From contig JAFGUP010000183.1 of NCBI GenBank assembly GCA_016938475.1, forward strand, positions 1 through 58,568: DNA of 58,568 nucleotides, read 5' to 3'. Shown one piece after another: positions 1 through 58,568 of the stretch. A program made the translations under genes and the position numbers. Below the pieces are notes generated by a model. It made no database searches, was not told the origin of the DNA, and was given only the letters and a program-made list of their open reading frames with translations. Within the stretch, counting starts at the first letter, position 1; the number at the start of each line of letters is the position of its first letter. This DNA is from Sphaerochaetaceae bacterium. GTDB taxonomy: Bacteria; Spirochaetota; Spirochaetia; Sphaerochaetales; Sphaerochaetaceae.

Positions 1-50
1 AGCCTCTGCGTGAAGGAGACTTCCTGATTTTCAAATACCATAGCTGTCAT
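1..50 (-). CDS. Possible 5' end of a divergent gene, cut by window edge
   Basis: Reading leftward from an ATG at 48-50, sixteen codons stay open to the window edge (MTAMVFENQEVSFTQR). A GAGGA Shine-Dalgarno-like stretch lies about 10 nt before the ATG, and a second in-frame ATG follows three codons later. The gene would diverge from the TRAP operon, a common position for its regulator, but sixteen residues are too few to assign a family. The call rests only on start signal and position. Confidence 0.3.
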   Translation of the reverse strand, partial: MTAMVFENQEVSFTQR

Positions 51-367
51 ACTGCTTGTTTCCTCATTACCGTAGTATATCACATATGCAATAATGAATA
101 AAATTTATAAAGAAAATTTAATAACGGAATAAAATTACTCTGTTGATATAGTTGTAAATAAATATATTGTAAAAAATTAAAAACATAAAAGCTTCAGATG
201 TCATGTAGTTTACAGCCATAAAATATATATAAAACGAAAAAAAGTTCCATCTAAAAAATATTTTGATTGAATTTTATTTAATACGGGTGTATGCTTCTGA
301 AATGAAAAAGGTAGCTGGCAAGATATCCCTTGGATAGTACCCCAGCAAAACACTTAGGAGGTTTCGT
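51..367. other. AT-rich divergent intergenic region
   Basis: This stretch is far richer in A and T than the coding DNA around it and has no convincing reading frame. It lies between the possible leftward gene and dctP and holds the candidate dctP promoter near its right end. I see no clear operator palindrome in it. Confidence 0.6.
267..295 (+). promoter_or_regulatory. Candidate sigma-70 promoter of the TRAP operon
   Basis: TTGAAT at 267-272 and TATGCT at 290-295 are separated by 17 bp. The predicted start of transcription near 302 gives a leader of about 65 nt before dctP, whose ATG is preceded by AGGAGG at 356-361. Confidence 0.45.
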
Positions 368-1375
368 ATGAAAAAAGCAGTCCTGGTAATGATTGTGTTG
401 TCTCTCGTTTTCTCATCTGCAGTATTTGCAGCAGGTGCTCAGGAAAGTGAGCAGACGACGGTTAAGCTCTCGATTCCCGACCCGGCGAATTCGTCTGTCG
501 GCATGTTCGCAGATAAGTTCGCCGAACTCGTTGCTGAAAAGACCGGTTCATCTGTAGTGGTTGAAGTATATCCTGACGGTGTCCTGTTCGGACGGGATCA
601 GAATGCTGCGATCAATATGCTTGAGGATGGTGGACTTGATTCACTGATCCTTTCGACCTCGGTGTTCGCCTCCTTCGAGCCCCGTATGAACGCCATCTCA
701 CTTCCCTATCTGTTTGCCGGCTATGATGAGTTCATCGGTTTCCTGAATGGAGCACCCGGTCAGACACTTCTGAATTCACTCGACAGAATGAATATCGTCG
801 GTCTGTCTCTTGCAATCAGAACCCCGAGAAATATCACCAACTCACGTGGGCCGATCGCCGTTCCTTCCGATCTTGAAGGGTTGAAGATTCGTGTTCCCAA
901 CAATAACCTGTGGGTCGATTTCTTTGGTGCTCTAGGGGCCGATCCCACACCGATGAATTTCAGTGAAGTCTATACTGCACTTCAGTTGAAGACTATAGAT
1001 GCTCAGGAAAACCCAGTAGAGGTTCCCCTTGCCAACAAGTTCTATGAGGTCCAGCAGTATCTTTCTCTGACCCAGCATATTGCCGACTCCTTCGGTATCT
1101 TCATGAACAAGGATGTCTGGAATACGTTTGATGCAGCAACTCAGGAACAGATCAGAGAAGCTGCCGTCGAGGCTGCAGCATACAAGAACACGACTGATAT
1201 CGAACAGGAAGCAAAGATCATCGCAGAGCTGGAAGCTCAAGGAATGCAGGTCAATGCTCTCACCGAAGAGCAGGTGAAGATGTTCCAGGAAGAGGCGATG
1301 AAGATCTATCCGAAACTCGAAGAGATGGTCGGAGCTGATTTCGTGAAGGAGTCACTGGAATTCCTCGGCAGATAA
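368..1375 (+). CDS. dctP: TRAP transporter substrate-binding protein, DctP family
   Basis: This 335-aa exported protein should capture a carboxylated or polyol substrate in the periplasm and deliver it to the DctQ-DctM permease. An N-terminal signal peptide (residues 1 to about 21) ends in a short-chain AxA region, and the mature part begins AGAQESE, without a lipobox cysteine. The middle contains the family signature around RTPRNITNSRGPI and LEGLKIRVP, followed by QENPVE, the region that holds the substrate-contact segment in DctP proteins. Length is normal for the family. The start has a strong AGGAGG site six bases upstream. It heads an operon with both permease subunits, an aldolase, a dehydrogenase and a kinase, which suggests a sugar acid or polyol as ligand. 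Confidence 0.93.
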   Translation: MKKAVLVMIVLSLVFSSAVFAAGAQESEQTTVKLSIPDPANSSVGMFADKFAELVAEKTGSSVVVEVYPDGVLFGRDQNAAINMLEDGGLDSLILSTSVFASFEPRMNAISLPYLFAGYDEFIGFLNGAPGQTLLNSLDRMNIVGLSLAIRTPRNITNSRGPIAVPSDLEGLKIRVPNNNLWVDFFGALGADPTPMNFSEVYTALQLKTIDAQENPVEVPLANKFYEVQQYLSLTQHIADSFGIFMNKDVWNTFDAATQEQIREAAVEAAAYKNTTDIEQEAKIIAELEAQGMQVNALTEEQVKMFQEEAMKIYPKLEEMVGADFVKESLEFLGR

Positions 1376-1391
1376 TCTGACACCAGGCAAT

Positions 1392-1420
1392 CCGGTTTCC
1401 CCGTTTTTACGGGGAACCGG
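1392..1420 (+). terminator. Strong hairpin between dctP and dctQ
   Basis: CCGGTT-T-CCCCG at 1392-1403 pairs with CGGGG-AACCGG at 1410-1420, leaving one bulged T and a six-base loop. No T-tract follows, so it is more likely a partial terminator or an mRNA-stabilising 3' end that raises binding-protein output over permease output. Confidence 0.6.
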
Positions 1421-1433
1421 TTAAGGGATAGAT

Positions 1434-1964
1434 ATGTTGAAAAGTGATGTTATTTGGAAGATCATCAGTGGCGTGCTGTTTGCCACAGTAGGCGGAATGC
1501 TGGTGGTGATCGTAATTCAGGTGCTTGGGCGTATGGTCGGTCAGTCTATCCCCTGGACAGAAGAGTTGATACGATATCTATTCCTCTGGACAGTGAATTT
1601 CGGTATGGCTGTGGGGATGAGACATGCCAACCATGCATCGGTCAATATCCTCTACCTGGTGCTTCCCAGGAAGAAGTGGATCGAGGTTGTTCACCTTGTC
1701 ATCTATACGGCGAGTGCCTTCGTGTTCTTTTCGTTACTTTCATACTGGAATTACGGCATGACGATGAGACAGTTGAGAAGCGGCGAGATTTCCCCGGCAC
1801 TTGAGATCCCTATGTTTCTGGTGTCTCTTCCCCTTTTTATGTGTGACCTTCTGGCGGTAGTGGGTCTAGCTCAGAGCATGTTCCTGGATATGAAAACGAG
1901 AGAAAGGGTATCTTCCTGTGATCAGGGAGAAGCCTCAGATATAATAGAGGAGGCGAGGGTATGA
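1434..1964 (+). CDS. dctQ: TRAP transporter small permease, DctQ family
   Basis: The 176-aa protein is the four-helix small membrane subunit of a TRAP transporter. Hydrophobic segments are visible at about residues 10-30, 45-65 (containing the DctQ-typical PWTEELIRYLFLW motif), 85-105 and 125-150. The conserved WxEE and the following MAVGMRHANHA segment fit the family. It starts 13 bases after the intercistronic hairpin and overlaps dctM by four bases (ATGA), so the two permease genes should be translationally coupled. Confidence 0.9.
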   Translation: MLKSDVIWKIISGVLFATVGGMLVVIVIQVLGRMVGQSIPWTEELIRYLFLWTVNFGMAVGMRHANHASVNILYLVLPRKKWIEVVHLVIYTASAFVFFSLLSYWNYGMTMRQLRSGEISPALEIPMFLVSLPLFMCDLLAVVGLAQSMFLDMKTRERVSSCDQGEASDIIEEARV

Positions 1965-3232
1965 GTGTATTCCTCCTGATTGTGTTCTTCATTCTCAGTT
2001 TTCTGGGTATTCCGCTCGCAATCTCTCTAGGATTGGCTTCAATCGGTACAGTCGTCCTGTACGGACTGCCCATAACGATCATTGCAAGGCTGATGTACAC
2101 ATCTATGAACAGTTTCCTGCTGGTCGCAGTTCCTCTGTTCATCCTGGCCGGGACGGTGATGGAAAAAGGGGGAGTTGCAGACAGGATATTCGCGGCAGCC
2201 AAGTCGTATGTCGGAAGGTTTCGCGGCGGGTTGGGGATGGTGAACATCATCGCTTCCTTTATATTCGGCGGTATCTCAGGCTCTTCGGTAGCAGATGTCG
2301 GAAGCCTCGGGCCACTGGAAATCAAGGCGATGACTGATGAAGGCTATGATAAGAGCTATAGCGCAGCTCTTACCATGGTGACCTCAACACTCTCTTCCGT
2401 TGTTCCTCCCTCCATTTTGATGATCATAGCTGCGGTCGCTGCCAGTCAGTCAGTAGGCGCCTGCCTTGCCGGAGGGTTCGGACCTGCTCTTACCATATCA
2501 GGTATCTTCATGATTCAGAACTACCTGATCGCCCGTCGTCGCGGGTTCGGTATCCGGGTGAAACGGTCTTTCAGGGAGATTGTGGGTATCGTGGTCGGTT
2601 CCCTGCCGGCGCTGTTTTCTCCCATCATCATTCTTTTCGGAATGTTCAGCGGTTTTGTGACACCGACTGAGGCAGCTGCGATCGCGGTGTTATACACGCT
2701 GCTTGTTTCTTCTGTCGTGTACAAGAAGATGCCATGGAAGGATTTCCCCCGAATGGTCATCAGTGCAGGTATTACTTCAGGAACGATCCTTCTTGTCGCG
2801 ATGACCGCTTCTGTTGCCACCTATATCTTTGCAGTCGATCAACTGCCTATGAAAGTGAGCGCTCTGATGCTTGGACTCTCCCAGAGCCCGGCATTGATCA
2901 TGGTCCTCATGGGATTCATCTTCATCATCGTCGGTATGTTCCTCGATATAACTGCAGCGATTCTTCTGCTTACTCCCGTGCTCATGCCGACGGCTGTGCA
3001 GGTAGGAGTGAATCCGGTACATTTCGTCGTGTTCATGGTCACTGCACTGTCAATCGGGTTGAGTACTCCACCCGTCGGTGTCTGTCTGTTTGCTACTTCG
3101 CTCGTCTCGCATACATCGATTGAGAAAATCGTAAAGGCTTCCTGGCCGTTTTATGTGACGATGTTCCTTTTCATCGGCGTCTTTGCCATGACGCCGCAGA
3201 TCTCTCTGATTTTCGTACGATTGTTTACATAA
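1961..3232 (+). CDS. dctM: TRAP transporter large permease, DctM family
   Basis: This 423-aa polytopic membrane protein is the ion-coupled transport subunit of the TRAP system. About twelve hydrophobic segments run through the whole length, with the family's glycine- and serine-rich re-entrant regions (GGISGSSVADVGSLGPLEI in the first half, LSIGLSTPPVGVCLF in the second). The length matches stand-alone DctM proteins rather than QM fusions. It overlaps dctQ by ATGA. A 64-bp gap separates it from the aldolase gene, with no terminator, so transcription can continue. Confidence 0.93.
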   Translation: MSVFLLIVFFILSFLGIPLAISLGLASIGTVVLYGLPITIIARLMYTSMNSFLLVAVPLFILAGTVMEKGGVADRIFAAAKSYVGRFRGGLGMVNIIASFIFGGISGSSVADVGSLGPLEIKAMTDEGYDKSYSAALTMVTSTLSSVVPPSILMIIAAVAASQSVGACLAGGFGPALTISGIFMIQNYLIARRRGFGIRVKRSFREIVGIVVGSLPALFSPIIILFGMFSGFVTPTEAAAIAVLYTLLVSSVVYKKMPWKDFPRMVISAGITSGTILLVAMTASVATYIFAVDQLPMKVSALMLGLSQSPALIMVLMGFIFIIVGMFLDITAAILLLTPVLMPTAVQVGVNPVHFVVFMVTALSIGLSTPPVGVCLFATSLVSHTSIEKIVKASWPFYVTMFLFIGVFAMTPQISLIFVRLFT

Positions 3233-3296
3233 TGATATATGGATATTGTACCATTGAATACAATAATGAAAAAATGTGGTAATAAGAGGTATTAAC

Positions 3297-4100
3297 ATGG
3301 GTGTAGGAAAAGAGATTCGATTGGCGAGATTACTGAATGAGAAGTCGGGCAGACTGCTTGCTATCACGATGGATCATCCGATTACCAGAGGAGTTCTCCC
3401 CGGTCTTGAAGATATCCGGGGAGTGTTGGAGAAAGTATGTGCCGGGGGGCCCGACGCAGTGACTCTGCAGAAGGGGATTGCGCGAAACTGGTTTCAACCC
3501 TATGCAGGGAAAGTTGCCCTCATCATGAAGTCAACAACCTACTCGATCCCCTATCATCCCTACTATGATACTCCGGTCGCTGACGTAGAAGAAGCTGTTA
3601 TTCTCGGAGCTGATGCTATCAGTGTTGGAATGATCGTAGGGGGACCTGAGCAGGCAGCCCAGCTGACCCAGCTCGGGAAGATCAGTAAAGAAGCAGACAA
3701 ACTGGGAATGCCGTTGGTCGCTCATATCTATCCGAAAGGTCCGATGGTCACAGATTCTTCAGATGCTGACAGGATAGCGTATGCTGTGCGAGCAGGAGCT
3801 GAACTCGGAGTCGACATCATCAAGACAATCTGGAGTGGTTCGGCAGATACTTTCCAGCATGTAATAGACTCCTGTCCGGCTAAAGTCTGTCTGGCAGGCG
3901 GAGCGGGAGGTAATGAGCTGATTGACTATCTGCAGCTTACCCGTGACGGACTCGATATCGGTCTGGCCGGGGTTACATTTGGAAGAAGTGTCTGGGGTGA
4001 TGCCTATCCAACAGCAGTTGTTCTGGCACTGAAAGCCCTCATCCATGATGATCTGTCAGTGGATGAAGCAATGGCTGTGTATCAGGCACATGCGAAGTAG
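3297..4100 (+). CDS. Class I (Schiff-base) aldolase, DeoC/LacD/LsrF-like
   Basis: The 267-aa protein fits the FbaB/LsrF/DhnA type of TIM-barrel aldolase, which cleaves a phosphorylated sugar through a lysine Schiff base. DHP in AITMDHPITRG near the N terminus and the DIIKTIWSG strand with Lys176 are the family's active-site landmarks, and the GG in CLAGGAGG is the usual phosphate-binding loop. The ATG at 3297 is chosen over a GTG at 3276 because AGAGG lies seven to eight bases before it. Downstream of a TRAP transporter and upstream of a dehydrogenase and kinase, it probably performs the last step, splitting the phosphorylated keto-sugar into central intermediates. The exact substrate is not readable. 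Confidence 0.8.
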   Translation: MGVGKEIRLARLLNEKSGRLLAITMDHPITRGVLPGLEDIRGVLEKVCAGGPDAVTLQKGIARNWFQPYAGKVALIMKSTTYSIPYHPYYDTPVADVEEAVILGADAISVGMIVGGPEQAAQLTQLGKISKEADKLGMPLVAHIYPKGPMVTDSSDADRIAYAVRAGAELGVDIIKTIWSGSADTFQHVIDSCPAKVCLAGGAGGNELIDYLQLTRDGLDIGLAGVTFGRSVWGDAYPTAVVLALKALIHDDLSVDEAMAVYQAHAK

Positions 4101-4123
4101 TATAGCAGTAAGGAGATAGCGCA

Positions 4124-5161
4124 GTGAAAGCAGGTATGCTGAAACAGGTAGATGAACTGGTGTTTACCACTAGTGCAACACCTGAGATTGATGCCTCGGA
4201 AATCCTTGTCCGCGTCGGTGCCGCATCAATCTGCGGTACTGATCTCAGGATTGTCCGCGGAAAGAAAACCAAAGGTGTCAGGTATCCTTCGATTATCGGG
4301 CATGAATTCGCCGGAGAAGTTGTACAGGTCGGAGACGAGGTCACCTCTTTCCAGAACGGTGATCATGTAGCTGTGGATCCCGTTCTTCCCTGTGGCGGGT
4401 GCTACTATTGTCTTAACGGGATGGAGAACGTCTGCCAGAACCGGGTCGCGATCGGATATGAGTACGATGGGTGTTTTGCTGAGTATGTGCGTATCCCCGC
4501 AGCGTTCATCTCTCAGGGAAATGTCATTCGACTGCCCATGAGTATGCCGTTCACTTCAGGAGCTCTTGCAGAGCCACTTTCATGTGTGATTAACGGTCAG
4601 AGAAAGCTCGACATCACAGTCGGTGACACGGTTGTCATCATCGGTTCAGGTCCTATCGGAATCATGCATATGATGGTAGCGAAGGCTTCCGGTGCCTCCA
4701 CGGTTATCGTGAGTGAACCGAACAGGATGAGACGACAGACGGTCGAAGACTTCGGGGCCGATGTGACTGTGGATCCCCAGGAACAGTCATTGAAAGATGT
4801 CGTCATGAAACAGACCAATGGACTGGGTGCGGATGTTGTCATCCTTGCCATCGGAAACCCCAACATCGTGAACGAAGCCTTTTCGATTGCACGAAAGGGG
4901 GGGCGAGTGAGCCTGTTCGCGGGGTTCTCTAAAGGGGATATGCCTCAGGTGGATGTCAACCTCATTCACTACAATGAACTTGTGGTAGTGGGTGCAAGTG
5001 CTCTGCAGCGCAGGGATATGAAGACGGCGGTGAATCTTATCGCCAGTGGAGCTGTCGATGTCGGCCGGTTGGTAACCGATACCTTCCCTTTGGAACAAAT
5101 CGAAGCTGCTTTCAAGAAGGCGGAGTCAGGTGAAGCCATCAAGGTGGTTCTTGTCCCATGA
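4124..5161 (+). CDS. Zinc-dependent medium-chain alcohol/polyol dehydrogenase
   Basis: This 345-aa protein has the layout of sorbitol/threonine-type dehydrogenases. SICGTDLR supplies the catalytic-zinc cysteine and GHEFAGEV the zinc histidine and Glu. Four cysteines in PCGGCYYC and ENVC form the structural-zinc lobe, and GSGPIGIMHM is the Rossmann nucleotide loop. It should oxidise a polyol or sugar hydroxyl with NAD(P)+. Translation begins at GTG 4124 with AAGGAG nine bases upstream. It overlaps the kinase gene by ATGA. In the operon it most likely acts on the imported substrate before phosphorylation. Confidence 0.88.
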   Translation: MKAGMLKQVDELVFTTSATPEIDASEILVRVGAASICGTDLRIVRGKKTKGVRYPSIIGHEFAGEVVQVGDEVTSFQNGDHVAVDPVLPCGGCYYCLNGMENVCQNRVAIGYEYDGCFAEYVRIPAAFISQGNVIRLPMSMPFTSGALAEPLSCVINGQRKLDITVGDTVVIIGSGPIGIMHMMVAKASGASTVIVSEPNRMRRQTVEDFGADVTVDPQEQSLKDVVMKQTNGLGADVVILAIGNPNIVNEAFSIARKGGRVSLFAGFSKGDMPQVDVNLIHYNELVVVGASALQRRDMKTAVNLIASGAVDVGRLVTDTFPLEQIEAAFKKAESGEAIKVVLVP

Positions 5162-6645
5162 AAGAGCTTACTGCGCTCCTGGGTGTTGATGCGGGCACAA
5201 GCGGGGTGAAAGTCTGTGCTTTCACCCTCGATGGGGCTCTCATCCGCAAGGAGGAGGAGAAGGTCTCAATCATCTCAGAAAGACCCGGGTATGCTGAGCT
5301 CGATGTAATGCAGTACTGGCTCATGGTGCGAAACGCCATCAGCAGAATAACAGCGAAAGATCCCCTTGATATAGTTGGCATTGGACTGTCCACGACCTGT
5401 CCGACAGTCATCACGATGGATCAGGAGTATCATCCTATCGGAAGGGGCATCACCTATCTGGATAACCGTGCTTCTGCAGAGGCAGCTGAGTACCTGGATA
5501 TATTTTCTGACCAGGAGACGTACGTCAGGAGGATAGGGAATCGTTGTTCAGTCTCCACCTGCAGTTCATCGACGATGCGTTGGATCAGGAAGAACGAGTC
5601 CGACAGGTGGGACGCTACGACCCATATCGGGATGTTGAACAGTTTTCTTGCCGCCCAGCTTACCGGTTCAGCTGCCATTGATACGACTCAGGCTTCCTAC
5701 TCGGGAATTTTCAGACTCGAGAACCCTGTCGACTGGGATGACGAGCTTCTTGAACTGGCCGGAATCCCGCGTGAGAAACTGCTTCCAATCTCTCAGCCTT
5801 CCAGTATGATCGGGGGTATCAAGAGAGAGGTCGCAGAGCAGCTTGGGCTCAAGGAAGGAACCCCGGTCGCGATCGGTTCCGGAGGTACTGCTGCAGCGGC
5901 ATATGCTCTGGGGCTCAAAGATCCTCAGGTGGCATTCGAGTCGGTAGGCACCTCCGGCGTCTTCACCTTCCTGTTGGATGAACCTCGATTCAATCCTTCG
6001 TTCATGAACCGATGTCATGTGATTTCAGGACTCTGGTTATCACATGGTGCCAGTTCGATGATGGGAGGGTCGATCGAATGGCTGAAGAACAATATTCTCA
6101 AGGAATTCCATGACTACTCTGTTCTTGATACGGCTATACACGGTGCCGTTCCCGGAGCTCACGGTGTGGTGTTCCTTCCCTATCTTTCAGGTGAGCGCTG
6201 TCCGGTCTGGGATCCTGATGCGAAGGCAGTGTGGTATGGCATGTCATTGAAAACAACAAGTCTTGATCTGCTGGAGTCGGTCTTCGAGGCCGGAGCGTAT
6301 TCGCTCAGACAGATACGTGAAAACGGTGAGAGGTTTCTTCAAAACAGGATAGACTCGGTCATCGCAGTAGGAAACGGCACCAAGAGTGAACACTGGAATC
6401 AGATGAAAGCGGACGTTCTTTCGGTCCCCTATAGAACAACTGCCTTCAGAGATGCTTCTGCCTACGGAGCTGCTATCATGGGAGGGGTGGCCTCGGGTAT
6501 CTACGCTGATACCACTGACCGGGCTATCCCTGTGCTGCAAGTAGACGGCCATGTCTACCATCCACGCACAGAGGGCACCAGTGAGTATGAGAGGGGGTAT
6601 CGTTCCTATCTTCAGTTGTACCCTGCGGTTAAAGACCTGGCATAG
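5158..6645 (+). CDS. FGGY-family carbohydrate kinase, xylulokinase-like
   Basis: The 495-aa protein is an ATP-dependent sugar kinase of the FGGY family. The N-terminal GVDAGTSGVKV is the phosphate-1 loop of the actin-like fold, GIGLSTTCPT and the DNRA segment follow where the sugar-binding residues sit, and the C-terminal half carries the adenosine loop around GSGGTAAAAYALG and VGNGTKSEHWNQ. Length is typical. Its ATG overlaps the dehydrogenase stop, so it is co-translated. It is the last gene of the operon and probably phosphorylates the keto product made by the dehydrogenase, giving the aldolase its substrate. Substrate specificity cannot be read from sequence. Confidence 0.88.
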   Translation: MKELTALLGVDAGTSGVKVCAFTLDGALIRKEEEKVSIISERPGYAELDVMQYWLMVRNAISRITAKDPLDIVGIGLSTTCPTVITMDQEYHPIGRGITYLDNRASAEAAEYLDIFSDQETYVRRIGNRCSVSTCSSSTMRWIRKNESDRWDATTHIGMLNSFLAAQLTGSAAIDTTQASYSGIFRLENPVDWDDELLELAGIPREKLLPISQPSSMIGGIKREVAEQLGLKEGTPVAIGSGGTAAAAYALGLKDPQVAFESVGTSGVFTFLLDEPRFNPSFMNRCHVISGLWLSHGASSMMGGSIEWLKNNILKEFHDYSVLDTAIHGAVPGAHGVVFLPYLSGERCPVWDPDAKAVWYGMSLKTTSLDLLESVFEAGAYSLRQIRENGERFLQNRIDSVIAVGNGTKSEHWNQMKADVLSVPYRTTAFRDASAYGAAIMGGVASGIYADTTDRAIPVLQVDGHVYHPRTEGTSEYERGYRSYLQLYPAVKDLA

Positions 6646-6744
6646 GAGTGGAATGTTGTTTACTCAGGTTCAATGGGTTCCCTTCAGGCATCAACCGGGT
6701 ACAATCGAGGTGTGCTTCGGGGACCCTTTCTTCGAACAGGAGAA

Positions 6745-7122
6745 TCAGTCAACCAGCTGAAGTCCGAATGCAGTGAATCTTTCGAAGTCTTTCCTGTTCT
6801 CGGTAGCCAGGGATGCATTCGAGACCATAGCTGCTGCAGCAATCATCGCATCAACTCTGAGATTCCGTTTCCTTCCGGTTTCAGTGTACAGGCGGGATGC
6901 TTCCTTACTCTGATCCCGGGTGAGTGAAATGATTCGGTCTTCAATCAGGGCACTTACCACCAGAATTCCTTCGCTATCTACAGGACCGCACAGAAATTCA
7001 TACCAGGAGATAGCTGATGTGATCAGCTCTTCCCCCTCAGTAATCCACTCTGTGATCCTCATGGATTCCATCGTCCCGTCAACCAGAGCTCTGATAAGGT
7101 AGTTCGTATCCAGAAGGATCAT
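6745..7122 (-). CDS. vapC: PIN-domain ribonuclease toxin, VapC family
   Basis: The 125-aa protein is a compact PIN domain. The acidic metal-binding residues expected of VapC toxins are seen at Asp5 (MILLDTNYL), Glu42 (SWYEFL) and Asp91 (LRVDAMIAA), with Asn or Asp near ATENRKDF closing the site. VapC toxins cleave tRNA or rRNA with Mg2+. The gene overlaps the antitoxin gene directly upstream, the standard order, and faces the kinase gene of the TRAP operon tail to tail. Length and motif spacing look intact. Confidence 0.9.
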   Translation of the reverse strand: MILLDTNYLIRALVDGTMESMRITEWITEGEELITSAISWYEFLCGPVDSEGILVVSALIEDRIISLTRDQSKEASRLYTETGRKRNLRVDAMIAAAAMVSNASLATENRKDFERFTAFGLQLVD

Positions 7123-7406
7123 TATTCACCTCTCCAATGGGTTCTTTCATCCGCCACCTGCATCAGGTAGGCGTCAGCCTCTGAGGATGAGATTCCTTTC
7201 TTTTCAACATATCTCTGCAAGAGCTGTAACTTGTGGTGAGTGCGATGCTGCAGGTCACGCTCAGCCTGTTCAACGGCCCTTCGTACGACCTCTGCCTGAG
7301 AGATGTGCAGTATCTCTGATAGTGTCTTCAGCCGTTGGATCGTAATATCATCAAGGGCGAATGTCGTTCTTCGGTTCATCTGTGCCATACCATAAGTATG
7401 TACCAT
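7122..7406 (-). CDS. vapB: Ribbon-helix-helix antitoxin, VapB type
   Basis: Up to 94 aa. The N-terminal part RRTTFALDDITIQRLKTLSE followed by SQAEVVRRAVEQAE is a ribbon-helix-helix DNA-binding domain, and the tail that follows should wrap the VapC active site. It overlaps vapC by one base. Three in-frame ATGs (7406, 7388, 7379) are possible. None has a clear Shine-Dalgarno sequence, and the later ones place the beta strand right at the N terminus as in most such antitoxins, so the real product may be 85-88 aa. Confidence 0.85.
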   Translation of the reverse strand: MVHTYGMAQMNRRTTFALDDITIQRLKTLSEILHISQAEVVRRAVEQAERDLQHRTHHKLQLLQRYVEKKGISSSEADAYLMQVADERTHWRGE

Positions 7407-7408
7407 AA
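7389..7408 (-). promoter_or_regulatory. Direct repeats at the vapBC start, candidate autoregulatory operator
   Basis: ACCATAA occurs at 7389-7395 and again at 7402-7408 (13-bp period), with the short palindrome CATAAGTATG between them. It overlaps the most upstream ATG of vapB. RHH antitoxins bind such repeated half-sites over their own promoter; here this is inference from position. Confidence 0.4.
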
Positions 7409-7469
7409 TACAGGCGTTGAGAAGGTGTGATTGATAAAATTTCTCTCGTTCATTGCATGTACTGTGCGA

Positions 7470-7494
7470 CCTGCAGGCCAGTATGCCCTGCAGG
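7470..7494 (-). terminator. Hairpin downstream of the ABC sugar operon
   Basis: Two copies of the self-complementary octamer CCTGCAGG (7470-7477 and 7487-7494) can pair around a nine-base loop. It lies 32 bases past the stop of the last gene of the minus-strand operon. There is no T-tract on either side, so a factor-independent terminator is uncertain. Confidence 0.35.
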
Positions 7495-7525
7495 CGTTAA
7501 CGGAAGACGCATGTTCACCAGCCGC

Positions 7526-8380
7526 TCATACTCTCTTCAGCAGTTCCGTTGCCCTCTGTGCATAGGTGAGGTAGGTCTCCCGCATGCTTTTCTCGTTTCC
7601 TGCGTTTCCTGTGTGAATCTGCACGCTCATGTGGGGCTCGATCGAGTACATGCCGGTATACCCGCTGGTCTCCAGATCCCGTACGATGGGAAGAACCTCA
7701 CACTGACCTTCTGCAGGATAGCAGTGAATGATCTTTCCCTCACCGTCACGGTAGCAGTCCTTGATGTGCACATGTGCTATGCGTTTTCTTGCTGTATGAT
7801 AGAAATCCCATACCGACTGTGGAGGAAGGCCGTGAGCAAGGGGATTGCCGGTGTCAAAGACCACCTGAAGGGCCGGGTCGTCTATTTCCTCGAGAAAGAT
7901 ACGGAAGTTGTCGGGGGTGATAGAGGCCCAGCCGTCACAGTTTTCAAGAAGGAGTATGATGCCATCTTCGTGAGCCATACGGGTCAGTTCCTTCACCCTC
8001 CTGATAGCTTCGCTCTTCCAGGTTTTCTCATCCGCATCACCTCTGGTGTAGCTCATGATCCTCAGGTATTTCGTTCCCAGGCGATGCATTCTCAAAGCAG
8101 AGCGTCTGAGGTCCCGCGTATCCAGAGAGAAATCCCCGGTAACATCTCTGGCCCAGTTCGCGATCGATGAGCCGAAGGAGATGACAGGCTTCTCTCTTTC
8201 CTCAATAGCCGCGGCGACGAGGTCGAATTCCTTTTGAGGCATCTCACAGACATTCATGCCATCAACAGAGCGCAGCTCGATACTCTCCCATCCCAGCTGT
8301 TCATGGAGTGCCAGCTGGTCTTCTATCGTCCTGGCCCCTTCATCTGCTATGCCGGTGATTCTCTCTCTCAGATTGTTCAT
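7526..8380 (-). CDS. Sugar phosphate isomerase/epimerase (xylose isomerase-like TIM barrel)
   Basis: The 284-aa protein has the AP-endonuclease-2/xylose-isomerase-like barrel fold. Typical metal-ligand segments are visible: LLLENCDGW with the first Glu, VVFDTGNPLAHG with the Asp, AHVHIKDCYRD with the His-Lys-Asp element, and YSIEPHMS with the last Glu. Such enzymes isomerise or epimerise keto-sugars or inositol derivatives, or dehydrate keto-inosose. It is the last gene of the ABC operon and overlaps the dehydrogenase gene by ATGA. Together with that dehydrogenase and the GH31 enzyme it probably processes a released monosaccharide. The substrate is unknown. Confidence 0.8.
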   Translation of the reverse strand: MNNLRERITGIADEGARTIEDQLALHEQLGWESIELRSVDGMNVCEMPQKEFDLVAAAIEEREKPVISFGSSIANWARDVTGDFSLDTRDLRRSALRMHRLGTKYLRIMSYTRGDADEKTWKSEAIRRVKELTRMAHEDGIILLLENCDGWASITPDNFRIFLEEIDDPALQVVFDTGNPLAHGLPPQSVWDFYHTARKRIAHVHIKDCYRDGEGKIIHCYPAEGQCEVLPIVRDLETSGYTGMYSIEPHMSVQIHTGNAGNEKSMRETYLTYAQRATELLKRV

Positions 8381-9315
8381 CGTTCACTCCAGTGGACGAG
8401 TACTCCTGTGTACTCACCCGGATTCTGTATCAACTGTTCGTACGTCAACGCGATCTGCTCAGGTTTAATCCTGTGGGTGACCAGGGGTTTTACTATCAGA
8501 TCATTGCTGGCAAGCTTATCAAGGCTTTGTGAAAGGATTTTCTTTACACTCTCTCCCTGTATGGTCTCATGGGCTCCGCAGATTGAGACCAGGTTTCTGT
8601 GAACGTGTTTGTACAGATTGATATCCACCGTTCCCCGAGTCGATCCCAGCAGTATGAGCTGTCCATGGCGTTTCAGCCTTCTCAGTGCAGCATTGACAAC
8701 CGCAGGCGAACCGGTTGCTTCCACAATGGTATTATAGGTCGTCTCTTCTGAAAGCTCGGTATCAAGACCGCACTGCTTCGCCATCTCGAGCCTCGTTTCG
8801 TTGAGATCGGTGATCCTGGCATGTGTACTTTCGCCTGTGAACCATTGGGCGGCGAGATTCCCTACGATTCCTGCCCCGTAGACGAGTACTTCACCGGGAG
8901 CTCTGGCGGTAGCGAGGAGCGAACTGTAGGCAATCTGAGCGAAGCGGCTGAATACGGCAGTCTCCGGGTCAAGGTGGTCGGGAACAGGACAGTAGGTGAT
9001 GGATGAGTCCACTACGGTAAAATCGGCATGCGCACCGTAATGCATCACCTGCTGGCCCGCTTTGAGAGAAGGATTTCTGCTGTCAGTCACAAGACCGACA
9101 CTGGCGTATCCCGCTTCGATCGGGTAACGAGCCCAGGAAATCTCCGGGTCGTCAAAGCCTACATGTGTTCTCATGTACAGGGCCAGTTCAGTGCCCGGGC
9201 TGAGAAGACTGACCTGGTTCTGTATTAGAGCCTGCCCCTCTTTCAAAGGAGAAATTTCATGGCTGATGAATTCAGCTGTTCTTTCGGATGTGAAGGTAAG
9301 TACCCTGGCTTTCAT
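8377..9315 (-). CDS. Zinc-type dehydrogenase-like oxidoreductase lacking visible zinc ligands
   Basis: This 312-aa protein has the two-domain medium-chain dehydrogenase fold. GYASVGLV and GQQVMHYGAHADF match the catalytic domain, and VYGAGIVGNLAAQW is the Rossmann loop. The catalytic CxxD-type cysteine, the GHE histidine and the four-cysteine structural lobe seen in the TRAP-operon dehydrogenase are all missing, so it resembles the shorter group annotated as bi-domain or BchC-like oxidoreductases. A GGAGGA site precedes the ATG. It sits 15 bases after the GH31 gene and overlaps the isomerase gene. It probably oxidises or reduces a sugar with NAD(P). Confidence 0.72.
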   Translation of the reverse strand: MKARVLTFTSERTAEFISHEISPLKEGQALIQNQVSLLSPGTELALYMRTHVGFDDPEISWARYPIEAGYASVGLVTDSRNPSLKAGQQVMHYGAHADFTVVDSSITYCPVPDHLDPETAVFSRFAQIAYSSLLATARAPGEVLVYGAGIVGNLAAQWFTGESTHARITDLNETRLEMAKQCGLDTELSEETTYNTIVEATGSPAVVNAALRRLKRHGQLILLGSTRGTVDINLYKHVHRNLVSICGAHETIQGESVKKILSQSLDKLASNDLIVKPLVTHRIKPEQIALTYEQLIQNPGEYTGVLVHWSER

Positions 9316-9330
9316 GTTCGTGTTTCCTCC

Positions 9331-11736
9331 TCAGACCCTGTAGGACCCGTGAATGTCGATCGATATGTCAGTGAACTCACCTGCATACGGTATTACTGCT
9401 GTACGTTTTTCATCCTCAAAGGCGAACCCGTCCGGGATTTGCAATGTCAGCATTCGATCGGTTGACGGGGGAACCCACATGCCCCCATCAGTTCGCCTGA
9501 GCTCAAGCGTGTACTGGTCCTTCTCTACCCGTATCAGGCGTACCCTGATCACCCGGTAGTTGTGATGTGTCAGGATCGACTCACCGTCATCCTCAAAGAT
9601 CTCACTTGAGTAGACACTGCCTTCCCCTTTATTCTGTTGTGAAGGAGGGTAAATATCAAGTACGGGGTGTTCGACCCAGCCGTTGAACTGACTATATCTT
9701 TCGCCGCTTCTAATGACAGCAGAGGGGGCCTTTACAAGGTAGCGGGCTCTGCGATCACTGACCGTTGATGTGAACACACCACCTCCGCTTATAAGCTTCT
9801 CCTGATCAGGGTCGTACCAGAACGTATCCTTCGGCAGGTGCTGCTGCACCTTGTCCACCCCTTCGGTCACGATGGGTAGAACGAGTATGGCATCTCCGTA
9901 CTGGTAGGCACTGTCGGTGCTGCAAAGCTCATGATCTTCGGGGTACTCAAGACAGAGGAGGCGTTGGAGAGGAATGCCGCTCGTGTGGGCACGGTAGGCT
10001 TCAGCATAGGTATAGGGTAGGAACTCATAGTGCTGATGAACTAATGCCAGATACGATTCGAACAGCTCGGGATACGACCATAGTTCGGTCGGTTCTCCGT
10101 GAGGGTTCCAGGAGTGAATGACGAACCTCGGTTGGAAGACTGCCGACTGGCACCAGAAGAGGAACTGTAGAGCATCAGGCTGTTCACCAAAGAAGCCCCC
10201 GATATCATGTCCGAAGTAGGGCAGACCACTGAGTCCCATGGAGGAGCCCATCAGGAGGTTGACCCGGAGGCTGTCCCAGTCGCTTCTGTTGTCTCCGCTC
10301 CATGTGCGGGCGTAGCGCTGGATCCCGATACCCCCTGATCGTGTGATCACCCACGGACGCCTGTCGGGTTCTCTTTCCATCAGCCGCTCATAGGAAGCCT
10401 GAGCCATTCTGAGGGCCATGGTGGAGCGGTACGGGTAGGCCGGCACCGAAGAGTCCTCTATCTCGTACTCGTTGTTGTCGTTCCAGATTCCGTCCACATT
10501 CACTTTGAGGAGGAAGTCTTCGAGCTCATCTTTCCACCGTCGGGTCGCTTCGGGTGAGCTGAAGTCCCACAGAGAGGCATTCAGACCCCAGTAAAACTCA
10601 CTGTAGGGAAGGCCATCGGCATCGCAGATGAGATTCCCCTCCTGTGCGAACTGCTGGTACCGGGGGTGGTCCACAAGGATTCCCGGTTTGATGTTGCATG
10701 CCACATGATAGCCCCGGTCTCTGATGTTCGATATGAAGCTATCGGGGTCAGGAAACTTCTCTCTGTTCCAGATGAAGGTGTGACGATGACCGTTCTGAGC
10801 CTTATAGTAGCCACTTGAGAGGTAGATCCCCTCACAGGGTATCTTTTTTTCTTCGATGGTCCTGAAGTAGGCATCCACTCGCTGCTGTGCGTCGGCCGGT
10901 TCGACGTAGTCCATGGAGGAGCCGAGAAAGCCGAAGGTGAAGGCAGGGGGAAAGGCAGGGCGTCCGGTGAGGCGGGTGTAGCCGTCGAGAATCTGAGCGT
11001 AGGAGGTGCCGGTGATGAGGATATACCGATAGGGTCCGTTTCTCAGACCGAAGGAGTAGAAATAGGGACTTTCCACGCCGAAGTCGGCATGACTCACGTC
11101 GCTTGCCATGATGGCGATACCCACCCAGGTGCCGCTGATATGATTCCATTTGATGATGAAAGGGATGGACTTGTACAGAGGGTCGTTGATCTGACCACGG
11201 TAGCCCAGTGCATCACGGCTGTTCAGCAGGAATCGTCTGCCTCTTCTGTCGGGGTCTCCCCCCTTATCACCGAGGCCGAAGAATCGGTCCCCCTCCTCAA
11301 GGGGAAAGTTGAACTGTCCCTGAACGTGGCGGGGTGGTGCACCGTGGACACGTATGGGGTAGCGGGGAACTACGGTGTCGCTGGTGCCGATAGCACCCCC
11401 GTGGATCCGTATGCCGTCCCTGTCCATACTCAGTGTGCCGGTAATTGTATCTACCGTCAGGGTGACATCTCCATCCTCAGCGATTACATTCTCACCATCT
11501 TCCCTGACCGTGAATGGTTGTGGCGTGCTTTGGAATGAGCTGTCATAGAGGATGGCGGAAGCTTCCTCTATATCCGGTTGCACCGGGTAGGCGGTGAAAT
11601 CATAGCGTACCTCGTAGATGCTCTGGAAAAGGGACCGTATCCTCAGCGTGGCACTCTCACCGCTGAAATTGAGTTCCCCTTTCGGGGTGTTCTCCCTGTG
11701 TACATAGGTAAGTGATGCCGGTGCCCGTTTTATCAT
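9331..11736 (-). CDS. Glycoside hydrolase family 31 (alpha-glucosidase/alpha-xylosidase type)
   Basis: The 801-aa enzyme has an N-terminal beta-sandwich with FFGLGDKGG, then the (beta/alpha)8 barrel. DGIWNDNNE places the catalytic nucleophile at Asp420. RTWSGDNRSDWDSL places the acid/base at Asp482, and GHDIGGFFG is a further family motif. A C-terminal beta domain ends the protein. No signal peptide is visible, so it should act in the cytoplasm on an oligosaccharide brought in by the adjacent ABC transporter. The family consensus after the nucleophile is usually MNEP; here it is NNEY, which hints at an unusual substrate. Its ATG overlaps the permease stop and has a GGAGGAG site. Confidence 0.9.
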   Translation of the reverse strand: MIKRAPASLTYVHRENTPKGELNFSGESATLRIRSLFQSIYEVRYDFTAYPVQPDIEEASAILYDSSFQSTPQPFTVREDGENVIAEDGDVTLTVDTITGTLSMDRDGIRIHGGAIGTSDTVVPRYPIRVHGAPPRHVQGQFNFPLEEGDRFFGLGDKGGDPDRRGRRFLLNSRDALGYRGQINDPLYKSIPFIIKWNHISGTWVGIAIMASDVSHADFGVESPYFYSFGLRNGPYRYILITGTSYAQILDGYTRLTGRPAFPPAFTFGFLGSSMDYVEPADAQQRVDAYFRTIEEKKIPCEGIYLSSGYYKAQNGHRHTFIWNREKFPDPDSFISNIRDRGYHVACNIKPGILVDHPRYQQFAQEGNLICDADGLPYSEFYWGLNASLWDFSSPEATRRWKDELEDFLLKVNVDGIWNDNNEYEIEDSSVPAYPYRSTMALRMAQASYERLMEREPDRRPWVITRSGGIGIQRYARTWSGDNRSDWDSLRVNLLMGSSMGLSGLPYFGHDIGGFFGEQPDALQFLFWCQSAVFQPRFVIHSWNPHGEPTELWSYPELFESYLALVHQHYEFLPYTYAEAYRAHTSGIPLQRLLCLEYPEDHELCSTDSAYQYGDAILVLPIVTEGVDKVQQHLPKDTFWYDPDQEKLISGGGVFTSTVSDRRARYLVKAPSAVIRSGERYSQFNGWVEHPVLDIYPPSQQNKGEGSVYSSEIFEDDGESILTHHNYRVIRVRLIRVEKDQYTLELRRTDGGMWVPPSTDRMLTLQIPDGFAFEDEKRTAVIPYAGEFTDISIDIHGSYRV

Positions 11737-12551
11737 CCTTTTACTCCTCCTGCTGTCAGTCCCTTGATGAAGTACCTCTGGAAAAGGAGGAAGACGAGAA
11801 TCATGGGAAGGATCGCTATGACGGTCATCGATAGGAGTGATGACCAGTCGATATTGTACTGACCGACGAAATTACTCAGGGCAAGCTGGATCGTGTACTT
11901 GCTCTGCCGGCTTATGACGATGAATGGCCACAGGAAGTCGTTCCACCTCCACATGAACGAGAATATCGCAATGGTCGCGATGATCGGTTTCGCTAACGGC
12001 ATGATGATCCGTATGAAGATGTATCCCTCTGAAGCTCCGTCGATTCGGGCAGACTCGATTAGGGAGTTCGGAATCGTCATCATATACTGGCGGGCAAGGA
12101 AGATTCCTGTCGGAGTTGCGGCAGGGGGTATGATGATCCCCCAGAGTGTGTTGAGAAGACCGAGATTCTTTTCGAGCAGGAAGATCGGCACCATGATCAC
12201 CTGCAAAGGTATCATCAGCGTAGCTATCATCACATAGAAGATGATATCACGACCGGGGAAGATGAACTTACTGAGTGCGTAGCCTGCCATCGTGTTGATC
12301 AGTACGGTGATGAGTGTCGAGATGACCGCCACGAAACTGCTGTTGCCGAAGTACCGGAGGAAGCTCCCGCTGCCCAGTGCTTCACGGTAATTATCGAAGG
12401 TTGCATTCGAAGGAAGGAAGGTGAGCGGGTAGGTGAACAGCTCACTCTGGCTCTTCAGGGAACTGATGAATATCCACAGGACGGGAAAGAAGAAGATAAA
12501 CGTAAGCAGGATGAAGAGAGCATAGCGCAGTGCGTAGCGTGGCCTATTCAT
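11733..12551 (-). CDS. ABC sugar transporter permease, MalG type
   Basis: The 272-aa protein is an inner-membrane permease of the carbohydrate uptake-1 group. Six hydrophobic segments are visible, starting with FILLTFIFFFPVLWIFISS, and the cytoplasmic EAA loop reads ESARIDGASEGYIFIRIIMP, where the ATPase docks. It follows the MalF-type gene with an eight-base overlap and is itself overlapped by the GH31 gene. No ATPase gene lies in the operon, so a shared MsiK/UgpC-like ATPase encoded elsewhere is likely. Confidence 0.9.
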   Translation of the reverse strand: MNRPRYALRYALFILLTFIFFFPVLWIFISSLKSQSELFTYPLTFLPSNATFDNYREALGSGSFLRYFGNSSFVAVISTLITVLINTMAGYALSKFIFPGRDIIFYVMIATLMIPLQVIMVPIFLLEKNLGLLNTLWGIIIPPAATPTGIFLARQYMMTIPNSLIESARIDGASEGYIFIRIIMPLAKPIIATIAIFSFMWRWNDFLWPFIVISRQSKYTIQLALSNFVGQYNIDWSSLLSMTVIAILPMILVFLLFQRYFIKGLTAGGVKG

Positions 12552-13434
12552 TGGTATACTCCTTGGAGTTCATTCTGAACTGGAAGATGGTGAGCACTCC
12601 GATGGTGATCATAAGGATCACAGCCATCGCGGAGGCGTACCCGAGCCTGTCCTGCTCGAAAGCCACCTGATAGATATTCTGCACCAGCAGTTTCGTCGCT
12701 GTTCCAGGTCCCCCTTTTGTCAGGGTGAAGATCAGTTCGAAGGCCTTGAAAGAGTTGATCGTAGCCAGCACGATCACCACGAGCATCGTGGGTCTGATCA
12801 GGGGAAGTTTGATGTTCCAGAAGATCTGTGGCTTCGATGCACCATCTATCATGGCAGCATCATACAGTTCTTCCGGGATCGCCTGCAGACCTCCGATGAA
12901 CATCACCATGTAGAACCCTGTCATGTTCCACACGGTGATGAATATCAGTGAGATATTCGCTGTGAGCGGAGTCGTCAGCCACGGAACTGCATCGCTTCCC
13001 ATAAGGGTAAGGGCGTAGTTGAGGATTCCAAGCTGATCACCGAGTATCCAGCGCCAGATGATGCCGACGATGATGAGAGAAAGCATCGTGGGGAGGTAGA
13101 AGAAGCCACGGAACACGGCCACACCGCCTATGTTGTCAGAAGCGATGAGGGCGATGGCAAGGGCACTTATCGTGAGCAGCGGAACGACGAAGAGGACGTA
13201 TCGCAGGGTGTTGAAGAAAGTCTTCCAGAACATCTCATCAGCAAAGACCTCTTTGAAGTTTGCCAGGCCGACATAGGCTTTATCACCCAGGATACCCCAC
13301 TCATAGACACTAAGACGAAGTCCCGAGACTGCCGGCAGAATGATGAACAGAGAGAATATCACCAGATTCGGTAAGAGAAACAGAAGTGGAGCCCTGGTCT
13401 GTTCAAAGGATCCCTTCAATGCCTTTCGTTTCAT
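12544..13434 (-). CDS. ABC sugar transporter permease, MalF/UgpA type
   Basis: The 296-aa protein is the partner permease. It has six membrane segments (LLFLLPNLVIFSLFIILP at the start) and the EAA loop LYDAAMIDGASKPQIFWNIKLP. Its start codon is preceded by a GGAGTTGTT-type site on the minus strand. The gene lies 86 bases after the binding-protein gene, with a strong hairpin in the gap. It forms the translocation channel with the MalG-type subunit. Confidence 0.9.
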   Translation of the reverse strand: MKRKALKGSFEQTRAPLLFLLPNLVIFSLFIILPAVSGLRLSVYEWGILGDKAYVGLANFKEVFADEMFWKTFFNTLRYVLFVVPLLTISALAIALIASDNIGGVAVFRGFFYLPTMLSLIIVGIIWRWILGDQLGILNYALTLMGSDAVPWLTTPLTANISLIFITVWNMTGFYMVMFIGGLQAIPEELYDAAMIDGASKPQIFWNIKLPLIRPTMLVVIVLATINSFKAFELIFTLTKGGPGTATKLLVQNIYQVAFEQDRLGYASAMAVILMITIGVLTIFQFRMNSKEYTNE

Positions 13435-13481
13435 AACAACTCCTCAAGCAGTCAGTTGGAATATCAGGTTACACGAACACG

Positions 13482-13506
13482 AGCGGGGAACAGAGGGTTC
13501 CCCGCT
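13482..13506 (-). terminator. Perfect hairpin between binding protein and first permease
   Basis: AGCGGGGAA (13482-13490) and TTCCCCGCT (13498-13506) form a perfect nine-pair stem with a seven-base loop, with no T-tract. As in the dctP-dctQ gap, it probably protects the binding-protein mRNA and lets only part of transcription through to the permeases. Confidence 0.6.
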
Positions 13507-13520
13507 GTAAGGACATAGGA

Positions 13521-14771
13521 CTAGAAGTACTTGTTTCCTTCGTCGTGAATATTCTGCGCAGCCTGCTTCATCGAGATGTTCTCAAGAAGACCCTCAACAA
13601 TCTGTTCCCGTATGTAGGAGTAGATCTTGTTGAGTTCAGGGCTCTTCCAGTCTTCGGCCGTGATCGCGGGAGTGACGTTCAGATCGCTTGCCAGTGCGTT
13701 GAAATCATCAGAGCGTGAAGCATACTCGATCGTTACATCAGTTCTGCCGCTGAGATTGAACGTATCACGACAGTACATGGAGTTGTGTTCAGGGTCACTG
13801 AAAGCGAGCATCAAATCGAGTGCTGCCTCTTCATTCTCTGCTCCCTTGAAGCTTGCGATGAACTTACCGCCGGCAACTGAGCTTCTGATCGCTCTCTTGG
13901 GCATCTGGACCGCAGCCCATTCGAAATCGGTGATCTCGTTCGCATAGGCATTGATCAGCCATGAACCGCCGATGTGCGAAGCAACAAGACCTGCCTGGAA
14001 CAGTTCCTGAGGATTCTCGGAGCCCATCCACACTGACGGAGGAATCAGGTCATCATCATGCAGCTTCTTGAAGAACGTGAGAGCGTCGATCGTTTCGGGG
14101 GTGTTGAAGTTCATGGCAGTCTCGTCTTCGTTGAGGAATCTTCCGCCTGCCTGATAGAGGATAGTCGACCAGCGGTGGGGACTGAAGTCGTACCCGAGCG
14201 CGTACTTGAGACCCGGGTTCCCTCTCTTTACCTGCTGCATGGCATCATACCAGTCATCCCAGTCCCAGGACTTCGACAGTTCTCTGATATCGATACCTGC
14301 ATCGGCAAACAGATCCACATTGACGATCATGCCGTTTGCAGTCGCTTCGGTGGGCAGAGCGAGAATCGATCCGTCCGGATGGGTCGCGAAGGCAAGGGAG
14401 GCGGGAGAGAACCCTTTTAGAACGGCATCCAGGTTCTCAACATTTCCGTCAAGCGGCAGCAGTTCATTGACGAACATAGCCACATGGTTGTTGGTGACAC
14501 GTGCAAGGTCTGGTGGATTGCCCCCTGCGATCATCAGCTTGAGACGCTTCTCGTAATCAGAGAAGGGGACGAGCTGCAGGTCTACCTTCACATTGGGATT
14601 CGCTTCAAGATAATCCTGTATCGTGTCCATGAACACTTCGGATTCATTCGCATCGTTGAACCACAGCACACTGAGTGTGACCTCTTCTGCTGCCGATTCC
14701 TGTGCACCTGCCGCCCAGAGGGCGCCTGTCAGGACGAGCCCTAGAACTAAGAGCATCATCAGTTTTTTCAT
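13521..14771 (-). CDS. ABC transporter extracellular sugar-binding protein
   Basis: The 416-aa protein has a signal peptide ending ALWAAGAQES and the body of a family-1 solute-binding protein (MalE/UgpB like): VTLSVLWFNDANES at the first strand, then EKRLKLMIAGGNPPDLARV, a classic SBP motif. LAFSDPEHN and the C-terminal helices follow. There is no lipobox cysteine. It heads the minus-strand operon and captures the sugar or oligosaccharide later cut by the GH31 enzyme. AAGGAGG lies seven bases before the ATG. A promoter and lacI-type operators sit directly upstream. Confidence 0.92.
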   Translation of the reverse strand: MKKLMMLLVLGLVLTGALWAAGAQESAAEEVTLSVLWFNDANESEVFMDTIQDYLEANPNVKVDLQLVPFSDYEKRLKLMIAGGNPPDLARVTNNHVAMFVNELLPLDGNVENLDAVLKGFSPASLAFATHPDGSILALPTEATANGMIVNVDLFADAGIDIRELSKSWDWDDWYDAMQQVKRGNPGLKYALGYDFSPHRWSTILYQAGGRFLNEDETAMNFNTPETIDALTFFKKLHDDDLIPPSVWMGSENPQELFQAGLVASHIGGSWLINAYANEITDFEWAAVQMPKRAIRSSVAGGKFIASFKGAENEEAALDLMLAFSDPEHNSMYCRDTFNLSGRTDVTIEYASRSDDFNALASDLNVTPAITAEDWKSPELNKIYSYIREQIVEGLLENISMKQAAQNIHDEGNKYF

Positions 14772-14794
14772 AACCTTTCCTCCTTGTTAGAAAG

Positions 14795-14814
14795 TAATCA
14801 AATCAGTTTGAGAT
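14795..14814. promoter_or_regulatory. Degenerate LacI-type operator downstream of the ABC promoter
   Basis: TAATCAAATC/AGTTTGAGAT aligns with the perfect palindrome at 14855-14874 at 13 of 20 positions, with the inner ATCAAA and TTTGA kept. It lies between the predicted start of transcription and the binding-protein ATG, where a bound repressor would block elongation. Confidence 0.45.
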
Positions 14815-14819
14815 ACCCT

Positions 14820-14848
14820 ATCTTAGAACCGGATGTTTCAACTGTCAA
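14820..14848 (-). promoter_or_regulatory. Promoter of the minus-strand ABC sugar operon
   Basis: On the minus strand, consensus TTGACA (14848-14843) and TAAGAT (14825-14820) are 17 bp apart. The promoter lies between two LacI-type operator sequences, so repression by the divergent regulator is expected. Confidence 0.7.
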
Positions 14849-14854
14849 GGAAAA

Positions 14855-14874
14855 TCATCAAAACGTTTTGATGA
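14855..14874. promoter_or_regulatory. Perfect LacI-family operator palindrome
   Basis: TCATCAAAACGTTTTGATGA is a perfect 20-bp palindrome with the central CG typical of LacI-family operators. It sits just upstream of the ABC promoter -35 element and 51 bp before the lacI start, so it can control both directions. Confidence 0.85.
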
Positions 14875-14891
14875 AGCTGTGTGTTAATCAC

Positions 14892-14920
14892 TTGTGTTTT
14901 CAGAGGATTCATACTATAAC
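14892..14920 (+). promoter_or_regulatory. Promoter of the lacI-type gene, giving a leaderless transcript
   Basis: TTGTGT (14892-14897) and TATAAC (14915-14920) are 17 bp apart. The -10 ends five bases before the ATG at 14926, so transcription should start at or beside the start codon. Confidence 0.55.
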
Positions 14921-14925
14921 AAGAC

Positions 14926-15936
14926 ATGGTCAAGATAACCGATGTTGCCAAAGCCGCCGGAGTTTCTCCTTCAACAGTATCTCATGTGCTCAACGGCAAG
15001 CGGCCGATCAGTCAGCGTACACGTGAGCGTGTGCTCAAAGCGATCAAGGATCTCAACTATGTACCGAATGCCTATGCTCAGGCGATGAAGAGCGACCGTA
15101 CCGGTATCATCGGCTTCATTGCTACCGAGATTACCGATCAGTTCAGTAACATGATCATTCAGGGAGTCGAATCGGTCTTTGTTCCCTCCGGTGACCATCT
15201 CCTGTTCGTCTCCGGTAGCGAGTTCAGTGAAGACCTCGGTAAGACCCTGAAGTTTCTCGGATCACGCAGGCTCGACGGGGCGATTATTTCTCAGTCCATC
15301 ACAGAGAGCAGACGGAAACTCAATTTCAAACTTCCGGATATTCCCCTTATTTCGGTTAACTTCGACTTCGGTTCAGATATCCCCAGTGTTGTGCTCAACA
15401 ACTATAAAAGTGGCTGGGATGCTGCCTTTCACCTTGCTCAGAAGGGTTGCCACCGGGTAGGAGCAATCGGTGGGCCCCAGGACAGGGTGGCAAGCAACGA
15501 CCGTCTCATGGGTTTTCATAATGGTGTAGAGGAATTCGGTCTTGTAATGCCGCAACAAGAGCCGATCTACTCATCTTTCGGGTTCGAGGGCGGAGTGCAG
15601 GGAATGGAATCCCTGCTGAACCAGAGTCTCAGCCTGGACGGAATCTTCTGTGCAAACGACTATATCGCCTCGGGGGCAATGTATCGTGCCACCACAGAAG
15701 GGATACAGATTCCCGATCAGCTCAAGGTGATCGGCTTTGACAACCGCGACTTCTCTTCCTTCACAAGTCAGGATATCACGACCTTTGATCAGCCGCTGTA
15801 CGATATGGGTCGGATCGCAGCCCGCCACTTAATGGAGAAGATCAGGGACGGACGTGATATTCCTCTCCAGACCATCCTCTCCAGCCGTCTGATCGCCAGA
15901 GGATCGACACAGTCACTCAGCTGTTCAGGGAGCTGA
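14926..15936 (+). CDS. LacI-family transcriptional regulator
   Basis: The 336-aa protein opens directly with the family helix-turn-helix (ITDVAKAAGVSPSTVSHVLN) and the hinge-helix segment around ISQRTRERVLKAIKDLNY. The rest is a periplasmic-binding-protein-like sugar sensor (GIIGFIATEITDQFSN, DGAIISQS, GCHRVGAIGGP, DGIFCANDYIASGA). It is divergent from the ABC operon, and matching palindromes flank the shared control region, so it is the likely repressor of that operon, relieved by a sugar derived from the GH31 substrate. The ATG has no Shine-Dalgarno sequence, consistent with a leaderless mRNA, and there is no room for a longer N terminus in the family. Confidence 0.92.
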   Translation: MVKITDVAKAAGVSPSTVSHVLNGKRPISQRTRERVLKAIKDLNYVPNAYAQAMKSDRTGIIGFIATEITDQFSNMIIQGVESVFVPSGDHLLFVSGSEFSEDLGKTLKFLGSRRLDGAIISQSITESRRKLNFKLPDIPLISVNFDFGSDIPSVVLNNYKSGWDAAFHLAQKGCHRVGAIGGPQDRVASNDRLMGFHNGVEEFGLVMPQQEPIYSSFGFEGGVQGMESLLNQSLSLDGIFCANDYIASGAMYRATTEGIQIPDQLKVIGFDNRDFSSFTSQDITTFDQPLYDMGRIAARHLMEKIRDGRDIPLQTILSSRLIARGSTQSLSCSGS

Positions 15937-15941
15937 TCGCG

Positions 15942-15958
15942 AGGTGAAGGCTTCACCT
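15942..15958 (+). terminator. Short hairpin after lacI
   Basis: AGGTGAAG and CTTCACCT flank a single G just after the lacI stop. In RNA this folds as a six-pair stem with a five-base loop. No T-tract follows, so its role as a terminator is weakly supported. Confidence 0.3.
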
Positions 15959-16498
15959 GTGTGTGATGTGCCCGCACGAGATGCAGGCAGGTTTTTCCGT
16001 CGTTTCATCAAAAGGTTTTGATGAAAAAGGGTGTGTAAACATCATGCCTCAGAGTATTCCTTGAGCCATTACAACAAGGTTCCTTACGTAACATGGTATG
16101 ACACGTTAGTTTCCCGGGTCTGACTTGGAATTTGCTTGTATGAACGAGGGAATAGTGATGAAGTGTGTAGCAAAGACGGTCAGGGTGGTACTGCATGCAC
16201 GGGACCCCTTGTACAGAATAGAATAAACCGGCACAAGCACATCCTGATGTGAGAATAGCTGTTTCACCCGAATGCCCTCTATATGAATGTGCATGTGGTC
16301 ACATTCAAGTTATTGGTTGGTTCTGTGTAATATCTCCTGACAGGCTTCGAATTAAACCAAAAATAGCCTATGAACAGATTGAATACTATCTGTTCAATCC
16401 ACGTGTTCTCTTTCGTGACAGAATCTAGTGAGACATAGTATCTGGCAATCACACATCTCAGGATTCAGGTCAGGCCGTGATGATATTCTCGAAGATCC
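15959..16498. other. Long intergenic region after lacI
   Basis: About 540 bp without a believable gene on either strand. Short open frames here have no start signal or family resemblance. Apart from the operator at 16005-16024 I see no tRNA, terminator or repeat. It may be the eroded remains of a lost gene whose promoter used that operator. Confidence 0.5.
16005..16024. promoter_or_regulatory. Third LacI-type operator, downstream of lacI
   Basis: TCATCAAAAGGTTTTGATGA differs from the perfect operator at 14855-14874 by one central base. The symmetry extends outward by two more bases on each side. Its centre lies 1,150 bp from the first operator, and no gene start is near, so an auxiliary looping site is the simplest reading. 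Confidence 0.65.
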
Positions 16499-17362
16499 TC
16501 ATCTTCCGCAGCAGCGCTTGTACTTTTTTCCGCTTCCACAGGGACAGCTCTCGTTCCGCCCGATCTTCCGCCGCCTGGGGGCAGTCGTCTCCGGCTCCGG
16601 TTGTTCACGAGGTGGTGTTATTCCTTTGTCCCTCAGGTACTCCCCGTATAGTCGGACTATGGTGCGTCGATGCTCACGGAGAGTCTTGAGGTATTCAGGG
16701 TAAGCCTCTTTGTAGGCACTCATCAGATCAGGCTTCACATCAGAGGCAGAATCGACATTCTTCCAGATATCCTGTTTCAGGTGGATAGCTATGGTCTCGA
16801 TATAGTCTTTTGATTCTCTGACAAAGAAGCTGAGAAGGGCTACCGGTTCCTCGATCGTCGGGTTGTACTGTTCCATGAGGATATACGTAACGCCATCTGC
16901 TGTACAGGTCTGAAATTCCTCGAGAGGGAAAAAGCTCTGATAGGTATACAGGTCATGCCCCTCCTCATCAAACACTGTATTAGGGTCTATGACCAATGCG
17001 TCATGTTCGATCTCCAACAGCTTTTTCTTCTCCGTGAGCTGAATCATTCTTAATTTCAGCCAGGAAAGTTCATCCATGTTCTCTACAATCTGGAGAGTCA
17101 GCTCGTAATCTGGTTCCTGTGGCTCAGGGGAGATAAGTTTGTGCTCTACCACATCCACGACTGCTTCCATGGGTTCCCAGATGGCGTTCTCTTCCTGTAT
17201 TCGGATACCAAGCAGGGTGCAGGAACAGCGAGCCTCGGGACAGAACAGGGAAGCCTCCGCTGAGAAATACCGTCTATTTTGCTTGTTCCGGCTTTTCTCC
17301 AACACGAAGTCGATACGGTGGGCCTCTTCGAGCTCGACCGGTTCAAGGTGTTCCCTCCTCAT
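16499..17362 (-). CDS. SEC-C motif protein linked to the SNF2 helicase
   Basis: The 287-aa protein ends in a clear SEC-C zinc motif (GRNESCPCGSGKKYKRCCG), with Cys-x-Cys and Cys-Cys ligands, preceded by a basic stretch. The rest is acidic and mostly helical, with no enzyme motif I can name. SEC-C tails mediate protein or nucleic-acid contacts in SecA and many helicase-associated proteins. Its ATG overlaps the helicase stop, so it is co-translated with the C-terminal half of the SNF2 gene and may be its partner. Function is otherwise unknown. Confidence 0.7.
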   Translation of the reverse strand: MRREHLEPVELEEAHRIDFVLEKSRNKQNRRYFSAEASLFCPEARCSCTLLGIRIQEENAIWEPMEAVVDVVEHKLISPEPQEPDYELTLQIVENMDELSWLKLRMIQLTEKKKLLEIEHDALVIDPNTVFDEEGHDLYTYQSFFPLEEFQTCTADGVTYILMEQYNPTIEEPVALLSFFVRESKDYIETIAIHLKQDIWKNVDSASDVKPDLMSAYKEAYPEYLKTLREHRRTIVRLYGEYLRDKGITPPREQPEPETTAPRRRKIGRNESCPCGSGKKYKRCCGR

Positions 17363-20292
17363 AGTTTGAACCTCAGCACTACTTCACCCTTCTCCCGGTC
17401 GATCTGTATGTGGTTTTCTCCACTTTCTCCGCTGAAAAGCGCTTTTCCTGTGGTTGCCATGGTGAGGGTGTTCAGGAAGGTGAGGCCCTGATTCAGTACC
17501 GCTTCGAGCTTCTCATCTTCGATGCGAGGTGGTTTCTCTTCCGTGATATCCTCAATCGATTCCTTTGCTGCAGCATGTGCGTTGTCATTTGAAGAGCCCC
17601 CCGGTGATTCATCTCTCACCTCACGTTCTGGTTCTTCTGCTTCGATATCAACCGCAGGCAGATCATCAGGGACCGGTGATGATTCCTGGTACTGAGGTTC
17701 TGATGCATCCTCATCCCCCTTGTCAATCCAATCAGAGTCCACGAGATGTGAATCCGGCTCTTCGCTGTGCTGGACCTCTTCACAGAGGTCTTCACTGAAC
17801 ATCTCCCTGAGCTGGCTCAGGAAGCGGTTCTGTTCCTCACGGCTGAAATCAACATGATCGGCACTTCCGGTGAACACAGCGTTGAACAGTTCCTGCTTCA
17901 TTGCGATACCGGCCTGGATTCTCTCTTCTATTGATCCACGACTCACAAGGTTGATCACGTTCACCTTGCTGCTCTTCTGTCCGATCCGATGTATCCTGCC
18001 GATTCGCTGGTTGAGCCGGGCCGGGTTCCATGGAAGTTCCACGTTGATCAGGAGGTCACAGTTCTGCAGATTGAGCCCGACGCCGCCGGCATCGGTGGAC
18101 AGGAAGATAAGACACTCGGGGTCGTCCAGGAATCGGTCGATAAGACTCTGGCGTTTCTCGACCGGAATCTTCCCATTGAATTAGATGACACGGATCACCC
18201 GATTCTCCAGTTCACGGCCTACCAGGTGCTCCATTTGTGTCCACTCGGTGAATATGACCGCCTTGCGTCCGTTTGCTACCACTTCCTCGTCTATGATACT
18301 GGCAAGTTCGGCGAGCTTTGGTGAGTGGTTCGTCTTTCTGTCGATCAGGAAAGTGGAGTCGCACACCATACGCATGCTCAGCAGGATTTTCTGCATCATG
18401 AGAAGGTCAACCGGGGTGATGAACTTTTTCGTGATGATCTGCATGAGACCGGAGGCGTAGCCTCTGTGGATCTGTGCCTGTTTGGGATGAAGGGGAATCG
18501 TGTACGTGTTCTGTGTGATCTCAGGCAGAGAGTCGAATACTTCTTTCTTTGTCCGTCTAAGAAGAACGTTGGTGAGTTTTTCATGAATGATATCGAGATT
18601 CCGGTATCCGACGATCTTGTTCTTCTTCTCTCTGCTGATGCGGTAGTGTGTGGCGGCGAATGCCCACAGAGGGGTAAGAAGACCTGGAGCACAGAACTGC
18701 ATGATACTGTAGAGATCTTCGAGCTTGTTCTCAAGTGGGGTGCCGGTGATGACGAGGGAGTGCGTGCGGGGTATAGCATTGATTGCCTGATGTGTCTTGG
18801 TTTCGAAGTTCTTGATACGCTGAGCTTCATCGAGAATGACGAAATCGGGAGACCACTGGTCTACTGTCGTGATATCACGCATAAGTGCTTCGTAGTTTGT
18901 GATCTTGAAAAATGCTTCACTCAGGAGGTACTGATCCCTTCTCTCCTCTTTTGAACCTGATATAATCAGGTTCGTTTCATCGGTGAACCGTTCGATCTCC
19001 TGTGCCCACTGACTTTTCAGGGAGGCGGGACAGATTACGAGAGTCTTCTTGAACCCGAAGTGTCTTTTTTTGAGCACTGCTACGGCAATAGCCTGCAGTG
19101 TCTTGCCGAGTCCCATCTCGTCGGCGATGACCGTACTGGGACGGAAGGCGGCAAAGGTGATGCCTTCCCTCTGGTAGTGGTACGGATCAACTTTGAGAAA
19201 TGAGAGGTCAACACGTTCGTGTTCAGTCTTCTCATTCAATTCCTTTTCGTAGAATATTTTCCGCATGGTATCAACGAGATGATCATCAAAGATCAGCACT
19301 GAGCCTTCGACCTGTTCCAGATACGTCTCCCAGAGCCTGTAAAGAGGGAGGATACTCTCTTGTGTATAGACCCCGAAGCGTTGAGATGCTCTCAGCTTGT
19401 CGCCTCTTTTTCGTTTCCCTGTGGTATTCATCGGGATTTCGTAGGGGAGTTCAACCTGAGTCGGGCGAGTGAAGATGGATTCAACCTCTGCCTGTAGAGC
19501 CTTATCCTCGATGTGATCGTATAGACACACCGGCTTATGAAGCAGTGAATTCCAGGTGAAATGGATGAACGGGAAGGGCATGTCAGCACTTTCAAGGAGA
19601 CCTCCCTTTGTTTCCCGTAGAGCCCGGTGCGTGTAGATCAGGTGCTTGCACAGACCGAGATGGTTGGATGCATAATCGGCACACGTGCAGTGACCCTGAA
19701 TCGATTCAGAGTCATAGATCGTGACGATGTACTCTTTTCCCTTCTCTCCGAGAACAGTATGCTGACCCTTGAACCTCTCTCCCTTGTTCAGCTTCAGGAG
19801 CTCTTCATACGAGCGGGCGAAGCGGGCATCAACAGCTGTCTGCCGCACTTCCTCCGGAGTAAGAACCTCGAGGTATTCTATGGTATCCTCCTCACTTCCC
19901 TGTATCTCGTCTTCCACGCTGCGGTATTCTGGAAAGAGTGAGTTCTTGATGCGTCTTGAGAGGTCGAGATAGGCGGCAACGGTATGTTTGCAGCCCCTCT
20001 TGGGGTAGGGACAGGTGCAGGTGGACTCTATATGGTCCTCTCCATCGTCGCCTTGTACTTCTGTGAGTGTAACCTCGTACTCGCCGTATTGCCCGCTGAA
20101 AGCGTATGTGCATCGCATCGGGGAAGGTTCATAGTCGACAAGAGCATACCCTCCTATGTAATAGAGGCTCTCTCCCCGATTCCAGATTGTTTTACTTTCG
20201 GCAAGTTCATTCTTGATATGCTTGATATGGAGGTCTTTGTTCATGATTCTTTGTAGCATGAAACTCTTAAGCGTGCTAGAACTAAAGAACAA
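17359..20292 (-). pseudogene. SNF2-family SWIM-zinc-finger helicase, split by one in-frame stop
   Basis: The frame encodes a 977-position SNF2 ATPase broken by a single TAA at 18181-18183 (position 704). The N-terminal part has two SWIM zinc fingers (CTC...CKH near residues 95 and 205), then the SNF2 first RecA domain with DEMGLGKT near 390 and DEAQ near 487. After the stop the same frame continues with FNGKIPVEKRQ, STDAGGVGLNL and QRIGRIHRIGQ, the second RecA domain, and an acidic tail to 17359. Nothing else is damaged, so this is a recent nonsense mutation, a sequencing error or readthrough. The start could also be the Met at 20244; no strong ribosome site decides. It overlaps the SEC-C gene. 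Confidence 0.85.
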
Positions 20293-20377
20293 GACAGCAA
20301 GAAAAGCTGAAGACCGGTTAAGAGCGTGTTGAGTTCACTTCATACTGCAGAAGTGTGCGCCGGAAGGAGTCAGGATC

Positions 20378-21355
20378 ATGCGACAACTCAGACATTTCAT
20401 CATCATATCCTTTGCCTTTGTACTTGTGAGTATTAGTATAGGCTGTGCACATCAGGAATCGGTTGTGTCGTTTGAACCAGTAACGTCACTGGCCACGGAA
20501 GAGAGTTCTTTCGTCACCATTGATGATATCACCATTCACTGGGAGTCGGCAGGAGAGGACCTCTCAACGACTCCCCTCGTACTTCTGCACGGCTTCGGTG
20601 CCAATACCGGTTCCTGGATGTATCTGATGCCGCCTCTCAGTGAGAGCTACCCTGTCTATGCCTACGACCGGATCCCCTTCGGTCTGTCAGAGCGCTACAT
20701 CTCCGAATCCTTTGACAGGGAAAGGTCCCCGTACCGTAGTGAAGCTATCATTGAACGTGCTTTTTCTCTGCTTGATGAGTGGGGCATCGACGAGGCTGTT
20801 CTCGTCGGCTCATCTGCAGGGGGAACTGTCGCTCTCCAGATGGCGCTGGCTGACCCTGAGAGGATCAAGGCTCTGATTCTCATCGATCCGGCTGTCTACA
20901 GTGGCGGAGGTCCGGGCTTTGTCCGCTTCCTTCTTCGCTTCAGGTTGTTTCAGGGGATTGCACTGAACAGCATCAGAGGCCTCAGGGAAGAGCCTGAGAA
21001 GCTCCTTGAAGACTCATGGTATGATCCTTCCAGGTACCCTGAAGAGCTGAAGGAGGCCTATATTCGGGCAACCAGGGTCGAGAACTGGGACAGGGCCCTT
21101 CTTGAGTTCACCAGAGCTTCCGCTGCGCTTGATCTCAAAGACCGCCTTGAGGATATCGGTCAGAAGGTACTGCTCATTCATGGCCGACAGGACAGTATCA
21201 TCGATGTGAAAGAGAGTATCCGTCTTGCAGAGGAGCTCCCTTTCGTGGAATTTCACATCATCGAAGAGAGCGGCCACCTGCCTCATGAGGAGAACACGGA
21301 AGAGGTTCTGCGCCTCATCCTTGATTTTCTGAAACGGATAGAGAACGGTCAGTGA
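20378..21355 (+). CDS. Alpha/beta-hydrolase fold lipoprotein
   Basis: The 325-aa protein begins with a lipoprotein signal peptide (hydrophobic stretch ending SISIGC, so Cys23 would be lipidated). The hydrolase core follows: LLHGFGANTGSW is the oxyanion region, LVGSSAGG gives the nucleophile elbow with Ser146, HGRQDSIID holds the Asp, and ESGHLPHEE holds the His. A cap domain of about 70 residues lies between the Ser and the Asp. It should be a membrane-anchored esterase or lipase-like enzyme facing the periplasm; the substrate is unknown. AAGGAG lies eight bases before the start. It is divergent from the SNF2 gene. Confidence 0.85.
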   Translation: MRQLRHFIIISFAFVLVSISIGCAHQESVVSFEPVTSLATEESSFVTIDDITIHWESAGEDLSTTPLVLLHGFGANTGSWMYLMPPLSESYPVYAYDRIPFGLSERYISESFDRERSPYRSEAIIERAFSLLDEWGIDEAVLVGSSAGGTVALQMALADPERIKALILIDPAVYSGGGPGFVRFLLRFRLFQGIALNSIRGLREEPEKLLEDSWYDPSRYPEELKEAYIRATRVENWDRALLEFTRASAALDLKDRLEDIGQKVLLIHGRQDSIIDVKESIRLAEELPFVEFHIIEESGHLPHEENTEEVLRLILDFLKRIENGQ

Positions 21356-21394
21356 AGCCTCTCAGGTTCCATGGTGAGTGTCGGTAAACGGCAA

Positions 21395-24340
21395 TCAGGT
21401 CTCACTGGCTTCCGAAGGTGACCCTTCGATGTACTCATACAGGTCGGGGGGAACCGGGTGGTGCAGTGAAAAACGCATGGCGACAACTGGCAGTTCCTGA
21501 CCTTCCCCGTTCTTCTTCGTACGTTCGGTATTGCTGATGAACTCGAGCTTTCCTATGTAGTAGAAGGTGCTTCCCTCGTCATTGTTCTTCTGCACAAACA
21601 GATGCTTGGACATTTCACCCTCTTCGTTGCGGATAGCTTTCGGTTCTCTTGAATCGAGGCGCACTCTGGTGCGTGTCTCCCAGGCGAATTCCTCAGGACT
21701 GATGAAGTGGTCCTCATAGTCGATGGAAGGATCGATCTCTTCAGTGCGCTTATGATAGGTGACAAAGATGGGACAGGTCATCGTCTCTCGGTGGATCTTA
21801 TAGCCGTATATTGTTCCATGCTCATCACGGCTCCACCCGAGGAGCCTGCATACATCCTCACGGGAATACTTGTGATGGAGAACGAGGTCTTCGCTCTTTC
21901 TCTTCGGCAGGATGGCACTTTCGTATTCATAGAAGCCGAGAGCGAGAATGTCTTCAATCTCCTGCCGATACACCCTGTTCTGAAGGAGTCCAAGGAACCT
22001 TTCGCTGATTGTGAGCGTATCACCCTGTTTCTGGCAATATGGCAGCTGTCCGTAGCTTTTTTTCATCGCATCGGGATAGAACTGATTCGTGAGAACCCGG
22101 GCGGTCGATTCAAAAAGTGACCGTGACAGTGGAAATGCATAGCGTTCCTGTAGAATCCGGGAGAGTTTTGAGTAGGTGATGGATTGATCTCCTCTGAGAA
22201 GATGGTCGATGATGAGGGCTTCGTAGGGACGGATGCCGGGGGCGATGACGTGAGAGAGGAAGTTGAGACTTCTCAGATGAGATTCACTGAGTTCCCTTCT
22301 GAATGGCTTTTCGACTTTCTCTAGGAATGAGTAGTAGTTCCTGCTGTATTCGATGAACAGGAGGGGAGAGATAGTCCCGTGGGCGATGAAGTCCATCATT
22401 CGGGGGCTATGCCCTACCTTCGTCCTTACCCGGTTGTACTCTTCCTTGAGGAGTTTTAGGTTCCTGAAGGATGCGGCATTGATCGACTGGTATATCCGTT
22501 CCTTCGAGACCCTGTCGAAGTTCACCGTTGAGACGCCGTGTATTCCCAGTGACCCGCTCGCAACAAGTTTTCTCAGCGAGTCCTTCTTGTAGGAGGATTC
22601 ACCGAACAGGGCGATGGGAATCAGGTAGTTGTTCTGATAGTTCCCGATGAAGTCGATGACCGTGAGGAACTTCTTTCCCCGAGCCTTTCTCAGTCCGCGC
22701 CCCATCTGCTGGACGAAGATGATGGCCGACTGGGTCGGGCGAAGCATGATGATCTGGTTGAGGCTGGGAATATCGATTCCTTCGTTGAGGATGTCGACAG
22801 CTATGAGGTGCTCAATCTCACCCCGTTCAAGCCTGTCAAAGGCTCTGTTGCGTATTTCATCGCTGTCCTTTCCGCTGAGAGCAAGGGTGGAGAGCCCGGT
22901 GAGATTCAGCTTCTCACTCAGGGATGAGGCGAACTCGTTACGGGAGACGAAGATCAGCCCGCGCCGTCTGATGCCGGGGACCGTGTAGCGGTCGATTGCC
23001 TCTCTGATTATCTTCACCTGTTCATCGCTGTCCAGACGGGAAAACGATGCGAGGTCCTCATACTGCTGTTCGTCGATGGCAAGGTCACTGATGCCATAGT
23101 AGTGGAAGGGGCACAGCAGGTCTGCTTCAAGGGCCTGGTTCAGGCGGATTTCGTAGGCGATGTTGTGGTCGAACAGACGGTAGATATCATACCCGTCGGT
23201 TCGCTCTGGAGTGGCGGTCATCCCCAGAAGAAAAGATGGTGTGAAGTAGTCCAGAACCTTCTCATAGCTCGAAGCGCCTGCCCGGTGCACTTCATCCACG
23301 ACGATGTAATCGAACTCATCACGCGCGAAAGAGTGGAGGGTGTCGTCTCTGCTGAGACTCTGGATCATGGCGAAGGTGTAGATTGCACTCGGGTCATAGG
23401 CATTACCTCCGCCAAGAAGACTCGCAGAGATACTTCTGCCGATGATCTGACGGAACTTGTGCATCGACTCACGGGCGATTCTCTCGCGGTGGACGATGAA
23501 CAGGAACTTCCCTGGAGCGTAGCGCCTTACATCAAAGGCACTGAGGAAGGTCTTTCCCGAGCCGGTTGCCGATATGAGGATCGCCTTTTTCTCTCCCTGC
23601 TCTCTCAGCCGTTCAAGAGCAACCAGGGCCTCCCTCTGCATCGTGTTTGCCGTGATCTGCTTCTCGTTGAAGTACTCTGTTTCCTCTTCGGGTGTCTCCT
23701 GAGGCAGGATCGAAGGTCTCTGAGATCTTTTCTGTCGCATCCGCTCTCTGAGTATCTCGTACTGGATGATCAGTGCTTCACTCACCTCATGAGCATTTTT
23801 CCATGCGGAAGCGAATTCAGCTCTCGTGGTGCGCAGGATCTCTCCCTCGTGGAGAGACACCATGCGGACATTCCACTCCCTGTTCGTAGACAGAGCCGTC
23901 TCGGTGATATTCGAACTGCCGATGATGATCGAAGAGTACTCATCACCATGGTGAAAGAGGTACCCCTTGGCATGGAACGGATCGTCCCGGTACATGCGCA
24001 CTTCAACGTAAGGCAGTTTTTCTATGATCAGGCGGAGAGCGGCCGGTTCGGTGAAGCCCAGGTAATCGCTGGTGAGGATCTTTCCACTGACTCCCCGCTT
24101 CTCTGCCTCATAGAGTGCCTGAAGAAGCATCATGATACCGCCTGTCGTAATGAAGGCCACCGAGAACTCGAATGAGGTGCAGGTGGCGATTTCTCTGTTG
24201 AGGGTATGGATCACCTTGCTCTGCGGCGGGTCGTTCAGTACGAGAGAGGGGCGGTGGGACGTGAGCGAAGGACTCGCATGGTTGATAAATCCGGAAGTGA
24301 GAGAGGAAAGGAGTTGCTCCGCCGGAGTCTGCATCCTCAT
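21395..24340 (-). CDS. PLD nuclease-like / DEAD helicase / DUF3427 protein
   Basis: The 981-aa protein joins three parts. Residues about 30-190 form a phospholipase-D-like domain with HAKGYLF and GSSNITET, the half-HKD motif. A superfamily-2 helicase follows with ATGSGKT near 260, DEVH near 350, TATPER near 373 and QQMGRGLRKARG near 550. The C-terminal 350 residues match the DUF3427 arrangement, including an EYESAILPKRKSED start and a terminal beta-rich part. Proteins of this design are linked to DNA repair or phage defence, but the substrate is not established. It overlaps the mutT-like gene. A truncated copy of its Walker A region lies at 31034-31179. Confidence 0.87.
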   Translation of the reverse strand: MRMQTPAEQLLSSLTSGFINHASPSLTSHRPSLVLNDPPQSKVIHTLNREIATCTSFEFSVAFITTGGIMMLLQALYEAEKRGVSGKILTSDYLGFTEPAALRLIIEKLPYVEVRMYRDDPFHAKGYLFHHGDEYSSIIIGSSNITETALSTNREWNVRMVSLHEGEILRTTRAEFASAWKNAHEVSEALIIQYEILRERMRQKRSQRPSILPQETPEEETEYFNEKQITANTMQREALVALERLREQGEKKAILISATGSGKTFLSAFDVRRYAPGKFLFIVHRERIARESMHKFRQIIGRSISASLLGGGNAYDPSAIYTFAMIQSLSRDDTLHSFARDEFDYIVVDEVHRAGASSYEKVLDYFTPSFLLGMTATPERTDGYDIYRLFDHNIAYEIRLNQALEADLLCPFHYYGISDLAIDEQQYEDLASFSRLDSDEQVKIIREAIDRYTVPGIRRRGLIFVSRNEFASSLSEKLNLTGLSTLALSGKDSDEIRNRAFDRLERGEIEHLIAVDILNEGIDIPSLNQIIMLRPTQSAIIFVQQMGRGLRKARGKKFLTVIDFIGNYQNNYLIPIALFGESSYKKDSLRKLVASGSLGIHGVSTVNFDRVSKERIYQSINAASFRNLKLLKEEYNRVRTKVGHSPRMMDFIAHGTISPLLFIEYSRNYYSFLEKVEKPFRRELSESHLRSLNFLSHVIAPGIRPYEALIIDHLLRGDQSITYSKLSRILQERYAFPLSRSLFESTARVLTNQFYPDAMKKSYGQLPYCQKQGDTLTISERFLGLLQNRVYRQEIEDILALGFYEYESAILPKRKSEDLVLHHKYSREDVCRLLGWSRDEHGTIYGYKIHRETMTCPIFVTYHKRTEEIDPSIDYEDHFISPEEFAWETRTRVRLDSREPKAIRNEEGEMSKHLFVQKNNDEGSTFYYIGKLEFISNTERTKKNGEGQELPVVAMRFSLHHPVPPDLYEYIEGSPSEASET

Positions 24341-24738
24341 CTTGATGCTTCCATGAGCTTCTTGAGCTGCCGTGCTATGGGGATATCGGCTGCGGCCCAG
24401 TCGAGACTCAGCAATTCAGAGGCATTGACCCACTTGCAGTTCACGTGCTCACTCAGGGTGATGGTCCCTTCCTCAATGGTGCACAGGTAGGCATCCATCG
24501 TCAGGAAGAACGAGGTGTACTGGTGAGAGACCTGAAGAAAATGGCGCTGAACGGCTACGGTGATGGAGAGTTCCTCTCTGATTTCACGGATGATGGCCTG
24601 TTCACCCGATTCTCCCTTCTCGAGCTTGCCGCCGGGGAACTCCCACTTGAGGGCAAGTTCTCCCGCGTCTTTTCTTCGTGCGACGAATACCTTGTGGTCA
24701 TCTAGTATGACAGCAGCTGCTACGTGTATGTTCTTCAT
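24337..24738 (-). CDS. MutT/Nudix pyrophosphohydrolase
   Basis: The 133-aa protein contains a complete Nudix box (GGKLEKGESGEQAIIREIREELSI), with the Glu residues that bind Mg2+. The N-terminal VAAAVILDDHKVFVARR and the terminal CKWVNASELLSLDW match MutT-type 8-oxo-dGTP hydrolases. It overlaps the helicase gene (ATGA) and precedes it in one operon, a pairing that recurs in DUF3427 proteins and points to damaged-nucleotide clearance. Whether oxidised dGTP is the real substrate is an inference. Confidence 0.88.
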   Translation of the reverse strand: MKNIHVAAAVILDDHKVFVARRKDAGELALKWEFPGGKLEKGESGEQAIIREIREELSITVAVQRHFLQVSHQYTSFFLTMDAYLCTIEEGTITLSEHVNCKWVNASELLSLDWAAADIPIARQLKKLMEASR

Positions 24739-24930
24739 GGCTTTATCTATCGTATAGTAGCAGCTGAGCGGCAGATGGTCCAGGAGAATGATGCAGGAGG
24801 AACAGAAACATGGCGGGAGAGTTCACCTCGCTGTTCCCTATCACAGCACAGTGCCAGGGTGAACGACCGACCTCTGCACAGAAGTGCCTGATCCTCTCCT
24901 GCTATCTGCAAGAGAGAGAAGGTGTGAATA

Positions 24931-26256
24931 TTACTCTTCTTCCAGCAGCCACTCACTCACTTCTTTGACGGAAAAACCATCTTCAGTGCCTGAGAGAACA
25001 GGAGTCCCTGAAATAATAAGCTTGGGGTACCCGTTCTGGATTTTTCTCAGTGGAGCCAGCTCCCTCTCCCGTGTAGACTCCTCTACCATTGACTGCGTCA
25101 CCTGGATATACAACACTTCTTCACCTCGCCTTGCAACAAAGTCCACTTCCAGGGAGCCCATTTTCCCCACTGCCACATCATAGCCGCGCCTTCGCAGTTC
25201 CAGGAATACTACATTTTCAAGAACCCGTCCGACATCCCGTCCGGTGAATCCAAGCAGGAAGTTCCTCAGCCCGGGATCAACAATATAATATTTTCCCTGA
25301 GTCTTCAGGTGTTCTTTACCTTTTATATCGAAGCGTTTTACTTCGTAAAAGACGAAAGAATCAAGAAGAGCTCCAACATACGCTTTTACGGTGTTCACTG
25401 CAGGATGGTTTTTCCTCTTCCCTTCATCTACGTCTCCTTCAGCAGCGATCATCTTTCCTATTGAGTGAAGCGATGTCGGGTTTCCGATATTGTCTGCAAG
25501 AAAAAGAACAATTTTTTTCAGGAGAAAGGGATCTGTTATCTGGCGTACTGCCGGTCTGCGTCTTTCGTCTCTCTCGAAGATATCCTTTAAAACCACCGTT
25601 GAATATATTCCGTCAAGCAGAGTCAGGACATGTTCCTGGCTGATCTTGATACTGGAAATTGCCGGCATGCCACCATACCTGAGATAGGTATTCAGGATAT
25701 CCAGGGGAGTGAACACCTCATTATCGGACTTCCTTCGTATTCTACTCTTTTCCTCTCCCGAGGGAGTTGTGTACATTTCTCTCACATATCCTTGAAATCT
25801 GATAAACTCAGAAAAGGAGAGTGGAAGCATTTCTATCTCTACATATCTACCTGAAAGGTATGTCGAGAATTCGCCTGAAAGCAGATAGGCATTAGATCCG
25901 GTGATATATATGTCGCAGTCGAAATCCACCTGGAACGAGTTTATTGCTTCAGGCCAATTCTCTACTCTCTGCAATTCATCCAGGAACAGATACATCCGCT
26001 TGTCTTTGACCTCATGAGAAGCTACATAGCGGTAGAGTCCCTCAGCATTCATACCAGAAAAGGTGTGAGATTCGAAGTTCATTTCAAGGATCTGGTCCTC
26101 TGGGATCCCGTTCTCACGCAGATCCTGTACCATGAGTTTCAGCAGACTTGATTTTCCACATCTGCGGATACCCGTTATGATCTTGATCAGGTCAGTGTCC
26201 ATATATGTGCTGAGTGTTCGCAGGTAGGTTTCTCTTCGGTGAAGCGATCGTTTCAT
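24931..26256 (-). CDS. AAA+ ATPase with DUF4143 C-terminal domain
   Basis: The protein is 441 aa from the ATG at 26256, chosen because GGAGAGG lies seven bases before it; a longer frame reaches 26295. ITGIRRCGKSSLLK is the Walker A motif and MYLFLDELQRV the Walker B. The C-terminal half is DUF4143, with a PD-(D/E)xK-like core (GSLEVDFVARRGEEVLYIQVTQ). These ATPases are very common and variably placed in anaerobic bacteria and archaea. Their role is not settled; defence or mobile-element links are proposed. It stands alone with its own AT-rich promoter region. Confidence 0.85.
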   Translation of the reverse strand: MKRSLHRRETYLRTLSTYMDTDLIKIITGIRRCGKSSLLKLMVQDLRENGIPEDQILEMNFESHTFSGMNAEGLYRYVASHEVKDKRMYLFLDELQRVENWPEAINSFQVDFDCDIYITGSNAYLLSGEFSTYLSGRYVEIEMLPLSFSEFIRFQGYVREMYTTPSGEEKSRIRRKSDNEVFTPLDILNTYLRYGGMPAISSIKISQEHVLTLLDGIYSTVVLKDIFERDERRRPAVRQITDPFLLKKIVLFLADNIGNPTSLHSIGKMIAAEGDVDEGKRKNHPAVNTVKAYVGALLDSFVFYEVKRFDIKGKEHLKTQGKYYIVDPGLRNFLLGFTGRDVGRVLENVVFLELRRRGYDVAVGKMGSLEVDFVARRGEEVLYIQVTQSMVEESTRERELAPLRKIQNGYPKLIISGTPVLSGTEDGFSVKEVSEWLLEEE

Positions 26257-26813
26257 AGGATTCCCTCTCCATTGATGATCATACCATACCTGCAAGAAAA
26301 AAGAAAGTTTTTAACATATAGGTTATAAAACTTTTGTGTTTTAAGATTTTGTACCATCAAGGTTGAAAAACTATTACATTTAGGTCGTTCTCTATGAGAG
26401 TATATATGTACTGTGATTCCCGCTCGATGGAAACTCGGGGATTGCCTCATCCATGCAGCGTGCACATTCGTCAAGGGATGGAGCTCTTCTGGTATGCTTG
26501 ATCATGTGAATACATAACTAAAAGTTCGTACCTGCTCATGAGACCTGTCTCAACTGATCTCGCATCAGATCTGGCATGGTGCTGACGAATATTTCCGGGA
26601 AGGAAAAAGGACTGAAACCGGCCTTCCCGTGTGAATAAGTCACGGGAGAGGCTCAGGAATAGCTGAAACTCCACGAGGAGGCAGTCCCGTGCCTACCGGC
26701 CTCCCCGGTCGTACAGAGAATCACATTCACTTCTCCTCCTGACACATTTGCGTCATATTTCACCCTTAAGATGTGATTCAGATAACGGGTATCTACCCAC
26801 AAGGAGTCACAGC
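26257..26813. other. Intergenic region with AT-rich promoter and gene debris
   Basis: The first 100 bp, next to the ATPase start, are AT-rich and probably carry its promoter. A decayed copy of the HD-hydrolase gene start lies at 26440-26513. A seven-pair hairpin (TCCCGTG 26625-26631 with CACGGGA 26641-26647) follows. The right end leads into the exported-protein gene. No other gene is supported. Confidence 0.5.
26440..26513 (+). pseudogene. Remnant copy of the HD-hydrolase gene start
   Basis: Bases here match 32550-32622, the upstream region and first codons of the HD hydrolase gene. The run TCAAGGGATGGAGC is identical in both, followed by T/C-differing TTCTGGTATG and TTGATC. In the copy the frame stops after MLDHVNT. 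It is a promoter-plus-start fragment left by a duplication or rearrangement. Confidence 0.65.
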
Positions 26814-27344
26814 ATGAACATGAAACGAATCCTGATACTGAGTAGCATTCTGCTTGTACTGACAGCTGCCACAGCCTCTGCAGGCGGTTCATCTGAGAGC
26901 GAGGCTCTCACCACGGTGACAGATCTCCAGACCTACCTTGCCGAGGAGGGAACCTCAGGCACAGCGCTGAGTGAAGAGGAACTTGCCTCTCTTGCTGATA
27001 TTCTGGGTGTGGAGGATTTTGAGACAACCACCGTTGATTATACTGCCCTCTCCGACGTTGTCGGGTCGGGTGAGCTCACCGGTAATCAGCTGCAGTCCAT
27101 AGCGGACCTTCTGGGGCTGGTTGATTTCGCACCCGGGGGCAATGCCTTTTCTGAAGGTACGGGTGATGGCGGATCAGAGGCGGCTCAGTACCAGCATCAG
27201 GTTCACACTTCCGTCCAGACACAGAACATGGTTCAGGAGAGGATCACCACCATGAATTCTTCTGGATATCATGAAGGGCCGGATCCTGCTTACGAGGGAT
27301 CCAGGGGACCGGCTGAAGGGACTTTCGGAGCACATAAGCGCTGA
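26814..27344 (+). CDS. Small exported protein with a two-fold repeat
   Basis: The 176-aa protein has a signal peptide of about 21 residues followed by AGGSSESEA. The mature part is acidic and contains two related units, LSEEELASLADILGVEDF and LTGNQLQSIADLLGLVDF, each a helix with a following DF. The C-terminal third is rich in Gln, His, Gly and polar residues and looks disordered. I recognise no family. Translation starts at 26814 with AAGGAG eight bases before. A strong terminator-like hairpin follows, so it is probably monocistronic. Its small, exported, repeat-bearing design resembles the next gene. Confidence 0.72.
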   Translation: MNMKRILILSSILLVLTAATASAGGSSESEALTTVTDLQTYLAEEGTSGTALSEEELASLADILGVEDFETTTVDYTALSDVVGSGELTGNQLQSIADLLGLVDFAPGGNAFSEGTGDGGSEAAQYQHQVHTSVQTQNMVQERITTMNSSGYHEGPDPAYEGSRGPAEGTFGAHKR

Positions 27345-27360
27345 AACAGTGGTAAAGCTG

Positions 27361-27402
27361 CAGCTCAGGACCGGGTGACCAGGCTCATCCGGTCCTGAGC
27401 TG
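27361..27402 (+). terminator. 14-bp perfect hairpin after the exported-protein gene
   Basis: CAGCTCAGGACCGG (27361-27374) pairs fully with CCGGTCCTGAGCTG (27389-27402) around a 14-base loop. A weak TGTTGCT run follows. It separates this gene from the next promoter, whose -35 begins three bases later. Confidence 0.7.
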
Positions 27403-27404
27403 TG

Positions 27405-27433
27405 TTGCTCCCACCTGCACCGCGTGGTACAAT
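27405..27433 (+). promoter_or_regulatory. Promoter of the exported protein-two-component operon
   Basis: TTGCTC (27405-27410) and TACAAT (27428-27433) are 17 bp apart. Transcription would begin near 27440, 29 bases before the ATG at 27469. Confidence 0.6.
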
Positions 27434-27468
27434 AACGGTAGCCTATCGCGGAGAGGAAGGACGTTCTC

Positions 27469-27969
27469 ATGATCAGAAAACATATCATCTGGCTGGTTGT
27501 CTTCATCCTCATGCTCCCCTTCACCGGTGTGTATGCACGGGGATCAAAAGAATCAGAGTATCAGAACAGGTTGCCACAGACGTTCTCACAATTGAGCCTT
27601 CAGGTGAGTTCCGGTGAAATCTCCGTGTCGAAAGCCCAGAGTGCTCTCGAGGAGCTGAGAAAAAGCTACCGCATTCCCTTTACTGATAAGGCTGGCGTTC
27701 TCAATGTCCTGCTGTACCGCATCGGAGAAGGGGAACTCAGTGTCGATGAGGCTCATTCCCTTTTTCTCCGGATGAACAGCGACACTGATTCCGGCGTATC
27801 AGCACAACAGGGCACTATCAGTCCTGAGGCTCCTTCACCGGGAGAGCATACCGGTCCACCTGGAACTCCTTCACCCATCCCCTCCCATGACTCAGAGCCG
27901 GGGAATACCACCTCTGCGCCCCACCAGAGTTCACCTGGAAGCCAGCAGGGAAAGGCAGGCCAGCGATGA
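27469..27969 (+). CDS. Exported repeat protein co-transcribed with a two-component system
   Basis: The 166-aa protein has a signal peptide (residues 1-22) followed by ARGSKESE. Two related helical units are seen: SSGEISVSKAQSALEELR and GEGELSVDEAHSLFLRM. The last third is rich in Pro, Ser and Gly and is probably disordered. No known family. Its stop overlaps the response-regulator start (ATGA), so it is made together with the regulator and sensor. A periplasmic accessory that modulates the sensor is a fair inference, unproven. Confidence 0.72.
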   Translation: MIRKHIIWLVVFILMLPFTGVYARGSKESEYQNRLPQTFSQLSLQVSSGEISVSKAQSALEELRKSYRIPFTDKAGVLNVLLYRIGEGELSVDEAHSLFLRMNSDTDSGVSAQQGTISPEAPSPGEHTGPPGTPSPIPSHDSEPGNTTSAPHQSSPGSQQGKAGQR

Positions 27970-28640
27970 GTGAGCCGAATATCCTCCTTGTGGAAGACGA
28001 CACACGAAGTGCCAGGCTGATCAGCACCTACCTGAACCGTGCCGGCTTCAGTACTTCACACGCACCTGACGGGCAGCAGGCACTGTCGATGATCGGCGCC
28101 GATACCTTTGACCTGATTCTTCTCGATATCCTGCTTCCGGGGATTGACGGCAGGAAGCTTCGCAGGATCATACGGAAGGAATCGGATGTACCGATCATCA
28201 TGGTTACTGCTCTCGGCTCGCGAGAAGACCGGCTTGAGGGACTTGACGGCGGTGCCGATGACTATATTGTCAAACCCTTCGATCCCGACGAGCTCGTTGC
28301 ACGGGTACGCTCTCTCCTTCGCCGGACGAAGTCTCAGGTGAGGGAGACACTGACCTGCGGCCGGCTCAGTGCCGAGAGGGATTCCGGGGATGTCCTCCTC
28401 GACGGAGAGAAACTTCCGGTTACGCATGCCCAGTTTCTTATTCTCTGGACCCTCCTGAGGCAGCCCGGTGTGATTCTCTCCCGCAACCAGATTATCGAGC
28501 AATCATTCTCCGACTCGTTTGAGGGGTATGACCGGGCGGTCGACTCTCATATCCGACGACTGAGGAAAATCCTTGATCGAAAGGGCTATTCACCTATTCA
28601 GACGGTCTACGGAGGGGGGTATCGACTGGTATGCGAGTGA
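27966..28640 (+). CDS. OmpR/PhoB-family response regulator
   Basis: The 224-aa protein has a receiver domain with the acidic pair Asp11-Asp12, the phosphorylation site Asp54 (LILLDILLPGIDG), a Thr at MVTALG and Lys in VKPFDPDEL. The C-terminal winged helix (FLILWTLLRQPGVILSRNQIIEQS, then DRAVDSHIRRLRKIL and TVYGGGYRL) is standard OmpR type. It overlaps the exported-protein gene upstream and the kinase gene downstream by about ten bases. Targets are not visible; the nearby outer-membrane and exported-protein genes are candidates. Confidence 0.93.
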   Translation: MSEPNILLVEDDTRSARLISTYLNRAGFSTSHAPDGQQALSMIGADTFDLILLDILLPGIDGRKLRRIIRKESDVPIIMVTALGSREDRLEGLDGGADDYIVKPFDPDELVARVRSLLRRTKSQVRETLTCGRLSAERDSGDVLLDGEKLPVTHAQFLILWTLLRQPGVILSRNQIIEQSFSDSFEGYDRAVDSHIRRLRKILDRKGYSPIQTVYGGGYRLVCE

Positions 28641-29992
28641 AAAAGGCTCCCGCGTATGTATACGTTGCGGCATTGTTCTTCCTGATTGTCCTTCTTACAT
28701 CGACGCTGAGTATGACCCTGGATTATTTCCAGTACCGCCGTGACCTGCCTCTCCTTCTCACGAGCTTCCGCAGTGAACTGATCAGCGGGTACCTGAGTGC
28801 TGTGTATACCCGGGATCAGGGCTGGAGCGAACTCGAGACAGAGCTCGACCATATGATTTCGCTCAACTATCTCGGCGAACAGCAGGACGCTCATATCCGG
28901 CTGGTCATCCATGATTCCGAAGGAAACATGCTCCTCAACAGCTTCGAAACACTCACCTCAGTCGAAGACAATCCCCTGATTGAAGGGGATCGCTCCGATA
29001 TCAGGGATCTGGAAGCATCGCAGGTCGTCGGGTCGGTCACGCTGTATATCGGAGCTGATTATATGCAGACGGAGAGCAGGAAATACCTGAAAACACTTCT
29101 CTCCTCCCTGCTTATGAGAGAAGCGTCAACTGCCGTGATAGCGCTCTTTCTGCTGACCGTACTCTCGAAACTGGTCACGCGGCCCCTATCCGATCTTCAG
29201 AGCGCTATGGCCGCAACAGCATCGGGCCAGAAGCAGGAGCTCACCCCGTCAGGCAGCGCCGAGACGGTAAGTCTCGGGGAATCCTTCAATAAGATGGCTA
29301 CACAGCTCGATCGTCAGAAGGCCCTGCGACGGCAGATGATTGCAGATCTTGCTCACGATATCAACGGCCCTCTGCATACAATCCGCCTTGAGGCCAAAGC
29401 TCTCAGGGATGGGATCAGCACCCTGGATGAAGCAAGTGAAGGGATCATCGAGAGTGTCGATTCCCTTTCCGGCCTGGTGTATGATCTTGAATATCTTGCT
29501 GAGGCTGACAGCGGGGAGATTACCGTGCACCTGAGCCCCGTCCAGCTGAACACATTTCTCTCTGGTATGCAGAGGCACTGGAGGACAGCTGCTGAGACAG
29601 CCTCGCTGTCTCTCTCCTTCGAGCCATCGGCGAACACTCGTGACACGGTCCTGATGGATGAGGTCCGTATGGAACGGGCAGTCGGGAATCTGATCCAGAA
29701 CGCTATCCGATACAACCTCAGGGGGGAAAAGGTCATGCTCAGCGGGAGTCTTGAAGACGGCAGGTGCCGTATCAGGGTATGCGATGACGGCGAGAGGATC
29801 CCGCAGGCGATGCAGGAGAAGATATTCGAACGGTTTTATCGGGTAGATGCCTCCCGCGGACGGTCAAACCGGGGCAACGGTCTGGGACTCTCGATTGTCC
29901 GTCAGGTCGTTCATCTGCATGGAGGGGAGGTACGCCTTGAGCTCAGGGAGGAAGGAAACTGCTTCCTCCTTGAATTCCCCCTCTCCTCCTGA
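28631..29992 (+). CDS. Sensor histidine kinase
   Basis: The 453-aa membrane kinase has a first transmembrane helix at about residues 8-28, a periplasmic sensor region of about 130 residues, a second helix near 165-185 and a HAMP linker. The dimerisation helix carries the phospho-acceptor His242 in LAHDINGPLHTI; HDxxxP is kept, but Ile-Asn replaces the usual Leu-Arg. The ATPase domain has NLIQNAIRYN (N box), CDDGERIP (G1, where DNGxG is usual) and GNGLGLSIV (G2). It pairs with the OmpR-type regulator upstream. Its stop abuts the stop of the convergent outer-membrane gene. Confidence 0.92.
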   Translation: MRVKKAPAYVYVAALFFLIVLLTSTLSMTLDYFQYRRDLPLLLTSFRSELISGYLSAVYTRDQGWSELETELDHMISLNYLGEQQDAHIRLVIHDSEGNMLLNSFETLTSVEDNPLIEGDRSDIRDLEASQVVGSVTLYIGADYMQTESRKYLKTLLSSLLMREASTAVIALFLLTVLSKLVTRPLSDLQSAMAATASGQKQELTPSGSAETVSLGESFNKMATQLDRQKALRRQMIADLAHDINGPLHTIRLEAKALRDGISTLDEASEGIIESVDSLSGLVYDLEYLAEADSGEITVHLSPVQLNTFLSGMQRHWRTAAETASLSLSFEPSANTRDTVLMDEVRMERAVGNLIQNAIRYNLRGEKVMLSGSLEDGRCRIRVCDDGERIPQAMQEKIFERFYRVDASRGRSNRGNGLGLSIVRQVVHLHGGEVRLELREEGNCFLLEFPLSS

Positions 29993-30550
29993 TCAGAACT
30001 TGAATTTTCCCGAGACTCCTATCGTGCTGTAGGTTTCCATGACCTGTATCAGTTGAGCATTGGTAAGATCAGCAATTCCCCTGATGAAAGTCGGCACATC
30101 CTCTACGAGGAAGTCTACCTCCGCACCGATAGAAAAGGATTCACTCAGGTTAACATCAATACCGCCGCGCACGTTGTAGGCGAACGCACTCTTATCGACA
30201 TCGAAGGTTTTTCCTATCACGATTCCGCTGTAGGCAGGTCCTGTAGCGACATACGCATCGATCAGGCCGAGGGGAAGACGGAATACCAGATCAACGATAT
30301 ACGTCGAGTAGTACACATCTTCGTAATCGGCGGACGGTCTGAATATTGCGTCCCCTGATACCCCCAGGAAGTCACTCAGGTAGAATTCAGCCCGTACGCC
30401 CGGGATGAATGTTTTATAGTTGCCTTCGCTCAGATCTGTATAGGTGTAATACCCTACTCCTGCGACACTGAACGTGTTCGCTGCGAAGAGACTTCCGGAC
30501 ACTGTCAGAACCAGAAGCATACAGACCATCAGTACCGTCTTCTTTCTCAT
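29993..30550 (-). CDS. Small outer-membrane beta-barrel protein
   Basis: The 185-aa protein, counted from ATG 30550 with AAGGAG upstream, has a signal peptide ending SGSLFA. Alternating hydrophobic beta strands follow (FIPGVRAEFYL, IVDLVFRLPLG, YNVRGGIDVNL, SFSIGAEVDF), and it ends in KFKF with a C-terminal Phe, the signal for barrel insertion. It is probably an eight-stranded porin-like or OmpA-like barrel. It faces the two-component operon tail to tail with adjoining stop codons, so it may belong to that regulon. Confidence 0.78.
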   Translation of the reverse strand: MRKKTVLMVCMLLVLTVSGSLFAANTFSVAGVGYYTYTDLSEGNYKTFIPGVRAEFYLSDFLGVSGDAIFRPSADYEDVYYSTYIVDLVFRLPLGLIDAYVATGPAYSGIVIGKTFDVDKSAFAYNVRGGIDVNLSESFSIGAEVDFLVEDVPTFIRGIADLTNAQLIQVMETYSTIGVSGKFKF

Positions 30551-31314
30551 GCTGTTCTCCTTGTGGGGCTGTTCCCCGTTGTATAACATCAGCATACGAA
30601 GGAAATATGGCCTAATTTTGTCAGGGGCGACATATCTGCTTCTCTTTTTCCCACGGGGGAACCTGTACCTGAACAGGACCTGGTCAGCACTGCCGATTTC
30701 AGAAGGAGGGAAATACATCGAATATCAGGTTGATGATGAGCCGGTTATGATCAGCCATAGGGTACTTCCCGAGGATAAAGCTAATTCACCCGTACACATG
30801 ATCGTGGTACGAGGGATACTCACGCTCAAGTTTGAGGATCAGAATCCCCGCAGCCACCAGAAAAGTTCCTAGCTAACCATCCGCTGTAGTAGCTTCATGA
30901 AGATCCAAAATGAGCACACAGAAACCTTCTAATCTTTTGTCATCAAGTCCCCGTCCATCCGCGTCTGGGGAAAGGATAAAAAGTGAAGGAGAGCAGCCCG
31001 TTATTCATATGGAGAGCTCTCCTTCTCAGGATATGAGGAAGGTCTTCCCTGAACCGGTTGCCGATATGAGGATCGCTTTCTTCTCTCCCCGCTCTCTCAA
31101 CTGCCCGAGAGCACCAAGTGCCTCTCTCTGCATGATGTTCGCCCTGATCTGTTTCTCATTGAAGTACTCCGTCTCTTCGTACTGACCGGGCACAATATCT
31201 CCAAAGACTGTCTTTAACCCGTACACAGGTACTCACTGATCTCACAGTTCTCTTACTCTGTCTTTCCGCTTGTCATGCACAGGGTGTATACTGTTGAAAG
31301 AACGTGTGAATGGT
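30551..31314. other. Intergenic region between the barrel protein and alkaline phosphatase
   Basis: About 760 bp without an intact gene. The left 60 bp should hold the barrel-protein promoter. The section 31034-31179 is a truncated helicase fragment. Near 31285 a TATACT could be the phosphatase -10. The remaining 400 bp show no gene, repeat or RNA that I recognise and look like decayed coding DNA. Confidence 0.5.
31034..31179 (-). pseudogene. Fragment of the DUF3427 helicase gene (Walker A region)
   Basis: About 146 bp match 23542-23690 inside the helicase gene at high identity. The reading frame is kept: ETEYFNEKQIRANIMQREAL then GEKKAILISATGSGKTFL, against ITANTMQREAL in the full gene. Both ends break off abruptly. 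It is a remnant of a second, lost helicase copy or a partial duplication. Confidence 0.8.
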
Positions 31315-32400
31315 ATGAAGGTGAAACTGTCAATAGCGGCTATCCTACTCGTGTTTCTCGTATTGCTCCTGGTCTTCAGCGCATGCAGCCTTTTTACCCA
31401 TGTAGAGGGTCCTGCTGTGATCTTCGTCATCGGGGATGGCATGGGGCAGAGCCATATCGATGCGGCTTCGATCTATCTTGAAGGTCAGAAACATTCCCTC
31501 TCATTCGAACAGTTCCCCGTACAGGGAACAATCACCACTCACTCGGCAGCTAGTACCGTGACAGATTCGGCAGCTGCAGCTACTGCCTTCGCGACCGGTC
31601 AGAAGGTGTATAACGGTGTAGTCAGTGTGGACCTGCCTGGTTCTGGAGCGGCACTTACCACGATTGTCGAATACTATCAGGAGAGAGGACTGTCGGTGGG
31701 AGCGGTGACGAGTACGGCCGTGACCCACGCCACTCCTGCCGCGTTTCTCTCTCACAGTCCGAGCCGAAATGCCTATCGTGATATCGCAGACCAATATTTC
31801 CATGATACACGGGCCGACATCATCATGGGCGGTGAGGGAGAATCGTATGGAATACTAGAGACTCTGGTCATGGATGCGGGCTATCTGCTCCCTGAATTCC
31901 AGAATCTGCCCTATGCCCGCAAACCCATTGCATTTTTTCAGGGAGATGGTCATCTTCCTTACGAGTATGATGTAGCTGATGGAGTGATCGGGCTCAGTGA
32001 GATGACTGCATCAGCTCTTGCCTCACTTGAGGACTCTGCGGGGTTCTTTCTTCTTGTTGAAGGAGGACGAATCGACCATGCCGCTCACAGCAATGATCTC
32101 AGGAGAATGATAGGGGAGGTGCAGGAGCTGAACACCACTGTGGAACTGATTCTTGACTGGGCTGCTTCACGGGACAATGTCACGCTCATCGTGAGTGCCG
32201 ATCACGAGACCGGAGGGCTTGAAGTAAACGGAGGGGCACAGGAAATCTACCCGGATGCGTTCTGGAGTACAGGCGGCCACACGGCCACTCCCGTTCCATT
32301 CTTTGTGTGGGGTGCAGGTGCTGACCTGTTCTCCTCGGTCTCTGATAACACGGACTTCTTCGATATCCTGGTCTCTCTTGCTGATCATCGGTACGAATGA
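31315..32400 (+). CDS. Alkaline phosphatase family lipoprotein
   Basis: The 361-aa protein begins with a hydrophobic signal ending LVFSAC, so a lipidated cysteine is likely. FVIGDGMG holds the metal-binding Asp. TVTDSAAAATAFATG contains the phosphorylated Ser85, matching the DSAxSATA motif of PhoA. HADHE-like SADHETGG and GGHTATPVP supply the remaining zinc ligands. It should release phosphate from monoesters outside the inner membrane. The ATG at 31315 is preferred because the signal peptide begins there; its ribosome site is weak. Confidence 0.88.
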   Translation: MKVKLSIAAILLVFLVLLLVFSACSLFTHVEGPAVIFVIGDGMGQSHIDAASIYLEGQKHSLSFEQFPVQGTITTHSAASTVTDSAAAATAFATGQKVYNGVVSVDLPGSGAALTTIVEYYQERGLSVGAVTSTAVTHATPAAFLSHSPSRNAYRDIADQYFHDTRADIIMGGEGESYGILETLVMDAGYLLPEFQNLPYARKPIAFFQGDGHLPYEYDVADGVIGLSEMTASALASLEDSAGFFLLVEGGRIDHAAHSNDLRRMIGEVQELNTTVELILDWAASRDNVTLIVSADHETGGLEVNGGAQEIYPDAFWSTGGHTATPVPFFVWGAGADLFSSVSDNTDFFDILVSLADHRYE

Positions 32401-32602
32401 CTTCGATATGTTCCTCTCCTCTGTACAGGCATACTATCTCCATGAAAAAGAAAACGTTGTTCACATAGAAATTCTAAAACTTCTGAAGTCGCGAAGTCTT
32501 TCCCATGGAAGTGCACTTTTTTTACGTTCCGATGGTGTATAAGAAGGCTGAGTCTTCATCCTTGCAGATTGTACTCTCTTCAAGGGATGGAGCTTTTCTG
32601 GT

Positions 32603-33268
32603 ATGTTTGATCGTGTGAACAGAGAAACCGTCATAGAGAACACAGTAGAGTTCGTGAAAGAGACACTTCAGGGCGCCGAGGGAGGTCATGACTGGTTCCA
32701 TACCCTCAGGGTATGGAATACAGCACAGCGTATCGCACGTACCGAGAACGTCGATCCCTTCGTCATCTCTCTCGGAGCCCTCCTTCATGATATCGCGGAT
32801 GCGAAGTTCCATGGGGGGGATGAATCGGTGGGGCCGAGCCTCGCGTCCGGGTTTCTGCGTCTAGAGGGAGTGGATGAGGGAGTAGTGGAACATGTCGTTC
32901 AGATCATCACTCATATCTCGTTCAAGGGCGGCAATGAGGTTCAATCCTTCCGCTCACCTGAGCTGGATGTCGTTCAGGATGCTGACCGTCTCGATGCTGT
33001 CGGAGCCATCGGCATAGCACGTACGTTCAACTACGGCGGGCATATGGGAAGGAAACTGTACGATCCTGATATCAAGGCGAACCTGAACATGAGTAAGGAA
33101 GCGTACAGAAGCAGTACTGCTCCCACGATCAACCACTTCTACGAGAAGCTGCTCCTTCTGAAGAAGCGGATGAACACGAAGGCAGGCAGGGCCCTTGCTG
33201 AGGGCCGCCATCAGTTCATGGAAGAGTTCCTTGACCGGTTCTACCGGGAGTGGGAGGGCGAATCATGA
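32603..33268 (+). CDS. HD-domain metal-dependent phosphohydrolase, YedJ-like
   Basis: The 221-aa protein carries the HD signature: His in DWFHTLRVW, His-Asp in ALLHDIADAKF, and Asp in VQDADRLDAVGAIGIARTF. The last segment is typical of the YedJ group. Such enzymes hydrolyse phosphoesters or nucleotides; the substrate is not known. Its 3' end overlaps the convergent ohrR-like gene by 28 bases. A degraded copy of its start region lies at 26440-26513. Confidence 0.85.
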   Translation: MFDRVNRETVIENTVEFVKETLQGAEGGHDWFHTLRVWNTAQRIARTENVDPFVISLGALLHDIADAKFHGGDESVGPSLASGFLRLEGVDEGVVEHVVQIITHISFKGGNEVQSFRSPELDVVQDADRLDAVGAIGIARTFNYGGHMGRKLYDPDIKANLNMSKEAYRSSTAPTINHFYEKLLLLKKRMNTKAGRALAEGRHQFMEEFLDRFYREWEGES

Positions 33269-33759
33269 TCTGAGCACTCGCTCGTGATCTCTGTGATTGC
33301 CTCATCGAGTACATCTTTCATCCTGCCATATCTACTCATATCAAGCTGCCCGTCAGTGGAAAACATGCAACCTGCAAGAGCCTCAGGTACCTCATATGCC
33401 TGGTTCTTCAGATTGCTTCCCTCTTCGGTGAGCTCGATCATGACAGTTCTCTCATCTTCTTTTCTTCGCTGTCGCCTGATCAGGCCATTGCGTTCCATTC
33501 GTTTTAAAAGAGGTGATACAGTTCCCGTATCAAGGCCGAGTGCTTCACAGATGCCGCCAACCGTGCTTTCTTTCTTTTCCCACAGTACAAGCATTACCAA
33601 GTACTGGGGGTAGGTGAGGCCGAGCTTATTGAGCACCGGTTTGTACGCTGCCATGATGGCTCTCTCAAGGGTATAGACACGGAAGCAGATCTGATGCTCG
33701 AGGAGCAACATCTCTTCCTGACCCGATTCGGCCTCTGCAACTGAGACTTCAGCTCTCAC
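33241..33759 (-). CDS. ohrR: MarR-family peroxide sensor, OhrR type
   Basis: Up to 172 aa. LLLEHQICFRVYTLERAIMAAYKP and LGLTYPQYLVMLVLWE match the OhrR subgroup, in which the single N-terminal Cys (QICF) reacts with organic hydroperoxides. The winged helix (STVGGICEALGLDTGTVSPLLKRMERNGLI and RRKEDERTVMIELT) follows. The GTG at 33759 overlaps the peroxidase stop. An ATG at 33711 with AGGA before it is an alternative that would place the sensing Cys at residue 9. It is co-transcribed with the glutathione peroxidase gene and probably represses the shared promoter. Confidence 0.88.
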   Translation of the reverse strand: MRAEVSVAEAESGQEEMLLLEHQICFRVYTLERAIMAAYKPVLNKLGLTYPQYLVMLVLWEKKESTVGGICEALGLDTGTVSPLLKRMERNGLIRRQRRKEDERTVMIELTEEGSNLKNQAYEVPEALAGCMFSTDGQLDMSRYGRMKDVLDEAITEITSECSDHDSPSHSR

Positions 33760-34238
33760 TGAAGAGCCTTCTCTATGTCATGCTTCAGGTCAGCGGGTTT
33801 CACTGTGGGTGCATAGCGGGTGACGCTCTGCCCGTCTCTGCTGACAAGAAACTTTGTGAAATTCCATTTTATCCCGCCTCCCATGACTCCAGGAGCCTTC
33901 TGCTTCAGCCATGCGAATACTGGATGGGTACCCGCTCCGTTAACCTCGATCTTCTTCATGATCGGGAAGGTGACTCCGTAGTTCACGCTGCAGAAATCTT
34001 TGATCGCCTCATCATCTCCCGGTTCCTGATGAGCGAACTGGTCACAGGGGAAAGCAATGACTTCAAGTCCCTTCGAATTGTATCTCGTGTAGAGTTTCTG
34101 GAGTCCCTCGTACTGAGGGGTGAACCCGCACTTGCTCGCTGTGTTCACGATAAGGATAACCTTACCTTTCAGGGTATCGAATGAAAGCTCTCTGCCGGTA
34201 TTGTCTGTTGCACTGAAATCATAAATTGTATCAGCCAT
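33756..34238 (-). CDS. Glutathione peroxidase family (thiol peroxidase), Cys type
   Basis: The 160-aa protein has NTASKCGFTPQY with the peroxidatic Cys37 in the position of selenocysteine, FPCDQFAHQEPG with a possible resolving Cys, and KWNFTKF with the Trp-Asn of the catalytic tetrad. It reduces hydrogen peroxide and organic hydroperoxides, more often with thioredoxin than glutathione in bacteria with a Cys form. It is the first gene of a two-gene operon with the OhrR-type regulator, under a promoter with a palindromic operator. Confidence 0.92.
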   Translation of the reverse strand: MADTIYDFSATDNTGRELSFDTLKGKVILIVNTASKCGFTPQYEGLQKLYTRYNSKGLEVIAFPCDQFAHQEPGDDEAIKDFCSVNYGVTFPIMKKIEVNGAGTHPVFAWLKQKAPGVMGGGIKWNFTKFLVSRDGQSVTRYAPTVKPADLKHDIEKALQ

Positions 34239-34255
34239 TGCTCGTACCTCACTTT

Positions 34256-34294
34256 TATATTGTGCAATATATAATAGTGAGCTATGTTTGTCAA
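34256..34294 (-). promoter_or_regulatory. gpx-ohrR promoter with overlapping OhrR-type operator
   Basis: On the minus strand TTGACA (34294-34289) and TATATT (34271-34266) are 17 bp apart. The inverted repeat TATATTG-TG-CAATATA (34256-34271) covers the -10, where a bound OhrR would exclude polymerase. AT-rich inverted repeats of this kind are typical of OhrR sites. Confidence 0.75.
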
Positions 34295-34303
34295 GCGTAT
34301 CGA

Positions 34304-35107
34304 CTAGGTGGGTTGTGTGCAGGTGCTCAGCGTTATTCTGCGTGCATTCTTAAACCACTGGTCGAAATGAGTATCAACTCGCTCGTAATGGATCCGGACA
34401 TTATCAGGGTCGCTCTCACACACGTCTTCCTGCTCTGCCAGCTTTATCCATCTCCATGGGTTTCCAGACACTTTCAACTCTTCATCGTTTCCCATGTAAC
34501 GCCCATCCATCTGAAAGCGATTATTGAGCAGTTTCAGCATGAATAAACCATAATGATTGGTGTTGCTGTTCATCCATGAACCGGTGTAATACTTCCCATG
34601 ATTATACTGAAAGACTAGTGTGTGCCTATGCGGGTATCCGAGAGAGGAGGCAATCTGAACATTCCTGCCCGTGATATGACCCTCTGCATTCAGGGTGATG
34701 TGTTCGATACCATACTGCCGGTCTTCCTTGTGGTCACCCGATGCATTTATCTGATAACATGAGAGCCAAATACCGGGAAGGAAGGCTCCACTCTCTTCAT
34801 TGATCGGGTGGAAGCCTTCAAGTACCGGGTCTTCTGTGTGATGACCGGTAAGTTCCCGATAGGTGCTGAGGCGTGAGAACCAGGCTGCAACAGATGCTCT
34901 GGATCTGTGCTTGAAACCTTTACTGAATAACAGGGAGATGATTTTCTTGATTGAATCTACGGAATATGTATCCATGCTTTCGTTACATGGCACGGTCTCA
35001 GCGATTTCTTCGTTTGACAGCCCTTGAGCGATATAGGAAGCTATCAACATCTCGGTCTGAGACAGCTTCTCTTCTATGCTTATATCTTCAAGGTATTGAG
35101 AATACAT
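34304..35107 (-). CDS. LuxR-like HTH protein with a beta-rich C-terminal domain
   Basis: The 267-aa protein starts with a LuxR/FixJ-style helix-turn-helix (LSQTEMLIASYIAQGLSNEEIAETV and a second helix DSIKKIISLLF). The remaining 180 residues are rich in beta strands and aromatics (LPGIWLSCYQI, HTLVFQYNHGKYYTGSWMN, NRFQMDGRYMG) and look like a small ligand-binding barrel or lipocalin-like fold; I know no family for them. The ATG has no ribosome site, and a TATACT lies ten bases upstream, suggesting a leaderless transcript. It is divergent from the solenoid operon and could be its regulator. Confidence 0.65.
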   Translation of the reverse strand: MYSQYLEDISIEEKLSQTEMLIASYIAQGLSNEEIAETVPCNESMDTYSVDSIKKIISLLFSKGFKHRSRASVAAWFSRLSTYRELTGHHTEDPVLEGFHPINEESGAFLPGIWLSCYQINASGDHKEDRQYGIEHITLNAEGHITGRNVQIASSLGYPHRHTLVFQYNHGKYYTGSWMNSNTNHYGLFMLKLLNNRFQMDGRYMGNDEELKVSGNPWRWIKLAEQEDVCESDPDNVRIHYERVDTHFDQWFKNARRITLSTCTQPT

Positions 35108-35289
35108 AACACGAACAGTATACTGCGATTTCTTTTCAGGTTAAAGGAATTTTCAATTTTTTTTACGTACACGGGAGTACAGAGGCACCAGAGTCCTTTG
35201 GTGCGATGTACCATTCCTCTGCGGCATATCTCTTCGCTGGCCAATGATACTGAACTTTAGTTCCTGATAGATACTCTTTAGTGCGGAAC

Positions 35290-35303
35290 ATTTACCCGAA
35301 AGA
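35290..35303 (+). promoter_or_regulatory. Conserved upstream box, copy A
   Basis: ATTTACCCGAAAGA is repeated exactly at 41490-41503. In both places it starts 41 bp before the -10 hexamer, at about -53 to -40 from the expected transcription start. That spacing suits an activator site. Confidence 0.6.
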
Positions 35304-35308
35304 AACCT

Positions 35309-35336
35309 TTGCTTAGCAAATTCCCCATGGTAATAT
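35309..35336 (+). promoter_or_regulatory. Extended -10 promoter, copy A
   Basis: TAATAT (35331-35336) is preceded by TGG, making an extended -10, and TTGCTT (35309-35314) lies 16 bp upstream. The CCATGGTA around the extended element is also found in copy B. Confidence 0.55.
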
Positions 35337-35372
35337 TCACATAACTATGCAAAGAAGTAAGGAGGACCTGCT

Positions 35373-35438
35373 GTGACACCATTCGATCACATTCTCAGTG
35401 ATAAGCGCCCAGATCTTCCTTTCTGGAGCAACCGCTGA
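35373..35438 (+). CDS. Predicted 21-aa leader peptide, copy A
   Basis: GTG 35373 opens a 21-codon frame (VTPFDHILSDKRPDLPFWSNR, with the GTG read as Met in translation) ending in TGA. AAGGAGG lies exactly seven bases before, better than most ribosome sites in the window. Copy B has the same arrangement. The codons for Pro-Asp-Leu are kept in both with third-base changes in Pro and Asp. Its stop lies two bases before the first hairpin of the structured RNA, suggesting a role in coupling translation to RNA folding. Confidence 0.55.
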   Translation: MTPFDHILSDKRPDLPFWSNR

Positions 35439-35439
35439 G

Positions 35440-35690
35440 CGTATCCCATGCAACAGCATCCGATACGTAGTTTCCCAGATTCATCGTTTGACCCTCAAGA
35501 GGGTATCAGTTTTTTGTGTAAAGGACAAGCCGTTGATTCGGCCCACGATGAATTCACCTCATCTAACATGCTGAATTTCGACTGATGTAAGGGACCCCTC
35601 TGTTCAGTCGACCTGTCTCTCAGGGACCATCCTCAGTCGGTGCGCGAGAAAGTTGTGCGCACTCACCACAGGAAACCCCTGCGCTGAGAT
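35440..35690 (+). ncRNA. Predicted structured 5' leader RNA, copy A
   Basis: The first hairpin is CGTATC-CC-ATGC, AACA loop, GCAT-CC-GATACG (35440-35467). Then GATTCATCGT (35478-35487) pairs with ACGATGAATTC (35545-35555), with one bulged T. This closes a junction containing ACCCT/AGGGT (35491-35504), a run of six T and GCCG/CGGC (35529-35542). Further on, TCGACTGA pairs with TCAGTCGA. The 3' part ends in a conserved AGGAAA, CCCTG, CTGAGAT series, 25 bases before the solenoid start. Copy B keeps the same architecture with paired changes in the closing stem. Confidence 0.6.
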
Positions 35691-35715
35691 GCGCATGTCT
35701 TTTCAGGAGTTTGCC

Positions 35716-37668
35716 ATGTACAACGATCCTATCATCACCATCTCATGTTCCAGTCTTTCTCAGCTGATCGACCACAGTACCCAGGAGGGACCTTCAGTGT
35801 CCGGTGTTCACGATCCGGAAGCGACCGTACGTGATGCGATCCGTCACATTGCCAGCATATCCCGTCTAACGGACCTGCAGAGATTGACACTGCTTCAGAA
35901 TGTTGATCTGTATTTCCGTGCCCTTGATAATCCCCTTGCGACTGCACACATCCTTGCGAGGAGTATCAAAGGCTCTGGTGAAGCTTCTCAAGCATTCTCT
36001 GCTATTGCCATGCGGTACGCATCTTCTGGTGATGTGTATCTGGCCTTATCCTCTGCCTCGGAAATTGATGATCCCCACATACGGGCTACGACACTGTGCT
36101 CACTGGCCCCCATCATCAGACCTCAGAATCCGGTCCTTGCAGAGCAAACCTTCTCTCAAGGGTACCATCTGGTCGAATCCATCAAGCCCCCCTTCCTTCG
36201 GCTCGATGCTCATCTTCAGGTTCTGGATGCATTTGCCGAAATGTTCCCTGAGAGCGAAGTTCTGGACCATATGAAATATCTTCTTTGTGATGGCTGCCTG
36301 ATTTTCTATGATCCCGAGGAGGAAGCCGAATCCCTGCAGAATCGCATCATCGAGAACCTGATCGCCTCCAAAGGAGTGTCCGAAGAACTGATCTCCCGGG
36401 TCTACCTTCGAATTCAGGAGCATATGGCCAGTGGCCGAGGATTGTTGCTCCTGACCACCTTAGCCAGGCACCTTCTGGACATCCATCAGGAGTCTGCTGC
36501 CATCAACCTGCTCGACGAAGCATTGATGAAAATTGGAGCGCTACGGGAAAACGATATTCTGGTAGATCAGACCCTACGGAGGATCTTTGATCTCTACTCA
36601 CGCATCAGTGACGTGAGCAAAGCAGTTCAGGCAGCATACCGTTGTGAGAGCATCTATGATTCCCTTATCGCCTTCGATGTTCTTTTCACCAATTGGACCA
36701 GTAGTGGCCTATACGATGATACCATACATCTGATCGACAGAGAAATCATCCTTGTCGAGTTCCTCGAAGATCAGAATCTCCAGGACTATACCCTTTGGAG
36801 AGTATCGATGCACCAGGCAACAATCAACAAGTATGAGGATGCCATTGCCACTGTCCATCGCATCTATGATACGGACCTGAAGAATCAGGCGATAAGCGAT
36901 GTCTTCGACCTCTGTCTCGAACATGACCTGCTCAAGGCATTGTCTCTCATTGACGACATCCAAGATGAAACTCAGAAAAAGCATCTGAACGTCAGCTGGG
37001 TGCAGCAGGCGTGGAAGAATGATCAAGGGGTCAGTCCATACGGGGCGCAGTCAGAAAGCATCCTGCAGCTGCTGACTTCCACCTATGGAAAGAACATCCC
37101 ACTGTTTTTGATCCTCAGTTTCCTTGAGGTTTCGATCAGCAAAGGTCTCATCCGTGAATCGCAGGACCTTCTTTCCTTGGCACCAGGTGACTCTTCACGT
37201 CTCTCTCTGCTTCTCAGAGTCATTGAACATCAGAAGTCCGATACCGTACTGAATGCCTGTCAGATCATCCTGGAGTCCCTTACAGTTCGAATCGAGCCCA
37301 CACGTACAGCTCTTCACCAGCTCTGCCTGGCACATGCTCATCTGGGTAACCATGAAGTTTCTGAGATGCTGTTCCGCCGTATCCGATGGAGTGAAGGGGA
37401 TCAGGATCATCGCGATACCCTGATTGCCACCCTTGTCAAGTTGTTCAGTGCTCATGGAGATTTCGGTCGGGCTCTGCGAATGGTTCTGCAGCTTTCTCGG
37501 CCGTTAGATCAGGTGACTGCCCTGGTATCCATGCACGAAGCGGGTGTTACGCACTATCGGCACGCTGCGAATGAGAGCAACCCACTAGCCTGCTTGGTCC
37601 GTAATGCAGTGACGATGTCAACATCTGATACAGAGCGGAAACTCGATGAACGGGGGGTCACAGCATGA
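35716..37668 (+). CDS. Large alpha-solenoid (TPR-like) protein 1
   Basis: The 650-aa protein has no signal peptide and is almost entirely amphipathic helices in pairs. Repeating segments such as LAARSIKG-, AFSAIAMRYASSGDVYLALSSASEIDD and RDTLIATLVKLFSAHGDFGRALRMVLQL have the A/G-D/Y-A spacing of TPR or PPR-like repeats. I see no catalytic motif. It is presumably a cytoplasmic scaffold. The start at 35716 is chosen over upstream Met codons because CAGGAG lies six bases before it. It overlaps the next solenoid gene by ATGA and stands behind leader copy A. Confidence 0.72.
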   Translation: MYNDPIITISCSSLSQLIDHSTQEGPSVSGVHDPEATVRDAIRHIASISRLTDLQRLTLLQNVDLYFRALDNPLATAHILARSIKGSGEASQAFSAIAMRYASSGDVYLALSSASEIDDPHIRATTLCSLAPIIRPQNPVLAEQTFSQGYHLVESIKPPFLRLDAHLQVLDAFAEMFPESEVLDHMKYLLCDGCLIFYDPEEEAESLQNRIIENLIASKGVSEELISRVYLRIQEHMASGRGLLLLTTLARHLLDIHQESAAINLLDEALMKIGALRENDILVDQTLRRIFDLYSRISDVSKAVQAAYRCESIYDSLIAFDVLFTNWTSSGLYDDTIHLIDREIILVEFLEDQNLQDYTLWRVSMHQATINKYEDAIATVHRIYDTDLKNQAISDVFDLCLEHDLLKALSLIDDIQDETQKKHLNVSWVQQAWKNDQGVSPYGAQSESILQLLTSTYGKNIPLFLILSFLEVSISKGLIRESQDLLSLAPGDSSRLSLLLRVIEHQKSDTVLNACQIILESLTVRIEPTRTALHQLCLAHAHLGNHEVSEMLFRRIRWSEGDQDHRDTLIATLVKLFSAHGDFGRALRMVLQLSRPLDQVTALVSMHEAGVTHYRHAANESNPLACLVRNAVTMSTSDTERKLDERGVTA

Positions 37669-39554
37669 ATTTCTCTACTGCATCAATGCTCAGCACATGT
37701 ATCCTTCCCAGTGACGCCGGGACCCCTCAACTCCTGTATGATTCTGCTGTCTCCCTGATAGAAGAAGCCTCAAAGCTCGAAGATCACCAGATGGCTGCAC
37801 TGCGTATCAATGAAGCCTCAGATTGTATTGCTGTCATAAAGCATACCTATCCTCAGAGTGCTGAAGCAACGGGTCTGGCCGAGGGGACTCTGACACTGAG
37901 CGGATTCACTGAGAGGGAGCTCTCTTCTCTTGCAGATCGTCTTGAGCTGCTTAGTCTGGCCACCTGGGATCCGCTTTCATGTGCCGAGGCTCTTCTTTCA
38001 ACCATTGACGATCCCTTCAGACAGTATGCCATGAAGGTTTCTGTAGCTGCCGCCCGCCCGCGAGATCCGATGAATGGCCTTCGCAGCCGTCTGATAGAGG
38101 ATATCAGGGAGGAGGTGTTCTCCCGTCTGTCCTCCAGTGGCAGCACAGAACCCTGGCATCTGCTGATAGAGACGCTTTGTCTCCTTATTCCTGCTCAGCA
38201 AACCATCCAGCTGCTGTCACTGGTGACCGATGAAGCTGTTCGTGATTTGATCTGTGTCCGTTGTATCAAAAATCTGATGACACGAGGAGCATGCCCTCAG
38301 GCACAGAGTATCGCCTCAGCAATCGGTACACAGAGGGTCCGGGATTCTTATACCCAGATGCTGGCACGCGACCTTGTGAAGCAGGAGAGGCTTTTTGATG
38401 CCTTTGAAACAGCCCTTCGCATACCAGATACCGAGGTGCGTGATGACACACTCAAGGAGATTGCTCTGGTCATGGCAGGTTCATCTCTCTTTGCCTGGGC
38501 ATCTCACGTGGCACAATCCATCAGCGCTTTAACAGGGACCTTTACTGTCTACGAAAGGATCGTGAGGGTACTGTCAGAAAATGGACTATCCTCGCGTAGT
38601 CTTCAGGTGTTGATGGATATGAGGGAGCAGGCGGCAGATGTGCAGGACAGACCTCTTCGGAGCCAGCTCATGAGGCTCGTCTGCAGAGCCTGTGCCTCGA
38701 GCGGCAGAAGCCGACAGGCTCAGGAGCTCCTTCCTCTGATTGACGACGGGGAAGGGCAGTTGGATTGCCTCAAGTCAATTGCCGATGCCCATATTTTCCA
38801 AGGTGATATCGATTTGGGGGTCACTATCTACCATGATATCATCGAGAAGGCCTCATCCTCAGGCTTCCTCTCCTTCCGTGACTGGTGTCTTGATGATCTG
38901 GTTAAGCTTCTCATCGAACACCGTGATACTCATCAGGCTCTGAACGAGGTAGAGAATGTGTTCACCATCAGTTCGTCAGTTGCACTGCAGATCAGGGTCG
39001 CACGTCAATTCATTCGTCGTGGAGCGTTTCTTGATGCTTCTCTTCTTCTCTTTTCTGCCGAGACGACAGCCTCTGGGCTTATACAGACAGAAGAACGTAT
39101 CGCTTCTCTATGCGACATCGCCCACGGGCTCCTCGCGATGGGCCGGATCGATGATGCACTCAGGATCCTGTATCTGGTGAAATGTGATAATGCCAGTGAC
39201 CATGTATCGGATGCTGGCTGTGCGACTCAACAGATCAGGAAAGCCTTCCATGGCAGCGAGGAAGAGGGAGCAGGTCCGGTCAATCACCTTGTCCGCGCTA
39301 TAGCCCGGTCGATGATTCAAGACAGGCGGGTCACTGAGGCGCTGGCACTCGCCTTCAGCCAGGGAAACATATTCCTGCTGATTGAGACTCTTATCGAAAC
39401 AGCCACGTTCCACCACAGAGAAGAATCGCCTGTTTCGCCCGGTGAAGAAGCGTTTTTTCAGAACCTTTTACGGATAATCCTTCCCGTCGCTTCCATCTTT
39501 GAGGAAGTCCGGGGAAGGAAGCGGTCAGGACACAGAGGGAGGAGGACGAGATGA
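37665..39554 (+). CDS. Large alpha-solenoid (TPR-like) protein 2
   Basis: The 629-aa protein has the same style: helical pairs across the whole length (LMRLVCRACASSGRSRQAQELLPLIDDGEGQLDCLKSIADAHIFQGDIDLGV and RIASLCDIAHGLLAMGRIDDALRIL), each unit about 35 residues with Ala/Gly at helix packing positions. No signal peptide, catalytic motif or known domain is visible. The C terminus is very basic (RGRKRSGHRGRRTR), which could contact RNA or DNA. It overlaps both neighbours by ATGA, so three solenoids are made in fixed order. Confidence 0.72.
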   Translation: MNFSTASMLSTCILPSDAGTPQLLYDSAVSLIEEASKLEDHQMAALRINEASDCIAVIKHTYPQSAEATGLAEGTLTLSGFTERELSSLADRLELLSLATWDPLSCAEALLSTIDDPFRQYAMKVSVAAARPRDPMNGLRSRLIEDIREEVFSRLSSSGSTEPWHLLIETLCLLIPAQQTIQLLSLVTDEAVRDLICVRCIKNLMTRGACPQAQSIASAIGTQRVRDSYTQMLARDLVKQERLFDAFETALRIPDTEVRDDTLKEIALVMAGSSLFAWASHVAQSISALTGTFTVYERIVRVLSENGLSSRSLQVLMDMREQAADVQDRPLRSQLMRLVCRACASSGRSRQAQELLPLIDDGEGQLDCLKSIADAHIFQGDIDLGVTIYHDIIEKASSSGFLSFRDWCLDDLVKLLIEHRDTHQALNEVENVFTISSSVALQIRVARQFIRRGAFLDASLLLFSAETTASGLIQTEERIASLCDIAHGLLAMGRIDDALRILYLVKCDNASDHVSDAGCATQQIRKAFHGSEEEGAGPVNHLVRAIARSMIQDRRVTEALALAFSQGNIFLLIETLIETATFHHREESPVSPGEEAFFQNLLRIILPVASIFEEVRGRKRSGHRGRRTR

Positions 39555-41404
39555 CAGAAAAACAGCTTACAACCGATAATCTTGCATCACAGCACACACG
39601 TTTCGTGCAGGACATCGAATCCGTGTTTGAACGGGGGCCTTCAATCCTCGTTTCGTACAGTGATTCTTATGAGGCCCTCTCTGAGGCCCTCGCACGGGTC
39701 CCGGCGATGGACATTGAGGATGGAACGTTCTGTGTGCAGGGCCTGTCACTCCAGGAGCTACGGAAGGTGGAAGGAGAGCTCAGGGAACTCAGGGATGCGG
39801 AGCAGGATATTCTCAGTACCCTGTCAATGGCTGCGGTTCTATACCCGGATTCCACGGAGCGGGTTTTGTTTGCCATACGGATAGCATCTCTCCTGCTCCG
39901 AAGAGGATTGGTGAAGGAAGCGGTAGATGTGCTTGACCATGCGGGATCGACTCTGCTGTCCGATACGGTCAGACATCCCGATGAGTTGTGGGTGATGATC
40001 GCACATCAGTATGCTGAGCTGGGTCGATGGGATCTGAGTGAACGGGCCCACGGCAATATTGCCAGCAGATATCATCGAAACGAATCGTTGTGCTTTCGAA
40101 TTGCCGCCATGCTGCGACACTCAGCAGATGGTATTGATCAGCTCGTGAATCGCCTTGAAGATGACCCAGAGCGTATATCGACTATGCAATCCTTTATCAT
40201 CGACCAGTTTTCCACTGCTGAAACCTACGGTTCTGCTTGTGAGTTCATCCGTCATGTGCCCGATGCACATGAGAGGGACCTCCTGCTTTCCCACCTCGCA
40301 ATCATGTTGACCACCAACGGTGCGTATCATGAAGCTCTCAGCGTCGTGGATGAGATCCACGGTGATGGAGCAACACTTACCACACTCTCAGCCCTGGCAG
40401 ATGCATGGGTATTGCAGGGCAGTAAAACAAAGGTGAGAGACCTGTGTGCACGTGCTTTGCAGGTGCTTGAAAGGAATAAAGTGACAGAAGGGAGCGAGGA
40501 TATGGACCGAGTATATGCAGCTTTGTATTCAGCTTATGCCTACCTGGAACCAGATGTTCCAAGGGAGACACTGCTCGAAATGATCGCCTCCCCTGAACGG
40601 GCACGCACAGCCCGGGCAGTTGGTGAAGTGCATAGGAGTCCCGAGTGGTCCTCTGATACCGTGCTGCACATCGTATCCTCACAGGAACCCGGTCAAGGTG
40701 AACAGGAGAAGCCTTTGGGAGAAGAAGAACTACTTACAATCTGTATCGCGATGTCACACTGTGAGAGAACAGACCAGATGCTTTCTCTGATCGACGCTGT
40801 GCTGACCGGCCAGGATGCAATCAGGTTCCTTCTGACCCTGATTGATAGGATAGAATCTATCTCGCAGGAGCACGAGGGGGGTGACAGCAGAAGTAGGCTT
40901 TTTCGTGCACTACGTGAGCGGCTCTCACGTGAAGATCTCATCACTGAACAGACTCTCCGTCTGTACCGGATGTTCGTTTCCCGTCTTGTGAGATCCTCAC
41001 GGTTTGAGGAAGCCTTCACGGTATTGGAGCATGTAAAAGATACCTATGAGAGATTGTCTCTGACCCGGGAGAAGAAACGACACCGCCGTGCAGCTGAGGT
41101 GTATCATGTCTTTTTCATCACCTACACGGCAGGTCTTCTTTCGATCATCATCTCGGCAGGTGAGAGAGGAACAGAAGAGGGGTTTCTGATATCGGAAAGA
41201 GCCCTTCTCCTACTCAGCGACACGCAACGATTTTCCCTGGGAGTTCTCGCCTATCTCACAGTATGGACTGAGAGTTCAAGGGAACAGGATGCATTGCCAC
41301 TGAATTTGATGCGGTATCTTGTCATAACGATGAAACCGTCGCGGGAATTCTGGTCCCGCTTCCAGGCAGATGATATTCTGGCTGGTTTCTCGGTATTTCA
41401 GTGA
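39551..41404 (+). CDS. Large alpha-solenoid (TPR-like) protein 3
   Basis: The 617-aa protein is again made of helical repeats (MIAHQYAELGRWDLSERAHGNIA, HLAIMLTTNGAYHEALSVVDEI, YRMFVSRLVRSSRFEEAFTVLEHV) and lacks a signal peptide or enzyme motif. An acidic, charged insert lies near residues 380-395 (GQGEQEKPLGEEE). It ends the first solenoid unit. The region after it is copy B of the leader and opens the second unit. Sequence similarity to proteins 1 and 2 is low apart from the repeat pattern. Confidence 0.72.
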   Translation: MTEKQLTTDNLASQHTRFVQDIESVFERGPSILVSYSDSYEALSEALARVPAMDIEDGTFCVQGLSLQELRKVEGELRELRDAEQDILSTLSMAAVLYPDSTERVLFAIRIASLLLRRGLVKEAVDVLDHAGSTLLSDTVRHPDELWVMIAHQYAELGRWDLSERAHGNIASRYHRNESLCFRIAAMLRHSADGIDQLVNRLEDDPERISTMQSFIIDQFSTAETYGSACEFIRHVPDAHERDLLLSHLAIMLTTNGAYHEALSVVDEIHGDGATLTTLSALADAWVLQGSKTKVRDLCARALQVLERNKVTEGSEDMDRVYAALYSAYAYLEPDVPRETLLEMIASPERARTARAVGEVHRSPEWSSDTVLHIVSSQEPGQGEQEKPLGEEELLTICIAMSHCERTDQMLSLIDAVLTGQDAIRFLLTLIDRIESISQEHEGGDSRSRLFRALRERLSREDLITEQTLRLYRMFVSRLVRSSRFEEAFTVLEHVKDTYERLSLTREKKRHRRAAEVYHVFFITYTAGLLSIIISAGERGTEEGFLISERALLLLSDTQRFSLGVLAYLTVWTESSREQDALPLNLMRYLVITMKPSREFWSRFQADDILAGFSVFQ

Positions 41405-41489
41405 CGCTCTCTCGGGCGATGCGCACTGATAGACAGAGAGATCACCTTAGGTGCCTGTTCAGACTCTTTCGGGCCTTCTGGAGGATGAG

Positions 41490-41503
41490 ATTTACCCGAA
41501 AGA
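41490..41503 (+). promoter_or_regulatory. Conserved upstream box, copy B
   Basis: ATTTACCCGAAAGA is identical to 35290-35303 and again begins 41 bp before the -10 hexamer. The flanking sequence differs, which argues that the box itself is under selection. Confidence 0.6.
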
Positions 41504-41524
41504 GATCGTCATTGATACGAAATA

Positions 41525-41536
41525 CCATGGTATGCT
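41525..41536 (+). promoter_or_regulatory. Extended -10 promoter, copy B
   Basis: TATGCT (41531-41536) is preceded by TGG as in copy A. No good -35 is found at 16-17 bp, in keeping with an activator-dependent or extended -10 promoter. CCATGGTATG and CATACCTATGG here can also form a hairpin just before the ribosome site. Confidence 0.5.
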
Positions 41537-41568
41537 GGACATACCTATGGTTACAAGGAGGGCCTGCC

Positions 41569-41637
41569 GTGACTCACAGGATTACAGGCAGCAGTGTACT
41601 GCATCCGGACCTTTCGACCCGTAGCGTGCACTGCTAG
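41569..41637 (+). CDS. Predicted 22-aa leader peptide, copy B
   Basis: GTG 41569 opens 22 codons (VTHRITGSSVLHPDLSTRSVHC with GTG read as Met) ending in TAG. AAGGAGG lies seven bases upstream, the same spacing as in copy A. The frame is also open further upstream, but that extension has no counterpart in copy A. Pro-Asp-Leu is shared with the copy A peptide, although most other residues differ. Confidence 0.5.
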   Translation: MTHRITGSSVLHPDLSTRSVHC

Positions 41638-41865
41638 TATCACATCTGATACGCACCAGATCCACCGTCTTGAACCCGAAAGGGTAGCCGATTTTTGTTG
41701 AAAAGATAGCCGCACTTCGTGCGCACGGTTGGATTCACCACCTACCAGACAGAATCACCTGAATCCGGAGTCGTTCCGGTCAGACTGCATTTCTCAACGG
41801 GGAGCCCCTCCGCAGTGTGCTCAGACTATCTGCGCAACCGTCATAGGAAATCCCTGTCCTGAGAT
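41637..41865 (+). ncRNA. Predicted structured 5' leader RNA, copy B
   Basis: GTATC/GATAC forms the first hairpin (41637-41652). GATCCACCGT (41659-41668) pairs with ACGGTTGGATTC (41725-41736), with two bulged T. Inside lie ACCC-GAAA-GGGT (41674-41685), a run of five T, and CGCAC-TTC-GTGCG (41711-41723). Compared with copy A, two U-A pairs of the closing stem have become C-G pairs. The 3' end keeps TGCGCA, AGGAAA, CCCTG and CTGAGAT in order. Confidence 0.6.
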
Positions 41866-41933
41866 CATGCAAGTTGATTCTGAAGAAAACACCCCTTTGA
41901 AAAAACCGGCACCCTGTGCCAAAGGAGACACCT

Positions 41934-43505
41934 ATGAACAAGAATTCACTCACTACCCTCATCCAGATCGAATCCGAGGAGCTGCTGAACCGCATCACTG
42001 ATGCTGCCGAGACAAGACGTATTCGTCCCTACCTCATTGACCAGATCGCTCAATTTTATGCCATGGAGGGTAACGTCGATCAGGCCAAAGCGTATCTTGG
42101 ACGCCTCACCGAGGATCTCAACTCAGCTCCTCAGGAGCGACGCGACATGGTTTGCTCCTTACGGGCTTACACCTATGCGCTGATCGGTGACTTCACTCAG
42201 GCTCTGTCCACGCTGCAGCAGACCACCGATTCCGATAAACGAGATCTCAAGCTGGCCTACTTTGCAGTTAATGCAGCGGACGATGGGGATTATGAAACCG
42301 CTGACCTCTGTGTCTCCCTGATATCACGGGAGGAAGCCCTCTCATTTGCCTATAAGCACCTGGCACAATCCTATGTGGAGCAGTCCATGTATCACAAGGC
42401 TCTTCAGTGCCTGACCTACTTCAGTCTGTCAGAGGAGTTCGTCGATATCTTTGTGAACGCCGTTGAATGTGTCGGGGAACCCGAAGGTCTTACTGCTCTC
42501 TTTCCTGCTATTGAGGCTGTGAAAGACCCTGTCATGAAGCAGAAACTCCTTGCCTCCTTCTATATCGCTCATTGTCGGTTTGGCGATGAAGCTGCGGTCC
42601 ATGAGGTTGAACACCTCATGGAAGAGCAGGTTGAACATTGCGATGAATATTCCCGTGACCCGTTGTACCTCATGCTCATGGCAGCCAACTCAAAAAGCAT
42701 CCGATTCTCGAAAGCCCTGCACTACTATGCGCTGATCGAGGACCCGAGTATCCGTCGAGAGGCAGCTGTAAAATTCATCGATGATACCGTCATCGAAAAC
42801 CGTTTTGAAGACCATGAGAGACTTCTCGTTCCACTTCTTGTCGAGGCTGAGGCAGAAGAAGAATCCGATGAAGTGCAAAAAATCGTGATCAGCATCGCCT
42901 ACTCACTGTGCGCTCAGGGAAAGGTTCCCGAGGCTTATCATCGTCTGATCGAGTATACTCATCCGGAATCGGCTCTCTACTACATCATGAGAATTTTATC
43001 ATCGTTGTCTGACCAGAAGATCTTGATCCCTCCTCAAGCCATTTCAGATCTCACGGAGCACCTATCGCAGGTCGCCTCAACCCTGGACACCGAAGATGCT
43101 TTGAACCTTAAAGTACAGTTCGCTGAGTTTCTGATAAAAGCACATGTTGATGACGCTACCCTGCAGCAAAGTTTCGATTCGATTTCCGCCCACACCAATG
43201 AAAGTCTGGAAGATGGCATCGATGCTGCGCTCGGCAAACTGGCAGAAAAAAGACATGCCACCTGTCTGAGTCGATATGACTACCTCAGTGCGCTGAAAGT
43301 GCTTTCTGCTTGCCGTAATTTGTATAACTATCTTCAGCTGACCATAAAGAGCATCACCAACCTTCATCGCTGTCCCCCCGAGGATATTCAGAAGGCTCTG
43401 GCCAGATTGATTTTCATAACCGAAAAGGTTTCCTCCCTGTTGAAAGACCGTGCCGAAGACTCTGCAAAACAGGAAGAAGTGGGCATCATGGAAAGTCAGG
43501 TCTGA
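41934..43505 (+). CDS. Large alpha-solenoid (TPR-like) protein 4
   Basis: The 523-aa protein has clear TPR-like units (IAQFYAMEGNVDQAKAYLGRL, RAYTYALIGDFTQALSTLQQ, HLAQSYVEQSMYHKALQCLTYF, IAYSLCAQGKVPEAYHRLIEY). It is acidic, has no signal peptide and shows no enzyme motif. The start is the ATG at 41934 with AAAGGAG eight bases before; a GTG 18 bases earlier would put the ribosome site inside the gene. It stands behind leader copy B and is followed ten bases later by the cyclotransferase-like gene. Confidence 0.75.
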   Translation: MNKNSLTTLIQIESEELLNRITDAAETRRIRPYLIDQIAQFYAMEGNVDQAKAYLGRLTEDLNSAPQERRDMVCSLRAYTYALIGDFTQALSTLQQTTDSDKRDLKLAYFAVNAADDGDYETADLCVSLISREEALSFAYKHLAQSYVEQSMYHKALQCLTYFSLSEEFVDIFVNAVECVGEPEGLTALFPAIEAVKDPVMKQKLLASFYIAHCRFGDEAAVHEVEHLMEEQVEHCDEYSRDPLYLMLMAANSKSIRFSKALHYYALIEDPSIRREAAVKFIDDTVIENRFEDHERLLVPLLVEAEAEEESDEVQKIVISIAYSLCAQGKVPEAYHRLIEYTHPESALYYIMRILSSLSDQKILIPPQAISDLTEHLSQVASTLDTEDALNLKVQFAEFLIKAHVDDATLQQSFDSISAHTNESLEDGIDAALGKLAEKRHATCLSRYDYLSALKVLSACRNLYNYLQLTIKSITNLHRCPPEDIQKALARLIFITEKVSSLLKDRAEDSAKQEEVGIMESQV

Positions 43506-43515
43506 GGAGGTGACA

Positions 43516-44055
43516 ATGAAGAAGAAGGAAGTTACCACGGTCTTCGTCTATGGAACGCTGCGTCAGGGTCAGAAGCATCATGATGTCATTGCAAGGAAGA
43601 TCGTTTCCATCGAGAGTGCGTGGATCGATGCACGGCTTTATATCACCAGAGACCACTACCCTGCAATCAATGTGTCACAGGACATCATCCTGCAAGAAGG
43701 AAGTCGGGACCTGCATCGAGATGCAGAGGCCGAAAAGTATTGGGGGGGTGAAAACCTTTCTACCCGTCTGGAAGGGATCAGCATCGTCCCTGTTCTCGCC
43801 GGTGAGCTCGTTTCCCTGTCGTCGCCGATTCATACCCTGTGGTATCTGGATCGCTTCGAAGGATTCGACCCGCTGGGCGAGAGTCTCTACCTTCGCTCCC
43901 TGGTCCCTGTCGTATGCGCCAAGGAAAGCATGCAGGCCTCTTCCTTGTGCCCATCGGAAGTCCCACCTGGTGACACAGACTGGTCTCTGAAGCCGGCCTG
44001 GGTCTACCGCATCCCTCAACATCACATTGCGTATGCACGAAGAGTTCTGCATTAG
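43516..44055 (+). CDS. Gamma-glutamylcyclotransferase-like (AIG2/GGCT fold) protein
   Basis: The 179-aa protein begins VFVYGTLRQGQKHHDVI, the hallmark YGTLR loop of the GGCT fold, and later has LWYLDRFEGFDP, where the family keeps a Asp-x-x-Glu near the active site. A central segment, QEGSRDLHRDAEAEKYWGG, is an insertion relative to small family members. Enzymes of this fold cyclise gamma-glutamyl groups from peptides or proteins, releasing pyroglutamate. GAGGAG precedes the ATG at 43516. Ten bases separate it from solenoid 4, so it is probably co-transcribed and may modify a component of the system. Confidence 0.78.
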   Translation: MKKKEVTTVFVYGTLRQGQKHHDVIARKIVSIESAWIDARLYITRDHYPAINVSQDIILQEGSRDLHRDAEAEKYWGGENLSTRLEGISIVPVLAGELVSLSSPIHTLWYLDRFEGFDPLGESLYLRSLVPVVCAKESMQASSLCPSEVPPGDTDWSLKPAWVYRIPQHHIAYARRVLH

Positions 44056-44095
44056 GTGAACAAGACCAATGCTTTTGTGCTGCACAGGTGATAGG

Positions 44096-44123
44096 TCGGC
44101 AGGTGCTCATGGCACCCGGCCGA
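44096..44123 (+). terminator. Hairpin between the cyclotransferase-like and exported coiled-coil genes
   Basis: TCGGC-A-GGTGC pairs with GCACC-CG-GCCGA around a five-base loop, with a short TTTC after it. It may end the second solenoid unit in part or act as a processing site before the exported genes. Confidence 0.45.
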
Positions 44124-44158
44124 TTTCGAATTCGATCATTTCATAGAGGAGGTATATC

Positions 44159-44848
44159 ATGAAAGGATCAACAAAAAAGATGTTCGTCGGTATCATTTTT
44201 CTGACTGTTATGCTCAGCACACTCGCTGCAGGTGTCGGGGAGGTTCTCGAAGATCAGATCAAAAAAGCTCAGGACTTCCTGTCGGGAAGAACTGAACTCA
44301 CCATTTCCGATTCAATGGAGATTCTCAAAGACCTTGCCTCTGCTGCAATTGATGAGGTGATGGAGTTCTCAACCTGGGACGAAGAGAGATTTGAGCAGGA
44401 GAGCACTGTGCTTTTCGATACGACAATCGCAGAGATCTCCAAACATCTCGAACTTCTTTCAAATGACGGTCTAGTATATAAAACGATCCGGAAGATCAAG
44501 AATGAAGCGATCATCCAGGCAGAGCGAAATCGGGCTGCTGCGGAGAAGGAACGAATTAACGGGCTTGCACGGCACGTTGATGCCTATACCGCTCTTGCTA
44601 CTCGGAATGAGGCACAGATCGTAGAGCTCGACCGGCAGTGGACTCTCCTTGTGCAGGGAAGGAAAGCCGCCGAGAGTGCGCTCAAGGAACTTGAAGCAGG
44701 GCGTGAGTTGTTTATCGCCATCGCAAAAACCGAGGCGCTGGACGCTGCGATCATCGAGCTTACCAATATCAGCAAGTCATTGAATGATCTCACAGCTGAA
44801 ATGACCCGCGTCAAGGATTCAATTCTGTCTTCCGCCTTCAAAGGCTAG
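44159..44848 (+). CDS. Exported coiled-coil protein 1
   Basis: The 229-aa protein has a signal peptide (residues 1 to about 24, ending TLAAG) and is otherwise helical with heptad patterns, mainly at residues 110-190 (IKNEAIIQAERNRAAAEKERINGL and QWTLLVQGRKAAESALKELEAG). It has no known domain. AGAGGAGG lies eight bases before the ATG. It probably forms extended fibres or rods in the periplasm. It is the first of three neighbouring exported helical proteins. Confidence 0.68.
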   Translation: MKGSTKKMFVGIIFLTVMLSTLAAGVGEVLEDQIKKAQDFLSGRTELTISDSMEILKDLASAAIDEVMEFSTWDEERFEQESTVLFDTTIAEISKHLELLSNDGLVYKTIRKIKNEAIIQAERNRAAAEKERINGLARHVDAYTALATRNEAQIVELDRQWTLLVQGRKAAESALKELEAGRELFIAIAKTEALDAAIIELTNISKSLNDLTAEMTRVKDSILSSAFKG

Positions 44849-44868
44849 AGAACAAAAGGGAGGTCGGC

Positions 44869-46188
44869 ATGAGAAGATTACCAGATTGTATATCAGTATG
44901 TATCGTTATCCTGTTCGTTGTCTCTCTGCCGTCCTTGTATTCCTCTGAGCTTGCCTATCTGGAGGTGAGACGTTCTGTTGCCCTGAACCGGTATGATGCT
45001 GTGAGTGAGCGGGGAACACAGCTGCTCATGGCAGAACCCGGAAGTGTTAGCCGGCAGGACTTCGAGCGTCATCTATCTGAAGCAGGTTCACTGTTGACCT
45101 TTCTTGGAACACTCTGTGACTCCTATGATGCACAGATCACACGTGTCCGGGAGATCATCACAGGGCTCGAGGAATCTGCAGCAAAACACACTGATACACT
45201 CCTGAGGGAGAACATCAATGATATGATCGCTCAGCGTCAGGACCAGCTGAACGAGTTGAAATTGCACAGGCTATCTAGCAAGGAGAAACACGATCAGGTT
45301 CAGTCTCAAGTCGTTGAGCTGCAGCAGTACCTGCAGATGCTGGACACGTCCAGTCTGCTCAAGAGTATGGAGACTGAACAGACAGGGGCGCAGTCTGGTG
45401 AACTGGTGAAGGGAACCGACTCAGCCCTGCTCGATATCTCTTATGACGAGTACCTCCCCGAAGGACTGAGAATCCGTGTCGGGCAGGTTATCTACAAAGC
45501 CGATGATATGCCTGTAACGGTCAAGGGAGGAAAACGCACTGCTATCGAATTGATGGTACTGTCAAGAAATCTCTATACATTGTACCACACCTTTGCTGAA
45601 GGCTCTGAGAACGAACTCAGGCTGTCTTTTCCGCTTCCACTTGAACCCTATCGTAGGGCAGAACAGCAGTATATTCCCGCACTGGTTCTGCCAAAAGAGC
45701 CTGAGTACCTGATGGAAGAGAAACCTGTCTATAGAGAGGAGATCTCAATCGATTATGACAGTAAGGTAGCCAATATTCTGACACTGGTCGGTGCTTTGGG
45801 AGGTCTGATCTTCTTTTTTGCCGATGATTCATTGACGTTCGAGGATCCTGCGATTCCCGTTGCGATCGGAGGGTTGACAGGTGCTTTCCTCGGGGGTGTG
45901 CTCCAACCCTCTGTCACGTTAGTTGAGAACGGTTACGAGACGGATGTTGAGGCGGTCGCCTATAACACTCAGGAACGACAGAGGTGGCTTGAAGAGGTTG
46001 AGCGAGTGAAGAGGGAACACCAGCGAATTGTCGATGAGGCAGCAGTTCGCCTGGAACGTGCGAATGAAAAGATCCGGCAGGAGAATACCCGACGAATCAA
46101 GGCGAATGAACTGAGGGACTTCGTGGCGATCACCGATGTCACCAATGGTTCTGTGCGTATGATCGAGGATGTGTTCTCTACCCGTTAG
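44869..46188 (+). CDS. Exported coiled-coil protein 2 with a glycine-rich membrane hairpin
   Basis: The 439-aa protein has a hydrophobic N-terminal signal (residues 10-26), a coiled coil at about 75-160, and a beta-rich middle. Two hydrophobic glycine-rich stretches follow (ILTLVGALGGLIFFF and IPVAIGGLTGAFLGGVL, about 305-350) that could form a membrane hairpin like the glycine-zipper segments of envelope proteins. A second coiled coil (about 375-410, ERVKREHQRIVDEAAVRLERANEKI) ends it. No family is recognised. GGGAGG precedes the ATG. Its first coiled coil resembles protein 3. Confidence 0.68.
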   Translation: MRRLPDCISVCIVILFVVSLPSLYSSELAYLEVRRSVALNRYDAVSERGTQLLMAEPGSVSRQDFERHLSEAGSLLTFLGTLCDSYDAQITRVREIITGLEESAAKHTDTLLRENINDMIAQRQDQLNELKLHRLSSKEKHDQVQSQVVELQQYLQMLDTSSLLKSMETEQTGAQSGELVKGTDSALLDISYDEYLPEGLRIRVGQVIYKADDMPVTVKGGKRTAIELMVLSRNLYTLYHTFAEGSENELRLSFPLPLEPYRRAEQQYIPALVLPKEPEYLMEEKPVYREEISIDYDSKVANILTLVGALGGLIFFFADDSLTFEDPAIPVAIGGLTGAFLGGVLQPSVTLVENGYETDVEAVAYNTQERQRWLEEVERVKREHQRIVDEAAVRLERANEKIRQENTRRIKANELRDFVAITDVTNGSVRMIEDVFSTR

Positions 46189-46229
46189 GAAATTTTTCGT
46201 TCATCGTGTCTGACACAATGGAGGTTGCT

Positions 46230-47162
46230 ATGAAACAGAGAACACCGTTCCTCTTGTATCTGACCCTGTTCCTGTGTGTATCAGGCACGGTGGAGCTATC
46301 GGGAGTTCCTGCGGAGGTGATGAAGGAATATGATCTGATAACACGTAGATTCAAAGGATATCACACGATCTATGAGAGCTACATAGCCAAAGAACCGGAG
46401 GACCTCTCTCTAGCAAATCTGTTTCTTCTCAGTGAGAATATCCGGTACCTGTCTGACCGCACTGATACTGCCGTCAACACGATGAAGGAGCGGTTGAGTG
46501 AGATCGAAACCGCCCGGGCCAAGGTGAAACAGCAGGTGGGGGCCAGTGACTCCCTGGTGCTGAAAAGCAAGGGTGAGGCGATTGATGAAACACTCGCAGG
46601 TGAACGGAATACTCTTCTTGAGTATAATGACACGCTTTCCTCGAGCGGGACACACATGCTCTACCTGGCTGACAACCTTGATACGGTACGGCGTCTTCTT
46701 GAACTCTGTGATTTTGACGAATCACTCTCCACTCGTTCCCTTCAGCGCTCTTTACGCGCTGAAAAGCATTATGCGGAGAGGCATGCAGGACAGCTGGAAG
46801 AGTATGAGCAGCTCATGACACGTTCGGTAGAGACCCTTCCTCTCAGTGAGATCGATTCTCTTCTCACCAGATTACAGGTGGTGAGTCAGGACCTTGCGCA
46901 GGAACGCAATGATGTGAGGGATCTGATAGCTCATGGAAAGCATGTGATGCAGATCATAGAGAAGGAGGAGATCCAGGGTGACCGATGGGTTCGTGAAGTT
47001 CACACCTCTATCGTGCAGAGCCTCAATTCTCGTATCACTCACCTGACCGAAGTGAACAACCACAACGGGGAAACCCAACGGGAGTATGCAATCCTCATCA
47101 AGACCCTTTCTGACTACCGCACGGTCCTGGTGATCGCTGATTTTCCCGCCTCTGGGAATTAA
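46230..47162 (+). CDS. Exported coiled-coil protein 3
   Basis: The 310-aa protein starts at the ATG 46230, six bases after GGAGG; a Met 24 bases earlier has no site. The signal peptide covers residues 1-23. Nearly all the rest is heptad-rich helix (TMKERLSEIETARAKVKQQV, LDTVRRLLELCDF, LTRLQVVSQDLAQERNDVRDL). It shares the order 'SEN..L..R.D.., GE-, LSS..H' with the coil of protein 2, suggesting common origin. It ends the cluster before the tRNA-rpmG block. Confidence 0.68.
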   Translation: MKQRTPFLLYLTLFLCVSGTVELSGVPAEVMKEYDLITRRFKGYHTIYESYIAKEPEDLSLANLFLLSENIRYLSDRTDTAVNTMKERLSEIETARAKVKQQVGASDSLVLKSKGEAIDETLAGERNTLLEYNDTLSSSGTHMLYLADNLDTVRRLLELCDFDESLSTRSLQRSLRAEKHYAERHAGQLEEYEQLMTRSVETLPLSEIDSLLTRLQVVSQDLAQERNDVRDLIAHGKHVMQIIEKEEIQGDRWVREVHTSIVQSLNSRITHLTEVNNHNGETQREYAILIKTLSDYRTVLVIADFPASGN

Positions 47163-47265
47163 GCGATATGAGAGATCTCTGGTATCGGTAGGTCTGCCTA
47201 CGAGAATCAATTTGCCATCTCGATACAGTAGGCAGGTCATCTGCGGTAGGGGGATGCGTTACTCC

Positions 47266-47294
47266 TTGCCTTTGTGCCCCTCTGGTGCTATGAT
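47266..47294 (+). promoter_or_regulatory. Upstream promoter of the tRNA-ribosomal block
   Basis: TTGCCT (47266-47271) and TATGAT (47289-47294) are 17 bp apart. It precedes the second promoter by 111 bp. Confidence 0.55.
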
Positions 47295-47376
47295 TGCACA
47301 GGATGCTGAGCACGGTCCTCACCGTGATCCATTTCACTCCCTCAGCTTTGTTTCTCACAAACTGGAACCGAAGTGA

Positions 47377-47405
47377 TTGACACGCCTTCTCTGATTTGAT
47401 ATGTT
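47377..47405 (+). promoter_or_regulatory. Main promoter of the tRNA-ribosomal block
   Basis: Consensus TTGACA (47377-47382) and TATGTT (47400-47405) are 17 bp apart. Transcription should start about 46 bases before tRNA-Thr. Confidence 0.65.
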
Positions 47406-47457
47406 GTGTCCTGCTTGAGTTACGAAGGATGTTACCTTTTGACTCATGTATTGTAGT

Positions 47458-47530
47458 GCCCTTGTAGCTCAGCTGGCAGAGCACCACCATGGTAAGGTGG
47501 GGGTCACCGGTTCAAATCCGGTCGAGGGCT
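47458..47530 (+). tRNA. tRNA-Thr (GGT)
   Basis: A full cloverleaf folds: acceptor GCCCTTG with CGAGGGC (one G-T pair), D stem GCTC/GAGC, anticodon stem CCACC/GGTGG around ATGGTAA with anticodon GGT, T stem ACCGG/CCGGT with loop TTCAAAT. The discriminator base is T, and CCA is not encoded. Confidence 0.95.
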
Positions 47531-47580
47531 CTTTTCTTTTTTTGAGCATAATTGTACGATATATATGCAGGAGTTTTACC

Positions 47581-47757
47581 ATGGCTAGCAAGAAAAAGGG
47601 ACCGGTCGAGAAGATCGCTCTTCAATGCACAGAGTGCAAGCAGAAAAACTATACGACTGAAAAGAATCGCCGTAACACACCAGGAAAGCTTGAGTTGAAC
47701 AAGTATTGTCCGTTTGAGCGGAAACACACGCTTCACCGCGAGACAAAAGTAAAATAA
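47581..47757 (+). CDS. rpmG: 50S ribosomal protein L33
   Basis: The 58-aa protein reads [20 protein letters not shown] and continues with [21 protein letters not shown], the L33 consensus. The first zinc pair (CTEC) is complete, but the second position is CPFE instead of CPxC, so the zinc site is half lost. It sits between two tRNA genes, as in many bacteria where rpmG precedes secE. Confidence 0.95.
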
Positions 47758-47782
47758 GTCTCACCCTGAACGAGAGGTGGAC

Positions 47783-47856
47783 AGGTCAGTAGCTCCAATG
47801 GCTAGAGCGTCGGTCTCCAAAACCGAATGTTGAAGGTTCGAGTCCTTCCTGACCTG
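47783..47856 (+). tRNA. tRNA-Trp (CCA)
   Basis: The 74-base cloverleaf has acceptor AGGTCAG with CTGACCT, D stem GCTC/GAGC, anticodon stem TCGGT/ACCGA around CTCCAAA with anticodon CCA, and T stem GAAGG/CCTTC. The discriminator is G, as expected for tRNA-Trp, and CCA is not encoded. tRNA-Trp just before secE is a common bacterial order. Confidence 0.95.
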
Positions 47857-47885
47857 TCGACCTCTTGTTGATAAGGAAAATGCAG

Positions 47886-48065
47886 ATGAAAAAGATTATA
47901 CAGTATTTAAAGGAAGTCAGGCAGGAACTCAAGAAGGTCGTTTGGCCCGGTAAAGATGAAGTTCTTGCTTCCACCAAGGTCGTGATTGTTTCAACTGCCG
48001 TGTTCGCAGTGATCCTTGGACTTGTTGACTTCCTTCTTGTCCAGGGTATCGATCTGCTGTTCTAG
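47886..48065 (+). CDS. secE: Preprotein translocase subunit SecE
   Basis: The 59-aa protein has the amphipathic helix YLKEVRQELKKVVWPGKDEV with the invariant WP, and one transmembrane helix (VVIVSTAVFAVILGLVDFLL). It clamps SecY in the inner membrane. The ATG at 47886 has AAGGA eight bases upstream; the ATG six bases earlier is too close to that site. Confidence 0.95.
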   Translation: MKKIIQYLKEVRQELKKVVWPGKDEVLASTKVVIVSTAVFAVILGLVDFLLVQGIDLLF

Positions 48066-48073
48066 GAGTTCTC

Positions 48074-48631
48074 ATGGCTAAAGGCTGGTACGTCGTCCAT
48101 ACCTATTCAGGGTATGAGATGAAGATAGAGAAAACAATCCGCAAGATCATGGAAACAGACCTCACGTTTGCTGAGGTTGTTCTTGATGTGAAAGTCCCTA
48201 CTGAAGAGGTGGTTGAGGTCAAAGACGGAGTGAAGAAGACGATCAAGAGAAAGATCCTTCCTTCTTACATCCTCGTACAGATGGACCTGCCCCAGCACAT
48301 GTGGGAAGGGTACTGCTCACAGATCAGAAGAATCCAGGGTGTTACGGGATTTGTCGGTATTCAGCCGGGTAAGAAGCCAGTCCCCCTCTCTTCTGATGAG
48401 CTCAAAGGAATTCTTCAGAAGACCGGAGAGATTCAGAGTGAGAAAGTGTTGCGGCCGAAGCAGACCTTCAGTGTCGGCGAGCACGTCAAGGTCATAGAAG
48501 GACCTTTCGAGACATTCACCGGTGTTGTCGAAGAGGTCAATCTTGAGAAAGCGAAACTGCGCGTCCTTGTCGGGATATTCGGACGGAGTACGCCGGTTGA
48601 AGTTGATTTTTTACAAGTCGAAAAGATCTGA
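48074..48631 (+). CDS. nusG: Transcription antitermination factor NusG
   Basis: The 185-aa protein has the NGN domain (WYVVHTYSGYEMKIEKTI, ILPSYILVQM, GVTGFVG) and a C-terminal KOW domain (FSVGEHVKVIEGPFETFTGVVEEVN). It binds RNA polymerase and couples it to Rho or the ribosome. It follows secE by eight bases, the standard secE-nusG pair. Confidence 0.97.
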   Translation: MAKGWYVVHTYSGYEMKIEKTIRKIMETDLTFAEVVLDVKVPTEEVVEVKDGVKKTIKRKILPSYILVQMDLPQHMWEGYCSQIRRIQGVTGFVGIQPGKKPVPLSSDELKGILQKTGEIQSEKVLRPKQTFSVGEHVKVIEGPFETFTGVVEEVNLEKAKLRVLVGIFGRSTPVEVDFLQVEKI

Positions 48632-48680
48632 TGCACGCCTGAACGTGTTCAGCTCTTCTCGCATAAATAATTCTTCCTGC

Positions 48681-48701
48681 CTTTCAGAATAGTTCTGAAA
48701 G
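48681..48701 (+). terminator. Hairpin after nusG
   Basis: CTTTCAGAA and TTCTGAAAG form a perfect nine-pair stem with loop TAG. No T-tract follows, so it is more likely an RNA processing or pausing site than a full terminator. Confidence 0.45.
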
Positions 48702-48721
48702 ATACGTTCTTTGGAGCGTGA

Positions 48722-48760
48722 AGTGGGAGCCTTATCGTTGATGAGGCGTTATTACCAGCG
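48722..48760 (+). promoter_or_regulatory. Probable L1-binding leader of the rplK-rplA mRNA
   Basis: GTGGGAG is followed by the hairpin GCCTTATC-GTT-GATGAGGC and then GTTATTACCAGC. The asymmetric internal loop between GTGG and CCA(G)C with GA on one side and TTATTA on the other resembles the L11-L1 leader of other bacteria, where L1 binds its own mRNA and represses translation. Confidence 0.5.
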
Positions 48761-48798
48761 TGGCTCATATACATGGAGTACACGTAAGGAGAAAAACT

Positions 48799-49233
48799 AT
48801 GGCAAAGAAAAAGGTTACTGCTGTTATCAAACTGCAGTGTCCGGCCGGTAAGGCTACCCCTGCGCCCCCGATCGGTCCGGCTCTCGGTCCTCACGGAGTA
48901 AGCGCACCCCAGTTTGTCCAGCAGTTCAATGACAAGACGAAAAATCTTGAAGCTGGCCTCACCATCCCCGTTGTGATCACTGTCTATGCAGACCGTTCGT
49001 TCACCTTCATTCTCAAGACGCCACCCGCAGCTGTTCTCATCAAGAAGGCATGTGGTATCACAAGCGGAAGCGGAGTTCCTCACACTCAGAAGGTTGCAAA
49101 GATCACTGATGCGCAGATTGCAGAGATCGCACAGACAAAGTTCGAAGACCTGAACGCCAACGATATGGATGCTGCAAAGAAGATCATTGCAGGAACCGCT
49201 CGTTCGATGGGTGTCGAAGTGGAGGCCAAGTAA
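48799..49233 (+). CDS. rplK: 50S ribosomal protein L11
   Basis: The 144-aa protein is textbook L11: [21 protein letters not shown] at the N terminus, [15 protein letters not shown] and the C-terminal [19 protein letters not shown]. It forms the GTPase-associated centre with L10-L7/L12. The ATG at 48799 has AAGGAG upstream. Its stop overlaps the rplA start. Confidence 0.98.
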
Positions 49234-49910
49234 TGAAAAGAGGTAAGAAATACGCCGAAGCTGCTGCACAGGTTGACAAGACTCAGATGCTGACCTTCGT
49301 CGAAGCTGCCGAGCTCGTCAAGAAAGTAGCATTCGCTAAGTTCGATGAGACAGTCGAGATGTCCATGAACCTCTCACTCAAGAAGAGTCAGTCTGTTCGT
49401 GATACTGTCGTCCTTCCCAACCAGTTTTCAGAAGAGAAGAAAGTTCTGGTCTTCGCCAAGGGCGAGAAGGCCGAAGAGGCCAAGGAAGCTGGTGCCGCCT
49501 ATGTCGGTGATGTCGACCTGGTCGAAAAGATCCGCGGTGGATGGATGGAGTTCGACGTTGCAGTTGCCACTCCCGACATGATGAAAGATGTCGGTCGTCT
49601 CGGTCCTATCCTCGGTCGTCGCGGTCTTATGCCGAACCCGAAGACACAGACTGTTACATTTGATATCAAGGGAGCTCTTGCAGAGCTGAAGAAGGGAAGA
49701 GTCGAGTTCAGAAGTGATAAGACCGGTGTCGTTCACCTTGCTGTCGGTAAGGTGTCCATGGACGCAGATAAGATCGCTGAGAACGCTCACATCGTCCTTG
49801 CTGAAGTTCTAAAGAGAAAACCCGCAGATGCAAAAGGTGAATTCCTGAAGAGCATCTCACTCTCTTCTACCATGGGCCCCGGTGTCATGGTCTCCACCAA
49901 AGAGAACTAG
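49233..49910 (+). CDS. rplA: 50S ribosomal protein L1
   Basis: The 225-aa protein has [16 protein letters not shown], the [12 protein letters not shown] strand and the [18 protein letters not shown] motif of L1. It builds the L1 stalk and probably represses its own operon through the leader ahead of rplK. It shares the TAATG overlap with rplK and is followed by rplJ after ten bases. Confidence 0.98.
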
Positions 49911-49920
49911 GAGGTACGAT

Positions 49921-50430
49921 ATGGCATACGAGACAAGAAAAGCACAGTATAAAGTCGATGCAGTTAAAGAGATGAAAGGCGAATTCTCAGAATACGATGG
50001 TTTCATTTTCACCGATTACCGCGGTATGACTGTTGAACAGATCACAAACCTCCGCAGCGAGCTCAGAAAGAACGAATCAGCCTACCGTGTCGTCAAGAAC
50101 CGGTTTGCAAAGATCGTCCTTGCTGACCTCAACCAGGAAGGATATGAAGACAAGCTCGTCGGACCGACAGCTGTTGCACTCACCAAGGGTGAGGATGCTT
50201 CGAACGCTGTGAGTAAGGCTATCGTCGCTTTCATGAAGGATGCTCCCATCGACGTGAAAGGCGCTATCCTGAATGGGCAGCTGTACGATAAAGATGCGCT
50301 TATCGCATATAGTAAGCTTCCGACCAGACTCGAACTGATAGCGAGCCTGATGGGAACCATGAATGCACCGATGAACAAGCTTGCCCGCACTCTGCAGGCA
50401 ATGGTTGATGCACAGACAGAAGCAGAATAA
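49921..50430 (+). CDS. rplJ: 50S ribosomal protein L10
   Basis: The 169-aa protein has the L10 core (FIFTDYRGMTVEQITNLRSELR and YRVVKNRFAKI) and a C-terminal helix that binds L7/L12 dimers. The ATG at 49921 has AGGAGG eight bases upstream; earlier in-frame Met codons fall inside rplA. Confidence 0.97.
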   Translation: MAYETRKAQYKVDAVKEMKGEFSEYDGFIFTDYRGMTVEQITNLRSELRKNESAYRVVKNRFAKIVLADLNQEGYEDKLVGPTAVALTKGEDASNAVSKAIVAFMKDAPIDVKGAILNGQLYDKDALIAYSKLPTRLELIASLMGTMNAPMNKLARTLQAMVDAQTEAE

Positions 50431-50473
50431 ACGGTATTAGTCTTCGCATTAGACGTAGACCTGCTATTACCGT
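50431..50473 (+). promoter_or_regulatory. Long hairpin in the rplJ-rplL gap
   Basis: ACGGTATTAG (50431-50440) pairs with CTATTACCGT (50464-50473) at nine of ten positions. A smaller GTCT/AGAC stem fits inside. It may help to raise L7/L12 output over L10, which is needed in several copies per ribosome, by processing or stabilising the mRNA. Confidence 0.5.
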
Positions 50474-50496
50474 GAAGTATACAAGGAGAAGATAAT

Positions 50497-50877
50497 ATGG
50501 CTACAATCACGAAAGAAGACATGCTCGAAGCAATCGCAAGCATGACAGTGATGGAGATCTCGGAACTGATTTCAGCAATGGAAGAGAAGTTCGGTGTAAC
50601 CGCAGCAGCACCCGTTGCAGCAGCCGGCGCAGCAGTCGCAGCAGCTGAAGAGGTTGAAGAGCAGACAGAGTTCGACGTCGTCCTCACCGGTCTCGCCGAA
50701 GGTGCAAAGCCCATTCCTGTCATCAAGGAAGTCCGCGCTATCACAGGTCTCGGCCTCAAGGAAGCAAAGGACCTCGTTTCAGCTGGTGGACCTATCAAGG
50801 AAGCAGTATCCAAGGAAGACGCTGCAGCCATGAAAGAGAAGCTTGAAGCTGCAGGCGCTACTATTGAAGTTAAATAA
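50497..50877 (+). CDS. rplL: 50S ribosomal protein L7/L12
   Basis: The 126-aa protein has the N-terminal dimer helices ([16 protein letters not shown]), an Ala-rich hinge, and the C-terminal domain with [36 protein letters not shown]. It recruits translation factors on the L10 stalk. A AAGGAG site precedes the ATG. Confidence 0.98.
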
Positions 50878-50940
50878 TTCGCTTTTTCCTATGCATAGTA
50901 GTCGGGCATCACGCCCGCGGCTGTAACAGCCCGTTGAGGA

Positions 50941-50965
50941 GCCACCGGACATGTGTTCCGGTGGC
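50941..50965 (+). promoter_or_regulatory. Perfect hairpin between rplL and rpoB
   Basis: GCCACCGGA (50941-50949) pairs with TCCGGTGGC (50957-50965) around a seven-base loop, without a T-tract. A GGGC/GCCC stem-loop lies just before it. In many bacteria this gap holds an attenuator or RNase III site that lowers rpoBC expression relative to rplL; the same is inferred here. Confidence 0.5.
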
Positions 50966-51045
50966 CACTCGTGTCAATCTATCGGAGAGTGTTTTTCAGG
51001 TCTCGCCTGGAAGATGTCTCATGATCCGACCTTTGGAGGGTAACA

Positions 51046-54000
51046 ATGGTTGCCAAAGGCAATTCAATCAATAGAACATATGTTGGAGCCCACTATGATA
51101 CTGTCTGTGAGTTACCTAATCTTGTAGGTATTCAGCTTGAATCGTACGAACGGTTTCTTCAGCTCGGACGTGTATACAGTGGTCAGGAATTGGATACCAC
51201 CAGCGGCCTTGAACAGGTCTTCCGTTCGACATTCCCGATCGAGAGTCCCAATGGTGAGATGACTCTCAACTTCGGTTCGTACACAGTCGACCTGGACAAT
51301 ATCAAATTTTCGGAACTCGAGTGTAAGCGTAAGGGTCGTACCTATTCAGCTCAAATCAAGGCAACCATCTCCCTCTATTTCTCTGCGACCGGAGAGTTGA
51401 GAGAGAAGGAGATCTACTTCGGTGATATCCCACTGATGACAGACCGCGGTACGTTCATCATCAATGGTGCCGAACGTGTCGTCGTTTCTCAGATCCACCG
51501 TTCTCCCGGTGTTATCTTCAGTAACGATAAGGGCATCTACTCTTCCCGTATCATCCCGTACCGCGGCTCCTGGCTTGAGTTCGAGATCGATGACAAGAGA
51601 AGAAACCTGATCTACGCGAAGGTTGACCGTAAGAAGAAAATCCTCGGAACGCTCTTCCTTCGCGCCATCGGCGTTGATACCAGAGAGAAGATCGTCTCCT
51701 CATTCTATCTCTCTCGAAGTGTTGAGCTCAGTGAAGACGCAAGCGCGAACAACGAGCTCGTCGGGGCCATCAGCTATCGCGATATCTATTCCACCAAGGG
51801 TGGCAAGAACGCTCCTAAGCTCCTGAGAGCCGGTGATGAGCTTTCTCCTGCCTATATCGAAGCCCTTGTGATGGATGGTATCAGAAGTATCGAGGTGATT
51901 GATGAAGATCATCCTGATTCTCTGCACTCGAGAGCTATCATCAACTGTCTTGATGTAGAAGATGCTAAATATACTCAGGAAGGGAACGACGAGCCTACTA
52001 AGGAAGACGTACTCTCTCCCATCTATGCCGTTCTTCAACCCGGTGAGATGATCGCTATCGAGCGGGCTGAAAAAGACCTTCCCGATATGTTCTTCTCCTC
52101 CCGTCGATATGATCTGGGAAACGTGGGCCGCTATAAGTTCAACAAGAAGTTCGGAACTGATGAGGAAGCTGATGATGAAGAGGCCAGCACCGATCTGACA
52201 GTCCTCACTCCTCAGGATATCGTCAACACCATGGGGTTCCTTATCAAGGTGTATATCGGTGAAGAGAATGTCGATGATATCGACCACCTCGGTAACCGCC
52301 GTGTGAGAAGTGTAGGTGAGCTGCTGCAGAATCAGCTGAGTGCCGCCTTCGCACGTATGGAGCGGATCGCCCGTGAGCGGATGAACCTTGAGACCAACCA
52401 GGTGCGTCCCCATGATCTGATCAGTAACAAACCGATTGTTTCCGCTATCAAAGAGTTCTTTGGTTCAAGCCAGCTCTCTCAGTTCATGGACCAGGTCAAC
52501 CCGCTTGCCGAACTGACCCACAAACGACGACTCAACGCTCTGGGACCAGGTGGTCTTTCACGTGACAGGGCTTCCTTCGAAGTCCGTGACGTTCACTATA
52601 CCCACTACGGGAGGATGTGTCCGATCGAGACTCCTGAAGGTCCGAACATCGGTCTTATCGTGTCACTGGCAAACTATACCAGAGTGAACAAGCATGGATT
52701 CCTCGAATCTCCCTATCGGAAGGTGGTCGATGGTGTGGTGAGCAAGAACTACCGCTACCTCGATGCCAACGATGAGGAGAAGTACTTCATCGCTCAGGGA
52801 AATGCTCCAATTCGAGAGGATGGATCATTCGTTGAACAGGAAGTACCGGTGAGACGCAGCGGTGACTACACGACCCGTTCGGTCAAGGACGTCAAGTACA
52901 TGGACGTTTCCCCGATGCAGGTTATCTCGGTAGCCGCCTCTCTCATCCCGTTCCTTGAGCACGACGATGCGAACAGAGCTCTCATGGGTTCGAACATGCA
53001 GCGTCAGGCTGTTCCTCTCTTATTCCCTGAGACCCCCGTGGTCGGTACCGGTATGGAAGGCAAGACTGCCTACGACTCAGGTGTCCTTATCAAGGCAAAG
53101 AGAGCAGGTGTCGTGTCCTATGTTTCTGCTACCCGTGTGGAAATCACACCTGATGCTCCCCAGATCGAAGGAGAGGTCGATGTCTACACCGTCCAGAAAT
53201 TCGAGAGAACGAACCAGGATACCTGTTTCAACCAGAAGCCGATCGTAGAGAAGGGACAGAAGGTTCCTGCAGGTGCAGTCCTCGCAGATGGACCTGCGAC
53301 TGAAAAGGGTGAACTGGCACTGGGAAGGAATATCCTCTGTGGATTCGTCCCCTGGGACGGGTACAACTATGAGGATGCCGTCCTTATCAGCGAACGTGTC
53401 GTCAAGGAAGATATCTACACCTCGATCCATATCAAGGAGTTCGTCACCGATATACGTGAGACGAAGCTCGGACCCGAAAAGCTTACACGCGATATCCCTA
53501 ACACGAGCGAGAAGAATCTCGAACAGCTTGATGAGGATGGTATCGTGAGGGTCGGTACGGTTGTCCGCCCCGGCAATATTCTGGTCGGTAAGGTGACTCC
53601 CAAGAGTGAGAGCGATACAACTCCCGAGTTCAAGCTCCTCAACTCGATCTTTGGTGAGAAGGCGAAGGAAGTGCGTGATACCTCCCTCAAGGTTCCCCAT
53701 GGAACTGAAGGGACGGTCATTGACATCCAGCGCCTCAAGCGGAGCGAGGGTGATGAACTGCAGCCGGGTGTCGATGAGGTGGTCAAGGTCCTTATCGCTG
53801 TAAAGCGTAAGCTGCGGCAGGGTGATAAGATGGCAGGACGCCACGGAAACAAGGGTGTCGTAGCCCGGGTTCTTCCAGAAGAGGATATGCCCTACATGGC
53901 TGACGGTACTCCACTGGATGTATGTCTCAACCCTCTGGGTGTTCCTTCACGAATGAACATCGGGCAGCTGATGGAGACACAGCTCGGCTGGGCCGGAAAG

Positions 54001-54567
54001 AAACTTGGTGAGTGGTACTCCTCTCCCGTATTCCAGTCAGCATCAATGGAACAGATTGAAGAAAAGATGGTTGAAGCGGGACTTCCCAGAACCAGTAAGA
54101 CCGTCCTGCATGACGGACGAACCGGGGTAGCCTTTGTGAATCCCGTCTTCTGCGGATACATCTACTATCTGAAACTGCACCACCTTGTTGATGACAAGAT
54201 GCATGCCCGTTCCACCGGCCCCTATTCGCTGGTCACTCAGCAGCCGCTCGGTGGTAAGGCACAGTTTGGTGGACAGAGACTCGGAGAGATGGAAGTGTGG
54301 GCTCTTGAAGCGTACGGTGCTGCCAATACCCTGCAGGAGCTGCTCACCATCAAGAGTGATGATATGAACGGAAGGGTGAAGATCTACGAAAGTATCGTGA
54401 AGGGCGAACCTGCCACCAACGCAGGTATGCCTGAGGCTTTCAATGTTCTGATTCAGGAAGTTCGCGGCCTTGCGCTCAATATGTCCGTCTTCGACTCGAA
54501 GGGAAGACAGGTGCCGCTGACTGAGCGCGATGAAGAGTTGATCAACAAGCGCGACTCGAATAACTAG
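51046..54567 (+). CDS. rpoB: RNA polymerase beta subunit
   Basis: The 1173-aa protein has all beta-subunit landmarks: the rifampicin region with [16 protein letters not shown] and [12 protein letters not shown], then [27 protein letters not shown] and the C-terminal [24 protein letters not shown]. Asn497 (codon 52534-52536) replaces the usual Ser at the position of E. coli Ser531, as known in spirochaetes. A GGAGG site precedes the ATG. rpoC follows after ten bases. Confidence 0.99.
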
Positions 54568-54577
54568 GAGATTTCGG

Positions 54578-57500
54578 ATGAAAGAAATTCAGGATTTCGA
54601 CAACATCATGATAAAGCTGGCCAGCCCCGAAGAGATTCGGGCCTGGTCGTACGGTGAAGTCAAGAAGCCGGAGACCATCAATTACCGGACCCTACGACCC
54701 GAGCGCGATGGTCTGTTCTGTGAGAAGATCTTCGGTACGACCAAGGAGTGGGAGTGTTACTGCGGAAAATTCAAGTCGATCCGGTACAAGGGCGTCGTCT
54801 GTGACCGCTGTGGTGTTGAAGTCACCCACTTCAAGGTGCGTCGTGAGCGAATGGGTCACATCGACCTGGCCTCTCCCGTATCCCATATCTGGTACTACCG
54901 TTCGGTTCCCTCACGGATGTCACTTCTGCTTGACATCCCCCGTTCATCTCTTCAGTCCGTTCTCTACTATGAGAAGTACATCGTCATAAGCTCAGGCGAG
55001 ACAGATCTCAAAGAGAAACAGCTCCTCAGTGAAGATGAATACTATGAAGCCCGCGAGCAGTGGGGAGAGTCCTTCAGCGCCATGATGGGTGCCGAAGCGA
55101 TCAAGATCCTGCTCGAGAACCTTGACCTTGAGGCGATCAGTGCTGAGCTGCGTGAGCAGATGATCAGCAAAGGTGATAAAGTCGATAAACGACTGTTGAA
55201 GAGAATCGAAGTAGTCGAAAATTTCCGTGACAGTGAGAATAGGCCCGAATGGATGATCCTTTCGGTCATTCCCGTCATCCCGCCCGAGCTGCGCCCGATG
55301 GTGCAGCTGGACGGAGGAAGATTTGCGACGAGCGATCTCAATGACCTCTACCGTAGAGTGATCAACAGAAACAATCGTCTTACCCGTCTGATGAGCCTTC
55401 ATGCTCCTGACATCATCATCCGTAACGAAAAGCGGATGCTTCAGGAAGCAGTGGATGCTCTATTCGACAACTCGAAGAAGAAGCGTGTGGTCAAGGGCTC
55501 CTCGAACCGTCCCCTCAAGAGCCTCTCTGATATGCTGAAAGGGAAGCAGGGACGTTTTAGACAGAACCTCCTCGGTAAACGTGTCGACTACTCGGGTCGT
55601 AGCGTTATCGTCGTCGGACCGGAACTTCGTCTCCATCAGTGCGGACTTCCCTCCAAGATGGCACTCGAACTGTACAAGCCCTTTATCATGAAGAAACTCG
55701 TCCAGAAGGACATCGTGTATAATATCAAGAAGGCAAAGGCCCTCGTGGAGCAGGAGACCCCCGAAGTGTGGGCGATCCTCGATGACGTGGTCAAGGAACA
55801 CCCGGTGCTCCTCAACCGTGCACCGACCCTCCACCGACTGGGGATCCAGGCCTTCGAGCCGGTACTCGTCGACGGAAAGGCCATCAAACTCCACCCGCTC
55901 GTATGTCACGCCTACAACGCTGACTTCGACGGTGACCAGATGGCTGTCCACGTACCGCTCACTCAGGCAGCTCAGATCGAGTGCTGGACGCTGATGCTCA
56001 GCCCCAACAACCTGCTCGACCCTGCCAACGGAAAACCTATCGTCTTCCCCAGTCAGGACATGGTCCTGGGTATCAACTACCTGACCCGTGATATGAACGG
56101 AGCCAAGGGAGAGGGCAAGTATTTCGATAACCTTGATGAGATCCAGATGGCCATTGAAGCAGGGTCTGTTGCCTACAACGCCATGATCCGCTACAAGCTT
56201 AAAACAGGTGAGATCATCCAGACAACCCCAGGACGAGTTATCTTCAACTCCAAGATGCCGAAAGTCATTGAGTTCCAGAACTTCACCTTCGGTGATAAGG
56301 AACTGAAGAAACTCGTAGGAAGTGTCATCCAGGACCAGAAGTCTTCGGTAGCCGTGCAGATGCTCGACACGATCAAGGACCTCGGGTTCAAATATGCCAC
56401 CCTCTTCGGTGCGACCATCGGCCTGTCGGACATGATTATCCCCGATTCGAAGTATCAGCTCGTCGCTGAAGCCGATAAGCGTCAGAACGAGATTCGTGAA
56501 CAGTATCAGCAGGGTCACATCACCCAGGACGAACGGTACAACCGTGTCGTCGAGGTGTGGTCAAAGACCACTGAAGATATCTCGAACTCCCTGATGGAGG
56601 AACTCAAGAGAAGCCAGAACGGTTTCAACCCGCTGTTCCTCATGGCAGACTCCGGAGCGAGAGGTTCGAAGACTCAGATCCGTCAGCTCGGCGGTATGCG
56701 TGGTCTTATGGCCAAGCCTTCCGGGGATATCATCGAATTCCCGATCCGTTCCAACTTCAAAGAGGGACTTTCGATCATCGAGTTCTACATCTCCACCAAC
56801 GGTGCCCGTAAGGGACTTGCAGATACCGCTCTGAAGACTGCTGAAGCAGGATACCTCACTCGTCGACTTGTCGATATCGCGCAGGACGTGGTCATCAACG
56901 AAGATGACTGCGGCACTATCAACGGTATCGAGCGAACAGCGATGAGAGATGGAGACGAGATCGTTGAGTCTCTAGCTGACAGGATAGTCGGCCGTTATAC
57001 ACTCGAGAAGGTACTGCACCCGGCGACGGGGGAACTGATTCTCGATGTCAACAGCGAGATCACTGCAGTGAAAGCCATCGAAATCGAGAACTCGGGAATC
57101 GAGAAGGTCCTTATCAGGACAGTGCTTACCTGTGAAGCAGAGCATGGCGTCTGTCGTAAATGTTACGGACGGAACCTTGCCACAAACCGCCCGGTTGATA
57201 TCGGGGAAGCTGTCGGTATCATCGCAGCTCAGTCTATCGGACAGCCGGGAACACAGCTCACGATGAGAACGTTCCACGTCGGTGGTACAGCGACTTCCTC
57301 CTCCGAAGAGAACCGCGTCGTGTTCAACTACCCGATCTATGCCGGCAGTATCACAGGTAGTATTGTCGAAACTCTGGAAGGTGAGCGGGTGTTCACCAGA
57401 AAGGGACACCTCTACTACTCGAAGGTCCTCGAATCCTTCAGTGCGAAGGTGTACAGGGAACTGCTCGTTTCCGAGGGTGATACCGTAGCTGTAGGAACTC

Positions 57501-58568
57501 CGCTATACGTGAGTGCAGAGGGCGAGAGCGTCAGCAGTGACATCATCGGTCAGGTGAAACTTGATGCCGAAGGCACTCTTTTCATCCTGGCTCAGGAGCA
57601 GAGGATAGAAGTAAGAAGCGGTGCTCAGCTGAAGATCGCCGTCCCCGGATATGTCGAGAGTAATGAAGCGATCGCGTTGTTCGACCCGTTCAGTGAACCT
57701 ATCATAGCAGAGCAGGACGGTACGGTTGAGTTCATCGATATCAAACTTGGTACGACACTCAAGGAAGAGATCAACGTCGAAACCGGTTCGGTCGAGAAGA
57801 AAATCACCGAACATGTCAGTGAGACCCTTCAGCCCCGTATAGCTATCGTCGGAGAGGATGGTGAGACCAAGGCACTCTATTTCCTCCCCGCATCCTCCTA
57901 TCTCAGTGTCGATGACCACAAGGTGATCCGTAAGGGTCATATCCTGGCAAAGATCCTGAAGGAATCGGTGAAGACGAAAGACATCACAGGTGGTCTTCCG
58001 AGGGTCGGAGAACTCTTCGAGGCACGTAAGCCCCGTAACCCGGCTATCCTTGCAAAGGTGGACGGAACTGTTCACTTCGGTACAGTGGCCAAGGGAAAGA
58101 GAAGCGTGGTCGTTGAAGATGACTTCGGCAACGAGTTCAAACACCTGGTACCGATGAGCAAGCACATGCTGGTGAGGGATGGTGACCGTGTGGAAGCTGC
58201 AGAGCGGCTCTGTGATGGCCCGATTGCTCCCCACGACATCCTCGATATTCTCGGTGAGAACGCACTCCAGTCGTTCCTCCTTGATGAAGTCCAGGAAGTC
58301 TATCGCCTTCAGGGTGTAGACATCAACGACAAACACCTCGGTGTAGTCGTACGTCAGATGCTCAGAAAGGTGGAGATCATCTCTGTAGGTGATACCGTGT
58401 TCATTCAGGGACAGCAGGTTGACAAGTACCGCTTCCACGAAGAGAATGCAAGGGTTATAGCACAGGGTGGGCAGCCGGCCGACGCCAGACCGATGCTGCT
58501 CGGTATTACCCGTGCCTCTCTCTCGATCGACTCGTTTATATCAGCTGCTTCATTCCAGGAGACCACGA
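54578..58568 (+). CDS. rpoC: RNA polymerase beta' subunit, 3' end beyond the window
   Basis: The frame stays open from ATG 54578 to the right edge (1330 codons). The N-terminal zinc ribbon ([15 protein letters not shown]), the Mg2+-binding [12 protein letters not shown] with Asp449, Asp451 and Asp453, the second zinc cluster ([16 protein letters not shown]) and the [25 protein letters not shown] trigger-loop region are all visible. TAGGAG lies eight bases before the start. Only the last part of the C terminus is missing. Confidence 0.98.

Follow-up and report, generated by a model that had tools for sequence, protein, structure and literature searches.

Riboswitches and ribosomal-protein leaders are long structured non-coding stretches that lie directly before an open reading frame and carry covarying stems, a description that also fits the two leaders reported here. 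The present leaders differ from them in lacking an Rfam match, a common terminator and a common Shine-Dalgarno switch, and in preceding genes without a known metabolic role. The RNAs OLE, GOLLD and ROOL (PMC12286853, PMC12054373) offer a second comparison, being large, multi-domain, non-coding, patchily distributed and of unknown function, whereas the RNA described below is placed as a gene leader and has no Rfam match. In the tisB mRNA leader a pseudoknot and a standby site accompany a sequestered ribosome-binding site, and long-range pairing together with an upstream segment governs translation of the next reading frame, which is the likeness to the present case; compared by description only, the two differ in that the ribosome-binding site is sequestered in tisB and of ordinary accessibility here (PMC7708055). 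HMP2_4205, a candidate structured RNA of Bacteroidetes, also lies near genes for TPR proteins but, again by description only, differs in being 132 nt long and palindromic (PMC8040213).

The window analysed here is a 58,568-nucleotide stretch of a Sphaerochaetaceae bacterium (GCA_016938475.1, contig JAFGUP010000183.1), in which two related leaders, A and B, precede solenoid-type genes. The pair is, with high confidence, a real and previously uncatalogued structured RNA, and a cis-regulatory role for it is on balance probable.

Extent and conservation of the two leaders

Leader A (35205-35706) and leader B (41408-41882) are homologous over about 480 nt, as judged by MAFFT and by alignment against shuffles, with 58% identity in the gapless columns of 35205-35700. 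The initial annotation had singled out 35440-35690 and 41637-41865; these segments are indeed homologous, but the conserved length is about 480 nt rather than 250. Against shuffled sequence, global DNA alignment of the core (35359-35706 with 41555-41882) reaches z = 35.6, and that of the upstream block (35205-35358 with 41408-41554) reaches z = 13.5. The two reading frames that follow the leaders align at z 0.3 over their first 120 nt and 3.1 over their first 60 nt, and this difference between reading-frame starts and leaders places the conservation in the non-coding part. The homology spans the entire gap and ends near the start codon, each conserved leader stopping 10-50 nt before the ATG in both copies.

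In each gapless segment, mismatches between A and B fall evenly on all three codon phases, and the copies change frame relative to each other from one segment to the next; the leaders are thus non-coding, since their substitutions lack codon periodicity. Six-frame comparison returns one frame pair at E 1e-9, which runs through stops in both copies and shows no phase bias. Eight of the kept pairs are G-U in one copy or both and would become A-C mismatches on the other strand, which points to the + strand as the RNA strand. The genes after both leaders also lie on the + strand, and the reverse complement likewise folds conservedly, as expected.

Table 1. Features of leaders A and B and of the adjoining solenoid-type genes.
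Feature	Coordinates	Strand	Remarks
Sigma-70-like promoter candidate, upstream of leader A	35096-35124	+	TTGAGA-17-TATACT; consensus scan, 10/12 matches
Upstream conserved block of leader A	35205-35358	+	TTTACCCGAAAGA-N21-CCATGGTA-N6-ACATA.CTATG; homologous to 41408-41554
Proposed 5' pseudoknot arm of A, AAGGAGGA	35359-35366	+	Shine-Dalgarno-like; with 35414-35421 (Pgamma loop)
Candidate upstream ORF of A	35373-35438	+	GTG, 21 codons + TGA
Pgamma stem of A	35394-35439	+	CTCAGTG/CGCTGAG and inner CCAGA/TCTGG; vs B, changed on both sides in 3 pairs and on one side in 1
Hairpin P0 of A	35441-35466	+	GTATC/GATAC; 5 invariant pairs; predicted fold
Domain 1 of A	35478-35554	+	Four-way junction P1-P4; 6 double changes; A and B folded separately give the same prediction
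Closing stem of A	35478-35487 with 35545-35554	+	GATTCATCGT pairs with ACGATGAATT
Domain 2 of A	35571-35706	+	Closing stem CTGAA/TTCAG; P5 35582-35607; P6 35618-35625/35677-35689; P7 35641-35661
Alternative hairpin, copy A only	35655-35696	+	Excludes P6/P7; followed by TGTCTTTT
Solenoid protein 1, P0001	35716-37668	+	650 aa; nothing above Pfam cut-off
Solenoid protein 2, P0002	37665-39554	+	629 aa
Solenoid protein 3, P0003	39551-41404	+	617 aa; weak TPR (TPR_10 E 1.1e-4, under curated cut-off)
Upstream conserved block of leader B	41408-41554	+	
Counterpart of 35359-35366 in B, AAGGAGGG	41555-41562	+	Pairs with 41610-41617 (6/8)
Candidate upstream ORF of B	41569-41637	+	GTG, 22 codons + TAG
Pgamma stem of B	41590-41635	+	
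Hairpin P0 of B	41637-41652	+	
Domain 1 of B	41659-41735	+	P1-P4; matched by model of copy A alone
Closing stem of B	41659-41664 with 41730-41735; 41665-41668 with 41725-41728		GATCCA/TGGATT; CCGT/ACGG; bulged T 41729
Domain 2 of B	41750-41882	+	Closing stem CAGAATCA/TGATTCTG; P5, P6, P7
Solenoid protein 4, P0004	41934-43505	+	523 aa; TPR-like, weak TPR; all-helical model, pLDDT 59

Architecture of the shared fold

The conserved core begins with the long Pgamma stem, whose loop is proposed to pair back to the Shine-Dalgarno-like segment at the 5' edge of the core, and continues through hairpin P0 into two domains (Table 1). The proposed pseudoknot comprises eight pairs in A, six of which form in B, with one double change. 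Domain 1 is a four-way junction that RNAfold returns identically when A and B are folded separately, and the stems of domain 2 in A match homologous positions in B with one double change. All elements reported by the initial annotation are present where it placed them in both copies: two U-A pairs of the closing stem in A are C-G pairs in B with pairing retained, the hairpin loop reads CAAG in A and GAAA in B, and AGGAAA.CCCTG..CTGAGAT occurs in both. The T run is likewise there, forming the 5' arm of the third hairpin (P3). Where the initial annotation gave two compensatory changes, the full set contains 11 double-changed pairs, including those in the stem at 35394-35439, which had not been listed before. 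They are distributed over P1 (two), P3 (one), P4 (three), the outer (two) and inner (one) parts of Pgamma, the closing stem of domain 2 (one) and the pseudoknot (one), the P4 changes varying with the loop alignment.

The 3' part diverges between copies in one respect. In copy A the alternative hairpin beats the conserved P6/P7 fold by 5.1 kcal/mol, and part of it is flagged as terminator-like; copy B has no counterpart.

Statistical support for conserved structure

Relative to dinucleotide shuffles, the folding energy of 35439-35558 lies at z -5.1, and the cores of A and B lie at -4.0 and -3.4. In a 120-nt scan of the intergenic gaps of the window, only the tRNA gap folds lower than the two leaders, and the gap before rpoB comes close to them. 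The stretch before rpoB (50938-51045, +) folds at z about -3.0, near the values of the leaders, and has no Rfam match.

Conservation of the pairs was assessed by a permutation test in which the MAFFT alignment is held fixed, only the mismatched letters of B are permuted, and the probable pairs of A are sought in B within two bases. Overall, 53.2 pairs are shared, against 16.6 (sd 5.8) in permutations, none of 150 of which scores as high. Domain 1 (P1-P4) shares 22.5 pairs against 8.8 (1/1000), Pgamma is reached in 22/1000 and domain 2 in 10/500, and the upstream block 35205-35358 has no significant structure conservation in the same test (264/1000). RNAalifold on the plain MAFFT alignment finds the whole element not significant (39/300), as the helices of A and B are offset from each other by one or two bases.

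A fold built by hand across 35359-35706, on a hand alignment padded with N, contains 73 pairs in 13 helices; 67 of the 73 are kept in both copies, and 96.6% of cells are paired. Its 11 double-changed pairs compare with a shuffle mean of 5.4 (sd 1.7), with 0/500 shuffles as high, and shifting the partners by 1-3 columns leaves only 0-1. Since the hand alignment had been adjusted to suit the fold, these counts lend support but are not independent evidence. Independent support comes from the permutation test and from R2, a covariance model of copy A alone, for which copy B is the sole other match (21.5 bits; E 0.0011 within the window, 0.058 against the full 3.07 Mb genome).

Search for further copies

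Since a BLASTN search of the genome with A misses B, covariance models were built: R1 from A and B, R2 from A alone, and R3, a longer model from A and B. None of the 4227 families of Rfam 15 matches the leaders at the gathering threshold and no relevant match appears up to E 10, in agreement with the first impression that neither a known riboswitch, nor a T-box, nor a ribosomal leader is present. In the window Rfam detects two tRNAs only. The resemblance of the four-way junction to a cloverleaf raised tRNA or tmRNA as a candidate, which was rejected, ARAGORN finding tRNA-Thr and tRNA-Trp only.

R1 recovers just the two copies in their own genome, and searches with R1 and R3 yield nothing convincing as a third copy in 139 family, 395 class and 393 phylum genomes (overlapping sets, about 800 in all). 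One R1 match of 27.8 bits, L021:1501-1590 (G029:C18), lies beside a TnpB-like reading frame; with many broken pairs and the rest of the element absent, it was judged to be chance. R3 matches in G050, G399 and G379 were set aside, as they contain large deletions of model positions and have no R1 match. A single scan of 84,980 genomes for an exact pattern returned 13 matches, all attributed to chance, and no third copy, and exact patterns in viral contigs gave chance matches only; the DNA of copy A is unmatched in plasmids and that of copy B in phages. The initial annotation had named a lack of further covarying homologues as grounds against its reading, and the search of relatives with the two-copy model, which found no third homologue, technically counts against it on those terms. 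This objection is weakened because models can miss homologues that have diverged as much as A from B; the low score that the copy A model gives to B illustrates how such homologues could be missed. The proposal of a new cis-acting RNA class therefore holds in so far as a structured + strand RNA with compensatory changes and no Rfam match is present, but the class itself is not established with no third homologue, and with two copies in one genome a new RNA family or class stays unproven.

Genomic context and encoded proteins

Both leaders are placed alike relative to solenoid-type genes. The initial description, 'ahead of solenoid operons', suits copy A, which precedes three solenoid genes, but fits copy B less well, as it precedes one solenoid gene and a GGACT-like gene. 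Copy B occupies the space separating the P0003 and P0004 genes. No significant family was found for proteins 1 and 2, which are termed solenoids, as in the initial annotation, on account of their helical-repeat style. A clear relationship between P0001 and P0004 is lacking (BLASTP E 0.065; global z 1.4). The AlphaFold model of P0004 has low confidence and yields generic TPR matches only. Relatives of P0001 were absent from 138 family genomes and relatives of P0004 from 61, and none of the solenoid proteins has relatives in phages or plasmids where tried.

Several neighbouring features were also recorded. The GGACT-like (gamma-glutamylcyclotransferase/AIG2) gene at 43516-44055 (+) directly follows the solenoid gene of copy B, and the region 47458-54567 (+) contains tRNA-Thr, tRNA-Trp, nusG and rpoB. 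Relatives keep the tRNA pair and nusG, while the genes upstream, solenoid block included, differ; those relatives whose contigs extend far enough lack this block upstream of nusG. A divergent gene at 34304-35107 (-) adjoins leader A; its N-terminal part resembles the LuxR/GerE helix-turn-helix (E 6e-5, just under cut-off), the remainder matches nothing, and its product is a possible local regulator.

Upstream block, promoter candidate and upstream reading frame

Within the upstream block, TTTACCCGAAAGA, exactly 21 nt, CCATGGTA, 6 nt and ACATA.CTATG follow one another at fixed spacing at 35285-35358 and 41485-41554. The block also contains the dyads CCATGG and CATA-NN-TATG, and forms two strong hairpins in B while being weakly paired in A. 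The fixed-spacing segment may be a DNA site instead of an RNA element.

The suggestion of a structured ncRNA made from the same promoter found no support: the sole sigma-70-like candidate lies upstream of A, where it is weak (1.2 expected in shuffles), and the consensus scan found none at copy B. Judging from that scan, copy B may lie between cistrons of a single long mRNA.

Each copy also contains a candidate upstream reading frame whose Shine-Dalgarno sequence and GTG are identical in A and B while the peptide is not conserved. Across the two copies, neither a conserved peptide nor a codon pattern was found that would mark a leader peptide or attenuator.

Interpretation and alternative explanations

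The reading favoured here, by a slight preponderance, is that each copy is a long structured RNA of about 350-480 nt serving as an untranslated leader that controls the following solenoid gene in cis; it is the best fit because of position, fold and orientation. Conserved structure with covariation is found in the 5' untranslated stretch, from two copies only. A conserved expression platform, whether terminator/antiterminator or masking of the ribosome-binding site, was not found across A and B: conservation between them is lost in the 10-50 nt that precede the ATG, no terminator is common to both, and special masking of the Shine-Dalgarno sequence found no support, its accessibility of 0.27 (A) and 0.42 (B) being ordinary for genes of the window.

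We rank this cis-acting leader above a stand-alone RNA, leader-peptide control and a DNA-level element, in that order. Were the RNA a stand-alone large structured ncRNA, separately transcribed or processed and perhaps part of an RNP that includes the solenoid proteins, the solenoid genes would be partners and not targets. Its size and complexity (about 350-480 nt), its better conservation between copies than that of the adjacent, barely or not similar proteins, and the absence of a common expression platform are consistent with such an RNA; neither a separate promoter nor a common terminator was found, however, and each copy lies right against the start codon of the gene that follows it, B filling an intercistronic gap, so that we consider it possible but unlikely. 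A related and quite improbable proposal makes the RNA a component or ligand of an alpha-solenoid protein system specific to this lineage, which would be an RNP module with no described counterpart. Control by an upstream reading frame, in which translation of the 21-22 codon GTG frame opens or closes Pgamma and hence the downstream fold, would account for AAGGAGG.CCTGC.GTGAC being among the best conserved blocks and for frame ends that differ by at most three bases between copies, within the Pgamma 3' arm. Yet the peptides are almost wholly different and a codon-phase signal is absent, a frame of such length is likely by chance, and AAGGAGG is equally usable as a pairing arm, which leaves this explanation improbable.

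Conservation at the DNA level only, from a duplicated promoter or operator with inverted repeats whose RNA fold is a by-product, is very doubtful: the core has four nested helices, compensatory changes and G-U pairs, and operators need no four-way junction, even though the block 35205-35358, with its dyads, is alike in sequence but not in structure between the copies, and copy A has a divergent LuxR-type regulator gene beside it. The least credible explanation, to which we give almost no weight, is a decayed protein-coding pair, pseudogenes seeming conserved through codon constraint. Changes that look synonymous in some short translated blocks, together with the one frame pair noted above, would suit it, but phase-even mismatches, stops in all frames and changes of relative frame largely refute it.

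If the cis-acting leader reading holds, the 5' part, comprising Pgamma, its AAGGAGG pairing and the four-way junction P1-P4, would be the domain that senses or binds, and the 3' part, with P5-P7 and the closing stem, would relay its state to the solenoid gene at the level of translation or transcription. As a first guess, the partner would be the solenoid proteins themselves, in autogenous control, in preference to a small ligand. In copy A only, the 3' part could switch, because the hairpin at 35655-35696 excludes the P6/P7 fold.

Significance

If real, the element is a previously unreported RNA of about 350-480 nt that has kept its fold at about 58% identity while the neighbouring proteins have diverged beyond ready recognition, and would be a case of a regulatory RNA outlasting the protein sequence that accompanies it. 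It would also supply a defined, testable RNA pair for finding binding partners. Restriction to one species would bear on how often searches that depend on many homologues miss such RNAs.
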